DNA of 64,000 bases from Anaerocolumna sp. MB42-C2. GTDB taxonomy: Bacteria > Bacillota > Clostridia > Lachnospirales > Lachnospiraceae. A program made the translations under genes and the position numbers. The stretch is taken from NCBI RefSeq assembly GCF_030913705.1, contig NZ_CP133190.1, positions 2,108,001 through 2,172,000 of the forward strand, read 5' to 3'. The first letter of the stretch is position 1. The number at the start of each line of letters is the position of its first letter. This document shows positions 1 through 64,000 of this stretch, piece by piece. The notes under the pieces are model-generated. The model was given only the letters and a program-made list of their open reading frames with translations. It was not told where the DNA came from and searched no databases.

Positions 1-580
1 ACTCATTCAGGTTTTGAATGATCGTTATATAAGCTTTGTCTTCTTCATTTAACATACGGGCTACGTTGTAAGGTACGGATAAATCATAAAAATACTTCTC
101 CGTTTTACGGTCTAATACTTTTAATTTGGAATCCAACTTTAAACTGAAGTTCTGATCACCGGTAAATGCTGATAACAGAATACGGAAAGTTTCTCCCGAT
201 ACTGCCTTTTCCGTTAATATCACTTCGCGGTGATTGACATCCAGACCTTGTCTTACTTCACCGTTCACATAAAATAAAAATTGTGGATTGGTAGCATCCC
301 ATAAACCTTCTTTTCCCGTAGTTACTTCATAAACCACACACTTACTTTTAAAATTATCCGGTATTGTAACAACCGTTTCAAACCAGTAAAACTCCCGATG
401 TCCGCCCCAAATCTGCTGGTGATTGAAATCCGACCAGCTTGAAGTATCAAGATTCTTCACATCCTGAAACCGTTCATCGGTACGAATCATCTTATAATCT
501 GTAATATCAACCTGTTCCTGATACACCAGTTCCTGCAGATATTCCAGCAGTTTACCTATTCTTTCCTTAATAAGTACCAT
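1..580 (-). CDS. Alpha-mannosidase, GH38 family, N-terminal part (gene runs off the window)
   Basis: This is the first 193 codons of a gene that continues past the left edge. It starts at an ATG preceded by AGGAGG. The visible protein contains WGGHREFYWFETVVTIP and ATNPQFLFYVNGE followed by GLDVNHRE, the N-terminal beta-domain pattern of clostridial GH38 alpha-mannosidases. These enzymes release terminal mannose from alpha-mannosides or N-glycan fragments, normally in the cytoplasm because no signal peptide is present. The catalytic domain is not visible, so activity cannot be judged. Neighbouring GH130 genes and an ABC importer fit a mannoside-utilisation locus. Confidence 0.8.
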   Translation of the reverse strand, partial: MVLIKERIGKLLEYLQELVYQEQVDITDYKMIRTDERFQDVKNLDTSSWSDFNHQQIWGGHREFYWFETVVTIPDNFKSKCVVYEVTTGKEGLWDATNPQFLFYVNGEVRQGLDVNHREVILTEKAVSGETFRILLSAFTGDQNFSLKLDSKLKVLDRKTEKYFYDLSVPYNVARMLNEEDKAYITIIQNLNE

Positions 581-1056
581 TTTTACCTCCTGATTTAGAT
601 ATTTATTTTAGCGAATCTGTTCTTTTAGATACCCATATGAGTATTTTACATACACTTAACTCATTATGATATATCTATGCTACCACTTTGGGATTAATCT
701 GTACATTCCATAATTTTAAAAAAGGGGTATATTTTTAAACTGATTCTAGCAACAAACTTTTTTCATAATTTAATCCATACAGGTAATATAAGAAAGAAAC
801 CGGTTGACCAGACACTAGTACTGATGCTTTCGCAGATTACATTATTCAGCCAAAGGAAAGGGTGGCATTACATAATCTGGATTGACCTTATTATCCTCTG
901 GAAATTTTCTGTGGGTACAGGACATTCCAAAAGAAAGGAATATATAAGATGTTCATCTAACATTACTCCTCTTGAATATCTTCTCGTATTAATAAATAAA
1001 TTAGATAACCATGCAAATTCTATGAATTCATTTTATCCTTTGTTTGCCTGTTACAC
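581..1056. other. Intergenic region without a recognised gene
   Basis: These 476 bases are AT-rich. A 106-codon open frame on the + strand at 824-1144 has no ribosome site, no recognisable motif and runs into the GH130 gene, so it was not accepted. The leader and promoter of the alpha-mannosidase gene must lie at the left end. No strong promoter or hairpin was recognised. Confidence 0.4.
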
Positions 1057-2013
1057 TTACGATACAGGATATTTCATAAGTTCAGCTAGCAATTCATTTA
1101 TGTTAATTTTTGCTGAGGCTATATATTTATCAGCGGCACCATAATATAAGTTTAATTGACCGTCAAGAATATATGCCCCCTCAGGAAAAACAACATTACT
1201 GACATCACCGGATATTTCATATTCTTTTGTAGGCTCTAAAAGTGGGTAAGGTAAACGAGCGATGACATTGGCCGGATTTTTCAAATCAAGGAGTGCTGCA
1301 CTGCATCGATATACTTTTTCATCATCTACCCCATGATACAATAACAGCCAACCTTTATCCGTTTTCAGCGGAGGTGTACTTCCACCGATTTTTTGATTTT
1401 CCCAATTATACTTTCTTTTCATGATGATTGAAGCATTTATTCTGTCTTCATAACCAATCCAGGAATCTTTCGAAAGTAATTCATCAAAGCTATTAAAATA
1501 ATCTAATTGGATATTTGGTGATATTCTATGTATATATGCAATCTTTCCATCAATTCTTTCAGGTAAAATAAAAGCATCTTTATCATAACCGAAATGCTCT
1601 ATAACACCCAGTTTTTCATATCGATCAAAATCTTCTGTTCTAGCTATAGCTACTCTTGCTTTAATTCCGTCATATGCCGTATAAAAAATATAAATATTAT
1701 TTTCGAATTCAACGATCCGCGGATCTTCACAGCCTTTTACCTCATAAGGCAGCGTAGGGAATATTACTTTTTTGTTTGAATCATATAATATATTATTATT
1801 CGTATCAAGCCTTGCATAACCAATGGAAGAAATATAGTTTTGTCCATCTTTTATATCACTGTTTGTTGCCCTGTATAACATATGAATTATCCCGTCTTTA
1901 TAATAGATACCGGGATTAAACCGGGCATAACATCCCAGTTGATCTTTCAGTGGTTTCATTACAATTCCTGTTTTTTCAAATTTAATCATATCAGTACCAA
2001 TTGCCCAAAACAT
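1057..2013 (-). CDS. GH130-family mannoside phosphorylase
   Basis: The 318-residue protein has the GH130 five-bladed propeller signatures: ARFNPGIYYKDGIIHMLYRA near the N-terminus, CEDPRI in the middle, STPPLKTDKGWLLLYHG, and a C-terminal FPEGAYILDGQLNLYYGAAD. GH130 enzymes phosphorolyse beta-1,4-linked mannosides (Man-Glc, mannooligosaccharides or Man-GlcNAc) and yield mannose 1-phosphate. The exact substrate cannot be read here. The start is uncertain, because no good ribosome site precedes the first ATG and the Met at codon 9 is an alternative. It lies downstream of the binding-protein gene on the same strand, 217 bases away, with a large inverted repeat between. Confidence 0.85.
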   Translation of the reverse strand: MFWAIGTDMIKFEKTGIVMKPLKDQLGCYARFNPGIYYKDGIIHMLYRATNSDIKDGQNYISSIGYARLDTNNNILYDSNKKVIFPTLPYEVKGCEDPRIVEFENNIYIFYTAYDGIKARVAIARTEDFDRYEKLGVIEHFGYDKDAFILPERIDGKIAYIHRISPNIQLDYFNSFDELLSKDSWIGYEDRINASIIMKRKYNWENQKIGGSTPPLKTDKGWLLLYHGVDDEKVYRCSAALLDLKNPANVIARLPYPLLEPTKEYEISGDVSNVVFPEGAYILDGQLNLYYGAADKYIASAKININELLAELMKYPVS

Positions 2014-2112
2014 TTAAAAATGTGTCTGCCGGTAGATAGTTGGAAGCGGGAGGCAGAGGCAGCATTATCCTTTATTTTGAATTTTTCCAACTTAGCTCTT
2101 ATAAAGAAATCA

Positions 2113-2160
2113 GGTAATTGCGATTGATTAATTTTCTAACCAATTAATTTCGCAATTACC
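2113..2160. repeat. Inverted repeat between binding-protein gene and GH130 gene
   Basis: The left arm GGTAATTGCGA and right arm TCGCAATTACC pair perfectly, and an inner ATTAATT pair extends the stem. It lies between two genes of the same direction. No long T tract follows on either strand, so it may be a transcript-stabilising stem or weak terminator rather than a full terminator. Confidence 0.6.
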
Positions 2161-2230
2161 ATTAAAGATTAGGGTGTCCCTTGAATCTAGTAAAGGGAGG
2201 GTAAACATTTCGTATCATTTTCCGCTATAT

Positions 2231-3814
2231 TTACTTTGCTGCATCATAATCTTCCATCCACTGAACATATTCTGTATTCATAGCTTCAGCAGCCGGAAAA
2301 TAGGTATTGTTTAAAAATTCTTCGAACGTTTTAAGATCCGTTTCACCAACAATATATTGAACTTCCATCTGCGATAATTTCGTTATTAAATCCGGATTAT
2401 CCGCCGAAAAAGTAGTATATAAAGGAGCTTTAATTGATGGAACCCTGATGCCTGTAACAACGGATTTCATGGCATTATAATCGTTATAATATTTATCCAG
2501 ACGTTCTTTTGTTGTTGCATTTTCAACAATCGCCGAAGAACCATCTTTTGCATAGGTAAATGTAAAATAAGAACTTGTTATGCCCTTTAATGTATTTTCC
2601 TGTTCCGCCGTTCTGTCCACAGATCTGCTCTCGTAGTCATAAGAATTGTAATCTACCCCTTCTCTTCCTAAAGACATCAATACAAATCCATCCTTTGACA
2701 TACCGTAATCAAGTAATTCCAGACATTTATCCACATCCGCATCCGCTGAAATCATCCACGCTCCCCACATAGACGGGGTTATGTAACTGTTTCTTTCTCC
2801 TTTATCATTCGCAGGCGGTCCTATATAGGTAAATCTCTCACATGCATCCGGTGTATTAGCTAACAGACCCATAACATCCACCTGATGTCCGACTTTGATT
2901 CCGGCCGTACCAGCCGCCAGTTTTTCGTCATCCACAGCATATTCATTGGTAAAAAATTCAGGATCCAGAGCTCCGTCAGCATATAGATCACGTAAATAGG
3001 TTAAATAAGGAATGTATCCACTCTTTTTTTGTCCGATTTTATACTGTCCGTCTGTATCTTTAATTCCGTCAACCACTCCAAAAGCAGTTTTAATTGGAAT
3101 CATATCAACAAAGGTACCCATAGCGTAAGATAGTCCATAAGTATCATCTTTACCGTTTTTATCAGGATCGTTATGCGTAAACTGATGTGCAACCTCTTTT
3201 AATTCCTGTAAGTTTGTCGGAGCTTTCAGCCCTAAATTATCGAGCCATTGCTGATTAATAATAAAACCCCAGTAATTATCGACATTACATTTGGGAATCG
3301 CCTGGATTTTACCAGTTTTTGTAGAACGAATAGCATTCCAATAGTCTTCCGGCACCGTAGCCATGATATTAGGATAATTCTGAATCTTATCATCCAGTTC
3401 TGCTAATAACCCGTCTCCTGCCCACTGTTCATAATTTTTATCCGCACCACCCCAGTTATAAATGATATCCGGAATATTGCCGGCTGCCATTGATATCTGG
3501 AGCTTTTCATTATAATTATTGATGGGAGGTGCTTCATATTCAATATCAACATTCAATTTATCTTCCAATTCTTTTAGAATCGGATTGTCCTCCACAATTA
3601 CCTCTGCATTTACCCTGTTCAGGATATGAATTTTTACCGGCTTACCTTTTTCTTTATTCTGTTCGACGTTGTTTTCTTTCGCCGTACTGCCGGCCCCCGA
3701 TGTAACTGCAGAATCTTTGGCAGTATCTGACTTCTGGCAACCGTTAAATATTGTTAATGTCATTGCCATAATACAAGTTATTGCCGCCAGTTTTTTGAAC
3801 ATAATTTTTTTCAC
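2231..3814 (-). CDS. Lipoprotein sugar-binding protein of an Lpl-type ABC importer
   Basis: The 527-residue protein has a lipoprotein signal peptide with Cys26 in FNGC, then a Ser/Thr/Lys-rich linker and a large extracellular solute-binding fold (family 1, LplA-like size). It starts with GTG, supported by GGAGGG 8-9 bases upstream. It would capture oligosaccharides outside the membrane for the two permeases encoded at 6419-8369. Those permeases are transcribed the other way, beyond the AraC-type regulator, so the transporter genes are split over two transcripts. The mannoside enzymes nearby suggest a mannose-containing ligand, by inference. Confidence 0.85.
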   Translation of the reverse strand: MKKIMFKKLAAITCIMAMTLTIFNGCQKSDTAKDSAVTSGAGSTAKENNVEQNKEKGKPVKIHILNRVNAEVIVEDNPILKELEDKLNVDIEYEAPPINNYNEKLQISMAAGNIPDIIYNWGGADKNYEQWAGDGLLAELDDKIQNYPNIMATVPEDYWNAIRSTKTGKIQAIPKCNVDNYWGFIINQQWLDNLGLKAPTNLQELKEVAHQFTHNDPDKNGKDDTYGLSYAMGTFVDMIPIKTAFGVVDGIKDTDGQYKIGQKKSGYIPYLTYLRDLYADGALDPEFFTNEYAVDDEKLAAGTAGIKVGHQVDVMGLLANTPDACERFTYIGPPANDKGERNSYITPSMWGAWMISADADVDKCLELLDYGMSKDGFVLMSLGREGVDYNSYDYESRSVDRTAEQENTLKGITSSYFTFTYAKDGSSAIVENATTKERLDKYYNDYNAMKSVVTGIRVPSIKAPLYTTFSADNPDLITKLSQMEVQYIVGETDLKTFEEFLNNTYFPAAEAMNTEYVQWMEDYDAAK

Positions 3815-3978
3815 AATAAATCCCTCCTAATAGTTTGTTTCATAATTACTGGTTTTAAAAATTTACCATTATAATGTTTACCCCGTTTCCTTTCACAAGC
3901 CAAATTATATTTAGCCGTATGCACAAAGTAAATGACAAAGATGACTTACAATAACACAACATGTCACTTATATCCTTA

Positions 3979-6078
3979 TCATGCATTATTGTTATTTATT
4001 TGCATTTCTCTAAATTGACCGGGTGTAATTCCTTCCATATTTTTAAATACCTTAATAAAATAATGAGCATAACTAAAGCCTGTACGGTGGGATATTTCTT
4101 CCACAGTTAACATAGTGGTAGATAATAATTCCTTTGCAAGAGATATCTTTTTCATGTTTACATAATCATTAAAGCTATAGGAGGTTTCTTCTTTAATTAA
4201 TTTTGCCAGGTAGTTTCGGTTCATATTAAACTGATAGGATATGGAGTTCAAATTAAAATCATTTTCAGTCAGATTGGAATCAATGTATTCAATTATGGCT
4301 TCATTTATGATACTTTCGTTGTTTGGGTTTTTCTTTGCTATCTCAGAACATATGGATTGTATAAAATTAAGCAATATATCATGGATCTGACTCCTGCTGT
4401 GAATATTTTTCATATCGGAAGAACCGGATGTTTTTATAGATATGGGAAGAGAAGATATCCGTGTCAGTATTTCATTCTGTAACTGGTAAATGTAATTTTT
4501 GATCTGTATATCTGTTAATAAACCGCCCTCCTCAAAAATATGTTTTAAGAATTTCTCGGTGTAAAAGATACATCCTTCCGTATTTTTGACCAGCAGATTA
4601 TTGATTAACTGTTTCTCCAATTCCACCGGATATATGATGGGGCTTTTCCTTTCCTGGAACCAGCGGTAATTTATAATATGATCTGTAATGGACAACTTAT
4701 ACTGCTGTATTTCATCACATTCCATATATGCAATAGAAAGAAGCGCAGGGTCTGTTTTACCGGAACTGACAGCAATATACACTTGCTGATAGTATTTTTC
4801 GTTGAGTTTCTGGTAAAACTGCCGCAAATAGTTATCGGTAAGCTGTTCCATTACGGAGTTGTTATTGTAATTTACAATAATGGCAACCCGATTACTAAAG
4901 ATGGAAATAGGTTTCATTACTAAATTTCCTGCCGGAGCCGATAATTCTTCCAGTATTAAGGATACCGTTTTATAAATCTCCAGCTGATTATCGTTTACAT
5001 CAATTAATAAAAGACTGTAATTATTATATTTAAAGAACTTTTCCATATTAGATGCCATAGGAAGTAATTTATCTTTTCCGTGACAGGAACCGGTCAGCAT
5101 ATCTTTCATTAATTTATCATTATAATCGGTAAGTACCTCTTTAATTGGTTTTGTTGTAAAACACAATATAATATAAGCAATAATAACTGCAGTAACAAAT
5201 AATAAAAGAATGATTACCAGTAGAAAATAGTTATTGAACATTTTGCTGAAATTAAAGGAAAAGGGAACCTGCACATAAAAATAACTTTTTAGAGATGAAG
5301 AATAGGTAACCGCATCCATTACCCCGACTTTTTTATTAAGAACAGACCAGAAGCTTCTGCTTGGGAAAGCATTGTCAATTTCCTTTTGCTTTTTCATAAT
5401 GCTTTTGTTTAAATTATTATAATCCCTGGAAATTAATATTTTATTATTTTCATCATATACATATAGGTTTATCTCTTTATCACCGGTATTAGACTTCATA
5501 ACATCTTTATATAACTGCCCTACGTCAATATTAACACTTAATACGCATCTGGCCTTTGTACCAACTGACTTTAGCGGTACAATGACGGAATAGATTAATA
5601 CGTCATTATTAACCTTGTGAGGAGGAACCGTTGTCAGATATTTAGATGTGACTGCATCTATAACCGCACGATCAAAGAACTTTTCTTTTCTGAAACAATT
5701 GCCCCGTTTCGAATCAAAAAATACCCCCTCATCCTCCGAATACAAATATACGGAATGTATGTATTGATTCCCCATAACGATTTGCTTTAATTCATCATAT
5801 AACTTAATACTGTTTGTAATTTTCAGCTTTCGCTTCTGTACTAAACTCTCAAAATCACTTTCATAAATTGCAAGTTTGTTCACCTGATCCGAAATCTGTT
5901 TTATCACCAATTCAAACGATGAGCTAATTTGCTGCACAAGATTTTTATTAGTTTGCTCCATCTGCCTGATATATACTTTCTGCATCGTATTATTAAAAAG
6001 AATTATGCCAGAAATCAATATAACCAACAATAAACCTGCTATTAAAATAATAAAATACTTTCGTATCCTTTTTTCCAT
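3979..6078 (-). CDS. Membrane-anchored AraC-family transcriptional regulator
   Basis: The 699-residue protein has a transmembrane helix at about residues 8-28, an extracellular sensory region, a second helix at about 283-307, a cytoplasmic linker, and two helix-turn-helix motifs in the last 100 residues (NRNYLAKLIKEETSYSFNDY; FSYAHYFIKVFKNMEGITPG). This one-component architecture is common next to clostridial sugar transporters. It probably senses the substrate or the loaded binding protein and activates the flanking transporter and GH130 genes. It lies between the divergent binding-protein and permease genes. Two start-proximal Lys/Arg residues fit an N-in topology. Confidence 0.88.
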   Translation of the reverse strand: MEKRIRKYFIILIAGLLLVILISGIILFNNTMQKVYIRQMEQTNKNLVQQISSSFELVIKQISDQVNKLAIYESDFESLVQKRKLKITNSIKLYDELKQIVMGNQYIHSVYLYSEDEGVFFDSKRGNCFRKEKFFDRAVIDAVTSKYLTTVPPHKVNNDVLIYSVIVPLKSVGTKARCVLSVNIDVGQLYKDVMKSNTGDKEINLYVYDENNKILISRDYNNLNKSIMKKQKEIDNAFPSRSFWSVLNKKVGVMDAVTYSSSLKSYFYVQVPFSFNFSKMFNNYFLLVIILLLFVTAVIIAYIILCFTTKPIKEVLTDYNDKLMKDMLTGSCHGKDKLLPMASNMEKFFKYNNYSLLLIDVNDNQLEIYKTVSLILEELSAPAGNLVMKPISIFSNRVAIIVNYNNNSVMEQLTDNYLRQFYQKLNEKYYQQVYIAVSSGKTDPALLSIAYMECDEIQQYKLSITDHIINYRWFQERKSPIIYPVELEKQLINNLLVKNTEGCIFYTEKFLKHIFEEGGLLTDIQIKNYIYQLQNEILTRISSLPISIKTSGSSDMKNIHSRSQIHDILLNFIQSICSEIAKKNPNNESIINEAIIEYIDSNLTENDFNLNSISYQFNMNRNYLAKLIKEETSYSFNDYVNMKKISLAKELLSTTMLTVEEISHRTGFSYAHYFIKVFKNMEGITPGQFREMQINNNNA

Positions 6079-6418
6079 TAATATCTCCTCCGATTATACT
6101 AATAATATAGATGATTGGGAAGCAATTTAGTCGAAGATAACTGAAACCAGAAACAAATATCAATTCTATGGTATATTCTCCAAACTATATAGTTTCGCAA
6201 TTGTCTAGATAAAGTCAGTATAAAAGGGGACAAATGATTATTCAATAACATTTATAAACTGAATAACACTTTTGCATAACATTTATTTATTGTTCCATTA
6301 ACCTAACTATTCTTTTGTTAATACTGAATTATGTTATATACAGGCATTATTTCTATTTACTTGACTATTTGGCTCACCTATAATGATGACAAAATTGTAA
6401 TTCAGAAAGGAAAACGTA
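6079..6418. promoter_or_regulatory. Divergent regulatory region between AraC regulator and permease genes
   Basis: This 340-base AT-rich region must carry the promoters for both directions. A TATAAT at 6379-6384 with TTTACT at 6356-6361 (17-base spacing) is a plausible + strand promoter for the permeases. At 6183-6200 the palindrome AAACTATATAGTTT is followed by CGCAAT; a near-identical block occurs at 17820-17838. No gene was seen. Confidence 0.5.
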
Positions 6419-7390
6419 ATGGGTATGTTTAAAAAAAATGCGGACTCATTTGAAGGAATGAGTCAAAATCTTATAATCCCCAAAAAACAAAATCTCGGGA
6501 GTTATATAAAAAGGAAACGGTATTTATACCTTATGTTAATACCTGCATTGCTTTATTTTTTAATATTTAATTATGCACCAATGTATGGTATCCTGATTGC
6601 CTTTAAGGACTTCAGCTTTAAAAAAGGGATCTGGGGCAGTGACTGGATCGGGATAGAAAATTTCAGGTACATGTTTCAATTGGATAACTTCTATACGGTA
6701 TTTAAAAATTCAATACTGTTAAGCTTTTTAAGAATCCTCTTTACATTTCCCATACCGGTACTTTTGGCGCTGCTGTTAAATGATATAAAAAGTTCAAAGT
6801 ACCAGAAAGTTATACAGACTCTGTTCTACCTGCCTCATTTTGTTTCCTGGGTAGTAATCGGCGGTATTCTGATTAATTTCTTATCACCGGTTAACGGAGT
6901 TATCAATATCCTGATTCAATCTCTGGGAGGTCATCCGGTTTTTTTTCTGGCTGAAGATAAATACTTTAATCCCATTGTTATTTTGACTAGTATATGGAAA
7001 GATTCCGGTTGGGGTACTATCATTTATTTGGCGGCAATTACGGGAATTTCCAACGATTTATACGAAGCAGCCAGGATTGATGGGGCGAATAAGTTAAAAT
7101 GCCTTAGATATATTACCCTGCCCTGTATTAAGTCAACCGTCGTTATTATGTTAATCCTAAGGCTCGGCAGCATTATGAATAATGGTTTTGAACAAATCTT
7201 TATTTTACAGAATTCCAAAAATCTTGGTGTATCCGAAGTATTTGAAACTTATACTTACCGCCTAGGCCTTCTTGGCGGAAGATATTCTTTTGCAACGACG
7301 GTAGGATTGTTTACTTCCGTAATAGGAATTATCTTCCTGTTAGCAAGTAATAAGATAGCCAATAAAATGGGGGAAGAGGGAATCTGGTAA
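6419..7390 (+). CDS. ABC transporter permease, LplB-type (CUT1 sugar importer)
   Basis: This 323-residue membrane protein has about six hydrophobic segments and the EAA-loop motif EAARIDGANKLKCLRYI, which contacts the ATPase. The ribosome site AAAGGAAAA precedes the ATG. With the permease at 7446 it forms the channel of an importer for complex sugars. Length and order match LplB/YtcP pairs. No ATP-binding gene is present, as is usual for this type, whose ATPase is shared and encoded elsewhere. Confidence 0.9.
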   Translation: MGMFKKNADSFEGMSQNLIIPKKQNLGSYIKRKRYLYLMLIPALLYFLIFNYAPMYGILIAFKDFSFKKGIWGSDWIGIENFRYMFQLDNFYTVFKNSILLSFLRILFTFPIPVLLALLLNDIKSSKYQKVIQTLFYLPHFVSWVVIGGILINFLSPVNGVINILIQSLGGHPVFFLAEDKYFNPIVILTSIWKDSGWGTIIYLAAITGISNDLYEAARIDGANKLKCLRYITLPCIKSTVVIMLILRLGSIMNNGFEQIFILQNSKNLGVSEVFETYTYRLGLLGGRYSFATTVGLFTSVIGIIFLLASNKIANKMGEEGIW

Positions 7391-7445
7391 CGGAGAATGA
7401 AGATCAACTCCCAAATATCAAAAAAGAAAAGGACGGCTTCTATTT

Positions 7446-8369
7446 ATGAAAAAAGAAAAGATATATACGAAAAATAAACGCAGTTTTTTAACCCGGTTAA
7501 AGAATATGACACCAGCCGATATCTTTTATCAGATTTTTGTCTATGTTATTGTGACCGCTTTTGCAGTTATCTGCTTCTATCCATTATTATATGTATTTGC
7601 AATTTCCATTACTCCTTATACGGAATATCTGGAAAATCCCCTTAAATTAATTCCGGGTACCCTCGACTTATCAGCTTATAATAAATTGCTGCATTTGCCG
7701 TTGATTTATTCCGGATACCGGGTAACCATATTCATTACAGTAACAGGAACTTTATTAAATATCTTTTTATTGTGTATCACTGCATACCCTTTATCCAAAA
7801 AAGATTTAAAGGGCAGAAATATTATTCTTGCCCTAATTACCTTTACCATGTTTTTTAACGGCGGATTAATTCCTAATTTTTACATCATCCGCAGTCTTCA
7901 TTTATACGACACCATATGGTCCTTAATACTTCCCGGATGCCTTGGAGCTTATAACTTAATCTTAATGAAAAACTTTATCACAAGCATTCCCGCCAGTCTG
8001 GAAGAATCTGCCTATATTGACGGAGCCACTGAGTTTCAGGTATTATGGAAAATTATTGTCCCTTTATCGAAACCGGCTATAGCAACTTTTGTAATCTTCC
8101 ATGTGGTAAGTCAATGGAATTCCTACTTTAATGCAATCATCTATACAACAAAACGGAGCTTATGGCCATTAATGCTGGTACTGCGTGAAATGGTGGTAGA
8201 TGACGGCATGGCACTTGCCAACCAGTCAACCGCTGCCGATTCATTAATTAATACATATACCTTAAAAATGGCTACTATCATTGTCTGTGTCCTTCCAATA
8301 TTATGTATCTATCCCTTTATGCAGCGCTACTTTACCAAAGGGTTATTAGTGGGTTCTGTAAAGGGTTAA
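7446..8369 (+). CDS. ABC transporter permease, YtcP/LplC-type (CUT1 sugar importer)
   Basis: This 307-residue permease has six predicted membrane segments and the EAA-loop motif EESAYIDGATEF. Its C-terminus KGLLVGSVKG is typical of the MalG/YtcP side of CUT1 importers. It follows its partner permease after 55 bases and precedes a GH130 gene, so the three are probably one operon. The bases of its last codons (8361-8369) can pair with 8418-8426 as part of the structured leader of the next gene. Confidence 0.9.
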   Translation: MKKEKIYTKNKRSFLTRLKNMTPADIFYQIFVYVIVTAFAVICFYPLLYVFAISITPYTEYLENPLKLIPGTLDLSAYNKLLHLPLIYSGYRVTIFITVTGTLLNIFLLCITAYPLSKKDLKGRNIILALITFTMFFNGGLIPNFYIIRSLHLYDTIWSLILPGCLGAYNLILMKNFITSIPASLEESAYIDGATEFQVLWKIIVPLSKPAIATFVIFHVVSQWNSYFNAIIYTTKRSLWPLMLVLREMVVDDGMALANQSTAADSLINTYTLKMATIIVCVLPILCIYPFMQRYFTKGLLVGSVKG

Positions 8370-8468
8370 GACAGGCGGAGATTATTAAAAAAAGAGAAAG
8401 GAGCACCACAGTGGATATTAGTCCTTCGATTTGTGGTGATGCGGATAACTATCCGCAAGTGAGATAAG
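8361..8468 (+). promoter_or_regulatory. Structured leader of the GH130 gene (candidate pseudoknot element)
   Basis: AGAAAGGA (8395-8402) is followed one base later by CACCACA (8404-8410), which pairs with TGTGGTG (8432-8438). Two bases later GCGGAT/ATCCGC (8441-8456) forms a hairpin, and the ATG lies 12 bases beyond. TTAGTCCTT (8418-8426), inside the first stem, can pair with AAGGGTTAA (8361-8369) with two G-U pairs, giving an interleaved fold. The same order occurs before galM and before the sulfatase at 55723. An 18-codon frame beginning with GTG at 8411 and ending at 8467 is also present and could be a leader peptide. Confidence 0.6.
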
Positions 8469-9470
8469 ATGAGTATAATGTTACCGGAATTAAAGTCAAG
8501 TACAGTAATTAAACGGGTAAACCAAGGAGAACCTGTTCTAAGTTCAAAGGATATGCCTTATGAAGCAGACTGTATCTTTAATGCAGGAGTAGTAAAATAT
8601 AAAGACAAATATGTTATGGCTTTCCGGAATGATTATGATTATAATGGTAAAGGCGGTTTTCGTAAATGTTTTATCGGATTGGCTTTCAGTAATGACGGAG
8701 TAAAATGGGACATAAACAAAGAACCTTTTTTAACATCCGCCGATATACATGATCCGGATGTAACCCGGGTATATGATCCACGGTTAACGGTGATTGATGA
8801 TGTATGTTATCTTTGCTTTGCCGTAGATACCAGACATGGAGTCAGAGGCGGAATTGCAGTAACGAAAGATTTAAAAACCATAGAAGTATTATCGTTAACT
8901 GCTCCTGATAACAGGAATATGGTTCTCTTTCCGGAAAAAATAGGCGGTAACTATGTGCGTTTAGAGCGGCCCTTTCCCGTTTATTCAAGAGGCGGAATTG
9001 ACCGCTTTGATACCTGGATTTCCTTTTCGCCGGATCTTCGTTATTGGGGAGATACGAAACTTTTATTAGCTGTTGAACAGGTTCCGTTTGCAAATGACAA
9101 AATCGGCCCGGGGGCACCGCCAATCAAAACAAAAGCAGGCTGGCTTACCTTATTCCATGCAGTAGATATAGACAGGACAAGAGGTAAAAACGGTTGGGAA
9201 GAGAAATGGCAGAAGCGGTATTGTGCCGGAATCATGCTTTTAGATCTGAAAGATCCAACGAAAATTATCGGTTTGTACAAAGAACCATTAATTGCACCGG
9301 AAACCAGGTATGAAACCGAAGAAGGATACCGAACTAATGTCATATTCCCGGGTGGTATGATATTAGAGGACAATGGTGAGGTAAAAATCTATTACGGTGC
9401 CTCCGATACTATAGAATGTCTTGCTACTGCCAATGTTGATGAGTTAATTGCTCTCTGTTTACCCTGCTGA
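8469..9470 (+). CDS. GH130-family mannoside phosphorylase
   Basis: The 333-residue protein carries GH130 motifs: YDPRLTVIDDVCYLCFAVDT, NMVLFPEKI, GPGAPPIKTKAGWLTLFHAVD and FPGGMILEDNGEVKIYYGASD. It would phosphorolyse beta-mannosides taken up by the adjacent importer, releasing mannose 1-phosphate in the cytoplasm. It differs clearly from the GH130 at 1057-2013, so the two probably act on different linkages or chain lengths. The ATG has no normal ribosome site just upstream. The only strong one (AAAGGAG) is about 66 bases away, across two hairpins, which is unusual. Confidence 0.87.
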   Translation: MSIMLPELKSSTVIKRVNQGEPVLSSKDMPYEADCIFNAGVVKYKDKYVMAFRNDYDYNGKGGFRKCFIGLAFSNDGVKWDINKEPFLTSADIHDPDVTRVYDPRLTVIDDVCYLCFAVDTRHGVRGGIAVTKDLKTIEVLSLTAPDNRNMVLFPEKIGGNYVRLERPFPVYSRGGIDRFDTWISFSPDLRYWGDTKLLLAVEQVPFANDKIGPGAPPIKTKAGWLTLFHAVDIDRTRGKNGWEEKWQKRYCAGIMLLDLKDPTKIIGLYKEPLIAPETRYETEEGYRTNVIFPGGMILEDNGEVKIYYGASDTIECLATANVDELIALCLPC

Positions 9471-9557
9471 GTCTACAAAATTACATCATATAAGAATTTA
9501 TTTTAGTAATACAATTTTATATATATTTTTTAATTTTACGTCAATAATAATTTAATC

Positions 9558-9585
9558 TTGATATTTTTCTGTTTTGATTTATAAT
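9558..9585 (+). promoter_or_regulatory. Promoter of the bL25 gene
   Basis: TTGATA at 9558-9563 and TATAAT at 9580-9585 are separated by 16 bases, close to the sigma-A consensus. The gene starts 134 bases downstream with AAGGAGG at 9703-9709. The rest of the 9471-9718 gap is AT-rich and shows nothing else. Confidence 0.6.
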
Positions 9586-9718
9586 AACCATGAAGAAACA
9601 TTTACAATTCACAAATAAAACAGGAATTAACAGATTCTATTTGTCTTTTGCGAAGTTTCAATAATAAGATATGTAATATTATTTACAAAATACATGTTAT
9701 ATTAAGGAGGCTACGTAC

Positions 9719-10309
9719 ATGAAAGAAACTGTAACAATGAAATTTGTAACAAGAAAAGAAATAACCAAAGGTACCAACAATCAATTAAGAAAGTTGGGCT
9801 ATCTGACTGGTAACATATCCGGTAAGGGTATCCCCTCCGTTGCTGTTGCCGTTAAAAAAGATGAACTTAGAAAATATCTTAATAAGTACGGAAGAAATAC
9901 CATATTTAAACTGGAGAGTGAAGACAATTCTACATATAATGTAATGATCAAAGACATCCAGATTTCCCCTGTAAACCATGATTTCAGCCATGTGGATTTT
10001 CAGAAGATAACCCTTTCTGATGAGATAAAAACAGAAGTTTTGCTTAAGATAACCGGTATTGAACTTCTGGAATCCAAACATCTATATCTAAACCGGCAAA
10101 TGGATGCCCTTCTGGTAACCGGATTGCCGCAGAATATTCCGGAAGATCTTGCTATAGATGTTTCCGGTTTATCTGCCGGTGAAGTTATTACGGTAGGTGA
10201 TTTAAAACTTCCGGAGGGCATCCGCGCTGAAATCCATCCGGAGCAGATTGTTCTTTCTGCAAGCGTATCGAAAAATGAAGAGGTTCCGGAAGAAACTCCG
10301 GAACAATAA
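9719..10309 (+). CDS. rplY: Ribosomal protein bL25 / general stress protein Ctc
   Basis: The 196-residue protein matches the long (TL5/Ctc) form of bL25: an N-terminal 5S rRNA-binding beta-barrel (about residues 1-95) and a C-terminal domain containing MDALLVTGLPQNIPEDLAID and LPEGIRAEIHP. It ends with a Glu-rich tail. It binds 5S rRNA on the large subunit. It is a single-gene unit with its own promoter and a strong hairpin terminator, unrelated to the neighbouring sugar genes. Confidence 0.9.
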   Translation: MKETVTMKFVTRKEITKGTNNQLRKLGYLTGNISGKGIPSVAVAVKKDELRKYLNKYGRNTIFKLESEDNSTYNVMIKDIQISPVNHDFSHVDFQKITLSDEIKTEVLLKITGIELLESKHLYLNRQMDALLVTGLPQNIPEDLAIDVSGLSAGEVITVGDLKLPEGIRAEIHPEQIVLSASVSKNEEVPEETPEQ

Positions 10310-10319
10310 TATAACCATC

Positions 10320-10397
10320 AAGGGCTGTTGCAAATACTGTAATAAACTCAAATTTTTCACAGAGTTTATTCCTATATCTGCAACAGCCCTTTTACAA
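10320..10397 (+). terminator. Hairpin terminator after bL25, member of a dispersed palindrome family
   Basis: AAGGGCTGTTGCA (10320-10332) pairs with TGCAACAGCCCTT (10379-10392), and AATAAACTC/GAGTTTATT form an inner stem. The run TTTTACAATAA follows. The same GCTGTTGCAAA stem recurs at 27393-27437, with a half copy at 27655-27666 and a divergent form at 35905-35951. It may serve both convergent genes (bL25 and MATE). Confidence 0.75.
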
Positions 10398-10431
10398 TAA
10401 TCAGACTATTTCAACAATTAAATACTTAAAT

Positions 10432-11856
10432 TTATTCAATATCATTTACAGCAGTTTCAATACAATCATCAATATCAACTTCAGCAATTTTCAGTTTCTC
10501 TGTTTTTATGGAATTATGGCTGTTATCGAGCTGTTTCATTTCTATCATAATAAAGGTACCGGTAATCACTGATGATATAACATCCGCTAAAGGTCCCGCT
10601 GATATAACACCATTCAGCCCAAAAAATTTTGGTAATATGAGTAATGCCGGAATTAGAATTAAGACCTGCCGTGAAAGTCCAAGTAAGGCAGAATGTTTCG
10701 GTTTACCCACAGCCTGGAAGTAATTAGAGGAAATAATCTGGAATCCGATAATCGGCAAAAACATCAAAAACCTTTTAAGTGCAAATACACTGAATTCAAT
10801 CAGTTCCTTATCTTTCCTGTTAAACAGAAATACCAGCTGCTCCGGAAATATTCTGGTGACAATCCAGCCGATTATTACAATTGCCGTAGCAAAAATAACT
10901 GCTAATTTATACGCCTCTTTTACTCTTTTATATTTCTTAGCACCGTAATTATAACCTATAATAGGCTGAACACCCTGATTGATACCAAAAAGAGGCATAA
11001 TCATAAGCGTAACAATACTATTTACAACACCCATACCGGATACGGCTACATCACCGCCATACGTACCCAAGCTGGTATTCAGAATAAGATTCTGTACACT
11101 TGCCGCCAGCTGCATGGCAAAAGGAGCAGTCCCTACAATTATGATACCTTTAACTGCAAAAGTTTTTAATAATAAATTTTTACGGATTATTTTTAATAAA
11201 CTGCTGCCACGAAGAAAATACAAAAATACCCACGCTGCCGAAATAAATTGTGCAAGTATGGTAGCAATTGCTGCTCCCCGCATTCCCATACCGAAAACAA
11301 ATATAAATAAAGGATCTAAAGCAGTATTAATTATCGCACCGATTAACATGGTATACATTGCGATTCGGGGATTTCCCTCCGACCTTATGAAATTATTCAT
11401 ACCCATTCCAAGTGATTGAAATACACCGCCGATTAATATAATCTGCAAATAATCCCTGGCATACGGTAATATCTGTTCGCTGGCGCCCAAAACTCTTAAC
11501 ATTGGATCCATAAATATCAACCCAAACACAGTTATTAAGATCGAACTGATTATTAATAAACTGATTGCATTTCCAAAAATAACTTCCGCTTCTTCTTTTT
11601 TATTTTCTCCTAAACGAATGGATACTAAAGAATTAGCACCGATACCTATCAGCATTGAAAACGCCATCATAATTAACATAACAGGGAAAACGATTGTAAT
11701 ACCTGCTATACCTAAAAAACCCACACCATTTCCTATAAATATTCGGTCTACTACATTATATAAAGCATTCACAATCATACCGATAATAGCAGGTATGGAA
11801 AATTTAAATAACAACTTTGATATCTTTTCTTCTCCTAATTGTCTGGATTTATCCAT
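10432..11856 (-). CDS. MATE-family multidrug efflux transporter
   Basis: This 474-residue membrane protein has about twelve hydrophobic segments in two similar halves. It shows MATE features such as FSIPAIIGMIVNALYNVVDR near the N-terminus and GINQGVQPIIGYNYGAKKYK at the start of the second half. It would export cationic drugs or toxins in exchange for Na+ or H+. It follows the marR-family gene after 18 bases and should be co-transcribed and repressed with it. The C-terminus is acidic and extends beyond the last membrane segment. Confidence 0.9.
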   Translation of the reverse strand: MDKSRQLGEEKISKLLFKFSIPAIIGMIVNALYNVVDRIFIGNGVGFLGIAGITIVFPVMLIMMAFSMLIGIGANSLVSIRLGENKKEEAEVIFGNAISLLIISSILITVFGLIFMDPMLRVLGASEQILPYARDYLQIILIGGVFQSLGMGMNNFIRSEGNPRIAMYTMLIGAIINTALDPLFIFVFGMGMRGAAIATILAQFISAAWVFLYFLRGSSLLKIIRKNLLLKTFAVKGIIIVGTAPFAMQLAASVQNLILNTSLGTYGGDVAVSGMGVVNSIVTLMIMPLFGINQGVQPIIGYNYGAKKYKRVKEAYKLAVIFATAIVIIGWIVTRIFPEQLVFLFNRKDKELIEFSVFALKRFLMFLPIIGFQIISSNYFQAVGKPKHSALLGLSRQVLILIPALLILPKFFGLNGVISAGPLADVISSVITGTFIMIEMKQLDNSHNSIKTEKLKIAEVDIDDCIETAVNDIE

Positions 11857-11874
11857 TTAATCACTCCTGTCCGA

Positions 11875-12315
11875 TCATTCTTTACAGTTCTCGGTAACCC
11901 GTAATAAATAATTCTTAAAATTAACAACTTCTTCTTCTGTAAAACCTTTTAATATTCTGAAACTATTCTCTGTGGCGATATCCTCCAGCTCTTTTAACTT
12001 ATCCGTCGCTTTTTTGGTAACCCTGATCAGACAGGATCTTTTGTCCTGGGGATTCAGAACACGTTCGGCCCAGCCCTGCGCTTCCATTCTTTCCAGAATT
12101 CCGGTCATTGTAGGCCTGTCAAATTCCAGCCTTGCTGCAATACAGGCAGGTGATAAACCTAATTCATTATTATTTATTTGATAATAATAAATCTCCTTAA
12201 GTACTGCCAATTGACCGGGCGTTATATCAAATTTACTTAATTTATTAGTAAAGTGACATTTTGCGGACATGGCTGCTCTGTGTAAGATATACCCTATTTC
12301 TTTTTCCCTGTTCAT
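11875..12315 (-). CDS. MarR-family transcriptional repressor
   Basis: The 146-residue protein has the winged-helix MarR fold: SPACIAARLEFDRPTMTGIL is the recognition region, and AERVLNPQDKRSCLIRVT is the wing with the conserved D-R pair. I chose the ATG at 12315 because AGGAGG lies seven bases upstream. A longer frame to 12438 would run through the promoter and operator. It probably represses itself and the MATE gene through the palindrome at 12404-12423. Its leader has two perfect hairpins (12368-12390 and 12333-12352). Confidence 0.9.
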   Translation of the reverse strand: MNREKEIGYILHRAAMSAKCHFTNKLSKFDITPGQLAVLKEIYYYQINNNELGLSPACIAARLEFDRPTMTGILERMEAQGWAERVLNPQDKRSCLIRVTKKATDKLKELEDIATENSFRILKGFTEEEVVNFKNYLLRVTENCKE

Positions 12316-12332
12316 ATTTATACCTCCTGCAT

Positions 12333-12390
12333 AACGCAGACCTGTCTGCGTTACTGCTTTAATAAGTAGTTTGAAAGGAACTTTCAAACT
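12333..12390 (-). promoter_or_regulatory. Two-hairpin leader of marR, degenerate copy of the leader element
   Basis: Read on the - strand, AGTTTGAAAG/CTTTCAAACT (12368-12390, 3-base loop) is followed by AACGCAGAC/GTCTGCGTT (12333-12352), then the ribosome site and ATG. The second hairpin matches those before the genes starting at 55723 and 62672. The middle part with AGAAAGGA and GCCACA seen at 55796-55810 is missing here. Confidence 0.6.
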
Positions 12391-12403
12391 TTTCACCTCT
12401 AAG

Positions 12404-12438
12404 ATAGTTAGTATACTAACTATTTTAAATAAAGTCAA
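12404..12438 (-). promoter_or_regulatory. marR-MATE promoter with overlapping palindromic operator
   Basis: On the - strand TTGACT (12438-12433) and TATACT (12415-12410) are spaced by exactly 17 bases, a strong sigma-A promoter. The perfect 20-base palindrome ATAGTTAGTATACTAACTAT (12404-12423) covers the -10 box, the typical placement of a MarR operator. Repression by the gene's own product is the natural inference. Confidence 0.8.
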
Positions 12439-12658
12439 GGCTGCAAGCTATTTTTTCAATAAAAAGATTCTCCCTGTATTTTTAGAACCTCAAAACTAGT
12501 CAATTGGTTTTGACGTTTTAATCTTAAATTATACGAACGAGAAAATTAACCTGTTTTGGTATTCTTTTATTAAGGAAATGCAGAATAGGTATTTTATTAA
12601 TAGAAGAAAATAAGTTTGAGAACAACAATCTCAAATTAATGAAAGGCGGTAAGTTATC

Positions 12659-13036
12659 ATGAATCATAATGTTTCAAACAATTTAAACAAAACAAGCAGT
12701 GAGAATGAACGCAGAGTCGATCACCTTATTAATTTAGTGGAAAAAGAGACGAGAACCGAACGGCATCTGGAGCAGAACTCGGATATTTCAAATCCGGAAA
12801 ATATACAACATGCAAAAGAAGTTCAGCAAAACCGCGAAGAAGAAATTGACAATCTGAAAAACATCCTTGTTTCCGGTGAACACAGTAATAATAACCAGGT
12901 AAAAAACCTGGAAAAACGTTATGAATATACCAATGGTTACCTGGAGCATAATAAAGACCATATGGATAAAGAGGCTCTAAAAAATACGATTGAAAAGCAG
13001 GAACATCGCAAAGATCAGTTAAATTCCATGAAATAA
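12659..13036 (+). CDS. Small hydrophilic coiled-coil protein of unknown function
   Basis: The 125-residue protein is preceded by GAAAGGCGG eight to ten bases before the ATG. It has no cysteine, no membrane segment and no signal peptide. About half its residues are Glu, Lys, Asn, Gln or Asp, and the spacing of Leu/Ile suggests two alpha-helical coiled coils (about residues 14-55 and 60-120). I do not recognise the family. Similar small hydrophilic proteins in Clostridia can be spore or stress proteins, but nothing here proves that. It is a single-gene unit followed by a terminator. Confidence 0.6.
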   Translation: MNHNVSNNLNKTSSENERRVDHLINLVEKETRTERHLEQNSDISNPENIQHAKEVQQNREEEIDNLKNILVSGEHSNNNQVKNLEKRYEYTNGYLEHNKDHMDKEALKNTIEKQEHRKDQLNSMK

Positions 13037-13067
13037 ATATAGAGGAATCCTGAGGAAAGTAATTTAT

Positions 13068-13126
13068 AAAACCACTTTTTTCATAGACAGCTTTCGTAAA
13101 TGCCGGCCTATTAAAAAGTGGTTTTA
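13068..13126. terminator. Terminator between the small protein gene and the DUF5107 gene
   Basis: AAAACCACTTTTT (13068-13080) pairs with AAAAAGTGGTTTT (13113-13125). With A and T tracts at both ends it could act for both converging genes. Confidence 0.65.
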
Positions 13127-13176
13127 ATAATATTGCAACCAGGATACTTAAATTTTATTGAACTTAGAGCATTGTT

Positions 13177-16100
13177 TCAAATTTTATTATATAAAATACA
13201 ATTTAAATGATTTTTATCTAATTCCAGGGTTTTTGCAAATGCTTCTTTTGCCTTCTCTATATCTCCAAGCCCTAAATTTCCCAATCCAATCAGATAATAA
13301 CAATGAGCTTCATTTCTTTTATCCCAATCTTCCTCAAAAATCATAAAATCCGGCAGGGATACCGCAAAATAATCGATTCGTATTTTGTCAAACCTGTGCT
13401 GTTCCCCGTAGTCAATTAATTTGTAAAATCTGGCATTGGACGCTGCTGTTTTACCTAATTTTTTTAAAGCAAGACCCTGATATAAAATCATATCTGCAGG
13501 CTGGTCATTATAATACATCATACCTGCAGGTTCTTCGTTTCCTTCTGCTGCCAGATTGTAGTATTCTTTTGCAAACTCTGTTTTTCCCATAGCCTCATAA
13601 GTGCAGCCGATATAATAATTCAGATGGTTATCCTTTGTTCCTTCTAATTTTCCTTCCCCCAGGTTCTCAGGATAAACCAGGGCAGCTTTTAGATACTTCA
13701 TTGCTTTATCATAATCTCCTGCCTTTAATTCACCTTTGGCAAGTTCTAAAAGAGACGTTTTGTATTGGGCAGTTACTTTACCTTCTCCACCTTCCCACGG
13801 ATGAAATTTATGAGCCAGGATGTTATCCAATGCTTTCGCGTGTTCACCAATCTGATTTAATAGAGTAATATATTCAATATACATATCATCCCTTTGCTTA
13901 AAAGTATCCGGGTGTGTTTCATATAATGACAATCTTTCTGCGGCGGATAAGTTAAACTTCTTATATAATTGATCCAACTCAAGCATGATTCTGTCATCCG
14001 TTGTATTAAGAGCAAAAGCTTTTTCAAGAGCTTTCCTTGCTTTGACCGGATCTTTCTCTTTATTATAATATACATGAGAGAGATTTCTGAAAACTGCCCC
14101 ATTGGAGTTATCCCGTTCTGCACTTATCTCCCATAATTCTTTTGCTGTTTTAAACTGCTTTTTGTCATAATATAAATTTCCCAGCAAATAAGGTGCTTTG
14201 GCATCTTTTTTGTTATTTTCTATTGCATAAAAAAGTACCGGTATGTCCTCTAATTTATTAGGAAAACAAAAAAGGTTGGTTCGCTTTTGCGCAGCTTTTA
14301 ATGCTTCTTCAGCTTCATTCGTATCGGACAATTTATTGCTGTAATATGCTTCATAATATTTCAGCATGGGATTTTCTTCGCTGCAAAGTTTTAGAACATC
14401 GATTGCTTCCTGATATAAACCGAATTCCGCGTAATCTCTTGCTGTCTGAATAAAATTCTCAGAGAAATTACGCATAAGACTAACTAAGTTCTCAGTTAAT
14501 TCCTCCCCTGATTCATTATAAGCCAACGGTTTTTCACTTTTGGTCCCCTGCTGATTATTTTCAGTTTCAGATATTACATTGACAGCTTTTTGATTTAATA
14601 TCTTTTCATAGGCACTGACATAATCAAACCCATCGATTTTTAGACTTTCTTCAATAAAGTCATTAACCTCTTTATGTCCCAGCTTTCTTAAAATTACTGC
14701 TTTTAAACCTCTGGCTTTGATATTATGGCTGTTTTTTATTAATGCTTTCTCTATGAATTCCAAAGCTTCCTTATACTTCTCTTTCCTTACTGCAATAGCC
14801 GCTAAATAATAAAAGGACATTTCCTGCTGCTCATTTGTCCAGGATGCCTTATAGAAAGCATCAAATGCTTCTTCCATATGTTCCTGACAGAATAGTGACA
14901 GACCCAGAAAATAATATGCTTCACTATTATATGGATTGGGATTTTTCCATGTCAGCCTTTTAATTGCCGTGCGAAAATGCTCTTCTGCCTCTTTTAATAA
15001 TCCCCTTCGGAATAAAAGGGATCCGTAAGCATTATTAATGCGGATGTCTCCTTTATCCCTTCTCAACCCTTCCAGATAATAATCATCCGGTTCATAGGTA
15101 GCGTGACGATACTGTTCAATATGTAAACCTGTAAGATATAATTCTTCGTTTGTAAATATTTCAGCCGGGTCCTTGGCCGGTTCTGCAGGGTCCGGTAATT
15201 TTTCACTTTTCTTTTTAACGGGAGTATAATCTACGAGTAACCGATCCATTTTATCATAAACCTCCACTGTTAATTCGTGTTCTAAGGAGAAAGATAACGG
15301 AATGGTTTTTTCATAGATTGATACAGGTGATATCGTTTTTACATCCTGACTGATAAGTTCACCTTTATTTTTTAATACAATTTTAGCAGATTCATATTTC
15401 TCAGTGGCATATACACACAAATACACACTATTTTCTTCGCAAACCATATTTACCATTGCATGGATCGTGGCATTTTTTACTTCTCCCACGGACTTATACG
15501 GCATAAAATATTGCTTAAACGTCTTTTCTTCAAATGGTTTCAGCCAAGAAAAATCCGGCTGATTATCCGTATATACTCCGGTCATTAATTCAATATACGG
15601 CCCGTCTTCATCTGTCAGATTTCGGTCCCAGGCTTTGCCGAACTCTCCACTCCCCCAGGTCCACTGCTTTTTACCGGGAGAGATGTGATGATCCGCCACA
15701 TGGAGGATTCCAGCTTTTTTTCGGTAATCGTATCCTCCCACAAAATCAAAATCCGATCTTTCTGCCATATAGGAGGTGGGTACAGGTATATTTTTATACC
15801 TGGAAATATCTACCCCTTCGCTGTAATCCTTTTTATAATATACTCCGGTTGCTATAGGGAATTTGGATACATCCCTTTTCCCGTGATCCATAACAGCATG
15901 AACATCCGGCGGAAATATGGACTGAGTGTAATCATTGACTGCTACTGCCGGATTAGCCCACCAAAGAAAAGTCTGCGGGAACGGAGTCCTATTATAAAGC
16001 TGGCCTCTGATTTCTATATACGCTTTGTCCGGATATAAAGTAAAAGCCGCAATTCCTTTTGTTCCGTACATCTGATCCACGTCATTTACCAAAACCGTTC

Positions 16101-16539
16101 TGCTCCCATCTTCATTCTCCTGTAATTTATAATCTACCGGTAAAAAAGTGGTCGGTCTATGATGCTGGGGCCAGTTAAATTCAATTCCGCCTGAAATCCA
16201 CGGACCGGTTAAACCCACCAGAGCAGGTTTTATTACATGATTATAATATACGAAATCATAATCATTTGTTTTATCATAAGCTCTTTGGATTCTTCCTCCC
16301 AGTTCCGGCAGAATCATAACCTTAATATATTGATTTTCAAGGTATATGGCATGATATTCTTTATCCACCTTTTTATCACTGATTTTTTCTATCACCGGAT
16401 ATGGATATACTTTCCCTGAGCTGCCCTGATAGACTCTTTTTTCTGAAAATATCGGATTTTTACCCGGTTCTCCAATTTCATAGGTAGGAATTGTCACGAC
16501 TTCTTCCCATACCTTAACACTATTAAATTCCTCGTTCAA
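13177..16539 (-). CDS. DUF5107 domain protein with C-terminal tetratricopeptide repeats
   Basis: The 1120-residue protein starts at TTG (16539): AAGGAGG lies seven bases upstream, whereas a longer frame reaching 16647 has no ribosome site. Residues 1 to about 470 form a DUF5107 region rich in beta strands and aromatic residues, with GGRIQRAYDKTNDYDFVYYN and GGIEFNWPQHHRPTTFLPV, resembling galactose-mutarotase-like sugar-binding folds. From about residue 500 to the end there are many TPR-like repeats (AYYFLGLSLFCQEHMEEAF; APYLLGNLYYDKKQFKTAK). There is no signal peptide. Such proteins sit in sugar loci and are suspected carbohydrate-active enzymes, but the reaction is not established here. The divergent AraC gene may regulate it. 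Confidence 0.8.
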   Translation of the reverse strand: MNEEFNSVKVWEEVVTIPTYEIGEPGKNPIFSEKRVYQGSSGKVYPYPVIEKISDKKVDKEYHAIYLENQYIKVMILPELGGRIQRAYDKTNDYDFVYYNHVIKPALVGLTGPWISGGIEFNWPQHHRPTTFLPVDYKLQENEDGSRTVLVNDVDQMYGTKGIAAFTLYPDKAYIEIRGQLYNRTPFPQTFLWWANPAVAVNDYTQSIFPPDVHAVMDHGKRDVSKFPIATGVYYKKDYSEGVDISRYKNIPVPTSYMAERSDFDFVGGYDYRKKAGILHVADHHISPGKKQWTWGSGEFGKAWDRNLTDEDGPYIELMTGVYTDNQPDFSWLKPFEEKTFKQYFMPYKSVGEVKNATIHAMVNMVCEENSVYLCVYATEKYESAKIVLKNKGELISQDVKTISPVSIYEKTIPLSFSLEHELTVEVYDKMDRLLVDYTPVKKKSEKLPDPAEPAKDPAEIFTNEELYLTGLHIEQYRHATYEPDDYYLEGLRRDKGDIRINNAYGSLLFRRGLLKEAEEHFRTAIKRLTWKNPNPYNSEAYYFLGLSLFCQEHMEEAFDAFYKASWTNEQQEMSFYYLAAIAVRKEKYKEALEFIEKALIKNSHNIKARGLKAVILRKLGHKEVNDFIEESLKIDGFDYVSAYEKILNQKAVNVISETENNQQGTKSEKPLAYNESGEELTENLVSLMRNFSENFIQTARDYAEFGLYQEAIDVLKLCSEENPMLKYYEAYYSNKLSDTNEAEEALKAAQKRTNLFCFPNKLEDIPVLFYAIENNKKDAKAPYLLGNLYYDKKQFKTAKELWEISAERDNSNGAVFRNLSHVYYNKEKDPVKARKALEKAFALNTTDDRIMLELDQLYKKFNLSAAERLSLYETHPDTFKQRDDMYIEYITLLNQIGEHAKALDNILAHKFHPWEGGEGKVTAQYKTSLLELAKGELKAGDYDKAMKYLKAALVYPENLGEGKLEGTKDNHLNYYIGCTYEAMGKTEFAKEYYNLAAEGNEEPAGMMYYNDQPADMILYQGLALKKLGKTAASNARFYKLIDYGEQHRFDKIRIDYFAVSLPDFMIFEEDWDKRNEAHCYYLIGLGNLGLGDIEKAKEAFAKTLELDKNHLNCILYNKI

Positions 16540-16693
16540 ACTGATACCTCCTTGTTTTCTATTTGCAGTTGCATTATACAAAACATTTCTTTCAATTACA
16601 TTAGTTTGATTTGCTATATAGTTTTGAAAAATTGCTCTCTTTAACATCTTGTTTTTTATCTTATATATTATCCTAACTAAGAATTTTTACTTG

Positions 16694-16733
16694 TTGACAT
16701 GGTATTTCTTATACCTTATAATAACTATATAGT
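16694..16733 (+). promoter_or_regulatory. Promoter of the AraC-family gene, with palindrome at the start site
   Basis: TTGACA (16694-16699) and TATAAT (16717-16722) are perfect sigma-A boxes with a 17-base spacer. ACTATATAGT directly follows and is a 10-base palindrome over the probable transcription start. The same AACTATATAGT core occurs at 6184 and 17820. Confidence 0.75.
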
Positions 16734-16788
16734 ATATTCTGTGACCATGAAGTTTTAAAATTAGTCATGTCGGAAAGAGGTTGAAATT

Positions 16789-17652
16789 ATGAAACCCATT
16801 GATCTGGGATTATCCCCTGATTCAGCGATCTATTTTCATTCTGCCAGTACACAGGCGCAGAAGATGTTCTTTTGCCTTATGTGCACCGGCCATTATTACT
16901 GTGATACGAATTATGCTGTTTCCAGAAGTAAATATGACAGTTACTTAATTATGTATATTAAAAGAGGGCAGGGTTCTGTTACCATAGATCAAAACACCAT
17001 ACCTTTTTCAAGCGGGCAGGTAGTGCTGATTGATTGTTATAAACCTCATTCCTATAAAGCATTGGGTGATATGGAGACCTTATGGATTCACTTTTATGGT
17101 AATACCTCCAGGGAATATTGTGATTATATCGTTTCCAAGTCAGGTAATGTTATCACGTTAAAAGATACTTACTCCTTTGAAAATAAACTGAATAAAATTT
17201 ATACCTCTTTTTATAGTAACAATAAACTAAGCGAAGCCCTTATATCCCAATATATTACCAATTTATTAACTGCCCTGATTACTTTTACCAATGAAACCAA
17301 ACCAAGCTACAGTCATTCTGATACAATTGAAGATACCATTGCCTTTATCTGTGATAACATCAGCCGCAATATCAGTTTACATGAATTGGCTTCCCGGGTT
17401 TCTTTAAGTCCTTATTATTTTACCAGGCTGTTTAAAAAAGAAACGGGTTTTACTCCCCACGAATATATTATTACGGCCAGAATCAACGCAGCGAAATTTT
17501 ATTTAAAATCCTCCCGCTATCCTGTTAAGGAAATCTGTTTCAGCTGCGGTTTTACCAGTGAAAGCAATTTTTGCACCTCTTTTAAAAAAATAGTTGGCAT
17601 AACTCCGTCCGATTACCGGGAAAGCTTCTCCGGATTATCCGTAAAGTTATAA
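16789..17652 (+). CDS. AraC-family regulator with N-terminal cupin domain
   Basis: The 287-residue protein has an N-terminal cupin-like sugar-sensing domain (about residues 1-165; YLIMYIKRGQGSVTIDQNTI, SGQVVLIDCYKPHSYKA) and two C-terminal helix-turn-helix motifs (LHELASRVSLSPYYFTRLFK and VKEICFSCGFTSESNFCTSF). It converges with the GH36 alpha-galactosidase gene and diverges from the DUF5107 gene. It most likely activates one or both in response to a sugar. GGAAAGAGG precedes the ATG. Confidence 0.88.
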   Translation: MKPIDLGLSPDSAIYFHSASTQAQKMFFCLMCTGHYYCDTNYAVSRSKYDSYLIMYIKRGQGSVTIDQNTIPFSSGQVVLIDCYKPHSYKALGDMETLWIHFYGNTSREYCDYIVSKSGNVITLKDTYSFENKLNKIYTSFYSNNKLSEALISQYITNLLTALITFTNETKPSYSHSDTIEDTIAFICDNISRNISLHELASRVSLSPYYFTRLFKKETGFTPHEYIITARINAAKFYLKSSRYPVKEICFSCGFTSESNFCTSFKKIVGITPSDYRESFSGLSVKL

Positions 17653-17730
17653 TTAGGATACATTCGAATGTTCAGATGTTGTTGAAAATAAAAAATTTAT
17701 CTTACTTGGAGTCTGGTTTCCTATGTATGA

Positions 17731-17808
17731 CATGTAATTCATATAATTTTAGAGCTGAATCTTGTCCCTAAAGGCAACTGAAGCTATAAAATTCGTATGA
17801 ATTGTATG
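17731..17808. terminator. Large inverted repeat between convergent AraC and GH36 genes
   Basis: CATGTAATTCATATAATTTT followed by AGAGCT pairs with AGCTATAAAATTCGTATGAA followed by TTGTATG, with few mismatches. It lies between two converging genes, as expected for a bidirectional terminator. Confidence 0.55.
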
Positions 17809-17838
17809 GAACATTTAGATAACTATATAGTTTCGCAA

Positions 17839-19938
17839 TCATCTATCTTTTATTATCTCAATCATCTGACTGTCATAATCTCCTTTTAAAACAATATCCA
17901 ATCCATGATACATCAGGTAAGCACCTGATTTCTCATACACCGTTTCATTAGCACTGATACGGTAATTGCTTTCATTACATAAACCTTTAAATTTTAAATT
18001 ATAATGTTCTTTACCATATCTGCCGTTTATCAGAAATGAAAAAACAATACCGCTACCGTCTTTCTGGTATTGCACTGCATGAAATTCATCTTTTGTCAGG
18101 CTTTTTAAGCGGTATAACTTGCCGAATTGTACAATATTCCTGATTTTTTTATATACTGCCACTTGTTTTTTGATTTCTTCTGCTTCCTGATTACTTATGG
18201 TGTTTAAATTATTACCGATTCCTAAACTTCCGCACATAGCCGAACGCATGGCAAAAGTGACCGGTATTTTTCTATTGGTCAATCCGTCCGGTGTGTCGGT
18301 AATCCATGCCCGCATGTATTTGGCAGGATAGATATAGCTGTAACTTTCCTGTATCTCCAGACGGTCTAAGGCATCCACGTTATCACTTGGCCAATACTCA
18401 TCAAAATATCTCATGGCACCCAAATCCACACGTCCGCCGCCGGAGGCACAGGCTTCGAATTCCACCTCCGGGTGTCTTTTTCTGCATTCATTAATTACAC
18501 GGTAAAAATTTCTTGTGTGTTTAACCCATACCTCTTTTCTCTCCTCTGGCGTTTCGCCGCAGACAGAAGTCTCTCCGACAGGCCGGTTCATATCCCATTT
18601 AATATAGTCTATTTTATATTCGGTTAATAATACGTCAATAAACTGTATCATAAACTGCACAACTTCTTCTTTTGTTAAGTTTAAAGCATACTGGTTCCTG
18701 CCTTTTAAGATGGTACGGTTAGGATATTGATAGACCCAATCCGGATGTTCTCTGTAAAGGTTGCTGTCTTCATTCACCATTTCCGGTTCGATCCATATTC
18801 CAAATCCCATATTAAGTTTATTTACCTCTTCAATGAGTGGATTAAGTCCTTCCGGGAATTTTACTTTACTTACATACCAGTCACCTAAGGAACTGAAATC
18901 TGAATTTCTATTTCCGAACCAACCGTCATCGATGACAAATAATTCCGCTCCGATCCCTGCAGCTTTTTTTGCTAACTTTACCTGTTCCTCAAACCGCACA
19001 TCAAAAAGTGTAGCATACCAGGAATTATATAAAACTCTAAGAGGTTTCTCTGCAAATGCTTTTGGTGCAAGCTCCTCTAAACAAAACCGATGCATGGTAT
19101 GAGACATTTCGGCAAATCCGCTCCCGGAATATCCGCAATATACTGCCGGAGTTTCAAAACAATCCCCGGATTTTAAAACCCAGGAGAAATCCGTATCACT
19201 AACTCCAATCAGCACATTTAGATACTCATAAGGTGTCGCTTCCGCTACTATCTTAAAATTACCCGAGTATTCCAGCGCACCGTAATAAACTTCTCCTCTG
19301 TCTTCCTCTGCATCTTTATGTATCATAAAACATGGATTAGCTACATGGGCTGTGGAACCCCGTAAACTTTCATATACCTTTTTCCCTGCATTTATTTTAT
19401 CTGAATATCTCTTAAATTCTGCACCCCAGGTACCGTTAAAATTAATGAGTTCATAGGATGTGCCGGGAATCCCATATTCTGCGGAGTAAAAACGCTCTAA
19501 TACAATATCTGACTCACCCAGGTTTTCCGCTTTTCTATATCGTTTAATTATATTTTCTTTCTCAAATACTTCATAAAATAAGGTCACTTGAAATGGATAA
19601 AAAATATCCTTAAGTGTAACCAAAAGGCAATTGTTATTTACTTCATATCCAGTCACCTGATATCTGAAATCTCCCACACCATCTGAGTACCTCAGCTTTA
19701 TGGAGGTTTCTTTATAACGCATCATTCCAAAGGAAGAACATTCTTCCATGGTTTTATCAATACAGGCATGATAAGAATTTTCTCTGTGTATTTCGCTATC
19801 TTCAAAATCTTTAATCTCATCTATTTTCCTACCCCAATATAAATGATTTAATATTCCGTTTTTATCTATCTTAAAAACATAAGAGGTTTTCTCGGTATTT
19901 AGTAAAAAGGTTTTATTTTCATAGACCTGAATCGGCAT
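17839..19938 (-). CDS. Alpha-galactosidase, GH36 family
   Basis: The 699-residue enzyme has the GH36 catalytic signatures. YIKWDMNR carries the Asp nucleophile, CASGGGRVDLGAMRYFDEYW and the following SDNVDALDR carry the acid/base Asp. An N-terminal beta-sandwich (about residues 1-300) precedes the TIM barrel, which holds LFVIDDGWFGNRNSDFSSLG. It hydrolyses alpha-1,6-galactosides such as melibiose and raffinose inside the cell, since there is no signal peptide. It is the last gene of the importer operon to its right, 100 bases after the second permease gene. Galactose released can be handled by the mutarotase at 23897. Confidence 0.93.
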   Translation of the reverse strand: MPIQVYENKTFLLNTEKTSYVFKIDKNGILNHLYWGRKIDEIKDFEDSEIHRENSYHACIDKTMEECSSFGMMRYKETSIKLRYSDGVGDFRYQVTGYEVNNNCLLVTLKDIFYPFQVTLFYEVFEKENIIKRYRKAENLGESDIVLERFYSAEYGIPGTSYELINFNGTWGAEFKRYSDKINAGKKVYESLRGSTAHVANPCFMIHKDAEEDRGEVYYGALEYSGNFKIVAEATPYEYLNVLIGVSDTDFSWVLKSGDCFETPAVYCGYSGSGFAEMSHTMHRFCLEELAPKAFAEKPLRVLYNSWYATLFDVRFEEQVKLAKKAAGIGAELFVIDDGWFGNRNSDFSSLGDWYVSKVKFPEGLNPLIEEVNKLNMGFGIWIEPEMVNEDSNLYREHPDWVYQYPNRTILKGRNQYALNLTKEEVVQFMIQFIDVLLTEYKIDYIKWDMNRPVGETSVCGETPEERKEVWVKHTRNFYRVINECRKRHPEVEFEACASGGGRVDLGAMRYFDEYWPSDNVDALDRLEIQESYSYIYPAKYMRAWITDTPDGLTNRKIPVTFAMRSAMCGSLGIGNNLNTISNQEAEEIKKQVAVYKKIRNIVQFGKLYRLKSLTKDEFHAVQYQKDGSGIVFSFLINGRYGKEHYNLKFKGLCNESNYRISANETVYEKSGAYLMYHGLDIVLKGDYDSQMIEIIKDR

Positions 19939-20038
19939 AATCGTTCTCTCCTTCTATTTTTGAGGCTTTTGAGCCAAATCCTGTATACTAATACAATCGT
20001 TTCATTTCATAACTGCTTGTAAAACATGTTATTACTCC

Positions 20039-20866
20039 CTAGTTCTTGGAGCCGGTAGTTGCGATACCCTCTACAAATTGTTTCTGGAATATAATAAATA
20101 AAACTACCATGGGTATAATTGCAATTACGGAACCGGCCATTAACTCAGGATAATTTGTGGTATATTGCCCCTGCAGTAATGCCAAACCGGAAGATAAGGG
20201 CATTTTTTCAGGCGTCATATTAACAATTAAAGGCCACATTAAATCTTTCCAGGCAAACAGGGAAGTAAAAATAATCAAGGATACAATACCGGATTTCGCC
20301 AATGGAAGCATTATTTTCGCAAATACCTGCCCAGTGTTACATCCGTCCAAAATCGCTGCTTCCTCCAGTTCATCCGGTATGCCCATAAAGAACTGGCGCA
20401 GCAGAAAGGTTCCAAAAGTACTGGCAATACCGGGTACGATTAATGCTTTTACCGTATTGGCCCAACCTATCTTCGAAACAATGATATACTGGGGCAGAAT
20501 AAAAATTTGGGAGGGTACCATCATAGGCAGAAGGACTACAAGAAATAAAATTCCTTTACCCGGAAAGTCCAATCTGGCAAAGGCATAAGCCGCCATAGCA
20601 CTGAATATGGTAGAAGTCAGCAGTCTGACCGCAATCATAATAAAAGTATTGGTAAAAAAATGTGTAAAGGGCAAGGTGTTCCATACACTTGTAAAATTAA
20701 CAAAACTCCAGCTGTCCGGTAAAATCTTAGGAGGAATCTGCAGGGATTCGGATAAAGTTTTAAACGAGGTTAAAATACTCCAAATAAAGGGAAGCACCAT
20801 GATAATACTTCCTAAAACCAATAAAAAATACACAACTAAATTGCCTTTAACTAATTTTCTTTTCAT
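20039..20866 (-). CDS. ABC transporter permease, MalG-type (CUT1 importer)
   Basis: The 275-residue permease has six membrane segments and the EAA-loop motif EEAAILDGCNTGQVFAKI. It ends VEGIATTGSKN as usual for MalG-like subunits. It follows its partner permease by 10 bases in an operon with a binding protein and the GH36 enzyme, so the cargo is probably an alpha-galactoside such as raffinose or melibiose. No ATPase gene is present. Confidence 0.9.
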   Translation of the reverse strand: MKRKLVKGNLVVYFLLVLGSIIMVLPFIWSILTSFKTLSESLQIPPKILPDSWSFVNFTSVWNTLPFTHFFTNTFIMIAVRLLTSTIFSAMAAYAFARLDFPGKGILFLVVLLPMMVPSQIFILPQYIIVSKIGWANTVKALIVPGIASTFGTFLLRQFFMGIPDELEEAAILDGCNTGQVFAKIMLPLAKSGIVSLIIFTSLFAWKDLMWPLIVNMTPEKMPLSSGLALLQGQYTTNYPELMAGSVIAIIPMVVLFIIFQKQFVEGIATTGSKN

Positions 20867-20876
20867 ACGAATTCTC

Positions 20877-21782
20877 CTATCGATAAAATACCCATTTTTT
20901 CTGCAGCTTCATTTGGATAAAAGTTATGATTAATATAATAATCAACAATATTGTCGCTATTGTGGAACCATACCCCTTATTGTAATTAACAAAGGTATAC
21001 CTGTAATACATATATACGACAGACTGGGCTGCTTTTTCAGCCGGATTACTCTGACCCACCATCATAAAGATATGGTCGAATACCTGAAAAGAACTTATAA
21101 AGGTTGTTAGTGTTACAAAAAATAAGGTTGGTGAAACCAGTGGAAGAGTTATATTCCTAAATTTGCAGAAAGACCCTGCACCGTCTATTTCAGCTGCTTC
21201 ATAAAATGTTTTAGGAATATCCTGAAGTCCTGCCAGTAAAATAATCATATTGTAACCAACCATGGACCAGATACCAACGATAATCACCGCAGATAATATA
21301 AAATGACTGCTTCCCAGCCAATTAGGCCCTTTGATTCCGAATAGTGACAGAGTATAATTAATTAAACCGTATTCCGAATTATAAAGCCATCTCCATACCA
21401 TAGCAATTGCCGCAGGTGCTGAAACTACGGGAATAAAATATAAGGTCCGAAAAAACCCTTTTCCTCTGATCTTTACATTTAAGAAAACCGCAGTCATTAG
21501 AGATAATGCAACTCCTACCGGTACTGCTACCACGGCATATAGGAATGTATTCAGCAATGATTTCAATAATTCTTTATCGTGAAAGGCTTTTAGGTAATTA
21601 TCAAAACCAATCCACCTAGGGGCTGCCATTCCTTTCAGTTCATTAAAGCTGTACCAGCTGGTCTGAATTATCGGCCATATATTTAACAGAAGTATTAATA
21701 TAATCGTTGGAGCAACAAAAACATACGCCCAAACCCATATCTTGACTTTCTTTTTGTTTATACCTGCATATTTTTTTTCCAT
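20877..21782 (-). CDS. ABC transporter permease, MalF/UgpA-type (CUT1 importer)
   Basis: The 301-residue permease has six predicted membrane segments and the EAA motif EAAEIDGAGSFCKFRNI. It lies between the binding-protein gene and the second permease gene on the - strand. The 200-base gap to the binding protein contains three hairpins, which may tune the ratio of binding protein to permease, as is common in such operons. Confidence 0.9.
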   Translation of the reverse strand: MEKKYAGINKKKVKIWVWAYVFVAPTIILILLLNIWPIIQTSWYSFNELKGMAAPRWIGFDNYLKAFHDKELLKSLLNTFLYAVVAVPVGVALSLMTAVFLNVKIRGKGFFRTLYFIPVVSAPAAIAMVWRWLYNSEYGLINYTLSLFGIKGPNWLGSSHFILSAVIIVGIWSMVGYNMIILLAGLQDIPKTFYEAAEIDGAGSFCKFRNITLPLVSPTLFFVTLTTFISSFQVFDHIFMMVGQSNPAEKAAQSVVYMYYRYTFVNYNKGYGSTIATILLIIILIITFIQMKLQKKWVFYR

Positions 21783-21801
21783 TTGTAACTCCTATCTTTA
21801 A

Positions 21802-21824
21802 TTTCCCGGATGGCTATCCGGAAA
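21802..21824 (-). repeat. Hairpin upstream of the permease gene
   Basis: TTTCCCGGAT and ATCCGGAAA form a stem with one bulge around GGCT. The core CGGAT-loop-ATCCG resembles the hairpin at 8441-8456 before the GH130 gene. It could limit transcription or stabilise mRNA between the binding-protein and permease genes. Confidence 0.5.
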
Positions 21825-21868
21825 TTATGATTCATTTGTTTCTTCTCTTACGAGATTTAACCAGGATC

Positions 21869-21904
21869 CAGCGCTGACGTACTGTTACTTACAGTGACAA
21901 ACCA
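21869..21904. repeat. Dispersed repeat with GCGCTGACG core (copy 1)
   Basis: CAGCGCTGACGTACTGTTAC followed by TTACAGTGACAAAC resembles 33831-33861, sharing GCGCTGACG exactly and then CTGT-ACTT-AGTGA-AAA. Internal ACTGT/ACAGT pairing is possible. Here it lies antisense to the surrounding operon. Confidence 0.5.
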
Positions 21905-21908
21905 GAAA

Positions 21909-21952
21909 TAAATGGATAGCAATTTAATATTAACAATCACTATCCATTTAGA
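21909..21952 (-). repeat. Inverted repeat after the binding-protein gene
   Basis: AAATGGATAG and CTATCCATTT are perfect 10-base complements separated by about 24 AT-rich bases. Located just downstream of the binding-protein stop on the - strand, it is a likely mRNA-stabilising stem or attenuator. Confidence 0.55.
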
Positions 21953-21982
21953 AATATTATTTACATGAATACCGTTTGAAAC

Positions 21983-23293
21983 CTATTTCGCATCCAAAAT
22001 CTCCTGCACCTGATCCGCTATCTGTTTACAACCGTCTTCTGCACTGATGCTTCCGGTAAATACCTGGGTCATAATATCTTCTTCCAAAGTGACCCAGTCT
22101 CTTCTGGATTTTACATATTGTGTGGAATATCCGTAATCCGCTGCATCAACAAAAACTTTAGCATTAATCTTAGGAAATCCTTCAACCCATGGATCCTGTG
22201 AGCCGGTGAATGCAGAAATCGCTGCTCCGGACTTTGACTGAATCAAATTGGCATCCAGACTGCCTAAATACTCAACGAATTTCCAGGCTTCCTCCGGATG
22301 TTTGGTCTTTGCAGCTATGGAATAACCCATACCGCCGCAGATAGAACCTCTCTGAACTTTCTGAGGCATTGGCGCAACATCCAAATTTAAACCTTCAATT
22401 GCAAGATATTCCGTAGCCATCCAAGAACCGGCTGTAATCATTGCTGCTTTTCCAGATTCAAAATACTGATCCGGTGTGGTGTTTGCAAAATCTTCTGTTG
22501 TAGGTGAAAAACCTTTTTCAATAAAAGAAACCCCGTACTTGATTGCTTCAATTGTTTTCGGATCATCATACAAAGAATCTGTTTCATCTGCATTTATTAC
22601 ATCGGAGCCATTCTGCCAGATCAGATTGTAATAAAAATTCTGGCTGTTGCATGGAGCTAACATTCCATAGATTCCTTTGTCCTTATTGGTCAGTTTTTCT
22701 GCGGCACTCATCCAATCATCCCAGGTCCAGGTATCATCCGGATAAGATACTCCTGCAGCATCAAAAATATCTTTGTTGTACCATAAACCAATTGTGCTAT
22801 AATCTTTTGGAATACCATATTGAACTCCGTCTATATTAAAATCTTCACCGATAAACTGAGGATAATTTTTAAGGTCAATACTGGAACCGGAAATTTTATC
22901 CGATAAGTTCATTAATGCATTACCCTCTACGTAATTATAAATCTGTTCCGGATGCATCCAGAATATGTCCGGCATGTTTCCGCCGGATGCTGCCGCATTT
23001 AACTTTGTCCAATACTGGTCCCATGGTGTTACTTCGACTTTCACTGTTATATTAGGATTTTCTTTCATAAATGCATCTGCCATTGCCTGCATTCCGGCCT
23101 GTTGATTTGCATCCCATATGGCAAAAGTCAAATCAACTTTTTCTCCGGCGGAATCTCCCTGTTTCGTATCTGTATCACCGGTTGCTGCCGTATCCTTACT
23201 CTCCCCGGAAGATTTACTGCATCCTGCTGCCAAACTGACGCACAATAATAGAGTTAAAACTAAACTTATAATTTTTTGAATCCTTTTACTCAT
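21983..23293 (-). CDS. Lipoprotein sugar-binding protein (CUT1, family 1)
   Basis: The 436-residue protein has a lipoprotein signal with Cys25 in LAAGC and a Ser/Asp-rich linker. The mature domain is typical of family 1 sugar-binding proteins (ITVKVEVTPWDQYWTKLNAA; GNMPDIFWMHPEQIYNY). It starts at an ATG after AAGGAGAAGG. It delivers sugar to the permeases at 20039-21782. Linkage to GH36 suggests alpha-galactosides as ligand. Confidence 0.9.
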   Translation of the reverse strand: MSKRIQKIISLVLTLLLCVSLAAGCSKSSGESKDTAATGDTDTKQGDSAGEKVDLTFAIWDANQQAGMQAMADAFMKENPNITVKVEVTPWDQYWTKLNAAASGGNMPDIFWMHPEQIYNYVEGNALMNLSDKISGSSIDLKNYPQFIGEDFNIDGVQYGIPKDYSTIGLWYNKDIFDAAGVSYPDDTWTWDDWMSAAEKLTNKDKGIYGMLAPCNSQNFYYNLIWQNGSDVINADETDSLYDDPKTIEAIKYGVSFIEKGFSPTTEDFANTTPDQYFESGKAAMITAGSWMATEYLAIEGLNLDVAPMPQKVQRGSICGGMGYSIAAKTKHPEEAWKFVEYLGSLDANLIQSKSGAAISAFTGSQDPWVEGFPKINAKVFVDAADYGYSTQYVKSRRDWVTLEEDIMTQVFTGSISAEDGCKQIADQVQEILDAK

Positions 23294-23705
23294 AAAACCT
23301 TCTCCTTATACTGTTGATTAATAATTTCCTTTGTTAAAAACCGAAACTCTATATACCTGGCTATTGAAACAGCCTATCCCGCTGCACCTCCAATCCAATT
23401 CTTAACCGTTTTGGTTATTCAGATTATAACGCTATAACGGAAACAATACATTATTTTATATTGCTCAAGTCTTTATAAAAATTGCTCTATTTCTTTTTGC
23501 ATATTGTTTGTTTTTCATACAAATTGTATAGTACAGTTTATGAAATTGAATATATAGCAAAACAGTGAACCAATATTCTGTACTTCATCCTAAGAATACC
23601 GAAGTATAATTTAGGAGGGAAATAATATAAGAAATGTATCATTTTAAATGATTAGGTACTAATTACGACAGAATCTATAATTTTGAGATTAATTGAAAAG
23701 ATTCG
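23294..23705. promoter_or_regulatory. Divergent intergenic region between binding-protein gene and galM
   Basis: This AT-rich region must hold the promoter of the alpha-galactoside operon to the left and probably that of galM. A TATAAT on the - strand (23428-23423) is present, but the matching -35 box is poor. No gene was recognised. Confidence 0.35.
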
Positions 23706-23792
23706 AGTGTCAAAAGGTCAATTTTGCGTTTTGAATACCAGCGTATATATATTCATAAAATGCAGATTGAGAGAACTTTTGACACCCTAATC
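23706..23792. repeat. Long imperfect palindrome upstream of galM
   Basis: GTGTCAAAAGGTC pairs with GAACTTTTGACAC. Inside, CAATTTTGCGTTTTGAAT pairs with ATTCATAAAATGCAGATTG. The whole forms one stem of about 35 pairs with mismatches. GATTAGGGTGTC, reading out of one arm, is also found at 2166-2177. A 66-codon frame on the - strand across it is an artefact of the repeat. It may act as a terminator or be a small mobile palindrome. Confidence 0.6.
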
Positions 23793-23896
23793 TTGAAAGA
23801 AAAAAAAGAGAAAGGAAAGCCATAAGATTTTTCAAAATTTTATTAATGGCAGCAATAACACATTCAGGAGCTGATGTGTTATTCGATGGGTGATTT
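23793..23896 (+). promoter_or_regulatory. Structured leader of galM (candidate pseudoknot element)
   Basis: In order: TTGAAAGA (23793-23800), AGAAAGGA (23809-23816), GCCAT (23819-23823), TTTTTCAA (23828-23835), ATGGC (23846-23850), then the perfect 10-bp hairpin AATAACACAT/ATGTGTTATT (23854-23883), then 13 bases to the ATG. The first and fourth segments pair, and the third and fifth pair, so the two helices interleave. The order and spacings match 55741-55832 before a sulfatase gene, with different stem sequences that still pair. Confidence 0.65.
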
Positions 23897-24961
23897 ATGA
23901 AAATAGCCACAGCAAAATCAGGAACATACTTACAGGAGGATATTTATAAATATACCTTATCAAATGATAATAATGTAGAAATATCTGTTCTATCATATGG
24001 AGGAACAATAACTGATATTACAATACCGGATAAAGATTCCGGTTTAAGAAATATTGTTTTAGCTTTGGATTGCTTTGAGAGTTATATCAATAATCCTCTT
24101 TACCCTGGAGCAACTCTTGGTCCTAATGCCGGCCGTTTACAGGATGGAGTTCTTAAAATTGGCAGTAATACCTATCTGCTTAGCAGAAATGACGGGAATC
24201 ATAATCTGCATGGTGGATTTGTTTCGGTTTCTTATATGAATTGGATAAAAAAAGAGATAAAACAGAATAATAACAGCATTTCGCTCACATTATGTACATT
24301 TTTAGAAGACGGGCAGGATGGTTATCCCGGAAACAGACAGATAACTGCAACCTATACATTAGATAATACTGACCGGCTGACTATCGATTATGAAGCATCT
24401 ACGGATAAAGATACTTATTTTAATTTATCAAATCATACCTATTTTAACTTAACCGGTGACCTTAACCATTCCGGTTTGGAACAGATTCTTACCATAAACG
24501 CAGACACCTATATCAGAAACAATTCAGAGCATCTGCCGGTAGAATTCTGCCCTGTTGATGCCAGTCCCTTTGATTTTCGAAGGCCTGTGACCTTACAGGA
24601 GAATCTGCTTCATTATCCGAATCACTCACAGTTAAAAAACTCCAGAGGTTATAATAATGGCTTTGATATACGAAAAGCCGTGGAAAAAGCCGAACCGGTA
24701 CTAAGTCTTTGGAGTCCGGACAAAACCGCAGGGCTCAGAATGTATACTGATGCGCCGTGTCTGGTCGTATATTCCGGAGGCTTTATTGAAAATAGCTATA
24801 AACTGAAAAATGGAATCAAACTAACAAAGAGTTGTGCCTTAGCATTGGAAGCACAGGATTTTCCGGATGTATTTCATTTTGGGGAAAATTTTGTTAAAAT
24901 TACAAGGAAAAAGGAACGTTTCAAAAGAAAAATAACATATGAATTCTTATACCAAACTTAG
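23897..24961 (+). CDS. galM: Aldose 1-epimerase (galactose mutarotase)
   Basis: The 354-residue protein shows the mutarotase signatures: NLHGG with one catalytic His, NLSNHTYFNLTGD with the second, and KSCALALEAQDFPDV with the catalytic Glu. It interconverts alpha and beta anomers of galactose or glucose before phosphorylation, in the cytoplasm. Its position next to the alpha-galactoside operon fits processing of galactose released by GH36. The ATG is preceded only by a weak GGGTG site. A structured leader with an internal AGAAAGGA lies upstream. Confidence 0.9.
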   Translation: MKIATAKSGTYLQEDIYKYTLSNDNNVEISVLSYGGTITDITIPDKDSGLRNIVLALDCFESYINNPLYPGATLGPNAGRLQDGVLKIGSNTYLLSRNDGNHNLHGGFVSVSYMNWIKKEIKQNNNSISLTLCTFLEDGQDGYPGNRQITATYTLDNTDRLTIDYEASTDKDTYFNLSNHTYFNLTGDLNHSGLEQILTINADTYIRNNSEHLPVEFCPVDASPFDFRRPVTLQENLLHYPNHSQLKNSRGYNNGFDIRKAVEKAEPVLSLWSPDKTAGLRMYTDAPCLVVYSGGFIENSYKLKNGIKLTKSCALALEAQDFPDVFHFGENFVKITRKKERFKRKITYEFLYQT

Positions 24962-25011
24962 AATAGATAGATAAGATTGCAATAAATATGATTATACTTT
25001 TTCAAAAAGGA

Positions 25012-25063
25012 TAAGGGACCATTATTAAGTCATTATTTTTAAATAGCTTTGTGATGGACCCTA
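25012..25063. repeat. Inverted repeat downstream of galM
   Basis: AAGGGACCAT and ATGGACCCT pair except at one central base and enclose about 30 AT-rich bases. It probably ends galM transcription, and perhaps that of the remnant on the other strand. Confidence 0.4.
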
Positions 25064-25075
25064 ATGAAAATAGAA

Positions 25076-25396
25076 CTAATATGTTAAAATATTATTCTCC
25101 GTATTATAGTTTAATATTAAAGAATACTTATAAGCTTTCGGATACATATACAATTGTTCTCCAAAGGAGGAATCCCAATCCTTTTCTACTTCCTGGGGCT
25201 GTGAATATCCGTCTTTACCTTTAGAAGTTGAAACAAACCTATTGTAATACTTGCTGCTCGGGTCACTTACCAGCCAATGTGTTTCATCTACTTTTATATA
25301 AGGTATTTTAATTTTAGTTTTTAGAGGCTACTCCAAATGCAGCTGTAAAATAATAGTATCCATTACCGATACTTACTTCGTCAACAAATTTATACA
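25076..25396 (-). pseudogene. Remnant resembling an L,D-transpeptidase-type C-terminus
   Basis: No intact gene spans this stretch. One frame, ending at 25076, encodes THWLVSDPSSKYYNRFVSTS followed later by KDWDSSFGEQLYMYPKAYKY, resembling the conserved DPNSKYYN...DW.SAE.L region of L,D-transpeptidase-like proteins. It has a stop just upstream and no start. A second frame begins with ATG overlapping the stop of the HD protein (MYKFVDEVSIGNGYYYFTAA) and stops after 27 codons. A frameshift in the A-rich stretch near 25315-25330 would join them. The family assignment is tentative. Confidence 0.4.
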
Positions 25397-25945
25397 TTAG
25401 ATATCTATTTTCCGCTTCAGGGAATTGTAAGTATCTTTATGAAAAGTTTCATGAAGAGAGCAGAATTTATCTACTAAGCATACAACCATACTTTCTTTAT
25501 AGATTGGGGGTACGGGTGTCAACGGGAACATATGCTTTATTATGATATCTGTTTCAATCGTATTTAATTGTTTTATTCTTTCAGCATTATTTAAAGCAGC
25601 TTTTGGATGCCTGAATCCATGTAATTTATGGGATTTCTCCTTTACATGCCAGTCATATAAAAAGTAATCATGTAACAGTGCCCCCACCAAAAGGCTGTTC
25701 TTATCACAGGAGATGTGGAGTAACCTTGCCAGAAATAAGCTATAATAGGCAACTGCTATGCTATGCCAAAGGCAAGAAGTATCTCCGTGCTGTATATATT
25801 TATCTATAGTGAAAAACACTGATACTGCCGCAAGTTCTCTTAATTTTATATTTAACTCGTAAACTATATCATCCGAAAAAATAATTATCACGTCCTTTTT
25901 TATAAATATACGCTTACTCAACTGTTGTATACAAGTATCAGACAA
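25397..25945 (-). CDS. HD-domain protein (predicted metal-dependent phosphohydrolase)
   Basis: The protein of up to 182 residues has an HD-superfamily pattern: CLWHSIAVAYYSLFLAR supplies the first His, GALLHDYFLYDWH the HD pair, and HGFRHPKAALNN a later His. Proteins of this small HD family are predicted phosphohydrolases, but the substrate is unknown. The first possible start is TTG at 25945 without a clear ribosome site, and the true start may be up to 25 codons downstream. It stands alone, between the CgeB-like gene and a decayed frame. Confidence 0.7.
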   Translation of the reverse strand: MSDTCIQQLSKRIFIKKDVIIIFSDDIVYELNIKLRELAAVSVFFTIDKYIQHGDTSCLWHSIAVAYYSLFLARLLHISCDKNSLLVGALLHDYFLYDWHVKEKSHKLHGFRHPKAALNNAERIKQLNTIETDIIIKHMFPLTPVPPIYKESMVVCLVDKFCSLHETFHKDTYNSLKRKIDI

Positions 25946-26056
25946 TTATATTATCAGAAAACAGGTTTTATCACAATGCTTTTCTTAAGAAATGTATCTG
26001 CTAATCAACTAACTAATATTTTATGAGTTTATGTTTAAGATTAAATATACTGCTGT

Positions 26057-27259
26057 TTACTTCCAAAAACATTCCCTGTTAATATACATAGATAGAGTTT
26101 CAGCCCGATTCTTCCAGGTATGAATAATTCTCGATTTTTGGAATCCCGCCTCCGCTATATCCGCGGCCTTATCTGGGTTACCTAATAAATCTCCGGTAAT
26201 GGCAGGAAGCTTATCCATTGATGCTAATGAATACAATACAATATCACTTTCCTCTGTAAATTGCTCCGTTATATAGGTACTGCCGTCACTTAAGCTGACC
26301 GATTTACTCAACATGGTATTAAAGATTCGGTCATGGGCACCGGCCTTAAACCAGGGCATAACATTAAGGGAAATCCGGGAATCCAGCATATTTAAAATGC
26401 ATTCATGGGACTCGATTCCTCCATGTATGACCAGGTTATTTTTATTTCTGCACTCAAGCAAATCCCATCCTTTTCCAAACACATCAACTCTGAAACCGTT
26501 ATCTACAAGTGTTTGAACTGCCAAAGCCCTAAAATAAAATCTGACATAGAGATCAATAAAAATCATAGAAGCCATAGCATTTTTTAAATCTTCTTCCGTT
26601 AAATCGTTAATCTCAAGTCTGGTTTGGTATTCAATTGCTTCTTCTATCGTTTTATCCGGATTATTAATTAAATTATCAATTATGTTATGATAGAATAAGG
26701 AATAATCGTCATCAATACGGTTAATGTATTTATCAAATGTATGAGGAGGTGTATAATTGCCGGTAAATATGATATCATATTTTCTTTCTTCATATGATAT
26801 GAATCGATCTGTCAGCTGCGTACCGGCAAGCGGTAAAAAGAATACATTTTTTAGGTCAGGAAAAAACCGCTTCATATAATTTACATGATTTTGATCAACG
26901 CAAAATAAAATATATCTTAATGGGGGTTTCTTAAAAAATTCATGATAATAAAATGGATGATCCACAATAATATTTACACATAAAATCTCACGTTGATTCC
27001 AAAAAAACTCTCCGTTTTCCATTAAGAAAATATCTTCATTGTTAAGACCTATGAAATTGAATGTAATCATTACTGTATTCTCTTTTTCACAAAACCAGAT
27101 AAGATCATTTATTCCCTGATAATCATTGTTAAAATCAAACAAATATACTTCATATCCCTTCTCTGCAAATGCCTTAGCAAGCTGTTCCGAGAAGTATCCA
27201 AGGGTTTCGATTTGACCTTTAAATAGAATTATTTTTTTTACTTTTTGAATTTTTGACAT
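26057..27259 (-). CDS. CgeB-like glycosyltransferase (predicted)
   Basis: The 400-residue protein resembles CgeB/spore-type GT4 glycosyltransferases. It has an N-terminal Rossmann-like half (IILFKGQIETLGYFSEQLAK), a central FTGNY segment, and a C-terminal half with VDVFGKGWDLL, NMLDSRISLNVMPWFKAGAH and DRIFNTMLSKSVSLSD, the usual nucleotide-sugar-binding pattern. Such enzymes decorate spore coat or surface polymers, but the acceptor is unknown here. AGAAGG precedes the ATG. The gene stands alone among remnants and repeats. Confidence 0.65.
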   Translation of the reverse strand: MSKIQKVKKIILFKGQIETLGYFSEQLAKAFAEKGYEVYLFDFNNDYQGINDLIWFCEKENTVMITFNFIGLNNEDIFLMENGEFFWNQREILCVNIIVDHPFYYHEFFKKPPLRYILFCVDQNHVNYMKRFFPDLKNVFFLPLAGTQLTDRFISYEERKYDIIFTGNYTPPHTFDKYINRIDDDYSLFYHNIIDNLINNPDKTIEEAIEYQTRLEINDLTEEDLKNAMASMIFIDLYVRFYFRALAVQTLVDNGFRVDVFGKGWDLLECRNKNNLVIHGGIESHECILNMLDSRISLNVMPWFKAGAHDRIFNTMLSKSVSLSDGSTYITEQFTEESDIVLYSLASMDKLPAITGDLLGNPDKAADIAEAGFQKSRIIHTWKNRAETLSMYINRECFWK

Positions 27260-27390
27260 TTTATGGTGCCTTCTTTAAGTTAGTATATAGTACTAAACTA
27301 TTTTATCGGATTTTTTATTAAATAAATAATAACAGGTGCAAGAAAGTGAATTATAAACTTAAAAAAGCTATTTCTGTCTATAAACATTGA

Positions 27391-27438
27391 AAGGAGCTGT
27401 TGCAAACTCGATAAATTCATTATTTTGCAACAGCCCCA
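27391..27438. repeat. Dispersed palindrome GCTGTTGCAAA (second copy)
   Basis: GGAGCTGTTGCAAA (27393-27406) pairs with TTTTGCAACAGCCCC (27423-27437) around a 16-base loop. It matches the stem at 10320-10392. A lone half, TTTGCAACAGTCCC, lies at 27654-27667. Confidence 0.7.
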
Positions 27439-27510
27439 ACCTCTAATAGTTGCCTTTGCTTCCCATGGTTATAGCTGTTTTAAAATATCCTTACGATAAT
27501 CCGTTTAATC

Positions 27511-27630
27511 TAATATAGGGGCAATATCTCTTGTCCTTTATACATTTAATAAGCAGATACGGCTTTTCATTCTTGCCATAATCCGCTTACTAAAGTATAA
27601 ATGTCCGTGAAATATTACCCCTATATATAC
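27511..27630. repeat. Long imperfect inverted repeat, MITE-like
   Basis: ATATAGGGGCAATAT (from 27513) and ATATTACCCCTATAT (to 27626) are outer arms. Homology between arms continues inward through CATTTAATAAGC and GCTTACTAAAG, about 45 bases per arm with roughly one mismatch in four. It encodes nothing and lies between the CgeB-like gene and remnants. It could be a small non-autonomous mobile element or a large RNA hairpin. The rest of 27260-27751 shows only the palindromes listed here. Confidence 0.5.
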
Positions 27631-27751
27631 TCCTGTAATTCGATATTAAAATATTTGCAACAGTCCCAATATAATTTTTTGCAACCTGTTTAAGCGGAAA
27701 TGTTACTTTTGATTCTTAATTAAGCGGGCGGCATCTTCTTCGTTGGAGCAA

Positions 27752-28110
27752 TCAACCGTTCACTACATTCTGCAGATGTCCGTCCATAAATGCCCTTAAA
27801 TTTTCAACCGCCACATCCATAAGCCTTTGCCAGGATTCTTTTGGTGCCCACGCAATATGTAGCGTTATAATCATATTTTTTGCACAAAGCAGTGGATTAT
27901 CTGCACTGATTGGTTCTTCCGAAGCCACATCTGCCGCTGCTCCCGCTACCTTTCCGTCATTTAAGGCATCCGCCAAATCCTGTTCCTTAATAAGCGGGCC
28001 TCTGGAGGTATTAATAATCATAACACCTCTTTTCATCCAGTCTATGGTATCCTTATTAATAATTCCCTGCGTATTTGGAAACAGTGGACAATGCAGACAG
28101 CATATAGGAT
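27752..28110 (-). pseudogene. C-terminal remnant of a D-2-hydroxyacid dehydrogenase
   Basis: The frame encodes LHCPLFPNTQGIINKDTIDW, MKRGVMIINTSRGPLI and an NPLLCAKNMIITLHIAWAP segment. These are the NAD-binding and catalytic C-terminal signatures of D-2-hydroxyacid dehydrogenases. Homology begins abruptly at LHCP, about two thirds into a normal protein of this family, and runs on from a sugar-phosphate isomerase remnant. It lacks the N-terminal catalytic domain and most of the nucleotide fold, so it cannot be a working enzyme. Confidence 0.7.
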
Positions 28111-28470
28111 TCTGAAACTTGAAAAAATCCCTCTTCCTTTAAAATATGAAAGAAATCAACCAGCTGCTCCACGTCATTTGCACTGTCGGGGAAGCCAAAT
28201 CTCGGATGTTGATCCCCATAAGCTTCATAACCTTTTTGACGACAGCATTTCCGATATGAAAGTGTGTTATGTATGGGCGTAAGATTTGAACAACGAATTT
28301 ACTTGTCTCATAAGTAGTTGGGAAATGTGACAGGTCAACCATCAAGCCAAAATTATTATTAGTCATCCGTATATCCGCGGCAAATCTGGCGGCATAGGGC
28401 GCCGGCCCGATTAACGAGACTTTTTCCATATCATAATCAAAGACTTCCAGCTCTACCATCATATTTTTAC
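28100..28470 (-). pseudogene. Frameshifted remnant of a sugar phosphate isomerase/epimerase
   Basis: One frame encodes VELEVFDYDMEKVSLIGPAP and FGLMVDLSHFPTTYETSKFV, then HFHIGNAVVKK. The neighbouring frame continues with GYEAYGDQHPRFGFPDSAND and VEQLVDFFHILKEEGFF. Together they match the C-terminal half of TIM-barrel sugar phosphate isomerases/epimerases. The frames join if one A is added to the AAAAA run on the - strand near 28240. The N-terminus is absent, and the frame then runs into a dehydrogenase remnant. Both pieces are relics of a former sugar-acid or polyol pathway. Confidence 0.7.
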
Positions 28471-28774
28471 TTTTTGCAGGTTCTTTTCTTAAATAATACA
28501 GCTATAAAAACCAATATAACCAATCTATATTTTCAATTGTACCATTGTATTTTAGTACAAGCAATCGGTTTTCCTTGTTGTAATAAATTATATTTGCATT
28601 TCGTCAATATTTTTTATTGTATGTTATTATTTTTCAGCATTTTTTTACATACAACATTTTCTTGTTATAGACTCCCGAACATTTTGAACAATAATATTGT
28701 AAATAATCTCGAATCGTAGTAGTATTTGTATACAATTATTTATATATTTAATCAAAATAAGGAGTGAAGTATAA
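28471..28774. promoter_or_regulatory. Upstream region of the first sulfatase-linked two-component operon
   Basis: This AT-rich stretch precedes the sensor kinase gene. TTGTATGT and ACATACAA (about 28617-28655) form an inverted repeat, and TTTACA with TATAGA 16 bases later is a weak promoter candidate. The palindrome TTGTATACAA lies near 28728. GGAGTGAAG precedes the start codon. Confidence 0.35.
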
Positions 28775-30535
28775 ATGCTTAACAGAAAATTGCTAAAATT
28801 AAATTATAATTCAATCCAGTTTAAATTTCTTTTCATCTGCCTGGTTATTGCTTTTTGCACTATACTCATTTCTCTTTTCACTTCTTTCTATGCAGAAATA
28901 AATACAATTAAAAATACCGCTGCTAATTATATGAAACAATATTTGTCATATGCAGACAACGGCCTTGGTGAAATGATCAATGATGCTAAAAAAACCAGCC
29001 TGTCTATAGCAATTGAACATGAAATTGTGTATCCGACCTTACTGGACCCCTCTTCCGAAGCTTCTTACGACTGGTACCAGAAAAAGAAAAAAGTAGAGAG
29101 TTATCTATCCGGATTGAAAACCAATAAAGATTATATTAAATCCATCGCCATCGTTACGAAAAATCAGCAGATATACCAGACCGGATATGACTTTTTATTA
29201 AAAAAAGATTTAAATAAAAAGTGGTTAACAGATGCCATGAAACAGGATAAACTGCAAATTATCTATAATCCAGACGGCAAACCTGATATTTTGCTCTGCC
29301 GTCCGATTCAGTACTCAAAGCAGGCGAAAGCCTTGTGTATTATTGAAATGAATTATGAATATCTAATAAGTGTATATAACACAGAACCTTTGGAGACCGT
29401 AAAGGTATTTATATATACCCCCGATCAGAATCTGTTCTTAAGTAATATTGAAGATACAGAAAATAAAACGGATAGGGAAGCCATCAGGGCACTTGCCGGA
29501 GGGGAGAATACTTCCGGATTCATTAAACTCGACGGAGAAAAACAGTTTTTTATCCGTTATACTTCCGATATCAGCTCTTTGACTACCGTAAGTCTCGTGC
29601 CTTATCGTATTCTGATTAAAGATGCGGTAAATTTAAAATCTAAGTTTATAATCATTGGTATATTAGCTGTTTTTCTGGCTTTGATCGCTTCGTTAATCCT
29701 GTCCTCTAAAATATGCCAAAACCTGCAGATTCTGACGAAAAGCATGGAGGATATCAAAGGGGGCAATCTGGATGTCCGTGCCCGGATCGGATCTCAGGAT
29801 GAAATCGGCAAACTGGCGGATACCTTTAATAATATGATGCTCCGGATAAAAGTTCTTATGGAAGAAGTGAAAGCAAAAGAAAAATTAAAACGTGAAGCTG
29901 AACAAAGTGTTCTGGCTGCCCAGATTCAGCCCCATTTTATATACAATACCTTAAACACCATACAGTATATGGCTCATATGAATCATGAAATGCAAATTGA
30001 AAATGTTACCAATGCATTAGCGGAGCTTCTTCGCAGCGTTCTCGGCAACCGGGATGAATTCATTACGTTATGGGAAGAGCGGGAATACATAGAAAACTAT
30101 ATCACAATTGAACGGTTTAAATACCAGAACAACTTTTCCCTGATATGGGATGTGGATGAAACTCTGTGGTCTTTCTCTATTCCAAAGCTGCTTCTGCAGC
30201 CAATTGTAGAAAACGCTTTAATTCATGGTATTGCTGATATAGCAGATGGGGGTGTAATAAACATAAAGATATATAAAAACGGCAATGAAATCATATTTAA
30301 AATTACGGATAACGGTAAAGGTATGCAAACTGAAATTATAGAGAAACTTTTAAATGAGACCCAAAAAGAGGATGGTAACCGGTTCCGCCGGGTTGGTATT
30401 GCTAACGTATTAGATCGGATCAATTTGATTTATGGTAAACAATATGGAGGCACCATATACAGTTATCCTGATATGTTTACCTGCGTGGAACTGCACATTC
30501 CTTATCTTAACCTTAGGAGGAAGGAGGATTCATGA
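28775..30535 (+). CDS. YesM-type sensor histidine kinase
   Basis: The 586-residue protein has a membrane helix at about residues 18-40, an extracellular sensor region, a second helix near 288-308, a HAMP linker, the His_kinase motif AAQIQPHFIYNTLNTIQ with the phospho-accepting His, and a C-terminal ATPase domain (LLQPIVENALIHGI; ITDNGKGM). It pairs with the response regulator at 30532, whose start overlaps its stop by 4 bases (ATGA). It probably senses an extracellular glycan signal and controls the importer and sulfatase genes downstream. Confidence 0.92.
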   Translation: MLNRKLLKLNYNSIQFKFLFICLVIAFCTILISLFTSFYAEINTIKNTAANYMKQYLSYADNGLGEMINDAKKTSLSIAIEHEIVYPTLLDPSSEASYDWYQKKKKVESYLSGLKTNKDYIKSIAIVTKNQQIYQTGYDFLLKKDLNKKWLTDAMKQDKLQIIYNPDGKPDILLCRPIQYSKQAKALCIIEMNYEYLISVYNTEPLETVKVFIYTPDQNLFLSNIEDTENKTDREAIRALAGGENTSGFIKLDGEKQFFIRYTSDISSLTTVSLVPYRILIKDAVNLKSKFIIIGILAVFLALIASLILSSKICQNLQILTKSMEDIKGGNLDVRARIGSQDEIGKLADTFNNMMLRIKVLMEEVKAKEKLKREAEQSVLAAQIQPHFIYNTLNTIQYMAHMNHEMQIENVTNALAELLRSVLGNRDEFITLWEEREYIENYITIERFKYQNNFSLIWDVDETLWSFSIPKLLLQPIVENALIHGIADIADGGVINIKIYKNGNEIIFKITDNGKGMQTEIIEKLLNETQKEDGNRFRRVGIANVLDRINLIYGKQYGGTIYSYPDMFTCVELHIPYLNLRRKEDS

Positions 30536-32016
30536 GTTTAAATATACTTCTTGTAGATGATGATACGGTTTTCAGAGAATATGTAAAGGAAATGCCTATC
30601 TGGGAGAAAAGTGAATTTGTATTAAAGGGAGAAGTTAAAAATGCCAGGGAAGCTTTGGCATTTTTATTACGGCATACTGTTGATATTGTTCTTTTGGATG
30701 TATCAATGCCGGAAATAAACGGAGTAGAACTTTCCTCCGTCATTGCCGATAAATATCCGGCAGTTGCCATGGTCGCAATCAGCAGTTATGACGACTATGA
30801 TTTTGTACGTGAAATATTAAAAAATGGGGCTTGTGATTATATATTAAAGCACAGACTTACGCCGGATTTATTGTCGGCAATTTTAGACAGCATCCGCACA
30901 CGGTTAAAAAATACTTCTTCCTGGGATGCAAAAAAGAAACTCAGACAAAAAACAGACTTCTGGTTAGAAAATGGCGGAAGCAGCCCATTTTTTCAGAATA
31001 ACTGCAGAAAAGCCGTCACAATTGCTGAGTTTTCCCAGATGGACTCTTTTACGGAAAGCATAAAAGATGCTTTTATTGAAGGAATTCTGCGGATTTTCGA
31101 AGCTAATTCCGATGATGAAACAGATGTGCTGGCCCTATTTCGGCCGCCCAACCGCTTTATTGTCATAACCTGCTTTTATTCTGCTATTTCGGAAGCTTTT
31201 ATACAAAAAAAGACAGATTACAATAATCTGTTATGCAGTAACAATATAAATCGCATTTACCATTTGTCTTTTAAGGTACATAATTGTCCGCTGTTGCTTA
31301 GTGATAATGCCATTCGCTCCTATATAAATCACCGGATAAAAGAGGACACCTCTAAAAAACAGGATAATACCCTTGCTTTATCTTTAACAATAAACCAGCA
31401 GAAAAAGCTCTTTTCAGCCATTGAATCAAGAAACAATAATGCCGCTGCACTTTTAATACAGGAAATTTTTGAAAAGATACCGCCCTCCAATTACGGTCTG
31501 CAGATGATGGTTACAAAAGAGCTTTTGGACCTGATTGATAAGGTATCCGTTGAATACCGGCTATCTCTGGATTTTTTACCGAAAGGGAACCGGTTATTTG
31601 AATATACAAAAGCCAAAAACCCCGGGGAGTTGGGGAATATTATTTCCGGCTTGTATACCCAGGTTTTTCGTGAAATTACCAGTAACGAAAAGGACCATAA
31701 AAAATATTCGGAAGCAGTTAAAATGGCAATGAATTACCTGCAGCAAAATTACTGTGACCCTATCGGCTTAGATAAAACCGCAAAGGCAGTAGGGCTTAAC
31801 AGTTCCTATTTAAGCCGTGTATTTCACAAAGAGACTGGGGTCACGGTTGTCGATTATCTGAATCAAATCCGGATAGAAGCTGTGAAAGGGTTTCTTGAGA
31901 CCAATATGCCCTTAAAAGAAATTGCTAGTCGCTGTGGCTTTCAAAATTATACTTACTTTTTGAAAACATTTAAAAAATATACCGGTAAAACGCCGAAAGA
32001 ATATCTGTCAATGTAA
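30532..32016 (+). CDS. YesN-type response regulator with AraC DNA-binding domain
   Basis: The 494-residue protein has a receiver domain at residues 1-120 with phospho-acceptor Asp56 in LLLDVSMP, a long middle region, and a C-terminal AraC domain (LDKTAKAVGLNSSYLSRVFH; LKEIASRCGFQNYTYFLKTF). It overlaps the kinase gene and should activate the binding protein, permease and sulfatase genes that follow on the same strand. Confidence 0.92.
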   Translation: MSLNILLVDDDTVFREYVKEMPIWEKSEFVLKGEVKNAREALAFLLRHTVDIVLLDVSMPEINGVELSSVIADKYPAVAMVAISSYDDYDFVREILKNGACDYILKHRLTPDLLSAILDSIRTRLKNTSSWDAKKKLRQKTDFWLENGGSSPFFQNNCRKAVTIAEFSQMDSFTESIKDAFIEGILRIFEANSDDETDVLALFRPPNRFIVITCFYSAISEAFIQKKTDYNNLLCSNNINRIYHLSFKVHNCPLLLSDNAIRSYINHRIKEDTSKKQDNTLALSLTINQQKKLFSAIESRNNNAAALLIQEIFEKIPPSNYGLQMMVTKELLDLIDKVSVEYRLSLDFLPKGNRLFEYTKAKNPGELGNIISGLYTQVFREITSNEKDHKKYSEAVKMAMNYLQQNYCDPIGLDKTAKAVGLNSSYLSRVFHKETGVTVVDYLNQIRIEAVKGFLETNMPLKEIASRCGFQNYTYFLKTFKKYTGKTPKEYLSM

Positions 32017-32130
32017 AATTTAAAAAGTAAAAAATGTGCATAAACAGGTAAAAAAATATAAGTAATTTAGCAATTCTATACCAAATTCCTATTATATACT
32101 GAATGTATCAAATAAACAGGAGGTATTTTA

Positions 32131-33762
32131 ATGAAACGAAAAAGATTATTAGCAGTACTATTTATATTTGTTTTATGCATCAGCTCTTTGGGTGCTTGCG
32201 GTAAATCTGCTCCAAAAAGCGGTAATAACAATGGAGCCGACACTTCAAAAGGGGAGAACACTTCTACGGGGGCAGAGACGGCAGAAACTCCGTCAAATCT
32301 GAATGAAACAGGTTTTCCGATTGTAAAAGATCCGATTACTCTTACGGTATTTGGCTCCAGAGACCAGAACCAGGCGAATTGGGATGAGGTTCTCGTTCTT
32401 AAAAAATATAAGGAAATGTCCAATATTAACATGGATTATCAGGAAGTACCGGCAGACGGTTTTGATGAAAGGAAACAGCTTTTATTTGCTTCCAATGAAC
32501 TACCTGATATCTTGTTAAGATGCGCTTTCACACCAACAGAGATTGCATCTTATGGTGTAGCCAGTAAACAGCTGATGCCTCTTGATGATTTAATTGAAAA
32601 ATACGCACCTAATTTAAGTGAAATTTATGCCAAAAATCCACTTCTTAAACAAGCTGTTACGGCTCCCGACGGACACATGTATACTATACCGGGGATTGAT
32701 TTAAGTGCCACCGGCCGTATGGACTTTAAACAGTGGATAAACCAGACATGGCTGAAAGCCGTTGGTAAAGAAGTTCCGACTACGTTAGACGAATTTAAGG
32801 ATGTATTAATGGCTTTTCGTGATGAAGACCCCAACGGAAACGGTGAAAATGATGAAATTCCTTTAGGAATCCGCGAGCCAAGTTCCATCTACCAATTAGG
32901 CAGTGCTTTCGGACTTCAGTATCAGATGCGTGATACCTATAACGTAGATGAAAACGGTAAAATACATAACTGGCTTTGTGATGATGCTTTTAAAGAATAC
33001 CTCATGTATCTGCATGATTTATATTCAGAAAAACTGTTATGGCAGGATTACTATAAAAACGACCGTTCTCTTTGGAGAAGTAATTTATCCAATGCACTTT
33101 TCGGTGCTTTCTATATGCCATATTCCGACGTCTTTTTAAATGTGGAAGATCAGTTTATCGGATATGATCCTTTAATTGGGCCTAATGGAGAGCAGATGTG
33201 GGGAGATGCCACTACCGGCGTTGACATAGGTACGTTTGCTCTCAGTAATACCTGCAAAGATCCGGAAGCCGCAATCAGATGGGTCGATTATTTCTTCTCT
33301 GAAGAAGGTTCTTTGTTCTTCAGCTTTGGGGTTGAAGGTAAAACCTATCATAAAGATGATAATGGCCAGCCTAAATTTAATGATGATATTCTGAATGCCA
33401 AAGAAGGATTTATGACAGCTTTAGGTAAAATCAACCTGATCCCTGGAAAAGGGGTTCCGGTTCTTACCACGGATGTGACCGACGGAACAGTTGCCAGTGC
33501 CAAAACAAAAGAAGTTGCAGCCAACCTGGAAAAATTTTTACCTAAAAAAGTATATGCGAAACCTTCCGTAAGTACAGACGATATGGATCGCGTAAATTCC
33601 ATTGAGCAAGACCTTTTCGCATACCGCGATGAGGCTGTAACCAAATTTATTCTTGGTGAATGGGGATTTGATAAATGGGATGAATACTGTTCTACCATAG
33701 ATCAGATCGGTATCAAGGACTTGGAAACGATTTATCAAAATGCGTTGGATAATCTGAATTAA
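32131..33762 (+). CDS. Lipoprotein sugar-binding protein, Lpl-type
   Basis: The 543-residue lipoprotein has Cys23 in LGAC, a Lys/Asn/Ser-rich linker, and the large extracellular binding fold of LplA-type proteins (ITLTVFGSRDQNQANWDEVL; DEDPNGNGENDEIPLGIRE). AGGAGG precedes the ATG. It presumably captures a sulfated or otherwise modified oligosaccharide for the permeases at 33907-35734, given the sulfatase gene at the end of the operon. Confidence 0.9.
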   Translation: MKRKRLLAVLFIFVLCISSLGACGKSAPKSGNNNGADTSKGENTSTGAETAETPSNLNETGFPIVKDPITLTVFGSRDQNQANWDEVLVLKKYKEMSNINMDYQEVPADGFDERKQLLFASNELPDILLRCAFTPTEIASYGVASKQLMPLDDLIEKYAPNLSEIYAKNPLLKQAVTAPDGHMYTIPGIDLSATGRMDFKQWINQTWLKAVGKEVPTTLDEFKDVLMAFRDEDPNGNGENDEIPLGIREPSSIYQLGSAFGLQYQMRDTYNVDENGKIHNWLCDDAFKEYLMYLHDLYSEKLLWQDYYKNDRSLWRSNLSNALFGAFYMPYSDVFLNVEDQFIGYDPLIGPNGEQMWGDATTGVDIGTFALSNTCKDPEAAIRWVDYFFSEEGSLFFSFGVEGKTYHKDDNGQPKFNDDILNAKEGFMTALGKINLIPGKGVPVLTTDVTDGTVASAKTKEVAANLEKFLPKKVYAKPSVSTDDMDRVNSIEQDLFAYRDEAVTKFILGEWGFDKWDEYCSTIDQIGIKDLETIYQNALDNLN

Positions 33763-33785
33763 ATTACTAAACAAACCACACAAAA

Positions 33786-33883
33786 GAAGCCGTCAGTGCG
33801 GATAAAAAAGAATTTGCTTTTGTAAATTCCCGCGCTGACGCGCTGTCACTTTAGTGATAAATTTTCCTGACATTGACGGCTTC
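33786..33883 (+). repeat. Structured 98-base element before permease gene, with GCGCTGACG core (copy 2)
   Basis: GAAGCCGTCAGTG (33786-33798) pairs with CATTGACGGCTTC (33871-33883). Inside are GCGC...GCGC and TCACT/AGTGA short stems. The segment GCGCTGACGCGCTGTCACTT resembles the element at 21869-21904. It lies between the binding-protein stop and the permease ribosome site (AAGGAGG, 33891-33897), where it may lower permease expression by partial termination. Confidence 0.6.
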
Positions 33884-33906
33884 AAAAAATAAGGAGGATC
33901 ATCTTT

Positions 33907-34830
33907 ATGCATGCTAAAAAAAAATCTTCAAACTTCATAAAATCCCTGCATAAAAATGCAGGATTATATATTTTGTTTTTCATTCCTTTAGCATGGTATA
34001 TACTGTTTCAATATGTACCGATTTACGGTTTACAGATCGCTTTCCGCCGGTTTAATCCATCCCTTGGAATCTCCGGAAGTGAATGGGTAGGGTTAACTTA
34101 TTTTAAGCAATTTTTCACTTCCTATTATTTTAAGGATGTGGTATGGAATACCATTTCCTTAAGTTTATTTACGATGTTGATTGGTTTTCCCGTACCGATT
34201 TTTCTGGCTTTGTTAATCAATGAAATCAGGAATCGCCGTTTTCAGAAAGTAATTCAGAATATTACATATATTCCAAACTTTTTATCCGTAGTTGTTATTG
34301 TCAGTATGCTGAATCTGTTTTCTGATCCGTCTTATGGATTATTTAATACGGTGCGGGAATTTTTCGGATTACCGGCAATCGATTTAATAGCAAAACCCGA
34401 ATATTTCCAGCCAATGTATGTTTTCTCCAATGTGTGGCAGTTTATGGGATTTAATTCGGTCATTTATATTGCCGCTCTCACTTCCATAGATCCCTGCCTG
34501 TATGAAGCAGCGTCCATTGACGGAGCTTCCCGGCTTCAGAAAATAATCCGGATATCCCTTCCCTGCATAAAAACCACAATTCTTATTATGCTTATTATGC
34601 GTATCGGCAATTTAATGTCCGTGGGATTTGAAAAAGTGTTACTGATGCAGAATCCTGTTAATACAACAGCCAGTGAGATTATTTCTACCTTTATTTATAA
34701 GAATGGTATTAAAAAAGGGCAATTCAGCTACAGTGCGGCGGTAGGCATATTTAACTCATTAATAAATTTTTTATTGTTAGTAAGTGCTAATTTTATCAGT
34801 AAAAAAGCATCGAAAACAAGTCTTTGGTAA
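33907..34830 (+). CDS. ABC transporter permease, LplB-type
   Basis: The 307-residue permease has six membrane segments and the EAA-loop motif EAASIDGASRLQKIIRISLP. It is a close structural match in size and order to the permease at 6419-7390. AAGGAGGATC precedes the ATG. It forms the importer channel with the next gene. Confidence 0.9.
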   Translation: MHAKKKSSNFIKSLHKNAGLYILFFIPLAWYILFQYVPIYGLQIAFRRFNPSLGISGSEWVGLTYFKQFFTSYYFKDVVWNTISLSLFTMLIGFPVPIFLALLINEIRNRRFQKVIQNITYIPNFLSVVVIVSMLNLFSDPSYGLFNTVREFFGLPAIDLIAKPEYFQPMYVFSNVWQFMGFNSVIYIAALTSIDPCLYEAASIDGASRLQKIIRISLPCIKTTILIMLIMRIGNLMSVGFEKVLLMQNPVNTTASEIISTFIYKNGIKKGQFSYSAAVGIFNSLINFLLLVSANFISKKASKTSLW

Positions 34831-34840
34831 GGAGGATTAT

Positions 34841-35734
34841 ATGAAATCAAGAATCATCAGGAAATCAAAAGGTGAGTTTATATTCGATATTTGCATAAAT
34901 CTAATTGGTCTGCTCGTCATTATTATCGTTCTGGTACCTTTGATTTTTGTTGTTTCGGCCTCCTTTTCCGATCCGGATCTGGTGTTAAAAGGAAAGGTTT
35001 TCTTATTTCCAAAAGGAATTACCTTAGAGCCTTATAAAATGGTATTTCAAAATAAAGACATCTGGCAGGGTTACCGCAATACTATTTTTTATACAATTAC
35101 AGGAACAAGTATCAGCGTTATTCTGACCGTTCTGGCAGCATATCCACTGTCGCGGAAAGAAATGGCCGGCCGCAAGTATTTTATGTTAATAATTCTATTC
35201 ACTATGTATTTTAACGGCGGTTTAATTCCTACCTATTTGCTGGTCCGTAATCTGGGATTGTACGATAGAGTGTGGGCGCTTCTGATCCCTTCCGCAATCT
35301 CTACCTTTAATCTAATAGTGGCCAAAACCTTTTTTGAAAGCAATATTCCGGATGAAATGTATGAATCCGCCAAGTTAGACGGATGCGGTAATATACGTAT
35401 GCTAATGAGTGTTGTGCTTCCGCTTTCTAAAGCAATCATTGCCATACTGGTGCTTTACTATGCAGTTGATCAATGGAACTCTTACTTTAATGCTTTAATT
35501 TACTTAAACAATGAAAAGCTATATCCCCTTCAAATCATCTTAAGGAACATACTGCTTTTAGGGCAGACCGAACAACTTGGCACCAATGCCGTTGGTATGG
35601 GAGAAAAAATAAAAATGGCGGAAGGCATTAAATATTCAGTAATTATTATTTCCAGTGTCCCCATTTTAATGGTATATCCCTTCGTCCAAAAATATTTTGT
35701 AAAAGGGGTAATGATTGGTTCCATTAAAGGATAA
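34841..35734 (+). CDS. ABC transporter permease, YtcP/LplC-type
   Basis: The 297-residue permease has the EAA motif ESAKLDGCGNIRMLMSVVLP and the C-terminus KGVMIGSIKG. I chose the ATG at 34841, directly after AAGGAGGATT. An earlier in-frame ATG at 34784 lies inside the preceding gene without a ribosome site. Start and preceding stop are 10 bases apart, so translation is probably coupled. Confidence 0.9.
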   Translation: MKSRIIRKSKGEFIFDICINLIGLLVIIIVLVPLIFVVSASFSDPDLVLKGKVFLFPKGITLEPYKMVFQNKDIWQGYRNTIFYTITGTSISVILTVLAAYPLSRKEMAGRKYFMLIILFTMYFNGGLIPTYLLVRNLGLYDRVWALLIPSAISTFNLIVAKTFFESNIPDEMYESAKLDGCGNIRMLMSVVLPLSKAIIAILVLYYAVDQWNSYFNALIYLNNEKLYPLQIILRNILLLGQTEQLGTNAVGMGEKIKMAEGIKYSVIIISSVPILMVYPFVQKYFVKGVMIGSIKG

Positions 35735-35738
35735 TGGG

Positions 35739-35850
35739 TCGGCCATGTGCAAAAGAGTGCCTTTTCCTCGCTGCACTCAGATAGCCTAAGTAAAATTCTA
35801 TATAGAAAAAACAAATATTGAGTCAGAATTTTCTAATGACATAAAGAATA
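35739..35850. repeat. Hairpin-rich region after the permease gene
   Basis: GAGTGC and GCACTC (about 35755-35779) can pair, and AAAATTCT and AGAATTTT (about 35792-35834) form a second stem. No gene is present. These may be terminators or repeat remnants before the sulfatase leader. Confidence 0.35.
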
Positions 35851-35895
35851 TCATTTAAAACAGTTTATGGAAGTTATCAGAAGTAAGAAATGTAA

Positions 35896-35964
35896 GAAAG
35901 GAGTAGGGACTGCCATAAAATAGCTTATTAAAACAATTTTACAGCAGCCCTGGATAGAAAAATT
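35896..35964 (+). promoter_or_regulatory. Sulfatase leader: hairpin between Shine-Dalgarno site and ATG
   Basis: AGAAAGGAG (35896-35904) is a strong ribosome site but lies about 60 bases before the ATG. Between them AGGGACTGCCATAAAA and TTTTACAGCAGCCCT (35905-35951) form a stem with two mismatches, leaving 13 bases to the ATG. This resembles the leaders at 8395-8468 and 23809-23896 in arrangement, but no interleaved helix or second hairpin was found. Confidence 0.5.
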
Positions 35965-37545
35965 ATGGAATCACAAAATGCGAAACCTAATATTATTATT
36001 GTAATGTCGGATCAACAACGGGCGGACCTACGAAAAAGCAATGGTTACTGTCTGGATACGATGCCCTTTTTAGACAGCTGGAGCTGCGGGGGAGTGGATT
36101 TTAACAGGGCATATACACCCAATCCAACCTGTATGCCGGCCAGAGTCAGTATGTTTACCGGCCGCTATGCAGAATGCCACAAAGTTCGTACAAACCATAA
36201 TGCTATTGATGCATTATATTCAAAAGATCTGTTGGATGTATTTAAGGAAAATGGTTATCAAACAGCCTTGTGCGGGAAGAACCACTCCCATCACGCTCCG
36301 GATGACTTTGACTTTCATGAAATGACAGGACATCTGGGATATGAAGGAGAAATTAACACTTCAAAAGAAGAAATAGAATTTGCAGATTTCCTTTTGAATA
36401 CCAAACATATGGAAACAGATATTCCTTCTCCCGGCGGGTTAGAAGTTCAGCATCCCTACCGCAATGTATCTTCCGCTTTGAAATTCATCGATCAGGCAGA
36501 TAGGGAAGTCCCCTTTTTTGCCTGGGTATCTTTTGCAGAACCTCATAATCCTTATCAGGTTCCGGAGCCTTATTTTAATATGTTTCCGCCGGAGAGTCTG
36601 CCGCCTACAGCAGGAACAGAAAAAAATCTTGACGAAAAGGGAGTGCGCTTTCGCTGGCTCAGGGACAGATGGGAAGATGTGCTGGGAGATAACATTAATG
36701 AACGAATTTTACGCTGCCGTTCAAATTACCACGGCATGCTCAGACTGATTGATGATCAGCTGAAACGCTTAATTGAAGGGTTAAGAGAACGTGACCTGGA
36801 GAAAAACACCATCGTTATCTATGTCTCAGATCATGGAGACTTTGTGGGAGAATACGGACTGATCCGAAAGGGCGCCGACCTTCCTGATATTTTAACCCAC
36901 ATTCCTTTTGTATGGCGGGGTCCCGATATTGTACCCCAGGGAAAACAGACGAATTCTTTTGTAAGCCTGGTAGATATATTGCCTACTTTATGTGACATAA
37001 TTGGCGCCAAGATTCCTTTTGGCTGTCAGGGAAAGAGCATTCTCCCGATTCTTACCAACAAAGAGATACCGGATAAGGAATTTGACTGTGCTTATTCCGA
37101 AAGCGGTTTTTCAGGTTTGTACTGGAATGAGAAAGATGCTCTTACCTTAGAAGCGGAAGGCGCCTCACAAAATATGGTTACCTTTGACTGTCTGAATACC
37201 TGGACCCAGTGCGGTCAGGTAAGAATGCTGCGAAAAGGCGATTACCGGATTCAATTAGATATGATGGGAACAGGATATCTTTATAATGTAAAAGAAGATC
37301 CCGGTGAGCTTGTAAACCTTTGGGATAATCCAGATTATTTTAATCTAAAGACCGACATGTTAACCGAATTAACCGCAGCCATACTCAGAGCCTGTGATCC
37401 GCTTCCGGTACCGCATAACCGGTACCGCACCAAAATCCATCCGAAAGGTTATTGGTTCCAGCCATATGCCAGTGAGGATATGGGAGTACGGAATACCGGA
37501 TCTCTTACGAATATGTTAAATCATATGGAACCTAAGAAATCATAG
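35965..37545 (+). CDS. Sulfatase (Cys-type, type I)
   Basis: The 526-residue enzyme has the CXPXR signature at Cys56 (NPTCMPARVSMFTGRY), whose Cys is converted to formylglycine. It has the metal site MSDQQRAD at the N-terminus and YVSDHGDFVGEYG later. It lacks a signal peptide, so it acts in the cytoplasm on sulfated sugars brought in by the upstream importer. In anaerobes a radical-SAM maturase is needed, and none is in this window. It ends the operon that starts with the YesM-type kinase. Confidence 0.92.
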   Translation: MESQNAKPNIIIVMSDQQRADLRKSNGYCLDTMPFLDSWSCGGVDFNRAYTPNPTCMPARVSMFTGRYAECHKVRTNHNAIDALYSKDLLDVFKENGYQTALCGKNHSHHAPDDFDFHEMTGHLGYEGEINTSKEEIEFADFLLNTKHMETDIPSPGGLEVQHPYRNVSSALKFIDQADREVPFFAWVSFAEPHNPYQVPEPYFNMFPPESLPPTAGTEKNLDEKGVRFRWLRDRWEDVLGDNINERILRCRSNYHGMLRLIDDQLKRLIEGLRERDLEKNTIVIYVSDHGDFVGEYGLIRKGADLPDILTHIPFVWRGPDIVPQGKQTNSFVSLVDILPTLCDIIGAKIPFGCQGKSILPILTNKEIPDKEFDCAYSESGFSGLYWNEKDALTLEAEGASQNMVTFDCLNTWTQCGQVRMLRKGDYRIQLDMMGTGYLYNVKEDPGELVNLWDNPDYFNLKTDMLTELTAAILRACDPLPVPHNRYRTKIHPKGYWFQPYASEDMGVRNTGSLTNMLNHMEPKKS

Positions 37546-37573
37546 CGTGAAAGCAAATAATAATGAAAGGTAT

Positions 37574-37616
37574 AAAAAATGACCATCTGTATCTGATTGC
37601 AGATGGCCTTTTTTAT
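37574..37616 (+). terminator. Rho-independent terminator of the first sulfatase operon
   Basis: AAAAAATGACCATCTG and CAGATGGCCTTTTTT form a stem with an A-tract and T-tract base, just after the sulfatase stop. Confidence 0.8.
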
Positions 37617-37643
37617 GACGTTACTTATATAGTTGTTTTATTG

Positions 37644-37901
37644 TTACATACCAAAATGCTGATACCATCTGGCTATAATCGTATCACGATTTGCCCATAA
37701 ATATTTTTGAATTTTCTTCAAATCAGCTGCCGGAATCTCACTCTTATTCTGGATAAGTTCAATTTCTTCTCTGGTAATCCAAAACTTTGTAGCACTCTCT
37801 GTCGGGTTTCCCTTTGAAATATGGACATGAATTGGTTCATTGTTCTCATTCGACCAGAAATAAACTTTATACCCCATAAAGTCCAGCAATGCCTTAGGCA
37901 A
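37644..37901 (-). CDS. DUF4160 domain protein
   Basis: The protein of about 86 residues contains FMGYKVYFWSNENNEPIHVH and RDTIIARWYQHFGM, matching the DUF4160 family. These small proteins occur in pairs with another small protein and are often listed as toxin-antitoxin candidates. I place the start at TTG 37901, ten bases after AAGGAG; an ATG at 37949 would overlap the upstream gene by 56 bases and has no ribosome site. It overlaps the stop of the preceding small gene by 8 bases. Confidence 0.7.
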   Translation of the reverse strand: MPKALLDFMGYKVYFWSNENNEPIHVHISKGNPTESATKFWITREEIELIQNKSEIPAADLKKIQKYLWANRDTIIARWYQHFGM

Positions 37902-38163
37902 CAGAACCACTCTCCTTTTCTCTTGCGATTTCCCATATAAGGAATGCATTCCGCCTTAAATATTCCTCCAGTTCCATCAATTCATCTTCCGTAAATCCAT
38001 ATGTCTTATAAAACATATTATTTGGTAATTTACCTTCTGCAAAATCAAATCCATCTTTATTAACCCTTTCAAAGCGAACAGAAATTTCTTCAAAACCTTT
38101 TATCTGTTCTATATTAGAGAAAGTTAATACGATATCATCTAACGTTGAATAGTAGTTTGCCAT
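37894..38163 (-). CDS. Small protein partner of the DUF4160 gene
   Basis: This 89-residue acidic protein (MANYYSTLDDIVLTFSNIEQ; FAEGKLPNNMFYKTYGFTED) precedes and overlaps the DUF4160 gene. GGAGGCGC lies before the ATG. I do not recognise a named family. The tight overlap argues that the two products work together, either as a toxin-antitoxin pair or as a small regulatory unit. It sits immediately downstream of the Wadjet operon, in a defence-rich part of the window. Confidence 0.6.
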   Translation of the reverse strand: MANYYSTLDDIVLTFSNIEQIKGFEEISVRFERVNKDGFDFAEGKLPNNMFYKTYGFTEDELMELEEYLRRNAFLIWEIAREKESGSVA

Positions 38164-38339
38164 ACATATGCGCCTCCTTATCCATCAATTAATAATCAGC
38201 TTTCTATATCTGTTTACTTCTTTTCTTTACTAATAAAACCTCTAATAATTTATTAAAAGTATATCACAAGGAGTATGGAATTTCCATAATTCATTACAAT
38301 ATAATCAGCTATTGAAAATATACACCAATAAAACTTTTT

Positions 38340-40376
38340 TTATTCCTCCATAAAATCAAATATACTTTCCTGTTCAAAGGTCTGATGGAATACAGCATGC
38401 TCCAATCTTTCGTTTTCTTCCAGCCCATCTTTGTTTTTCCTGATATTTTCGATATGCAATACTTCTTTGTCACTATACATTTTCTGTCGTACACTTAAGG
38501 TATAAATTAAGTTGAAACGATTGGTTATGGAGCTTTGACTAAGGTCGGAAAGACAAATCAGTTGAATGTTAAATGTCCTGGCTATATCTATGACTGCTTT
38601 AAGTAAATGCTCGGAGGATGTTCTGGCAAATGGATTATCCATTATCATAACCTTTGATTCATGAATGGAGGACTCATTCATTCTTCTGCCCGTTGCTTCC
38701 CTGGTATAGGAAATCAACGTGGAAGCCACAGTGAAGAAACATACGAATTTTTCTCCCCCTGAATTTTCTTTCATGGCATCTTCCCAGGCTTTCATACCGC
38801 TGTTATTTTCATTTAGCTCAATTTTATAAATGGAAACTGGTATTACCTCTTTACCAATCAGCTGATTTAACAGCTGCCTGGTAGAAACCATACTTCGGAT
38901 CTTATCCTTATATTTTTTATCCATACCGCTGTTACTGTTATCTTCCTGTTTCAGGTAATCAATTAAAAGCTTCAAGGTGGATTCAATATAGTCTTTCATC
39001 CGGTTGATAGAAACGTTATTATCCAGTTCTTTAGGAATTCCCACGGAAAGCATCTGGATCGGCCTGCTTTTTGTACCAAGTTTAATTTTTGACTTTTCGG
39101 AAATCGACCGTATTCCCTCATAAATTAGTGTCGCATAGCTGACACACTGCTCGGTTACCTGCCGCTTGGTATCTTCCATCTTAGCCAGCTGCTGCTCATA
39201 AAGATCCAGTAATTTTTCAAGACTTTCACGCTTTTTCATCAACTCCTCAAGGTAGAAATATACTTTTTCATAAGAAACCTCTCCATTTATATCCAAAGAT
39301 AAAAGGGAAATTAAAATGTCCGTTATGGAGACGTGAACATTCTCATAATTTTTTCTGATATTGTCATAGAGTCTTGCAAAGCTTTTCTTTTCTTCCTTAC
39401 AGCTTTTCTCCGTTTCCTGATACGCTTTCTGTAATTCCTGACACTGCCTGTTTATATCTTCATCTAATTCAAACCGGCTTATAGAATTCTTTTCGATCTC
39501 GGGTTTAACCATGTTGCCGATAATACCAGATTTGATTTCACATAACTGACTTCTAATACGTAAAACACTTTCCTTTTCTTTCATTTCTTCTTTCGAAAAC
39601 CTGATTTTTTTGCGCCGATTAGCATAATCCTGCTTTATTTTCTCCTTAGGCAGGGGGCTTACCAAGCCGATTTTCTGTAATTCCGAAAAAGCTGCGTTCA
39701 TCTTTGTACGGACTATTGTGACTTCATCATGAACCTTTTGCCAGCTATCACATATCTTTGTATATGTTTGTGAAACCTGTGTCAAATCTTCTTTTATCAT
39801 TCTTAATTCGGGTTCGTCAAACTTGATATCTTTATAGTCCTCCAAAGTCAGATTCAACTCATTAATTTCGTTTTCATAATTCATAAGAATTTCTTTTTTA
39901 TCGTTCAGTTCTCTTTCCAGGGCTTTAATTGACTGCTCCAAACCATTCATGATCCTCTTATATTCTTTTTCCAGCATTTCAATGGAACTCTCAATTACCT
40001 GCCCTGTTTTTACCTCCTCATAAGGCTGCATCTTTAGCCGGCTGCCCACATTCTCATCTCCGGTCACCTTTGGGGCAATTGCGACTCCCGTAAGAAGATA
40101 ATCTTTCTTTGCCGTATTATCTAAAATCCATTCCAGTAAAATATAAGCAGGCTGTCTGTTTCTTTTAAAATAAGAGCTCATGGTTCTTTTTTGAAGAGAA
40201 CAGTCCGGAATCACAGGCTGGAGCATAAGCTGTATCAGGACACTCTTACCGCCGCCGTTTGCCAGGTTAAGAAGAGAATTTTCCCCTCCGAAAAACGAAA
40301 AGGTTTCATCGGCAATCTGCCTGATGTCATTGTTATAGTAAAAATTTATAATACGCACCCTGTTTAACTTGGCCAA
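38340..40376 (-). CDS. jetC: JetC-like SMC ATPase of a Wadjet system, apparently shortened
   Basis: The 678-residue protein has an SMC/MukB-type ATPase split over both ends: Walker A in NLANGGGKSVLIQ (residues 37-49), ABC signature in NSGGEKF near residue 550, and Walker B in SKVMIMDNPF near 585. Between them lie about 400 residues, largely coiled coil. JetC proteins of this kind are usually near 1000 residues or more. Homology-like sequence breaks after GDENVGSRLKMQ (about residue 118, near 40020) and resumes in coiled coil, so an in-frame internal deletion is likely. JetC with JetA and JetB forms the ring that extrudes circular plasmid DNA for cutting by JetD. It follows jetB by 3 bases. 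Confidence 0.8.
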   Translation of the reverse strand: MAKLNRVRIINFYYNNDIRQIADETFSFFGGENSLLNLANGGGKSVLIQLMLQPVIPDCSLQKRTMSSYFKRNRQPAYILLEWILDNTAKKDYLLTGVAIAPKVTGDENVGSRLKMQPYEEVKTGQVIESSIEMLEKEYKRIMNGLEQSIKALERELNDKKEILMNYENEINELNLTLEDYKDIKFDEPELRMIKEDLTQVSQTYTKICDSWQKVHDEVTIVRTKMNAAFSELQKIGLVSPLPKEKIKQDYANRRKKIRFSKEEMKEKESVLRIRSQLCEIKSGIIGNMVKPEIEKNSISRFELDEDINRQCQELQKAYQETEKSCKEEKKSFARLYDNIRKNYENVHVSITDILISLLSLDINGEVSYEKVYFYLEELMKKRESLEKLLDLYEQQLAKMEDTKRQVTEQCVSYATLIYEGIRSISEKSKIKLGTKSRPIQMLSVGIPKELDNNVSINRMKDYIESTLKLLIDYLKQEDNSNSGMDKKYKDKIRSMVSTRQLLNQLIGKEVIPVSIYKIELNENNSGMKAWEDAMKENSGGEKFVCFFTVASTLISYTREATGRRMNESSIHESKVMIMDNPFARTSSEHLLKAVIDIARTFNIQLICLSDLSQSSITNRFNLIYTLSVRQKMYSDKEVLHIENIRKNKDGLEENERLEHAVFHQTFEQESIFDFMEE

Positions 40377-40379
40377 CTA

Positions 40380-41066
40380 TTACACCTCCTTATCAAATAT
40401 ACGTTGTATCTCCTGAACCCGGTCTTCATGGAGATAATAATTTACAAAAATATCATGCAGACGTTTTGTCGGTCGTATTTCCCTGTTATCTTCCACAAGG
40501 CGAATCAGCTTTTCCCTTTCCAGCAGTTTTAGGGCTTTCATTACCGTTCCTGCTTTTGTCTTAAGCTTTCCCTCATCATATACCTGCTTATTACTCCAGT
40601 ACTCCGCAATTTTACCGAAATTAACACCGTATTCCTCCTCATAGGAATCTAATTGGTCCGATTGGTTTAAATAACCGTCAAACCGTTTATCCAGCTCATC
40701 AATCAAAACTTTTATCTGAAGAAAATCCCGTTGTACGGGATTATTGTTTTTCCCTCCATAAAATAAATACAAAATTATCATTATAATATAGGTCTGCAGA
40801 TAAGCATCCGTAAGTGTCGAATTGGAAGAAATGGATTCTCTCAATTCTTTCATACTCATACTTAATACATCATTTTCCAAATTGGGAATCATGTAAATGG
40901 TCTGTCCTACCTCCAGTAGTTCAAATCCCAGTTCTTCCTCAAGTTCTGATAAGAGCTCCCTTACCTCTTCTTTTTTATATTCCAAAAACAGTTCACTATC
41001 CGATTCACTGCTAAACTGCCCCTCTTTCAATAATCTGGAATAGATCTTAAGAGCACTTTTTATCAT
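40380..41066 (-). CDS. jetB: JetB-like (MukE/MksE-type) subunit of a Wadjet system
   Basis: The 228-residue protein has a winged-helix architecture rich in charged residues (LLSELEEELGFELLEVGQTI; KAGTVMKALKLLEREKLIRL), matching the small MukE-like subunit in these operons (DUF6063-type by my reading). It overlaps the jetA stop by 4 bases (ATGA) and ends 3 bases before jetC. JetB bridges the kleisin JetA and the SMC heads. The gene itself looks intact. Confidence 0.75.
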   Translation of the reverse strand: MIKSALKIYSRLLKEGQFSSESDSELFLEYKKEEVRELLSELEEELGFELLEVGQTIYMIPNLENDVLSMSMKELRESISSNSTLTDAYLQTYIIMIILYLFYGGKNNNPVQRDFLQIKVLIDELDKRFDGYLNQSDQLDSYEEEYGVNFGKIAEYWSNKQVYDEGKLKTKAGTVMKALKLLEREKLIRLVEDNREIRPTKRLHDIFVNYYLHEDRVQEIQRIFDKEV

Positions 41067-42673
41067 ATAGATTCACCTTCTTCTCTCATAACAGGTCTAA
41101 TTATAAAATCATCCATTTCAATAAAATTCATTAAAAGCTCCTCCCCATAATCAGCGGGGACTAATAGCTTTAATCTATCTTTTTCAGCTTTTTCAAATGT
41201 TAGTTTACTTACCCCAAAGAAATCCGGATTACGCTGTTCCAAATGATATAGACTATAAGCCAAATCGAATTCTCCGTTAGCCTCTGATACAATCTCCGTC
41301 TCATCCCTGTTTACCCACTTTATAATATCGATTTCATGGATTTCATATAACTTTAACATAATTAAAAAAATCCGTTTGTTCTCCGTATATACATTAAGAC
41401 GTTTTGTTTTTCCTTCCAGGCAGTGGTAAAATTTCCCAAAAGTAAAACTCTCTTTGTGATCTCCTGCATACTTAAATAATCTTTCAACAATACGAAAGTT
41501 AATTTCATTCTTTAATTTAATTTCCTCCAGGGTCCGGCTTTCAAGGAGTTCTTCCTCCGGTAATTCCAAATCATCCTGGGACATCTCTTTTAACTTTCCC
41601 TGACGCTCATAAATCAGGTTAAGGTTCAGTCTCTTTTTAAGCCGCGGTAAAGACAGCGGCCCTAGAAGTTCTGATAGCAACGGAATAGTTTTCTCATTAA
41701 TTAGGGTTAGCGGTTCCAGTATTTCTCTATCAAAGTCATACCGTTTAACGATTGAAGCAAAAAAACTGTTCTGAATTGTCTCTTCATAAACCTGGTTCAT
41801 GGAAAATCTTTTTCCAATCAGATTTCTTTGTTCCGCTATAACAATCTGTATATTCCGTTTAATTTCAAAAAGGCTGTCAAGGGCTTTTACCATCGTGTTA
41901 TCAAGATAACCGTTCTCTTCCCTTTCAAAATTGATTCTGACCTCATCCTGTTCCACACTGACTCTGATGTCCTGCATACCTTCATATTCTTCATCAATTA
42001 ATGTATATGTTTCCGATAATATTTTTTCATATTCACTTTTATCAATTTCATGAATATTCTGTCTGATTCGATATATAAACTCTTCCAGATCTTTTTTCTT
42101 TTGACGGAGCATAGATATCAAATTTTTACTTTACGCAACTGCATGCTTATAATTTTTCCGTTTCAGAAGTTCCTTTAATTTAAGCTGTTCCAATTTAAAA
42201 TCCAGTTCCTTGTCCACTTCTTTCGTCCGGAACAAGAAATCATATCCCTGGTCTGTTAACTGGTAAATGATTCTATTATCATTAAGAAGTTTATCGTTTA
42301 TCAGTCTTACCCTGACCGGCTTAATCTTGTCCGTATAACACATGGCATTATAATTTTTAACAGCTCCCCCGTTCTGAAGGATATCCTTTACCATATACTC
42401 CGTCAAAGCTTTCACTTTATCATAACTAAACCGGTAGTTATATAAAGGTAGTACCTGTTCCATAAATGCTGTCATATTTTGAAGAGTACAGTCATCATTC
42501 TCGCTTAACGTCTGTTCCATAATAAAAATAAGCAACGTAAAAAAGAGATTATCCAGCTCATTTTCTTTAAACCAACTCTCAATCTCCTGATTTTTATTTT
42601 TCCTGTTTACAATGGATTCCACCACTGCAACAAATTCCATCCTTTTTTCAAAACCCTCTAAATAATCGAACAT
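41063..42673 (-). pseudogene. jetA: jetA (kleisin subunit of Wadjet) split by an in-frame stop codon
   Basis: One reading frame of 537 codons is open except for a TAA at 42133-42131, giving KNYKHAVA-stop-SKNLISMLRQKKKD without any frame change. The 180-codon N-terminal part has the winged-helix pattern expected of JetA/MukF-like proteins (AEDN-poor, IIYQLTDQGYDFLFRTKEVD). The C-terminal part (352 codons) is a coiled-coil and kleisin-like region. A CAA-to-TAA change would explain it. The C-terminal part could start only at TTG 42121, which has no ribosome site. AGAGGAAA precedes the gene start. Unless the stop is read through, the complex lacks a working kleisin. Confidence 0.75.
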
Positions 42674-42685
42674 TATATTTCCTCT

Positions 42686-42874
42686 TTATATCCTATCCGC
42701 GAAATCATATGATAGCAATGCTCCACATCGATAATGCGTACTCACTTCGTTTTTCGCTGTCATAAGGTCTGCCGATATTATTTCATAAGTATAAATCATG
42801 TTTGTAATCATGCTGCTGTAACTTATGAACAAACCCACCGTTTCATATTCAGCTTTCATTATATCAAAACCCAA
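42686..42874 (-). CDS. Possible small gene between jetD and jetA
   Basis: This frame of up to 62 codons (ATG at 42859 for 57 codons) encodes MKAEYETVGLFISYSSMITN and ends SYDFADRI, 12 bases before jetA. It fills the gap between two operon genes on the same strand, which favours a real product, but the ribosome site is weak and I recognise no family. It could instead be a decayed accessory gene. Confidence 0.35.
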   Translation of the reverse strand: MGFDIMKAEYETVGLFISYSSMITNMIYTYEIISADLMTAKNEVSTHYRCGALLSYDFADRI

Positions 42875-42903
42875 TATCTTATTCAGGAGCTGATAACAAC
42901 ATA

Positions 42904-43914
42904 TTATCTTACAAGCTTTAAATAATCCCTGTAATTTAATATCTCCTGGGGGATGCGTTTGTTACTATCCAGCACCCGCTTTATAAGCATTTCTTCATTT
43001 TCTGTGAAATAATCGAGAAAACATTTATCGTAAATTATTCCCCTGTTATCATCCGTTGGCTCTAAATCCTCATATATTGCTTTCTTTAGCATATGCTTAT
43101 AGAGCCGTACAAAAGGTTTTATACTGCCCTCCCTGTTATTATTCAAACATCGGTATAACATATCGATTCCTGCAATATCGATATCACCTGCATATAAAAT
43201 CCGATAAGGCCGGTCGGTAATTTCATCCATAAACTTACCAAGCGCCTCCGGTTTTGTCGCTTTATTTCCCTCTCCATATATGATAATATCTATTTGGACG
43301 TCAAATAAAATTTTCTTTTCCGATTGTTTTAAGGATTTACCTAACGAATACCAGGTATCTTTATTTTCTATGACAAGAGCGGTAACTATGGGGGAATTTA
43401 CATGCAAATCCAGGAAGAAAAAGGATTCCGGCGCATAAAAACAATTCAGATAATCATTATTTAAATGGTTCCAGGAACAAATCTGTTTCCCTGCTGCCGA
43501 TTCCAAAAATTTTTCATTCCTCCATATATCATAGGAACGTTCCTTTACGGACATGTTATAACTCAATGTTTCCCTGTTATTCCATAGATACTCACTTAAT
43601 TTTATAATTTTTTCCTTATTTTCTATAAACTGCTTTGGATTCTTTAAATACCTTGTAATATCCATATCCGGGTGAAGCTTTCTGATCTCTTTTTCATATT
43701 CCTTATAATCTTCCTTTTTGGTCACTTTCTTATATTCGGAATAGATCCTTGGTATAAAAGAAGTCATACCTCTTTTTTTAACCGGTATGATTTTGTCCTC
43801 TGCTATCCATTCTTCAATGATTGCTTTTAACTCAACATAATCACTGATGTGAAATGCTTTCATAACATCAAGATAAGTGAAAAACTTAGATTTTATTTTG
43901 TTTATATCCGGCAT
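42904..43914 (-). CDS. jetD: JetD-like Toprim nuclease of a Wadjet system
   Basis: The 336-residue protein has an N-terminal winged-helix region and a C-terminal Toprim-type region: ALVIENKDTWYSLGKS carries the conserved Glu, IIYGEGNKA follows, and ILYAGDIDIAGIDMLY carries the DxD metal ligands. JetD is the topoisomerase-VI-A-like nuclease that cleaves DNA after loop extrusion. I chose ATG 43914, nine bases after GGGGGGAG. It is the first gene of the operon and looks intact, with a promoter at 43961-43989. Confidence 0.8.
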   Translation of the reverse strand: MPDINKIKSKFFTYLDVMKAFHISDYVELKAIIEEWIAEDKIIPVKKRGMTSFIPRIYSEYKKVTKKEDYKEYEKEIRKLHPDMDITRYLKNPKQFIENKEKIIKLSEYLWNNRETLSYNMSVKERSYDIWRNEKFLESAAGKQICSWNHLNNDYLNCFYAPESFFFLDLHVNSPIVTALVIENKDTWYSLGKSLKQSEKKILFDVQIDIIIYGEGNKATKPEALGKFMDEITDRPYRILYAGDIDIAGIDMLYRCLNNNREGSIKPFVRLYKHMLKKAIYEDLEPTDDNRGIIYDKCFLDYFTENEEMLIKRVLDSNKRIPQEILNYRDYLKLVR

Positions 43915-43960
43915 CCATACTCTCCCCCCTCTATGCTGCAAATGGTTGTTTCATACGGTT

Positions 43961-43989
43961 ATTCTAACATAACACTGAAATTCTGACAA
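43961..43989 (-). promoter_or_regulatory. Promoter of the Wadjet operon
   Basis: On the - strand TTGTCA (43989-43984) and TAGAAT (43966-43961) are separated by 17 bases, 47 bases before the jetD start. Confidence 0.6.
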
Positions 43990-44035
43990 CTCCAACCCTA
44001 TTAATCACGGCAAACACACAGAGTTCTCAAACAAG

Positions 44036-44121
44036 TTGACATTATAGGCAGGTGCGTATAGAATTACTATAAAGTATACCGGAAGCTAACATGATACCTG
44101 GATTATATCACATTTTGTGAT
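44036..44121 (+). promoter_or_regulatory. Promoter and palindrome upstream of the VanR-like gene
   Basis: TTGACA (44036-44041) and TAGAAT (44059-44064) have a 17-base spacer. ATCACATTTTGTGAT (44107-44121) is a 6-bp inverted repeat downstream that could bind a regulator. The remaining leader to 44307 shows no gene. Confidence 0.5.
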
Positions 44122-44307
44122 GTAACGAAATTGAGCATATCAGAGAGAGAAATAGAATAACTCTGCAGGAATAAATGCATAACGGTGTGATATGTAAGGT
44201 GCTTGTGGCCTATCCTAAGACTGCTAATATGCTAATACATGGGTAAAAAGCTTTCGAACCAGGTATAGTAAGTGACTAAGATGATATTTTTGAGAGGAGC
44301 AAACGAA

Positions 44308-45003
44308 TTGGATCGACCAAAAGTTTTAATTGTAGATGATGACCGGGAAATCGTGGACTTGATAGAGCTTTATCTAGCAAGCGAAAACTACGAAATCTTA
44401 AAAGCGTATGATGGGAAAGAGTGTACGGAATTTTTGCACTATCATGATATTTCTCTTTTAGTGCTGGACATTATGATGCCTGAAATTGATGGTTTGACCA
44501 TTTGTAAAAACCTGCGTGAGCACTCCAATATACCTATCATTATGGTAACTGCCAAAACAAATCCCATAGACAAAGTGCAAGGCCTGACAATCGGTGCGGA
44601 TGATTACATCACAAAGCCCTTTCACCCTTTGGAATTGGTTGCCCGAATCAAGGCACAGATGCGCAGATTCACCCAGCTTAATCCTCACAACACAAACCAT
44701 GGACAGACGATTGTCATTAAGGATTTAATTATCAACACTCTGGAACACACGGTTACGAAAGGGGACATACCCTGCCAACTTACACCCAAGGAGTTTGACA
44801 TTCTCCTGCTGCTGGTGCAAAACCGGGGACAGGTTTTCAGCTCGGAGGCTATCTTTGAAAGTGTCTGGAAAGAAGCAGCCTATGAACAGGACAATACAAT
44901 AATGGTGCACATTAGAAAGCTGCGGGAGAAATTAGGAGATGACGCCCGCAAACAGAAATATATCCATACCGTATGGGGAGTGGGGTATAAAATTGAAAAA
45001 TAG
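44308..45003 (+). CDS. OmpR/VanR-type response regulator
   Basis: The 231-residue protein has a receiver domain (VLIVDDDREI; LLVLDIMMPEIDGLTICKNL with Asp54 as acceptor; GADDYITKPFHPLELVARIK) and a winged-helix domain (LTPKEFDILLLLVQNRGQVF; VHIRKLREKLGDD; HTVWGVGYKIEK). It resembles VanR in length and motifs. The start is TTG 44308, eight bases after GAGGAG. It probably controls the lipoprotein-ABC operon at 46185-49694 rather than glycopeptide resistance, since no vanHAX genes are present. Confidence 0.88.
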   Translation: MDRPKVLIVDDDREIVDLIELYLASENYEILKAYDGKECTEFLHYHDISLLVLDIMMPEIDGLTICKNLREHSNIPIIMVTAKTNPIDKVQGLTIGADDYITKPFHPLELVARIKAQMRRFTQLNPHNTNHGQTIVIKDLIINTLEHTVTKGDIPCQLTPKEFDILLLLVQNRGQVFSSEAIFESVWKEAAYEQDNTIMVHIRKLREKLGDDARKQKYIHTVWGVGYKIEK

Positions 45004-46087
45004 ATTTTGGAAATTTACGATAAAAATATTAGTGTACGCTATAATCAGCCTGTTTCTTGGTGGTCTCACAACATTGCTGCTTGCATACGGGTATTATAAA
45101 CTCTTTGACAATGCCCTTGTGCGCATAGAAGTGCTATGGCTTGTATCGGTTGCAGAAGGCATTTTTTCTCCTGGCTGGTGCCTTGTTTATATCACCGTGA
45201 CCTTACTGTTTGCAGTTGTCCTTATGTGGGTTTTTACCAGACGGACAACAAAGCGCATGGATGGAATCTTAACTGCCGTTTCGCAAATGCGTGAGGGCAG
45301 TTACCGCGTACTGCTGCCAAATGAATATAAGGATAGCTTAGGTCAAATTGAACAGGGTATCAACGCCTTAGCTGTACAGGTGCAGGACAGCCAAGGCGAA
45401 AGTAAGGAAGTCGAACAAGCTAAGAACGATTTTATCATAAATATCGCCCATGATTTAAGAACACCTCTCACATCAATTATCGGCTACCTGGCATTTATCA
45501 GCGAAAAACAGCTTGATTCAGAACTCTCCGCAAAATATGCGACAATTGCCTTTGAAAAATCAAAGCAGTTAGAAAACCTTGTTGAATCCCTTTTTGACGT
45601 TGCCAACTTCGCAATGGACACGATCACGGTGAACAAAAAAGAGATTAACCTCGCGAAATTTCTCTGTCAGAAGCAGGATGAACTGTATCCTCAGCTTAAT
45701 GATGCGGGCATGGAAATCCGCCTCAATATAGATAAAGCTATTCCCACCATTCAAGCAGATGGGGATTTAATGGCCAGAGCATTTGATAATTTAATTGGCA
45801 ATGCCATCCGCTATGCAAAGGAAGGGAAATATATCGACATTGAAACAACAAAGGATGATAAGAATATCTATATCTCCTTTATCACTCACGCAAACCCAAT
45901 CCCTTCCAGTGAACTTGAGAACATCTTTGACAAACTTTACCGGCTTGAAAAATCTCGTGCCAGCAGAACGGGTGGTGCGGGCTTAGGCTTACCTATCAGC
46001 CGGCGTATTGTAGAATTGCATGGCGGAACGCTTACCGCACGGCAGACAGCAGACGGTACAGCTTTTGACATTTGTCTGCCAAAGTAA
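44993..46087 (+). CDS. VanS-type sensor histidine kinase
   Basis: The 364-residue kinase has two membrane helices (about residues 9-31 and 60-84) flanking a short extracellular loop, then HAMP, the H-box DFIINIAHDLRTPLTSIIGY, an N-box MARAFDNLIGNAIRYAKEGK and a G-box GGAGLGLPISRRIVELHGG. The start is TTG 44993, overlapping the regulator's stop. The short loop suggests sensing at the membrane, as in kinases that detect cell-wall-active antibiotics or lantibiotics. Confidence 0.88.
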   Translation: MKNRFWKFTIKILVYAIISLFLGGLTTLLLAYGYYKLFDNALVRIEVLWLVSVAEGIFSPGWCLVYITVTLLFAVVLMWVFTRRTTKRMDGILTAVSQMREGSYRVLLPNEYKDSLGQIEQGINALAVQVQDSQGESKEVEQAKNDFIINIAHDLRTPLTSIIGYLAFISEKQLDSELSAKYATIAFEKSKQLENLVESLFDVANFAMDTITVNKKEINLAKFLCQKQDELYPQLNDAGMEIRLNIDKAIPTIQADGDLMARAFDNLIGNAIRYAKEGKYIDIETTKDDKNIYISFITHANPIPSSELENIFDKLYRLEKSRASRTGGAGLGLPISRRIVELHGGTLTARQTADGTAFDICLPK

Positions 46088-46097
46088 AATTCGAAAG

Positions 46098-46184
46098 TTA
46101 AGAATTTGATAAGATTTACCCTCCTATTTTGTTCAGGTGTCTTTTATATCATAAAGTCAAGAACAAATAAGGAGGGTTTTTTAT
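46098..46184 (+). promoter_or_regulatory. Leader with direct repeats and a terminator-like stem that pairs the ribosome site
   Basis: TTAAGA (46098-46103) and TAAGAT (46110-46115) look like a VanR-type box. ACCCTCCTATTTTGTTC (46118-46134) pairs with GAACAAATAAGGAGGGT (46161-46177) except for two bases, and TTTTTT follows at 46177-46182. The right arm contains the Shine-Dalgarno sequence GGAGGG of the next gene. Read-through RNA from the kinase gene would form a terminator that also hides the ribosome site. RNA started inside the loop would not. Confidence 0.65.
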
Positions 46185-47378
46185 ATGAAAAAAACAATTT
46201 TACTGATTCTGCTTTGTATATCTTTACTAGAGTTAACCGCCTGTAAAAAAACACCTAATGTAACGGATATGCCACCTGCTCACGGCAAAGAGGTTACTCC
46301 CGGTGAAGCAAACAGTCCCACCATTAACAGATCCGAACCAACCCACATGACAAAAAAACTGTGTGATGGTTTGGAAATTGACGCGGATATTCCAATATCT
46401 GATGTTTCCTCCCTGCCTACTTATCAGGCAAACCCTTTAACAATAACTCCAAACGATGCGATTGCCTTGTTTTTATCGGAAGGGAAGAAAAAAATCGGAA
46501 CACAAACAAAGGACCACTATGACCCCAAAGGATTTCTCCTTACCATGAAAGGTGGTCAGGAAATCTTCCATCGCAGTGGGCAGCTTTCCTTTGATTCGGG
46601 AAACTCGGCAAAGGATCAAGACATATTTGATGTGCTTCAAAGATACGGCCGTGTACACCCCCAGAAAGGACCCAGGTCCTTGTCTTTTATGTCCCCAAAG
46701 GAAGCAGTAAAACAAGGAGAAGATTTGATTCAAAAATTAGGCCTTATAAGTAATCCTGATATTAAATCCGGGCAAATCGTGGGCCTTAAGGCTGAGGAAA
46801 TTATGAACTGGCAAAAGGAGCTTCTCAAGGACAGCAGCTATAAGGAAGGCGTAGACATAGGAAAAACAACTATCCTAAATGATCTGGATGCAGACGATGA
46901 TGCGTACCTTCTCACCTTCTCCCTTCAATATCAGGATATTCCAATCTTTAATCAGGACAATGAGCCGTCCATATCTTCTGCAAGTGATGGTCTTGCTCCT
47001 CCATCTGCAAAAGCAGCTATGTTGGTAACAGCAAAAGGCTTGCGGTATTTTTCACTGGAGGGTGGTGTTAGTGCAAACGGAACTGCTTCAAAGCCCCAAG
47101 CAATTATTTCTGCGGATAAAGCTCTTAGTAAGCTTGTGGAGAAATACGAAGATACCATTCGATTTGGCAAACAATGCATTACCGAGGTTTGGTTGGAATA
47201 TATTCCACAATCCGATAACAATACTCAAAAGCCCGGCGCACCAGTTACTTTGACACCCTATTGGTGTTTCCGCCTGGCAAGCTTTGACGAAGCAACCGAT
47301 AAGCTGGACGAAAGAGAATATGACAGTGCGGAGCGGTTCAATGCCATCACAGGAAAGGACTTAGCTTATGGAGGGTAA
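46185..47378 (+). CDS. Lipoprotein of unknown function linked to a VanRS-ABC module
   Basis: The 397-residue protein has a lipoprotein signal peptide with Cys20 in LTAC, then a linker and an extracellular domain with no motif I can name (NPLTITPNDAIALFLSEGKK; MLVTAKGLRYFSLEGG; YWCFRLASFDEATDKL). It is the first gene of an operon with two ABC permeases and an ATPase, overlapping the first permease by 11 bases. A role as immunity or accessory lipoprotein to the exporter is inferred from position only. Confidence 0.7.
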   Translation: MKKTILLILLCISLLELTACKKTPNVTDMPPAHGKEVTPGEANSPTINRSEPTHMTKKLCDGLEIDADIPISDVSSLPTYQANPLTITPNDAIALFLSEGKKKIGTQTKDHYDPKGFLLTMKGGQEIFHRSGQLSFDSGNSAKDQDIFDVLQRYGRVHPQKGPRSLSFMSPKEAVKQGEDLIQKLGLISNPDIKSGQIVGLKAEEIMNWQKELLKDSSYKEGVDIGKTTILNDLDADDDAYLLTFSLQYQDIPIFNQDNEPSISSASDGLAPPSAKAAMLVTAKGLRYFSLEGGVSANGTASKPQAIISADKALSKLVEKYEDTIRFGKQCITEVWLEYIPQSDNNTQKPGAPVTLTPYWCFRLASFDEATDKLDEREYDSAERFNAITGKDLAYGG

Positions 47379-48195
47379 GGTTTTTATCCGTATACTCAAA
47401 GCGGATGCAAAAAGAGCATTTCGCCTGCCCTTTTTGTTTGCAGTACTTGCTGTGATTGCAGACTTTGTGTTTGATAACTACAGTGCTTTGATAAATGCTC
47501 TTTTCATCAATCCTGACATGGCACATGATGCCACCAGTGTGTTTTATTTTTACTTTAACGCGGTAGCTTTCGGCGGCGTATTCACGCGTTATTTGTCTGC
47601 CATGATAGCAGCCCTTCCGTTCTCTGCAGGGTATATAACCGAACGGCAATCTGGAATGACACTATATCTCATAAGCCGAACGGGACGGCGGGAATATTGC
47701 CTTTCCAAAATAATTATCAGTGCCGCTTCCGGCGGGCTTGCACTTTTTGCAGGCAGCTTGATTTTCTTATTCATCCTTTCAACTCGTTTACAATTGACTA
47801 TTCCTTCTGACTTAGTGGAAAATCAATGGATTCCTTATTATGAGTTGCTGAAATCCGGCGGCGGCATACCCTATTTTGCAGCAGTGTTGTTTCTGATGTT
47901 TCTTACAGGCATGTTGTGGGGAACTTTGGCTTGTGCAATATCCGCATTCGTAACAGATACTTATGTCGTAATCGCTTCACCTTTTTTGCTGTGCTTTTTG
48001 CAAATACAGATTTCCCGTTTTCTGCGCTTACCAAACAATTACCGGTTGGAAATGCTGCTTTACGGGCGTGGTCAATGGGGAAGCTACCATATATCATTAC
48101 TGCTTTTAGGATTATTAATTTTACTGATTATCACGTGTTGTACATTTTTATTTACCCGCAAGGTAATAAGGAGGGGACAAGATGGTCTTAGTTAA
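47368..48195 (+). CDS. ABC-2-type exporter permease
   Basis: The 275-residue protein has about six membrane segments, with an N-terminal cytoplasmic amphipathic stretch (FIRILKADAKRAFRLPFLFA) and YITERQSGMTLYLISRTGR after the second segment, a pattern of antimicrobial-peptide resistance permeases. It overlaps its neighbours on both sides, which implies translational coupling. The local base composition is higher in G+C than the sugar loci: line 47401-47460 has 28 of 60. Confidence 0.75.
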   Translation: MEGKVFIRILKADAKRAFRLPFLFAVLAVIADFVFDNYSALINALFINPDMAHDATSVFYFYFNAVAFGGVFTRYLSAMIAALPFSAGYITERQSGMTLYLISRTGRREYCLSKIIISAASGGLALFAGSLIFLFILSTRLQLTIPSDLVENQWIPYYELLKSGGGIPYFAAVLFLMFLTGMLWGTLACAISAFVTDTYVVIASPFLLCFLQIQISRFLRLPNNYRLEMLLYGRGQWGSYHISLLLLGLLILLIITCCTFLFTRKVIRRGQDGLS

Positions 48196-49066
48196 ATGCC
48201 TGCGTGTATTTTCATACCGCTTTCGCTTTTCTTTTTCGTCTGCTCGAATTCCGCTTATTTTTATACTGACAGCAATCTTCGTATATTCCAATATCGAAAA
48301 TGTTTCTGAAATGTCAGCTTCACTGGGTATTCCATGCCGCCCTTATTTATTTCCACATCTGGTAAATGATTTTATCTGCCAGCTTGTTTTTATGGGCGCA
48401 GTCATAGTACTGTTTTGTGATGCACCATTTACTGACGATGTGACCATGTACTTTAAATATCGCTCTGGCCGGTTGTCATGGACAATGGGTCATGCCATAT
48501 ATATTATCGCGCTTTCCTTTCTCTTTATATTGATGATAATGATGGTTAGCACCTTTGCCCTGTTTCCCCATTTGGAGTTTGGAGAAAGCTGGGGCAAGAT
48601 TATAAATACTTTGGGAAAAACAAATATAGGCAGTCAATACGGTGTTGCTTTTCGGGTCAGTGATTATCTGATTGGAGCCTATCTGCCGCTAAAGGCAATG
48701 GTTTACACTTTTCTTTTGGAATGGGTATGTGCAGCATGGCTGGGACTGCTTATTTATTCCGGTAATCTCTTGACTTTAAAGCCGATTGGAACCTTTGCTT
48801 CGGCCGGCTTTGTGCTCATGGATATTACTATTGCCAATGAAGGGGCTCTTTCATCCTATAAGTTTTCGCCCCTTACTTTGGCACAGCTTGCTTCATTGAC
48901 AGGGCTTAATAGACAATTAGGTGGTATTACACTTCATTATTCCATTCGTTTTTTCATCATCACCCTCGGTATTCTGCTGTTTACTTGCGCCTTTGGTGAA
49001 AAAATACAGTACCTGGCAGCCCTGGGTCTCCAAAAACTGAAAAGAGGAGGTAATCTTTATGGATAA
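48182..49066 (+). CDS. Second ABC exporter permease
   Basis: The 294-residue membrane protein has about six hydrophobic segments, including LSFLFILMIMMVSTFALFP. AGGAGGGGAC precedes its ATG inside the upstream gene. It is not clearly similar to the first permease but has the same topology and probably forms a heterodimeric channel with it, served by the ATPase that overlaps its end. Confidence 0.7.
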   Translation: MVLVKCLRVFSYRFRFSFSSARIPLIFILTAIFVYSNIENVSEMSASLGIPCRPYLFPHLVNDFICQLVFMGAVIVLFCDAPFTDDVTMYFKYRSGRLSWTMGHAIYIIALSFLFILMIMMVSTFALFPHLEFGESWGKIINTLGKTNIGSQYGVAFRVSDYLIGAYLPLKAMVYTFLLEWVCAAWLGLLIYSGNLLTLKPIGTFASAGFVLMDITIANEGALSSYKFSPLTLAQLASLTGLNRQLGGITLHYSIRFFIITLGILLFTCAFGEKIQYLAALGLQKLKRGGNLYG

Positions 49067-49694
49067 TATCATATCTGTTCAAAGTGTTACAAAGCAATTC
49101 AAAACGCAAAAGGTACTAAACAATATCAGTGTAGATTTCCCATCCGGCAGCATTTATGGTCTTGTCGGCCGCAATGGTTCCGGCAAAACCATGCTGATGA
49201 AGTGCATTTGTGGTTTTGTTCCACCCACAAGCGGTAAAATATTTGTGCAAGGCAAGCAGGTACGATACGGTTCACAGTTTCCGAAAGGCATTGGCTTTAT
49301 TATCGAATCTCCTGGCTTCTTACGTACCATATCGGGAATTGCCAATCTAAAACACCTTGCTTCCATCAACAGGCAAATCGGAATAAAGGAAGTAAAGGAA
49401 GCAATGATAATGGTTGGACTTGATCCCGACAGTAAAAAGCACGTTGGCCGTTATTCACTTGGTATGCGTCAGCGGCTTGGAATCGCGCAGGCTATTATGG
49501 AGCATCCGGATATTCTGATATTGGATGAGCCAATGAATGGATTGGATAATAACGGAGTTGCCGAAATGCGGGAGCTTTTCCTCAAATTGAAAGGTGAGGG
49601 CAAGACGTTGATTATCGCCAGTCATAATCACGAGGACATCGAGGTCTTATGTGACAGAGTTTATGAGATGGACAACGGAATTCTAAGGGGATAA
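49059..49694 (+). CDS. ABC exporter ATP-binding protein
   Basis: The 211-residue ATPase has Walker A in LVGRNGSGKTMLMKC, signature YSLGMRQRLGIAQAI, and Walker B with D-loop in ILILDEPMNGLD, plus an H-loop in IIASHNHEDIEVL. GAGGAGG precedes the ATG. It is of the lantibiotic-immunity/bacitracin-resistance size class. With the two permeases and the VanRS-like pair it probably forms a stress-induced exporter for an antimicrobial peptide. Confidence 0.9.
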   Translation: MDNIISVQSVTKQFKTQKVLNNISVDFPSGSIYGLVGRNGSGKTMLMKCICGFVPPTSGKIFVQGKQVRYGSQFPKGIGFIIESPGFLRTISGIANLKHLASINRQIGIKEVKEAMIMVGLDPDSKKHVGRYSLGMRQRLGIAQAIMEHPDILILDEPMNGLDNNGVAEMRELFLKLKGEGKTLIIASHNHEDIEVLCDRVYEMDNGILRG

Positions 49695-50018
49695 AGCGGT
49701 ATCCCCTAACGAACATCTCCGCCGCACCCAGAAAATTCTAAATATAATCTTTTCATCCTTTTTCTATTAGTATCAATAGTATTTATTACTGTTTGCTCGG
49801 AATCCAATTTTTTCTTACTAAACATATTATTGAGACTAAAATAAGCCCAACAGACAACTAATTTCTACTTTTTTATTATTTTATATGCCATATAAATGCC
49901 CCCGACTATCGATTGCCTAATTTTTCAGAAAATTTTAATGTTAATAAAATTGTCAATTCCGTCAGAATACGATATAATAGGACTAGTTATATTTATATGA
50001 TATAGCGGAGGAATTAAT
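49695..50018 (+). promoter_or_regulatory. Intergenic region with promoter of the xpaC-telA genes
   Basis: TTGTCA (49950-49955) and TATAAT (49973-49978) have a 17-base spacer and lie 41 bases before the xpaC start. GGAGGAA precedes the ATG. The rest of the 324 bases shows no gene or strong hairpin. Composition drops sharply here from the preceding operon (line 50521-50580 has 17 of 60 G+C). Confidence 0.6.
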
Positions 50019-51374
50019 ATGAGCAGAAATAACTTTTCAAATTTAGGGGACGAAATTAAAGACATCGTCCAGGATGCAGTTAGTACGATGAACTTCCAAC
50101 AATTAAACAAAGATATAGGTAATACGGTAAATGGTGCTTTAGATGAGGTACGAGGTGCATTGGGTTTAAACAGAGACCGGCAGAACCAGGACATAAACGG
50201 CGGCAAAATGGATTGGGATATAACCATAGGTAACCAACGTCGGAACCGGACAGACACAAATGAATGGCGGTCTCGCAGGCAAAATAACCAAAGTGATCCT
50301 GCATTTACCCGCCAAAGAACCGAACAGTCACCTTACCGATCTGAAGTTCGTAATTCGTATCGTGTACAACCGAAAGACAAAAACCGATACTGTTATCCCA
50401 GAGTTTATGTAGGGAAAGTATCCGGTATCCTTTTTACTGTGTTCGGTAGTATAGGTACAGCCGGAGCAGGAATCGCAGCATTTGTTTTAGCTATCATCGG
50501 CCAGTTAACCGGTAACCTGAATTTCTTCGGAACTATCGCTTTAAGTCTCTTACCCATATTTTTTATCAGTGTTTTTATAATGGCAAGAGGTTCCATGCTT
50601 CGGAAACGCCTTAGGAGATTCCGCCGCTATTTGGGTGTAATCGAAAACCGCAGTTATTATTCTGTTAAGGAATTATCAGCCAATACCTTATTAAGCCAGA
50701 AGTTTGTTCTTAAGGATTTACGGAAAATGATATCCTTAGGTATGTTTCCCGAGGGCCGTATTGATGAGCAGGAAACCTGCATTATGCTTAACCGTGAAAG
50801 TTATGCACAATATCTGGAACTCCAAAAGAATATACAAATAAAAAATCTGGAGGAACAGAACAATAAAAGCGCAGCAAGACAGGTTAATGAACAGACGCCA
50901 TCCGTGAACCCCTCTGCAAAACAAGGTAGTACCAACGCTGAACTAAGAAAAACCATTGAGAACGGAAGAAACTGTATTTATAAGATACGGGAAGCGAATG
51001 ACGCAATTCCAGGTGAAGAGATCTCCGGTAAGTTAGACCGTTTGGAAGATGTAATCAGTAAAATATTTAAATATGTGGAGCTTCATCCCGAACAGCTTAC
51101 GGAAATCGAAAAGTTTATGGATTATTATCTTCCTACCACGTTAAAATTAGTCAATGCATACAGGGAATTTGATAACCAGTCCGTACAGGGTGCCAATATT
51201 ACTTCGGCAAAAAGTGAAATTGAAGCTACCTTGGATACAATTAATCTTGCATTTGAGAAATTATTGGACAGCCTTTTTGAAGATGCAGCAATGGATGTCT
51301 CGACCGACATATCCGTGTTAGAGACCATGCTTGCCCAGGAAGGATTGACAAAGGAAGATTTTAAGATGAAATAA
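50019..51374 (+). CDS. XpaC-like membrane protein (5-bromo-4-chloroindolyl phosphate hydrolysis protein family)
   Basis: The 451-residue protein has a hydrophilic N-terminus (about 130 residues, Asn/Arg/Gln-rich), two membrane segments near residues 135-190 (GILFTVFGSIGTAGAGIAAF; IALSLLPIFFISVFIMARGS), and a cytoplasmic C-terminal half with a helical pattern. This is the arrangement of XpaC proteins, which are nearly always next to telA-type genes, as here. The biochemical role is unknown; the family is tied to tellurite and envelope stress tolerance. Confidence 0.8.
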   Translation: MSRNNFSNLGDEIKDIVQDAVSTMNFQQLNKDIGNTVNGALDEVRGALGLNRDRQNQDINGGKMDWDITIGNQRRNRTDTNEWRSRRQNNQSDPAFTRQRTEQSPYRSEVRNSYRVQPKDKNRYCYPRVYVGKVSGILFTVFGSIGTAGAGIAAFVLAIIGQLTGNLNFFGTIALSLLPIFFISVFIMARGSMLRKRLRRFRRYLGVIENRSYYSVKELSANTLLSQKFVLKDLRKMISLGMFPEGRIDEQETCIMLNRESYAQYLELQKNIQIKNLEEQNNKSAARQVNEQTPSVNPSAKQGSTNAELRKTIENGRNCIYKIREANDAIPGEEISGKLDRLEDVISKIFKYVELHPEQLTEIEKFMDYYLPTTLKLVNAYREFDNQSVQGANITSAKSEIEATLDTINLAFEKLLDSLFEDAAMDVSTDISVLETMLAQEGLTKEDFKMK

Positions 51375-51545
51375 AACTATGGATTCATTTAGAATAGAAA
51401 ATATTAAAAAGAAAGGAATGCCACAATCGATTCTTTCTGCCTTTATTTATGATAATCGAACAATAGAAAACATGTTTTGTCTGAATCTATTAGTATGTGG
51501 CGTTAACACGTCCGTAAAATGATGTGTTATAAAATGGGTATAATT

Positions 51546-52694
51546 ATGAATGATGAATTATTGAAAAACGAAGCTCCGACCTTAACCTTTGACCCTTTCG
51601 GTGAAGAAACGTCCGAAACTCAATTAGTTAATCAGGAAACGGCAAAACCGGAGGTCGTTGAATTTGATGAAAGTACTCTGTCTCCGGAAGAGCAAAAGAT
51701 GGTTAATGACTTTGCCGGTAAAATTGATTTAACCCAATCAAGTCTTATCCTGCAGTATGGTGTTGGTGCCCAGAAAAAAATTGCAGATTTTTCCGAGTCT
51801 GCCCTTAATAACGTTAAGACAAAAGATTTAGGCGAAATTGGGGAGATGCTTTCCTCCGTCGTATTGGAATTGAAAAGTTTTGATTCCGAAACGGACGAAA
51901 AAGGTTTTTTAGGCTTATTTAAGAAAACCTCCAATAAGATTACCGCTATGAAAGCCAAATATGATAAAGCGGAAGTGAATGTTAATAAAATCTGCCAGGT
52001 ACTGGAGTCACATCAGATGCAATTACTAAAAGATGTAGCCATGTTGGACAAGATGTATGAAATAAATAAAACCTACTTTAAAGAGCTTTCCATGTACATT
52101 TTGGCCGGAAAAAAGAAACTGGCCCTGGTTCAAAACGAAGAACTTCCGAGACTGGTTGAAAAGTCAGGCAGAACCGGTCTTCCCGAAGATGCACAGGCTG
52201 TAAATGATCTAAATGCTATTATAAACAGGTTTGAAAAGAAAATACATGATCTGGAATTAACCAGAATGATTTCTATTCAGATGGCTCCCCAGATTCGTCT
52301 GGTTCAGGGAAATGATACTATGATGGCAGAGAAGATACAATCTACTATTGTAAATACCATACCTCTTTGGAAAAGTCAGATGGTTCTTGCCCTTGGTGTC
52401 GCTCATTCCGGCCAGGCTGCAAGAGCGCAGAGGGAAGTAACCGACATGACAAATGAATTACTTAAGAAAAATGCTGCCACTCTCAAGATGGCCACCATTG
52501 AGACAGCCAAAGAATCGGAACGCGGTATCGTAGATATTGAAACCCTCAAGACTACCAACGAGTCCTTAATTTCAACTCTGGATGAAGTACTCCGCATCCA
52601 GACAGAAGGCCGCCAAAAGAGAAAAGAAGCTGAAGTGGAATTAAACCGTATTGAAAATGAACTGAAACAGAAGCTTTTAAATATGAGAGGGTAA
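51546..52694 (+). CDS. TelA-like toxic anion resistance protein
   Basis: The 382-residue protein is almost entirely alpha-helical, with TelA signatures (ELSMYILAGKKKLALV; RMISIQMAPQIRLVQGND; IPLWKSQMVLALGV). It has no membrane segment. I chose the ATG at 51546; a longer frame to 51519 lacks a ribosome site. It follows xpaC by about 170 bases and probably works with it. A strong terminator follows. Confidence 0.88.
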   Translation: MNDELLKNEAPTLTFDPFGEETSETQLVNQETAKPEVVEFDESTLSPEEQKMVNDFAGKIDLTQSSLILQYGVGAQKKIADFSESALNNVKTKDLGEIGEMLSSVVLELKSFDSETDEKGFLGLFKKTSNKITAMKAKYDKAEVNVNKICQVLESHQMQLLKDVAMLDKMYEINKTYFKELSMYILAGKKKLALVQNEELPRLVEKSGRTGLPEDAQAVNDLNAIINRFEKKIHDLELTRMISIQMAPQIRLVQGNDTMMAEKIQSTIVNTIPLWKSQMVLALGVAHSGQAARAQREVTDMTNELLKKNAATLKMATIETAKESERGIVDIETLKTTNESLISTLDEVLRIQTEGRQKRKEAEVELNRIENELKQKLLNMRG

Positions 52695-52726
52695 GTTACA
52701 GTTATTAATATGCATAAGTATATAAT

Positions 52727-52772
52727 AAAATCTGACTGGTAAACTGAAACCGGTCAGATTTTACTTTTTTGT
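52727..52772 (+). terminator. Rho-independent terminator after telA
   Basis: AAAATCTGACTGGT (52727-52740) pairs with ACCGGTCAGATTTT (52749-52762) with one G-U-type mismatch, followed by ACTTTTTTG. Confidence 0.88.
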
Positions 52773-52812
52773 GGACTTTGTCAGGGCGAAATTACCATTC
52801 AACTTTTGACCC

Positions 52813-53449
52813 TTATTTTCCGCAGCATTTTTTATACTTCTTTCCTGAACCGCAGGGGCAGGGATCGTTAGGGTATTTTTTCTTATCCTTAACTACCGGC
52901 TTTTGCACCGGAAAAAAACATAATCCTCGGAATCATCGCTAAAAAGTAATGGATTTTCAAGAAATTTCTTGTGAAAATCTTCTGCCTTATCCCTGTACAT
53001 TTTGGAATTTTCCGTTTCCTTAATTGTTTCATAAAAAGCAGCGGCTCTGTAAAATAACATCTGATTATCCATATTACATACCATATCTATAGGTATGGCT
53101 TCCTCAATCAGCTTTCTCGCTCCGTTTATATCTTCTTCTCCTAACAGAAACCATAGATAGGAATCTATACAGTCAGGATTATCCCTTTCCTCTCCAAACC
53201 AATCCTCAAACCACTTTCTGCTTTCTTCTTTCCGTCCCAGCTTCTGCAATGCATCACTGTTTCTTCTACCAGGAGTTTCAATTTACTGTTATAAGCATCT
53301 TCATCAAATTTCTTACCGCCACTTAAGATATCATAGATATCACCAAGAACAACAGAAGCTATTTTTTCTTTTGCCTCTCTATCCGTATATCCTTTACCCT
53401 TTAGCTGGCGGACTGCCTCCCCTGATAACCAAGGTTTTATATCCCCCAA
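52813..53449 (-). pseudogene. SEC-C motif protein broken by two frameshifts
   Basis: Three frames give one protein in order: IKPWLSGEAVRQLKGKGYTD at the start, LQKLGRKEESRKWFEDWFG in the middle, and [20 protein letters not shown] at the end. The last is a complete SEC-C zinc-binding motif. The first break is near 53250, within GAAGAAACAGTG on the - strand. The second is at a run of seven T (52912-52918), where one more T would restore the frame. The middle section looks TPR-like. The gene abuts the truncated DUF4143 gene. SEC-C proteins of this kind are of unknown function. Confidence 0.7.
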
Positions 53450-54168
53450 ACTGGCACAATTAAATTCTGGCTGTCAAATGCCGACAACCTGTCTGTCGTA
53501 CATAATACAGCCCCTGTACCACGCTCCAGACTCGCCTTATCAATTACCCTGAACACGCGAGTGAGCTGGCTTTGAGGTGTAGCCGCTTTCTTAATTTCCA
53601 TGGGATACAACTTACCGCTGTCCTCCAGCAGAATGTCAATCTCTTTTGTATCCTTATCACGATAATAATAAATAAAGACTTCCCGACCGCAGTTCTGATA
53701 GCTCTTGACAATCTCCGATACCGTAAAATTTTCAAGAATCGCACCGCTCATAGCTCCATTCATCAGGGTATCGCTGCTGCTCCATTTGGTTAGGTACGCT
53801 ACTAAGCCACAGTCATAGAAATAAAGCTTTGGTTTCGTTACCATGCGCTTAAGCATATAGTTGGAATATGGGTGAAGATAAAAAACAATGCCCAGTCTCT
53901 CTAAAATCCCAAGCCAGTTTTTTGTGGTAACCTGGTCAATCCCAGCAGCATCAGAGATGGTCTTATAGTTCACCATCTGTCCGCACAAGGCTGCAGCTGA
54001 TGTGATGAAATTCATAAATTTAAGTGAATCAATGGTACCGGATATCTCTTTTACATCCCGCTCAATATAGGTGCTGATATAACTGGAATAAACCGCCCGG
54101 TTTTCTGTGGCTTTCGCTTCGCTACACTCACAAAAACACGTCGCGTTGTTGCCTGTGAACAGTGACAA
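53437..54168 (-). pseudogene. C-terminal part of a DUF4143 AAA-type ATPase
   Basis: The 243-codon frame encodes YISTYIERDVKEISGTIDSL, KPKLYFYDCGLVAYLTKW and KEIDILLEDSGKLYPMEIKK, the DUF4143 half of the family. The N-terminal AAA+ ATPase domain with Walker motifs, about 170 residues in full proteins, is missing. The first 20 codons (SLFTGNNATCFCECSEAKAT) are unrelated and lie on a hairpin sequence. An intact promoter precedes the fragment. It is probably inactive. Confidence 0.75.
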
Positions 54169-54184
54169 AATAACTACTTATTAT

Positions 54185-54213
54185 ATTATAGCTGATGTTC
54201 AACTTGCAGTCAA
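54185..54213 (-). promoter_or_regulatory. Strong promoter before the truncated DUF4143 gene
   Basis: On the - strand TTGACT (54213-54208) and TATAAT (54190-54185) have a 17-base spacer. Downstream, TTGTCACTGTTCACAGGCAA (54171-54152) forms an imperfect hairpin and shares ACAGTGACAAA (+ strand) with the repeat at 21869-21904. Confidence 0.65.
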
Positions 54214-54280
54214 TATAACTTCGGCTATTATATGTATTAGTCTTATTTTAGACGATTTTTTAGCAGAATATACCATACCA

Positions 54281-54325
54281 CTAAAAAAGGAACTCCCGCA
54301 TTGCCATGCCAAAAGCTCCTTTCGC
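54281..54325 (-). terminator. Terminator of the second sulfatase operon
   Basis: On the - strand AAAGGAGCT and AGTTCCTTT flank a GC-richer loop, followed by TTTTTTAG, 30-70 bases after the sulfatase stop. Confidence 0.7.
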
Positions 54326-54355
54326 TATTCCTAATATTTTAAAAGGTAAAACAAT

Positions 54356-55723
54356 TCATAGGGACTGCGGCTTAATAACAGGAGCCTTTTCACCTGCATT
54401 TACCATTTCTTCTATTAACTGCTCTGCCAATTTCCTTCTAATTTCTGTATATCTTTTATCATTTACCAGATTATTTAATTCAAATGGATCTTTTCTTAAA
54501 TCATATAGGAAATCTTCTTCATAATAATCACTGCTTCCCGTTTCCCATCCGTCCATTCCGGGTGCATAAACGCTATACAGAAAATCTTCCGTATGGATGC
54601 AGCGGCCCACACGGCTCTCACTGATCTGAGCGAAAACACGGTTAATCCTGCCCAGTATTCTGCCATCCGCCACCATCTTCAGATTCTCTCCTATCATAGC
54701 ATTTTTAACATCTATCCCTGCTAATGCTAAAAATGTTTTCGGAAGACTGCAGGTGCTGACCAATTCTTTTACCCGTTTTCCGCCCCTGAACCCAGGACCT
54801 GCTATGACTAACGGCACTTTTAAACAGGATGAATGGCAGGAACGTTTGTAATCATCACCACCGAGCATATGGGAATCCAGGTTTCTTGTCTTAAAATGCG
54901 ATCCATGATCCGAACTATAGATTATAATCGTATTATCATAGATCCCTTTTTCTTTCAGCTTATCAATAATTCGTCCTAAATTATCATCTAAACTCTTACA
55001 ACACCCAAGATAGTCCGGATACATCTCTTTTGCATCACCGCCAAGGGCCTTTAGATCTCCGGGAAGTTCATAATTATGAAAGCACTCTTTCGAACCAATC
55101 GGCCCTTCATAACATTTTCTATCATTCTGGTGATGGGGTTCAATATGGGATATTGTCAGAAAAAATGGTTTTTCTCCATCATAATAATCTAGATATTCCA
55201 ATGCAAAATCAGTGATACAATCCACGCGGTATCCCTTAAAATCACACCGGTTCATATTTTCATCAAAGACAAACCCGTCATATCCATGGGATGTAAACTC
55301 CAGAACATCTGCAGCTCTCCAGAATCCCTTATATCCTCCCCTTCTTTCAGGGGGAATGGCTTTTGTTTCATAATCAACAACCGACTTTGCTTCATTACTA
55401 TCTTTTTGGCTTGCCAGATGCCACTTTCCCACATATGCCGTATCATAACCGGCTTCATTTAAATAATCCGCTACCGTTTTCACATTAAGAGGCAATGCTC
55501 TGGCATTACGGTAACACTTTATCTCCGTCGGGTACTTACCTGTCTGGAATATTGCCCTGCAAGGTCCGCAGACAGGCTGGGCGGTGTACGCTTCTTCAAA
55601 CAGTACTCCATTCTTTGCCAGACGATCTAAATTGGGACTAATCTCTAATTTCTGTCCGTAACAGCCCAATGTATCTGCTCTTTGCTGATCGGTAAAATAA
55701 AATAAAATATTGGGTCTTTCCAT
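54356..55723 (-). CDS. Sulfatase (Cys-type, type I)
   Basis: The 455-residue enzyme has the CXPXR signature at Cys52 (QPVCGPCRAIFQTGKYP), the N-terminal metal site YFTDQQRADTLGCYG, VGKWHLAS and YSSDHGSHFKTRN. There is no signal peptide, so it should be cytoplasmic and act on sulfated sugar imported by the operon to its right, of which it is the last gene. Cys52 must be oxidised to formylglycine by a maturase encoded elsewhere. It has only a weak GGTG site just before the ATG and a structured leader instead. Confidence 0.92.
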   Translation of the reverse strand: MERPNILFYFTDQQRADTLGCYGQKLEISPNLDRLAKNGVLFEEAYTAQPVCGPCRAIFQTGKYPTEIKCYRNARALPLNVKTVADYLNEAGYDTAYVGKWHLASQKDSNEAKSVVDYETKAIPPERRGGYKGFWRAADVLEFTSHGYDGFVFDENMNRCDFKGYRVDCITDFALEYLDYYDGEKPFFLTISHIEPHHQNDRKCYEGPIGSKECFHNYELPGDLKALGGDAKEMYPDYLGCCKSLDDNLGRIIDKLKEKGIYDNTIIIYSSDHGSHFKTRNLDSHMLGGDDYKRSCHSSCLKVPLVIAGPGFRGGKRVKELVSTCSLPKTFLALAGIDVKNAMIGENLKMVADGRILGRINRVFAQISESRVGRCIHTEDFLYSVYAPGMDGWETGSSDYYEEDFLYDLRKDPFELNNLVNDKRYTEIRRKLAEQLIEEMVNAGEKAPVIKPQSL

Positions 55724-55865
55724 ATTTTACACCAATTGCATATCGCAGGCCTGCCTGCGATACTGCCACATAAAAATAGGTTGAAAGAATCTCCTTGTGG
55801 CTTCCTTTCTATGTTTTATATTTTCTTTCAACTTTTCCTTCATGATGCCGCTTCTGCGGCACCAA
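55724..55865 (-). promoter_or_regulatory. Structured leader of the second sulfatase gene (candidate pseudoknot element)
   Basis: On the - strand, in order: GTTGAAAGAA (55832-55823), AGAAAGGA (55810-55803), GCCACA (55801-55796), TTCTTTCAAC (55789-55780), TGTGGC (55770-55765), then the perfect hairpin TATCGCAGGC/GCCTGCGATA (55762-55741), and 17 bases to the ATG. The first and fourth segments pair over 10 bp and the third and fifth over 6 bp, so the helices interleave as in an H-type pseudoknot. A separate hairpin TGCCGC/GCGGCA lies at 55846-55861. Confidence 0.7.
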
Positions 55866-55897
55866 AAATAATTGGGTAAGAAGCACAGTAATTATTT

Positions 55898-56761
55898 TTA
55901 TTTAAGCCCGGATGTAACAATGCCTTGAACAAAATATTTTTGTGAAAACAAAAATAATAGAATCATTGGCAGTACGATTAATACGGCTGCCGCCATCATT
56001 TGATTCCACTGTATGTAACTATCCGATTTAAACATGGTAAGTGCCAGTTGTAAGGTTTTCATTTTTTCCGAATTTGTCATAACCAATGGCCATAAATAAT
56101 CATTCCATACCGATACCCCTTTTAATAATCCCAGTGTCGCAAGTATTGCTTTGGAATTAGGCAGATAGATCTGAAAGTAAGTTTGCCATTTATTAGTCCC
56201 ATCAATTTCGGCTGCCTCATCCAGAGACCTTGGAAAATTCTCATAAAACTGTTTGCATAAAAATACGCCGAAAGAACCAGATACTAAAGGAATCACAAGT
56301 CCGGCATAAGTATTAATCATTCCGGTCCCTCCTACGCCAAAAAGATTATTTCCGCCCATCATGGGAAACTTGGCCATAATCAGGAATGTCGGCAGCATAG
56401 TTACCTGGGGCGGCATCATAAGTCCTATTAATAAAAGGGTAAACAAAATTTTTGAACCCGGAAACCGAAGCCTTGCAAATGCATATCCGGCAATAGAATT
56501 AAATAATAAGGAAAAAATGACAGCCGCCAGAGTAATGCAGATTGAATTACGGAAATAAACAGTCCAGTCACCGACAGCCATCGCATTAAAATAGTTAACC
56601 AGCGAAAAATTTGCTGGAATCAGATGAAATGCCGGAGATTTGATTTCTTCCATTGTTTTAAATGATGTTGTAAACATCATAATAATTGGTATTAACATGA
56701 TTACCGTTACAACACTCATAACCAAAATCCATATTCCATGAAATACCCTTTTTTTCTTCAT
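55898..56761 (-). CDS. ABC transporter permease, MalG-type
   Basis: The 287-residue permease has six membrane segments, the EAA motif DEAAEIDGTNKWQTYFQIYL and the C-terminus VQGIVTSGLK. I chose ATG 56761, eight bases after GGAGG; a GTG five codons upstream overlaps that ribosome site. The preceding permease stops 15 bases before. Confidence 0.9.
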   Translation of the reverse strand: MKKKRVFHGIWILVMSVVTVIMLIPIIMMFTTSFKTMEEIKSPAFHLIPANFSLVNYFNAMAVGDWTVYFRNSICITLAAVIFSLLFNSIAGYAFARLRFPGSKILFTLLLIGLMMPPQVTMLPTFLIMAKFPMMGGNNLFGVGGTGMINTYAGLVIPLVSGSFGVFLCKQFYENFPRSLDEAAEIDGTNKWQTYFQIYLPNSKAILATLGLLKGVSVWNDYLWPLVMTNSEKMKTLQLALTMFKSDSYIQWNQMMAAAVLIVLPMILLFLFSQKYFVQGIVTSGLK

Positions 56762-56776
56762 AACATTTTCCTCCAC

Positions 56777-57688
56777 TTATGATATATCCACATCCTGCCC
56801 ATTGCTACCGAACTTAAATACACAAATTGTGATTATAACAGAAAACAAAAGCAATGTTACTGACATAGCACTGGCATAACCCATCTTAAACTCCAAAAAA
56901 CCTCTTCTGTAAATCTGATGTACTATAGTCGTTGTCCTGTTTAATGGTCCGCCGCCGGTCATTATATTAATCTGCTCAAAAACCGAAAAGCTGTTTACAA
57001 TTCCGGTCACCAGCAAAAAGAATGTAGTCGGACGCAGCATAGGCCAGGTAATATACAGAAACTTTCTGACAGCATTTGACCCGTCTAGGGATGCGGCTTC
57101 ATAGAGTGACTCCGGAATAGACGTTAATCCGGATAAGAATATCACCATAGAATAACCGCAGCTTTTCCAAATACTCATAAGAACCACGCAGAACATAGCC
57201 ATATCAGGATCTTGGAGCCACTGTTTTGCCGAATACCCCAGACTTTTTAATATCACGTTAAACAGTCCAAAGGTAGGATCATAAATCCATAACCATACCA
57301 TAGACATACACACCATGGACATTACATTGGGCAAGTAAAATGCTGTCCTGAAAATCGGTATTAATATTGATTTTCTGTACAGCATAAGCGCTAATAAAAG
57401 TCCTAAAGCCAATTGAGGAAACAAAGTCGCTAATGTATAAACCATAGTATTTTTAATTGCTATGAGAAAATCATTATCCTGAAACAGATTAAGATAATTT
57501 TTTAAGCCTACGATATCTGGTTTTGAGTATAAATTAAAATTTGTGATGCTATAATAAATGACAATTACGATTGGAATCAAAATAAAAATTGTAAAGATCA
57601 AATATGCTGGTAAAATCATCAAATATGAACATTTGTCGTATTTTTTCCTGGCTTCTCTTAATCGCATAACAGCTGTTGTATCATTCAT
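56777..57688 (-). CDS. ABC transporter permease, MalF/UgpA-type
   Basis: The 303-residue permease has six membrane segments and the EAA motif EAASLDGSNAVRKFLYITWP. It lies between the binding-protein and second permease genes. Together they form a CUT1 importer without its own ATPase, probably for a sulfated saccharide processed by the sulfatase at the end of the operon. Confidence 0.9.
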   Translation of the reverse strand: MNDTTAVMRLREARKKYDKCSYLMILPAYLIFTIFILIPIVIVIYYSITNFNLYSKPDIVGLKNYLNLFQDNDFLIAIKNTMVYTLATLFPQLALGLLLALMLYRKSILIPIFRTAFYLPNVMSMVCMSMVWLWIYDPTFGLFNVILKSLGYSAKQWLQDPDMAMFCVVLMSIWKSCGYSMVIFLSGLTSIPESLYEAASLDGSNAVRKFLYITWPMLRPTTFFLLVTGIVNSFSVFEQINIMTGGGPLNRTTTIVHQIYRRGFLEFKMGYASAMSVTLLLFSVIITICVFKFGSNGQDVDIS

Positions 57689-57751
57689 TGGTTTTCCCCT
57701 TCATAACACGGTGGGAAGTTCTCATTTACTCCCCGCCGTATATTTATTGTT

Positions 57752-59062
57752 TTACTGGTTGTCAACTTCTTCCTGAATGCTTTTTGCTGCAGCATTAAGT
57801 ACATTTTCCGGTGTATCAACTTCATACATAATTCTTTCCATTGAATCATTAATAATATTATATACGGAGTTGGCATATGCTACTTTGGGTGACCCGGTAC
57901 CGCAATTGATAGAATCAAAAATTATGGCATTATTTTTCGGATCCGCTGCGACAAATTTATTTTCCAGAGATTTTCTAACAGGAGTGGTTCCAAGATCCTC
58001 ATACCGGGTCCACATATTCTCCGCATTTGATACATATTCGATAAATTTCCAAACTGCATCTTTCTTTTCTGTTTCACCGCTCATAAACATAAAGCTCATT
58101 CCGCAGAAAGTTGCCTGCTTCGTATTTTTAAGCGGTGCTGCCATTGCAATTTTTCCTTTTAATCCACTAGCTTCCCATTTCTTAAAGTCTTGATCCGTTC
58201 CTATTGTCATTGCCGCAAGACCTGTTCCAAATGGATTCTGTTCGCCATTGCTGCAATCCCAGGAGATAATTCCAGCATCTTTAATTTGTTTCATAAATTC
58301 TGCTGCTTCAATTGCTTCAGGAGTGTTGCAAAGAATCGTATTATCATCTTCATCTACCAGATTTTTAACACCATTTTCCTCCATAAAAATAGAAAAATAA
58401 TGCTGCATAGAACTGCCGGAAGTAGGCATAGCAAATCCTGTTTGAACTACAGTGTCACCATCTTTCTTAACCAGTTTCTTATGATAATCTAATAATTCAT
58501 CCCAGGTGGTTGGCGGAGTTTCAGGATCTAAACCCGCTTTCTCAAATAATTCTTTATTGTATATCAAGATCCGGGGATCTGGAAATACAGGAATTCCATA
58601 GGTTACTCCATTAATTTTGCCTAAATTCAAAGCATTTTCCATGAAATCTTTTGTACCCTCCCAATCTTTCACATACTCATCCAATGACGCATACTGTCCT
58701 AACGGTACCCGGGTTCCCATGGAAGCCATGGTAAAATTTATTATGTCAGGTGCGGTTCCCGATGCAAACCCAACATTCAGTTTTGTTTCAAAATCATCTC
58801 CAGTGGGGCTCTCCTGATATTCGATTTCAATATCCGGATTTTCTTTCTGAAATCTTTCTATCATTTTGTTCCAATATGCTTTTTTATCACTTTCTGTTCC
58901 ATTTCTAAGAAATATTAAATGTGTTTTATTCCCCGGTTCACTCTTACCTGTATTCCCCTCGGACACCAGTTTTTCCGTTCCGTTACCGGAACATCCTGTC
59001 AAACCAAATGTGATGACCATCCCCATAATCATGATACATAGTAATGCTAGTTTTCTTTTCAT
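57752..59062 (-). CDS. Lipoprotein sugar-binding protein (CUT1, family 1)
   Basis: The 436-residue lipoprotein has Cys24 in LTGC, a short linker and the family 1 binding fold (WNKMIERFQKENPDIEIEYQ; FASGTAPDIINFTMASMG). TGGAGGAAAC precedes the ATG. A terminator-like hairpin lies in its leader, so its expression relative to the upstream regulators is probably set by attenuation or a separate promoter. Confidence 0.9.
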   Translation of the reverse strand: MKRKLALLCIMIMGMVITFGLTGCSGNGTEKLVSEGNTGKSEPGNKTHLIFLRNGTESDKKAYWNKMIERFQKENPDIEIEYQESPTGDDFETKLNVGFASGTAPDIINFTMASMGTRVPLGQYASLDEYVKDWEGTKDFMENALNLGKINGVTYGIPVFPDPRILIYNKELFEKAGLDPETPPTTWDELLDYHKKLVKKDGDTVVQTGFAMPTSGSSMQHYFSIFMEENGVKNLVDEDDNTILCNTPEAIEAAEFMKQIKDAGIISWDCSNGEQNPFGTGLAAMTIGTDQDFKKWEASGLKGKIAMAAPLKNTKQATFCGMSFMFMSGETEKKDAVWKFIEYVSNAENMWTRYEDLGTTPVRKSLENKFVAADPKNNAIIFDSINCGTGSPKVAYANSVYNIINDSMERIMYEVDTPENVLNAAAKSIQEEVDNQ

Positions 59063-59077
59063 ATGTTTCCTCCATTT

Positions 59078-59093
59078 ATTAAGATATCTTAAT
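59078..59093. promoter_or_regulatory. Perfect palindrome upstream of the binding-protein gene
   Basis: ATTAAGATATCTTAAT is a 16-base perfect palindrome lying 16 bases upstream of the start codon, directly after the T tract of the terminator. It could be an operator or a short RNA stem. Confidence 0.45.
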
Positions 59094-59153
59094 TATAAAA
59101 AAAACAGAGTGAAAGCACTATGTCTTCTGTTAACATATCTTTGCACTCTGTTT
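59094..59153 (-). terminator. Terminator between the response regulator and binding-protein genes
   Basis: On the - strand AAACAGAGTG and CACTCTGTTT (10 bp, extended by CAAAG/CTTT) form a stem followed directly by eight T. It separates the regulatory genes from the transport genes of the same locus. Confidence 0.85.
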
Positions 59154-59237
59154 GTTTATTTTACTAAATTTAGTATAGGAAACCACATTTTATTATTATA
59201 ATTCCTTTTTAATTGGACATTTTTTATATTTCTTGTA

Positions 59238-60797
59238 TTATTTTATCTTCAACCTTCTATATTCGACAGGAGTCAGGGCATATTTTTCTTTAAATACCCT
59301 TGAAAAATATGCCGCATCAAAAAAGCCGGATTGTTCTGCTATTTCCTGAATTGGTAAACGGGTCTTGGTTAAAAGCCTGCAGGAATTTTCAAGACGTATC
59401 CTTTGCAAAAAATCGCTGAAGTTCTCATCCGTTTCCTTTTTAAATAAAACAGATATATAGGTTTTATTCAAATGTACCTGATCTGCTATTTCTTCCATCG
59501 ATATTCTCTTAGAAAAATTATTCTCCACATAGTTTATAATATCCTGTACCGGTACGGAAAAGCATCGCATTTTCCGTTTATTTTCTAAAATATTTGAAAA
59601 ATAATCCTGTGCTTCTAATGTGTACTTTTTTAGATCCTCCAGCGTATATCTTTCATTGTCATTGCCTATTAATTTTTCTATCGTTCGCATTCCTTCTTCA
59701 TATTCTGAATTAAGAGAATGTTTTCTTATTTTTTGAATATAAGCGGATAAAATTTCAACACAAATAGCTTTTATGTACGCCGGATAAAGTGCATTATTTT
59801 GTTGAATCAGAGTAAATAATTTAACCGTACCTTCTTTTACTTCATTAAATTTACCTTTTTCAAAACAATCCGTGATTTCTTTTATCTCCCGGTTATAATA
59901 AAGATCCTGTGAATCCTTTTCCATACGAACAACCATCCTGTCATAGAGCTGAACTCCATACATCCCATAAAAGATACGGTTATCTCTGGCATCAGAAGCC
60001 TGTCTGAATAAATCCGGAATATTATGAAAATCTTTCCCTATATTGCTGAAGCCCATATAACTTTCCGTTCCGATATTCTTATACAAAACTTCAGCCAGCT
60101 CCCAGGCTGATTCCTCCCGCTCTGTTTTTATACTACTGTTATATAGAATGACAAAATCCTGCTTTTCCCATAAAAAGCAATAACTCTTTACTGCTTTGTC
60201 TTTAAAAAATAATCGGATAATCTCCAAAACATTTTCATTGTCCAACCCCTTCGGAAAAGAAACCACACTAACTACAAGTTCGGATGAATCCAAAAGGATC
60301 CCTTTTTCTTTAAATTCCTGTCTTAAGTCTTCTTCTTTTTGATACCCACTGCGTTCCAGCAATTGAACCAGATATGTTTCCGGAGTGTACTGCTCTTCGG
60401 AAATATTCTCTTCTCTGCTTACGTTCTCTAAATATATTTTTGCTTCTCTTAAAATTTCACTTATACTCTCTTTTGTAATTTCAGGTTTTAGCACAAATTC
60501 ATGAGCTCCCAGTTTCATAGCCTGCCTGGCATAATAGAATTCATCGTAAGCACTTAATATAATTTTGTATGCATTCAAATTCAATTTTCTGACTTCACTT
60601 AAGAATTCCAAACCATCCATAGTTGCCATACGGATATCCGTAAAAATCACATCAACTTTATTTTTTGCACAGTATTCCAAGGCCTGTTTTCCATTCGCAA
60701 ATTCACCTACAACATGATAATTCAAATCAATTTTTTCAATTTTCGTTTTTACCCACTGCCTGGTTATGCTTTCATCATCCACAATAATAATTCTCAC
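59238..60797 (-). CDS. YesN-type response regulator with AraC DNA-binding domain
   Basis: The 519-residue protein starts with GTG. Its receiver domain has Asp54 in VIFTDIRMATMDGLEF, followed by a long linker region and a C-terminal AraC domain (MEEIADQVHLNKTYISVLFK; IQEIAEQSGFFDAAYFSRVF). It follows the sensor kinase gene by 60 bases and presumably activates the importer and sulfatase genes beyond the terminator. Confidence 0.92.
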   Translation of the reverse strand: MRIIIVDDESITRQWVKTKIEKIDLNYHVVGEFANGKQALEYCAKNKVDVIFTDIRMATMDGLEFLSEVRKLNLNAYKIILSAYDEFYYARQAMKLGAHEFVLKPEITKESISEILREAKIYLENVSREENISEEQYTPETYLVQLLERSGYQKEEDLRQEFKEKGILLDSSELVVSVVSFPKGLDNENVLEIIRLFFKDKAVKSYCFLWEKQDFVILYNSSIKTEREESAWELAEVLYKNIGTESYMGFSNIGKDFHNIPDLFRQASDARDNRIFYGMYGVQLYDRMVVRMEKDSQDLYYNREIKEITDCFEKGKFNEVKEGTVKLFTLIQQNNALYPAYIKAICVEILSAYIQKIRKHSLNSEYEEGMRTIEKLIGNDNERYTLEDLKKYTLEAQDYFSNILENKRKMRCFSVPVQDIINYVENNFSKRISMEEIADQVHLNKTYISVLFKKETDENFSDFLQRIRLENSCRLLTKTRLPIQEIAEQSGFFDAAYFSRVFKEKYALTPVEYRRLKIK

Positions 60798-60857
60798 ATA
60801 ATCACTCTTTCCGCTTAATAAACCTTTTCCTGTTTGTTATACCTTTTCCCATAATCT

Positions 60858-62672
60858 TTAATTACTTTCCTGTTCTATCGAAACCACAGGTATATGAATA
60901 TCAACCTGTATCCCGCCCCATTCCGATGTTTTTACTGAGAGGCCATAGCTTTCCCCGAACATCAGCTTCAACCGCTGCTCAATATTCTGTAATCCAATCC
61001 CGTTAAAGCGTTCGCTTACCTGTTCTGTTTCTTTTGATTCCAGTATTTTATGTATTTTTTCTAAATTTCCTCCAACTCCGTCATCAATAACACTGATTAT
61101 AATATCATCTTTCCTGTAACCTGTGATACGAATATGTCCCGTTCTTTCATTTCCGCTAAATCCATGGAGAATTGCATTTTCTACCAAAGGCTGTATTGAA
61201 ATCTTGGGTATTCCATACTTTTCGATCTCAGGATCTATTTGTATTTCCCAGGTAAACATGTCCTGGTACCTGTTCTGCATTAATATGAGGTAGTTTTCGA
61301 TCGCTATGATTTCATCTTTAATCGGTACCAGTTTTCGCTGATCCGAATAGGTTCTTTTCAGCAGCTGTACGAAAGCCAGCAAAGACTGTTCCGCTTTTTC
61401 CGACATTCCCATTTCAACAAGGAACCGGATCGACGCCAGAGTATTATAAAGAAAATGAGGATTGATCTGCGCCTGAAGAGCTCTTAATTCAAGGAGCCGC
61501 TGTTCCTCCTTATTTTTTTCCAGTCGCCCGATTAATTCTTCGATCCGCCCAATCATTTTATTAAATTGAAGACTCAGTTCTCCGAATTCATCCATGGCTT
61601 CTACTTCCGTACGAACACTCAAATCACCTTTATAAACTAATTTCATATCTTTTTTTAATTTTTGTAAAGGTCTGCTGATATACTTGGAATTAAAGACAGT
61701 CATAACCATAGCCAGCAATAAATAAGCAATGGAAGCCATTACCATAAATAAGAGCAAACTATTTCCCGCTAACAATGCAGACTTACCATCATCATATAAT
61801 ACTAATTTCCAACCTGTGGTTCCATTCGTAACAAAACAGATCTGAGATATTTTTCCGTCTATTTTATCCCTGAAATACCCGTATACATTATCATGTAACT
61901 TTTTAAGATAAATCTGAGAAGTAATTCGCTCACCGATTGTTTCCTCTTTGGTACTGGAAATTACCTTCCCGGTATCATCCATTAGAAAGACTTGCTGATG
62001 TTTGTTTTGAAGACCTCTCTTAAGTATCAGATCCAGCATCTTCTGACTTAGGTCTATATTCATCAAACCCACAACCCGCCCACTGTTCAGATTCTTAATA
62101 AGGCAGATAGCCTGAATCGCATTTTCATTCTTCATGGCTGAAAATTCCGTACTCTTCCAGGTAGAAATATATGCGATCCTGTTATCTTCCTTTTTCAGCT
62201 TCGTATACCAGGGTTCCTGCTCTAATTTATGCAAATCGGGATAAGAAATATCGATTGACCTGTCATCAGTTGAAGAATAGTTATATCCGCTGCTACACAT
62301 AATCTGCATATTATATTCGAAACTATTATAAACAATACTGCTGGTTTCAAAAAATTGCCGTACCGAACTCTTAGCCTTTAACTTATCATATTCACTTTTG
62401 TAATTAGTTTTAGATACTATTTTATTTACTTCACGATTACATTGAAAATATCTTGAGTATAAAACAATTTGATCAAACATATCATCCAGATTATTATTTA
62501 TCTGATTTAAAATAACAAGCCTTGACTCATTTATCTGCTGATTCGCCGCACCTTGTATGGAATTAAAAAGTATGATACTCAAAATAATACAAGGGACTAC
62601 AAATAAGACCAAATTAGCGATCAGAATTTTCTTTTGAAACTTTATTCTTTCAAATCTCTGCTTTATATTCAT
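60858..62672 (-). CDS. YesM-type sensor histidine kinase
   Basis: The 604-residue kinase has membrane helices at about residues 17-36 and 305-325, an extracellular sensor domain between them, a HAMP segment, the motif ALQAQINPHFLYNTLASIRF with the phospho-accepting His, and a C-terminal ATPase domain (ISIQPLVENAILHGF; ISVIDDGVGGN). It is the partner of the regulator at 59238. Just before its ATG is a perfect 11-bp hairpin of the leader family. Confidence 0.92.
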   Translation of the reverse strand: MNIKQRFERIKFQKKILIANLVLFVVPCIILSIILFNSIQGAANQQINESRLVILNQINNNLDDMFDQIVLYSRYFQCNREVNKIVSKTNYKSEYDKLKAKSSVRQFFETSSIVYNSFEYNMQIMCSSGYNYSSTDDRSIDISYPDLHKLEQEPWYTKLKKEDNRIAYISTWKSTEFSAMKNENAIQAICLIKNLNSGRVVGLMNIDLSQKMLDLILKRGLQNKHQQVFLMDDTGKVISSTKEETIGERITSQIYLKKLHDNVYGYFRDKIDGKISQICFVTNGTTGWKLVLYDDGKSALLAGNSLLLFMVMASIAYLLLAMVMTVFNSKYISRPLQKLKKDMKLVYKGDLSVRTEVEAMDEFGELSLQFNKMIGRIEELIGRLEKNKEEQRLLELRALQAQINPHFLYNTLASIRFLVEMGMSEKAEQSLLAFVQLLKRTYSDQRKLVPIKDEIIAIENYLILMQNRYQDMFTWEIQIDPEIEKYGIPKISIQPLVENAILHGFSGNERTGHIRITGYRKDDIIISVIDDGVGGNLEKIHKILESKETEQVSERFNGIGLQNIEQRLKLMFGESYGLSVKTSEWGGIQVDIHIPVVSIEQESN

Positions 62673-62730
62673 ATTTTACACCCATTGCATATCGCAGACC
62701 CGTCTGCGATATTGCCACAAATAAGATCCC
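62673..62730 (-). promoter_or_regulatory. Hairpin leader of the sensor kinase gene, partial copy of the leader element
   Basis: On the - strand TGTGGC (62719-62714) is followed by ATATCGCAGAC/GTCTGCGATAT (62712-62689), then GCAATGGGTGTAAAAT and the ATG. The part after TGTGGC is nearly identical to 55770-55724. No partner GCCACA or first helix is present, so it is a truncated copy. Confidence 0.6.
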
Positions 62731-62737
62731 TTTTTGT

Positions 62738-63898
62738 TTAATCCTTGTCCCTTTGTATGCTAATATTTTTCTGTTCCAATCGTCTTTTTATAAATTTGTC
62801 CAGCAGGTAGGTAAATACGGCTATTACGGGAACCGCTAAAAACATCCCTATTACTCCCGCATAAGCGCCGCCTAAGGTAATGGCAAATATGATCCAGAGA
62901 GGCTTTAACCCTGTTGATTCCCCCAGAATTCTAGGCCCCAGATACAATCCGTCAAACTGCTGAAGAATTAATATCATAACGATAAAAATCAGACATTGAA
63001 TCGGATTAAGAAAAAGATAAATTACAACCCCCGGAACTGCACCGATAAATGGCCCAAAATAAGGTATCATATTGGTTATCCCAACAATGACACTCATTAA
63101 TATGGGATATGGCAGTCTGAGTAAGATCATTAATATCACGCATATTATGCCAATCAACAGGGAATCAATCATTTTACCTACAATAAATTTATTAAAAATA
63201 TCGGCACAGTCTTTCCCCGTCTGTATGAACCCTTTTGCCCTGTCCGAGGGCATAATAGAATAAATAAACCGCTTGGCATTATACCTCAGATTTTTCTTAT
63301 CCAGTATCATATAACAGGAAATAACAATGGAGAGCAGAATATTAACGAACATTTTAATTAATGATATGGATAATAAGTATAATTTCGGTATCATATTACT
63401 TAGTACCTCTGTTCCCCTGCCGATTAAATCCGGTACCATTTTATCAATATACGTAACGACTGCCCCTAGATTTAAATCTGGATATCTCTCATATAAACCG
63501 GAGATCCATTTTGTAATTTCATCATAAATTAAGGATTGTTTTGAAACAATATCAGAAATACTCTGAATGAGCTGTGGGGTCACATATAAGATTGTAATGG
63601 TTAAACCTCCAATGACTAACAGATAAGAAATAAATATTGATAAAAAGGCTCTTGCCGCTCTGGATTTTATCCTTAAAACCTTCAAAGAAAAATCCTGGAG
63701 TTTTAATACCAATGGATTAATTATAAAGGCAATCAAGAAAGCAGCTAAAAAGGGGGATATGGTATTCAAAAAATCCGAAATAACCAATTTTGTCTGTTTC
63801 ATATTTACAAAGGAATAAATGATAAAAGCCCCCGTTACTATAACAAAAAGTGCATAAATACTGATAGTGAGGTAATTCCTATTTGACTGAAACTGCAT
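62738..63898 (-). CDS. AI-2E family transporter (PerM-like membrane protein)
   Basis: The protein of at least 386 residues has about eight membrane segments and the AI-2E family pattern (LAAFLIAFIINPLVLKLQDF; YPILMSVIVGITNMIPYFGP; GAYAGVIGMFLAVPVIAVFT). Substrates in this family vary (autoinducer export, Na+/H+ antiport) and cannot be read here. ATG 63898 has AAAGGAA seven bases upstream, but the frame stays open for 34 more codons to the window edge, encoding a charged extension, so the true start may lie outside. It precedes the kinase gene on the same strand and may be co-transcribed. Confidence 0.8.
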   Translation of the reverse strand: MQFQSNRNYLTISIYALFVIVTGAFIIYSFVNMKQTKLVISDFLNTISPFLAAFLIAFIINPLVLKLQDFSLKVLRIKSRAARAFLSIFISYLLVIGGLTITILYVTPQLIQSISDIVSKQSLIYDEITKWISGLYERYPDLNLGAVVTYIDKMVPDLIGRGTEVLSNMIPKLYLLSISLIKMFVNILLSIVISCYMILDKKNLRYNAKRFIYSIMPSDRAKGFIQTGKDCADIFNKFIVGKMIDSLLIGIICVILMILLRLPYPILMSVIVGITNMIPYFGPFIGAVPGVVIYLFLNPIQCLIFIVMILILQQFDGLYLGPRILGESTGLKPLWIIFAITLGGAYAGVIGMFLAVPVIAVFTYLLDKFIKRRLEQKNISIQRDKD

Positions 63899-64000
63899 CT
63901 TTGATTCCTTTTTCTCATCTGCAGTTATATCGGTAAGCTCCGTGGACTTAATTTCCTCATTCTCAGATAAATCTTGTGGTCTGATCCCTGGTGCTGTTCC

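Follow-up and report, generated by a model that had tools for sequence, protein, structure and literature searches.

The sulfatase gene at 54356-55723 (minus strand) of the window, the whole 64,000-nt stretch of Anaerocolumna sp. MB42-C2 DNA analysed here, is preceded by a structured leader that runs up to and includes its start codon. A sequence-only reading had placed three such leaders in the window, before this gene, galM and a GH130 gene, each sense to its gene, and their positions and orientation were confirmed. The order of parts is S1 5′ arm, loop 1 with (A)GAAAGG, S2 5′ arm, S1 3′ arm, S2 3′ arm, S3, about 15 nt, ATG; helix S1 encloses the motif AGAAAGGA (the core) and S2 crosses S1, a predicted H-type pseudoknot. 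Copies in the window and their parts, with the source of each assignment in brackets, are as follows.

55721..55837, minus strand: full type I element before the sulfatase gene (model R1 126.9 bits, E 1.2e-22; Pfam Sulfatase)
55823..55832, minus strand: sulfatase copy, S1 5′ arm GTTGAAAGAA, partner of 55780-55789 (sequence)
55803..55810, minus strand: sulfatase copy, AGAAAGGA, the Shine-Dalgarno-like core, placed by prediction in loop 1 of the pseudoknot (sequence; anti-SD duplex energies of the region across copies)
55796..55801, minus strand: sulfatase copy, S2 5′ arm GCCACA (sequence)
55780..55789, minus strand: sulfatase copy, S1 3′ arm TTCTTTCAAC (sequence)
55765..55770, minus strand: sulfatase copy, S2 3′ arm TGTGGC, crossing S1 (sequence; S2 covariation across copies)
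55740..55763, minus strand: sulfatase copy, S3 hairpin GTATCGCAGG/CCTGCGATAT (sequence; covariation across copies)
55730..55733, minus strand: sulfatase copy, weak start-proximal GGTG, 6 nt before the ATG at 55723-55721 (sequence; proximal motif counts)
23787..23899, plus strand: full element before galM (aldose 1-epimerase, 23897-24961) (R1 44.0 bits, E 6.3e-6; Pfam Aldose_epim)
23809-23816, plus strand: galM copy, core AGAAAGGA (sequence)
23819-23823 and 23846-23850, plus strand: galM copy, S2 GCCAT/ATGGC; its S3 arms are 23854-23863 and 23874-23883 (sequence)
8361..8471, plus strand: divergent element before the GH130 gene (8469-9470) (structural pattern scan; Pfam Glyco_hydro_130)
8395-8402, plus strand: GH130 copy, core AGAAAGGA; its S2 is CACCACA 8404-8410 / TGTGGTG 8432-8438 (sequence)
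8440-8446 and 8451-8457, plus strand: GH130 copy, S3 TGCGGAT/ATCCGCA (sequence)
51384..51548, plus strand: fourth full element, before a TelA-family gene (start 51546) (structural scan; R1 42.8 bits; Pfam)
51410-51417, plus strand: TelA copy, core; its S2 is 51420-51425 / 51496-51501, with a long loop 3 (sequence)
12313..12393, minus strand: short type II copy (simple S1 hairpin and S3, proximal AGGAGG) before a MarR-family gene (R1 49.3 bits; Pfam MarR)
62670..62776, minus strand: 5′-truncated copy before a histidine kinase gene, S3 and tail retained (R1 57.4 bits; Pfam)
35870..35967, plus strand: possible divergent relative before a second sulfatase, with AGAAAGGA at 35895-35902 (sequence, by eye)

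The second arm described previously (S2: GCCACA/TGTGGC, GCCAT/ATGGC and CACCACA/TGTGGTG) and the last hairpin were exact in all three leaders, whereas the first arm (S1) was clear in the sulfatase copy, moderate in the galM copy (about 8 bp with one wobble, by eye) and weak in the GH130 copy (only about 5 bp, by eye). The GH130 copy was also absent from the R1 matches at E≤0.01, and on these two grounds is the weakest of the three. Three was moreover an undercount, since a fourth full copy, a short copy and a truncated copy are present in the window; in the truncated one (62670-62776) core and S1 are unrecognisable and the match overlaps the end of the upstream open frame by 39 nt. Before the second sulfatase (35870-35967), AGAAAGGA lies 62 nt upstream of the ATG, an imperfect S2-like helix (AGGGaCTGC/GCAGcCCT) but no S3 could be seen by eye, and the proximal SD energy is −3.1, hardly any site; this leader was not among the R1 matches, and is possibly a relative lying outside that model. 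Immediately 5′ of the sulfatase copy (55838-55882, minus strand) is an upstream module seen also at L030, L035, L040 and L018, a GATGCCGC/GCGGCATC hairpin with TTCTTCC...ATTATTT on its 5′ side, which resembles the tail half of another element.

The leader had been described as shared by three unrelated genes; the genes are unrelated, but about a hundred in this genome carry it. R1, a covariance model built from 11 copies with S1 and S3 entered as pairs and S2 left unpaired, gave at least 126 matches at E≤0.1 in the whole MB42-C2 genome (6,437,239 bases, one contig; best 150 of 8015 candidates scored), and 110 matches at E≤0.01 in stretches taken from it (100 source stretches; L186 and duplicate copies left out, second copies of three tandem pairs not included). 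The pattern AGAAAGGAN{0,4}GCCACA occurred 21 times in the same genome, compared with 0 occurrences of a reversed control pattern.

Copies were anchored at start codons. Of the 110, 105 had their end precisely where a sense reading frame begins, 97 of these frames being at least 80 aa long; because R1 and the further model R2 contain ATG columns, an ATG at the end of a match is in part a product of the models, but the long frame after it is not. Counted over all copies, 102/110 frames reached 80 aa and 8/110 fell below it. In relatives, 68/75 distinct copies (75 distinct of 98 matches) were likewise anchored at a start codon. Downstream genes in the window were, by Pfam, sulfatase, aldose epimerase, GH130, TelA, MarR and histidine kinase, and the ten downstream proteins submitted for NCBIfam naming were pyrH, dxr, mnmE, nusB, rbfA, ribF, miaA, accC, ligA (frame cut by the locus end, score below its curated NCBIfam cut-offs) and ispF. 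The genes named have no common pathway, other downstream proteins being known by their first residues only. In 44/110 copies a sense open frame of 80 or more codons lay upstream, with its stop no more than 60 nt before the element or overlapped by it; many copies therefore likely lie inside operons, which favours a role at the level of RNA.

In the 84 of 110 copies that could be parsed for geometry, the core was followed by S2 after 0–3 nt in 75, S2 touched S3 in 63, and the end of S3 lay 13–18 nt from the ATG in 72, this tail being outside the modelled helices. Loop 3 and S3 varied in length, and even the two orthologous leuD copies (L029/L111) differed in that one had an extra loop-3 hairpin and the other did not. 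The linear distance from core to ATG was 67–129 nt (median 84; 84/110 copies); with S2 and S3 subtracted it was a median of 17 nt (IQR 16–18, full range 5–32). Two copies of other genomes, L232 (G164) and L242 (G066), had no S3 by eye, S2 being followed after 11–17 nt by the ATG and a hairpin lying in loop 3 instead; the effective distance in L242 was about 13 nt (counted by eye). S3 was rejected as a transcription terminator, there being no U-run after it. A common 5′ extension was also rejected as part of the element: the 45 nt preceding the element fold to below −6 kcal/mol in 53/110 copies, but by eye these sequences belong to several different repeat types.

All three helices covaried, as expected of the selected RNA fold, possibly a pseudoknot, that had been proposed from the three leaders. 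Across the 110 copies, 91% of paired cells were standard pairs, and 23/27 pairs had changed on both sides (368 cells, compared with a shuffled mean of 129; 0/500 shuffles). When partners were slid by one to three columns, standard pairs dropped to 35–47%. The crossing helix S2, which was not fitted by the alignment model, showed double changes in 3/6 pairs. An alignment-free exchange of arms between copies (89/110 copies) gave energies for own and swapped arms of −11.2 and −8.8 kcal/mol in S1, −8.3 and −7.7 kcal/mol in S2, and −13.7 and −7.2 kcal/mol in S3, each with 0/2000 permutations, although the copies are related and the p-values are consequently not independent. Paired substitutions were also seen by eye between orthologous copies (11 aligned pairs), in S1 and S2 of L156/L121 and in S3 of L034/L124 and pepD (L003/L085). 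In other genera S2 was kept with unrelated letters (for example GCAAACACA/TGTGTTTG and TGCCAAAGG/CCTTTGGCA, by eye), and the whole architecture was kept with unrelated helix letters in L239, L240, L242, L228 and L079 (by eye). Both stems of the predicted pseudoknot in the 5′ leader are thus backed by covariation, and that the structured leaders form one RNA family is well supported.

The core resembles a ribosome-binding site, and its strength was compared with that of the sequence next to the ATG. The anti-SD letters used for all duplex energies are those we take to be the usual 16S tail, to the end of which AGAAAGGA is complementary; two patterns for the 16S tail, GGATCACCTCCTT among them, gave 0 matches in the MB42-C2 genome, the 16S 3′ ends being probably masked or left out in the sequence searched. 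In equal 20-nt windows, the mean anti-SD energy over 102 element genes (the 102/110 copies with frames of at least 80 aa) was −9.0 in loop 1 versus −5.9 before the ATG, and −4.3 for shuffled loop 1. The first comparisons had favoured the loop, with a window of 30–34 nt against 20 nt for the proximal region, but the contrast persisted with equal windows. Control ORFs from the window (n = 35) had a proximal median of −9.3 (p = 8e-4 versus the 89 element genes having the core), a contrast that is conservative in that GH130 and a wrong start at 51519 were left among these ORFs. In strength the loop-1 site roughly equalled, and did not exceed, the sites that ordinary genes have of their own (35 control ORFs, p = 0.07). 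Near the ATG, GGTG was found in 59/110 copies and GGTA in 33/110.

Where the core was lacking, the start-proximal site tended to be stronger. The core was missing from 13/102 own copies, and these had stronger proximal sites on average than those with it (−7.9 versus −5.6, p = 0.005). Type II copies are short, with S1 a plain hairpin, without the core and the S2 5′ arm, and with S3 kept; AGGAGG stood near the ATG in 7/12 of them. Between type I (15 copies, other genera) and type II (12 copies: 9 other genera, 3 own; label assigned by eye, L245 left out because its position was wrongly recovered), proximal means were −5.6 versus −10.2 (p = 0.0016) and loop-region values −10.2 versus −4.0, with no overlap (p = 1e-5), although type II is not uniform, 1/12 having a weak proximal site (−3.9) and three lying near −7. 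The strong putative ribosome site, as judged from predicted duplexes, therefore tends to occupy one of two places, the pseudoknot loop or the start-codon region.

Further copies in relatives were abundant. The element was found in 15/15 genomes of the genus searched (3 to at least 60 matches each) and in 1/46 other relatives searched. Exact-pattern matches came from Anaerocolumna sedimenticola, Anaerocolumna sp. AGMB13025, Clostridium sp. KNHs205 and MAGs, and also from Robinsoniella peoriensis (8/47 stretches), while a Xenorhabdus exact-pattern match had neither S1 nor S3 by eye and was taken as chance. A Lachnospiraceae-wide scan with R2 found the element in at least 22/397 genomes and at least 20/334 genera (best nine candidates per genome scored); in a class-wide sample of 391 genomes, the only matches were those in MB42-C2 itself and a marginal one (E 8.5e-4).

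The leader had not been matched to any riboswitch class, and Rfam agrees: there were 0 matches in the window at gathering score, and at 8 other element loci the only match was RNase P RNA, outside the element. A class A RNase P RNA gene lies at L225:621-965 (plus strand), near one element copy in genome G216. Two low-threshold Rfam matches were unrelated to the element. The element is outside every Rfam family tested, and is a candidate new RNA family for that database. The preQ1 and SAM-II riboswitches also place an H-type pseudoknot near a Shine-Dalgarno site; the present element differs from them in having no Rfam match, no common pathway among the named genes, and its core in loop 1. No copy of the element turned up in a scan of viral contigs with one exact pattern or in blastn searches of plasmids and phages with one element copy, and a phage or plasmid carrier was accordingly rejected; neither in these searches nor in Rfam was there a match to a known transposable palindrome. 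No published description of the leader was found in a literature search by abstracts, subscription papers being mostly outside it.

The family also behaves as a mobile repeat, being present or absent at the same gene in different species, a behaviour that the earlier reading had set aside. For pyrH, the element was present in MB42-C2 (G000), in G006 and, in a different version, in G008 (12/13 orthologs shown, partial ones left out); among the other nine shown, six had a plain GGAGG directly after the upstream gene and three had other hairpins with an AGGAG-like site. G000 and G006 carried it before mnmE, where G011, G012 and G014 had a reduced hairpin form (11/12 orthologs shown); before dxr it occurred in G000 only (12/13 orthologs shown). 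The reduced mnmE form (L208 in G011, L210 in G014, L211 in G012) reads GAAAGGATGCC...GGCAGAATGAAAG; in it S1 is absent and S2 closes a very small loop. Orthologous genes without the element usually had an ordinary Shine-Dalgarno site. Only 11/75 copies of relatives preceded a gene whose relative has the element in the G000 list, and the element genes shared with G000 numbered 6/10 in G006, 3/21 in G010 and 0/8 in Robinsoniella. Many scattered copies and presence or absence between relatives are dispersal features of an interspersed repeat, and the element has likely been gained and lost between species, to judge from these comparisons; empty sites were too diverged, by eye, for its ends to be defined. 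Tandem copies occurred at L127, L051 and L157 (own genome), L225 and L243 (G216, possibly Robinsoniella) and L092 (AGMB13025), the G216 junction running from GCAATGGGT directly into ATAAGGTTGAAAG. At L135, L168, L013, L014 and L029 other repeat modules lay directly 5′ of copies, for example a GCCCATaaagcATGGGC hairpin ending in GTTAGTGTGA; the S1 arm likewise begins with GTTAGTGTGA, and in L135 the same motif stands on both sides of the module.

We favour, at a probability of roughly 0.6, the reading that the leader is a recurrent element of three covarying helices, with a predicted H-type pseudoknot and stacked hairpin, that provides a split ribosome-binding site, the fold bringing the loop-1 AGAAAGGA next to the start codon. 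The leader would be transcribed together with its gene and would fold in the cell; S1 would hold the core single-stranded in loop 1, and S2 stacked on S3 would fold out the intervening sequence and so bridge the gap. The anti-SD tail of the 30S subunit could then pair with AGAAAGGA, perhaps also with the proximal GGTG, before reaching the ATG. The element would moreover spread as a mobile repeat, its own ribosome-binding site taking the place of the gene's native one. That the leader might position a distant Shine-Dalgarno-like site had been suggested previously, and the start-codon anchor and the stronger predicted site in the pseudoknot loop fit this. Structure-bridged split ribosome-binding sites are known from a few phage genes, as far as the source text sets out: in T4 genes 25 and 38, structure between SD and AUG cuts their distance from 22 to 5 nt and from 27 to 11 nt (PMC3014915). 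The element resembles these in having its stronger SD far upstream of the AUG, with a conserved helix between; it differs in that theirs are single phage genes, whereas here, in Lachnospiraceae, each genome has some hundred copies of a mobile element whose predicted pseudoknot and hairpin span 67–129 nt. A T4-type split initiation region, for which genes 25 and 38 are the working precedent, is the favoured analogy for how the element may work. The T4 structures bring SD and AUG to 5–11 nt, however, while the effective median of the element is 17 nt (84/110 copies). This gap is the main weakness of the split-site reading: with an effective spacing of about 17 nt, against a usual 5–11, simple bridging would not be optimal unless the proximal GGTG also pairs.

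The same spacing is an argument for a standby or loading element, in which pseudoknot and AGAAAGGA catch the 30S subunit upstream and the subunit then relocates to a weak proximal GGGTG without being held there by the fold. This is the closest rival to the split site, and in our estimate an unlikely one. The recurrent proximal (A/G)GGTG or GGTA about 6 nt from the ATG speaks for it, as does the precedent of tisB in E. coli, for which the available text of the source describes a 5′UTR pseudoknot needed for 30S binding, together with a single-stranded stretch some 100 nt 5′ of the ribosome site (PMC7708055). The two have in common a pseudoknot, here a predicted one, in the 5′ leader; tisB acts via protein S1 and standby, with its proximal site sequestered, and differs in not being described there as a repeat family. 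Standby leaves unexplained the contact of S2 with S3 and the small variation of the linkers, and also the other-genus copy L242, which has hardly any proximal site (−1.5). Less probable again is a regulatory switch responding to ligand, protein or temperature, in which TTCTTTC of the S1 3′ arm pairs with either the S1 5′ arm or AGAAAGGA and so exposes or hides the ribosome site. TTCTTTC is indeed complementary to both, its pairing with the core averaging −5.8 compared with −3.9 for shuffled cores, and S1 covaries at its top but is little varied in its lower part; the alternative, however, pairing shows no covariation (own −5.76 versus swapped −5.85), and S1 is the more stable of the two in 76/83 parsed copies (of 110). 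A single ligand is hard to see where the named downstream genes span unrelated pathways, and the ligand-binding leader that had been offered as an alternative is accordingly unsupported.

The reading to which we give least weight, as very improbable, is that the element is a selfish interspersed repeat of BOX- or MITE-like kind whose structure serves its own spread, the copies at start codons being merely survivors of tolerated insertions. High copy number, tandem copies, presence or absence between species, the mosaic with other intergenic repeats and the few shared insertion genes (11/75) are what it would produce, and BOX, RUP and SPRITE in Streptococcus pneumoniae are likewise many interspersed structured repeats, some of them expressed (PMC3049150). 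Those elements are read as parasitic, however, and in the part of that paper drawn on here are not described as start-codon anchored or as carrying a gene's ribosome site. Against a purely selfish repeat stand the 105/110 copies whose end coincides with the beginning of a sense frame, the paired substitutions that persist in orthologous copies, and the strong site occupying one of two places in type I and type II. A selfish origin does not exclude a split-site function. The TAACTGA repeats of Beggiatoaceae also lie, in many copies, just upstream of the start codons of functionally unrelated genes; ordinary SD sites are rare in these genes and a post-transcriptional role has been proposed (PMC4679880). 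They differ, as that source presents them, in being direct repeats of a short heptamer and in having little SD character.

A bolder form of the split-site reading, which we hold only tentatively, is that the element is a mobile, self-contained ribosome-landing cassette: its pseudoknot would split an extended SD helix into the loop-1 AGAAAGGA and the GGTG before the ATG, and it would hop between genes, overwrite native sites and, within one genus, now drive initiation at some hundred genes, of which several are normally essential. Were it true, it would amount to a bacterial counterpart of the IRES that spreads like a repeat. The roughly one hundred natural variants form a library for measuring how structure between a Shine-Dalgarno site and a start codon sets initiation, and the family would be an example of ribosome-binding sites being replaced by mobile DNA with no harm apparent. 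If the split-site reading holds, a mobile RNA family of high copy number would apply the principle known from those phage genes to some hundred genes of this organism, pyrH, dxr, nusB, rbfA, accC and ligA among them.
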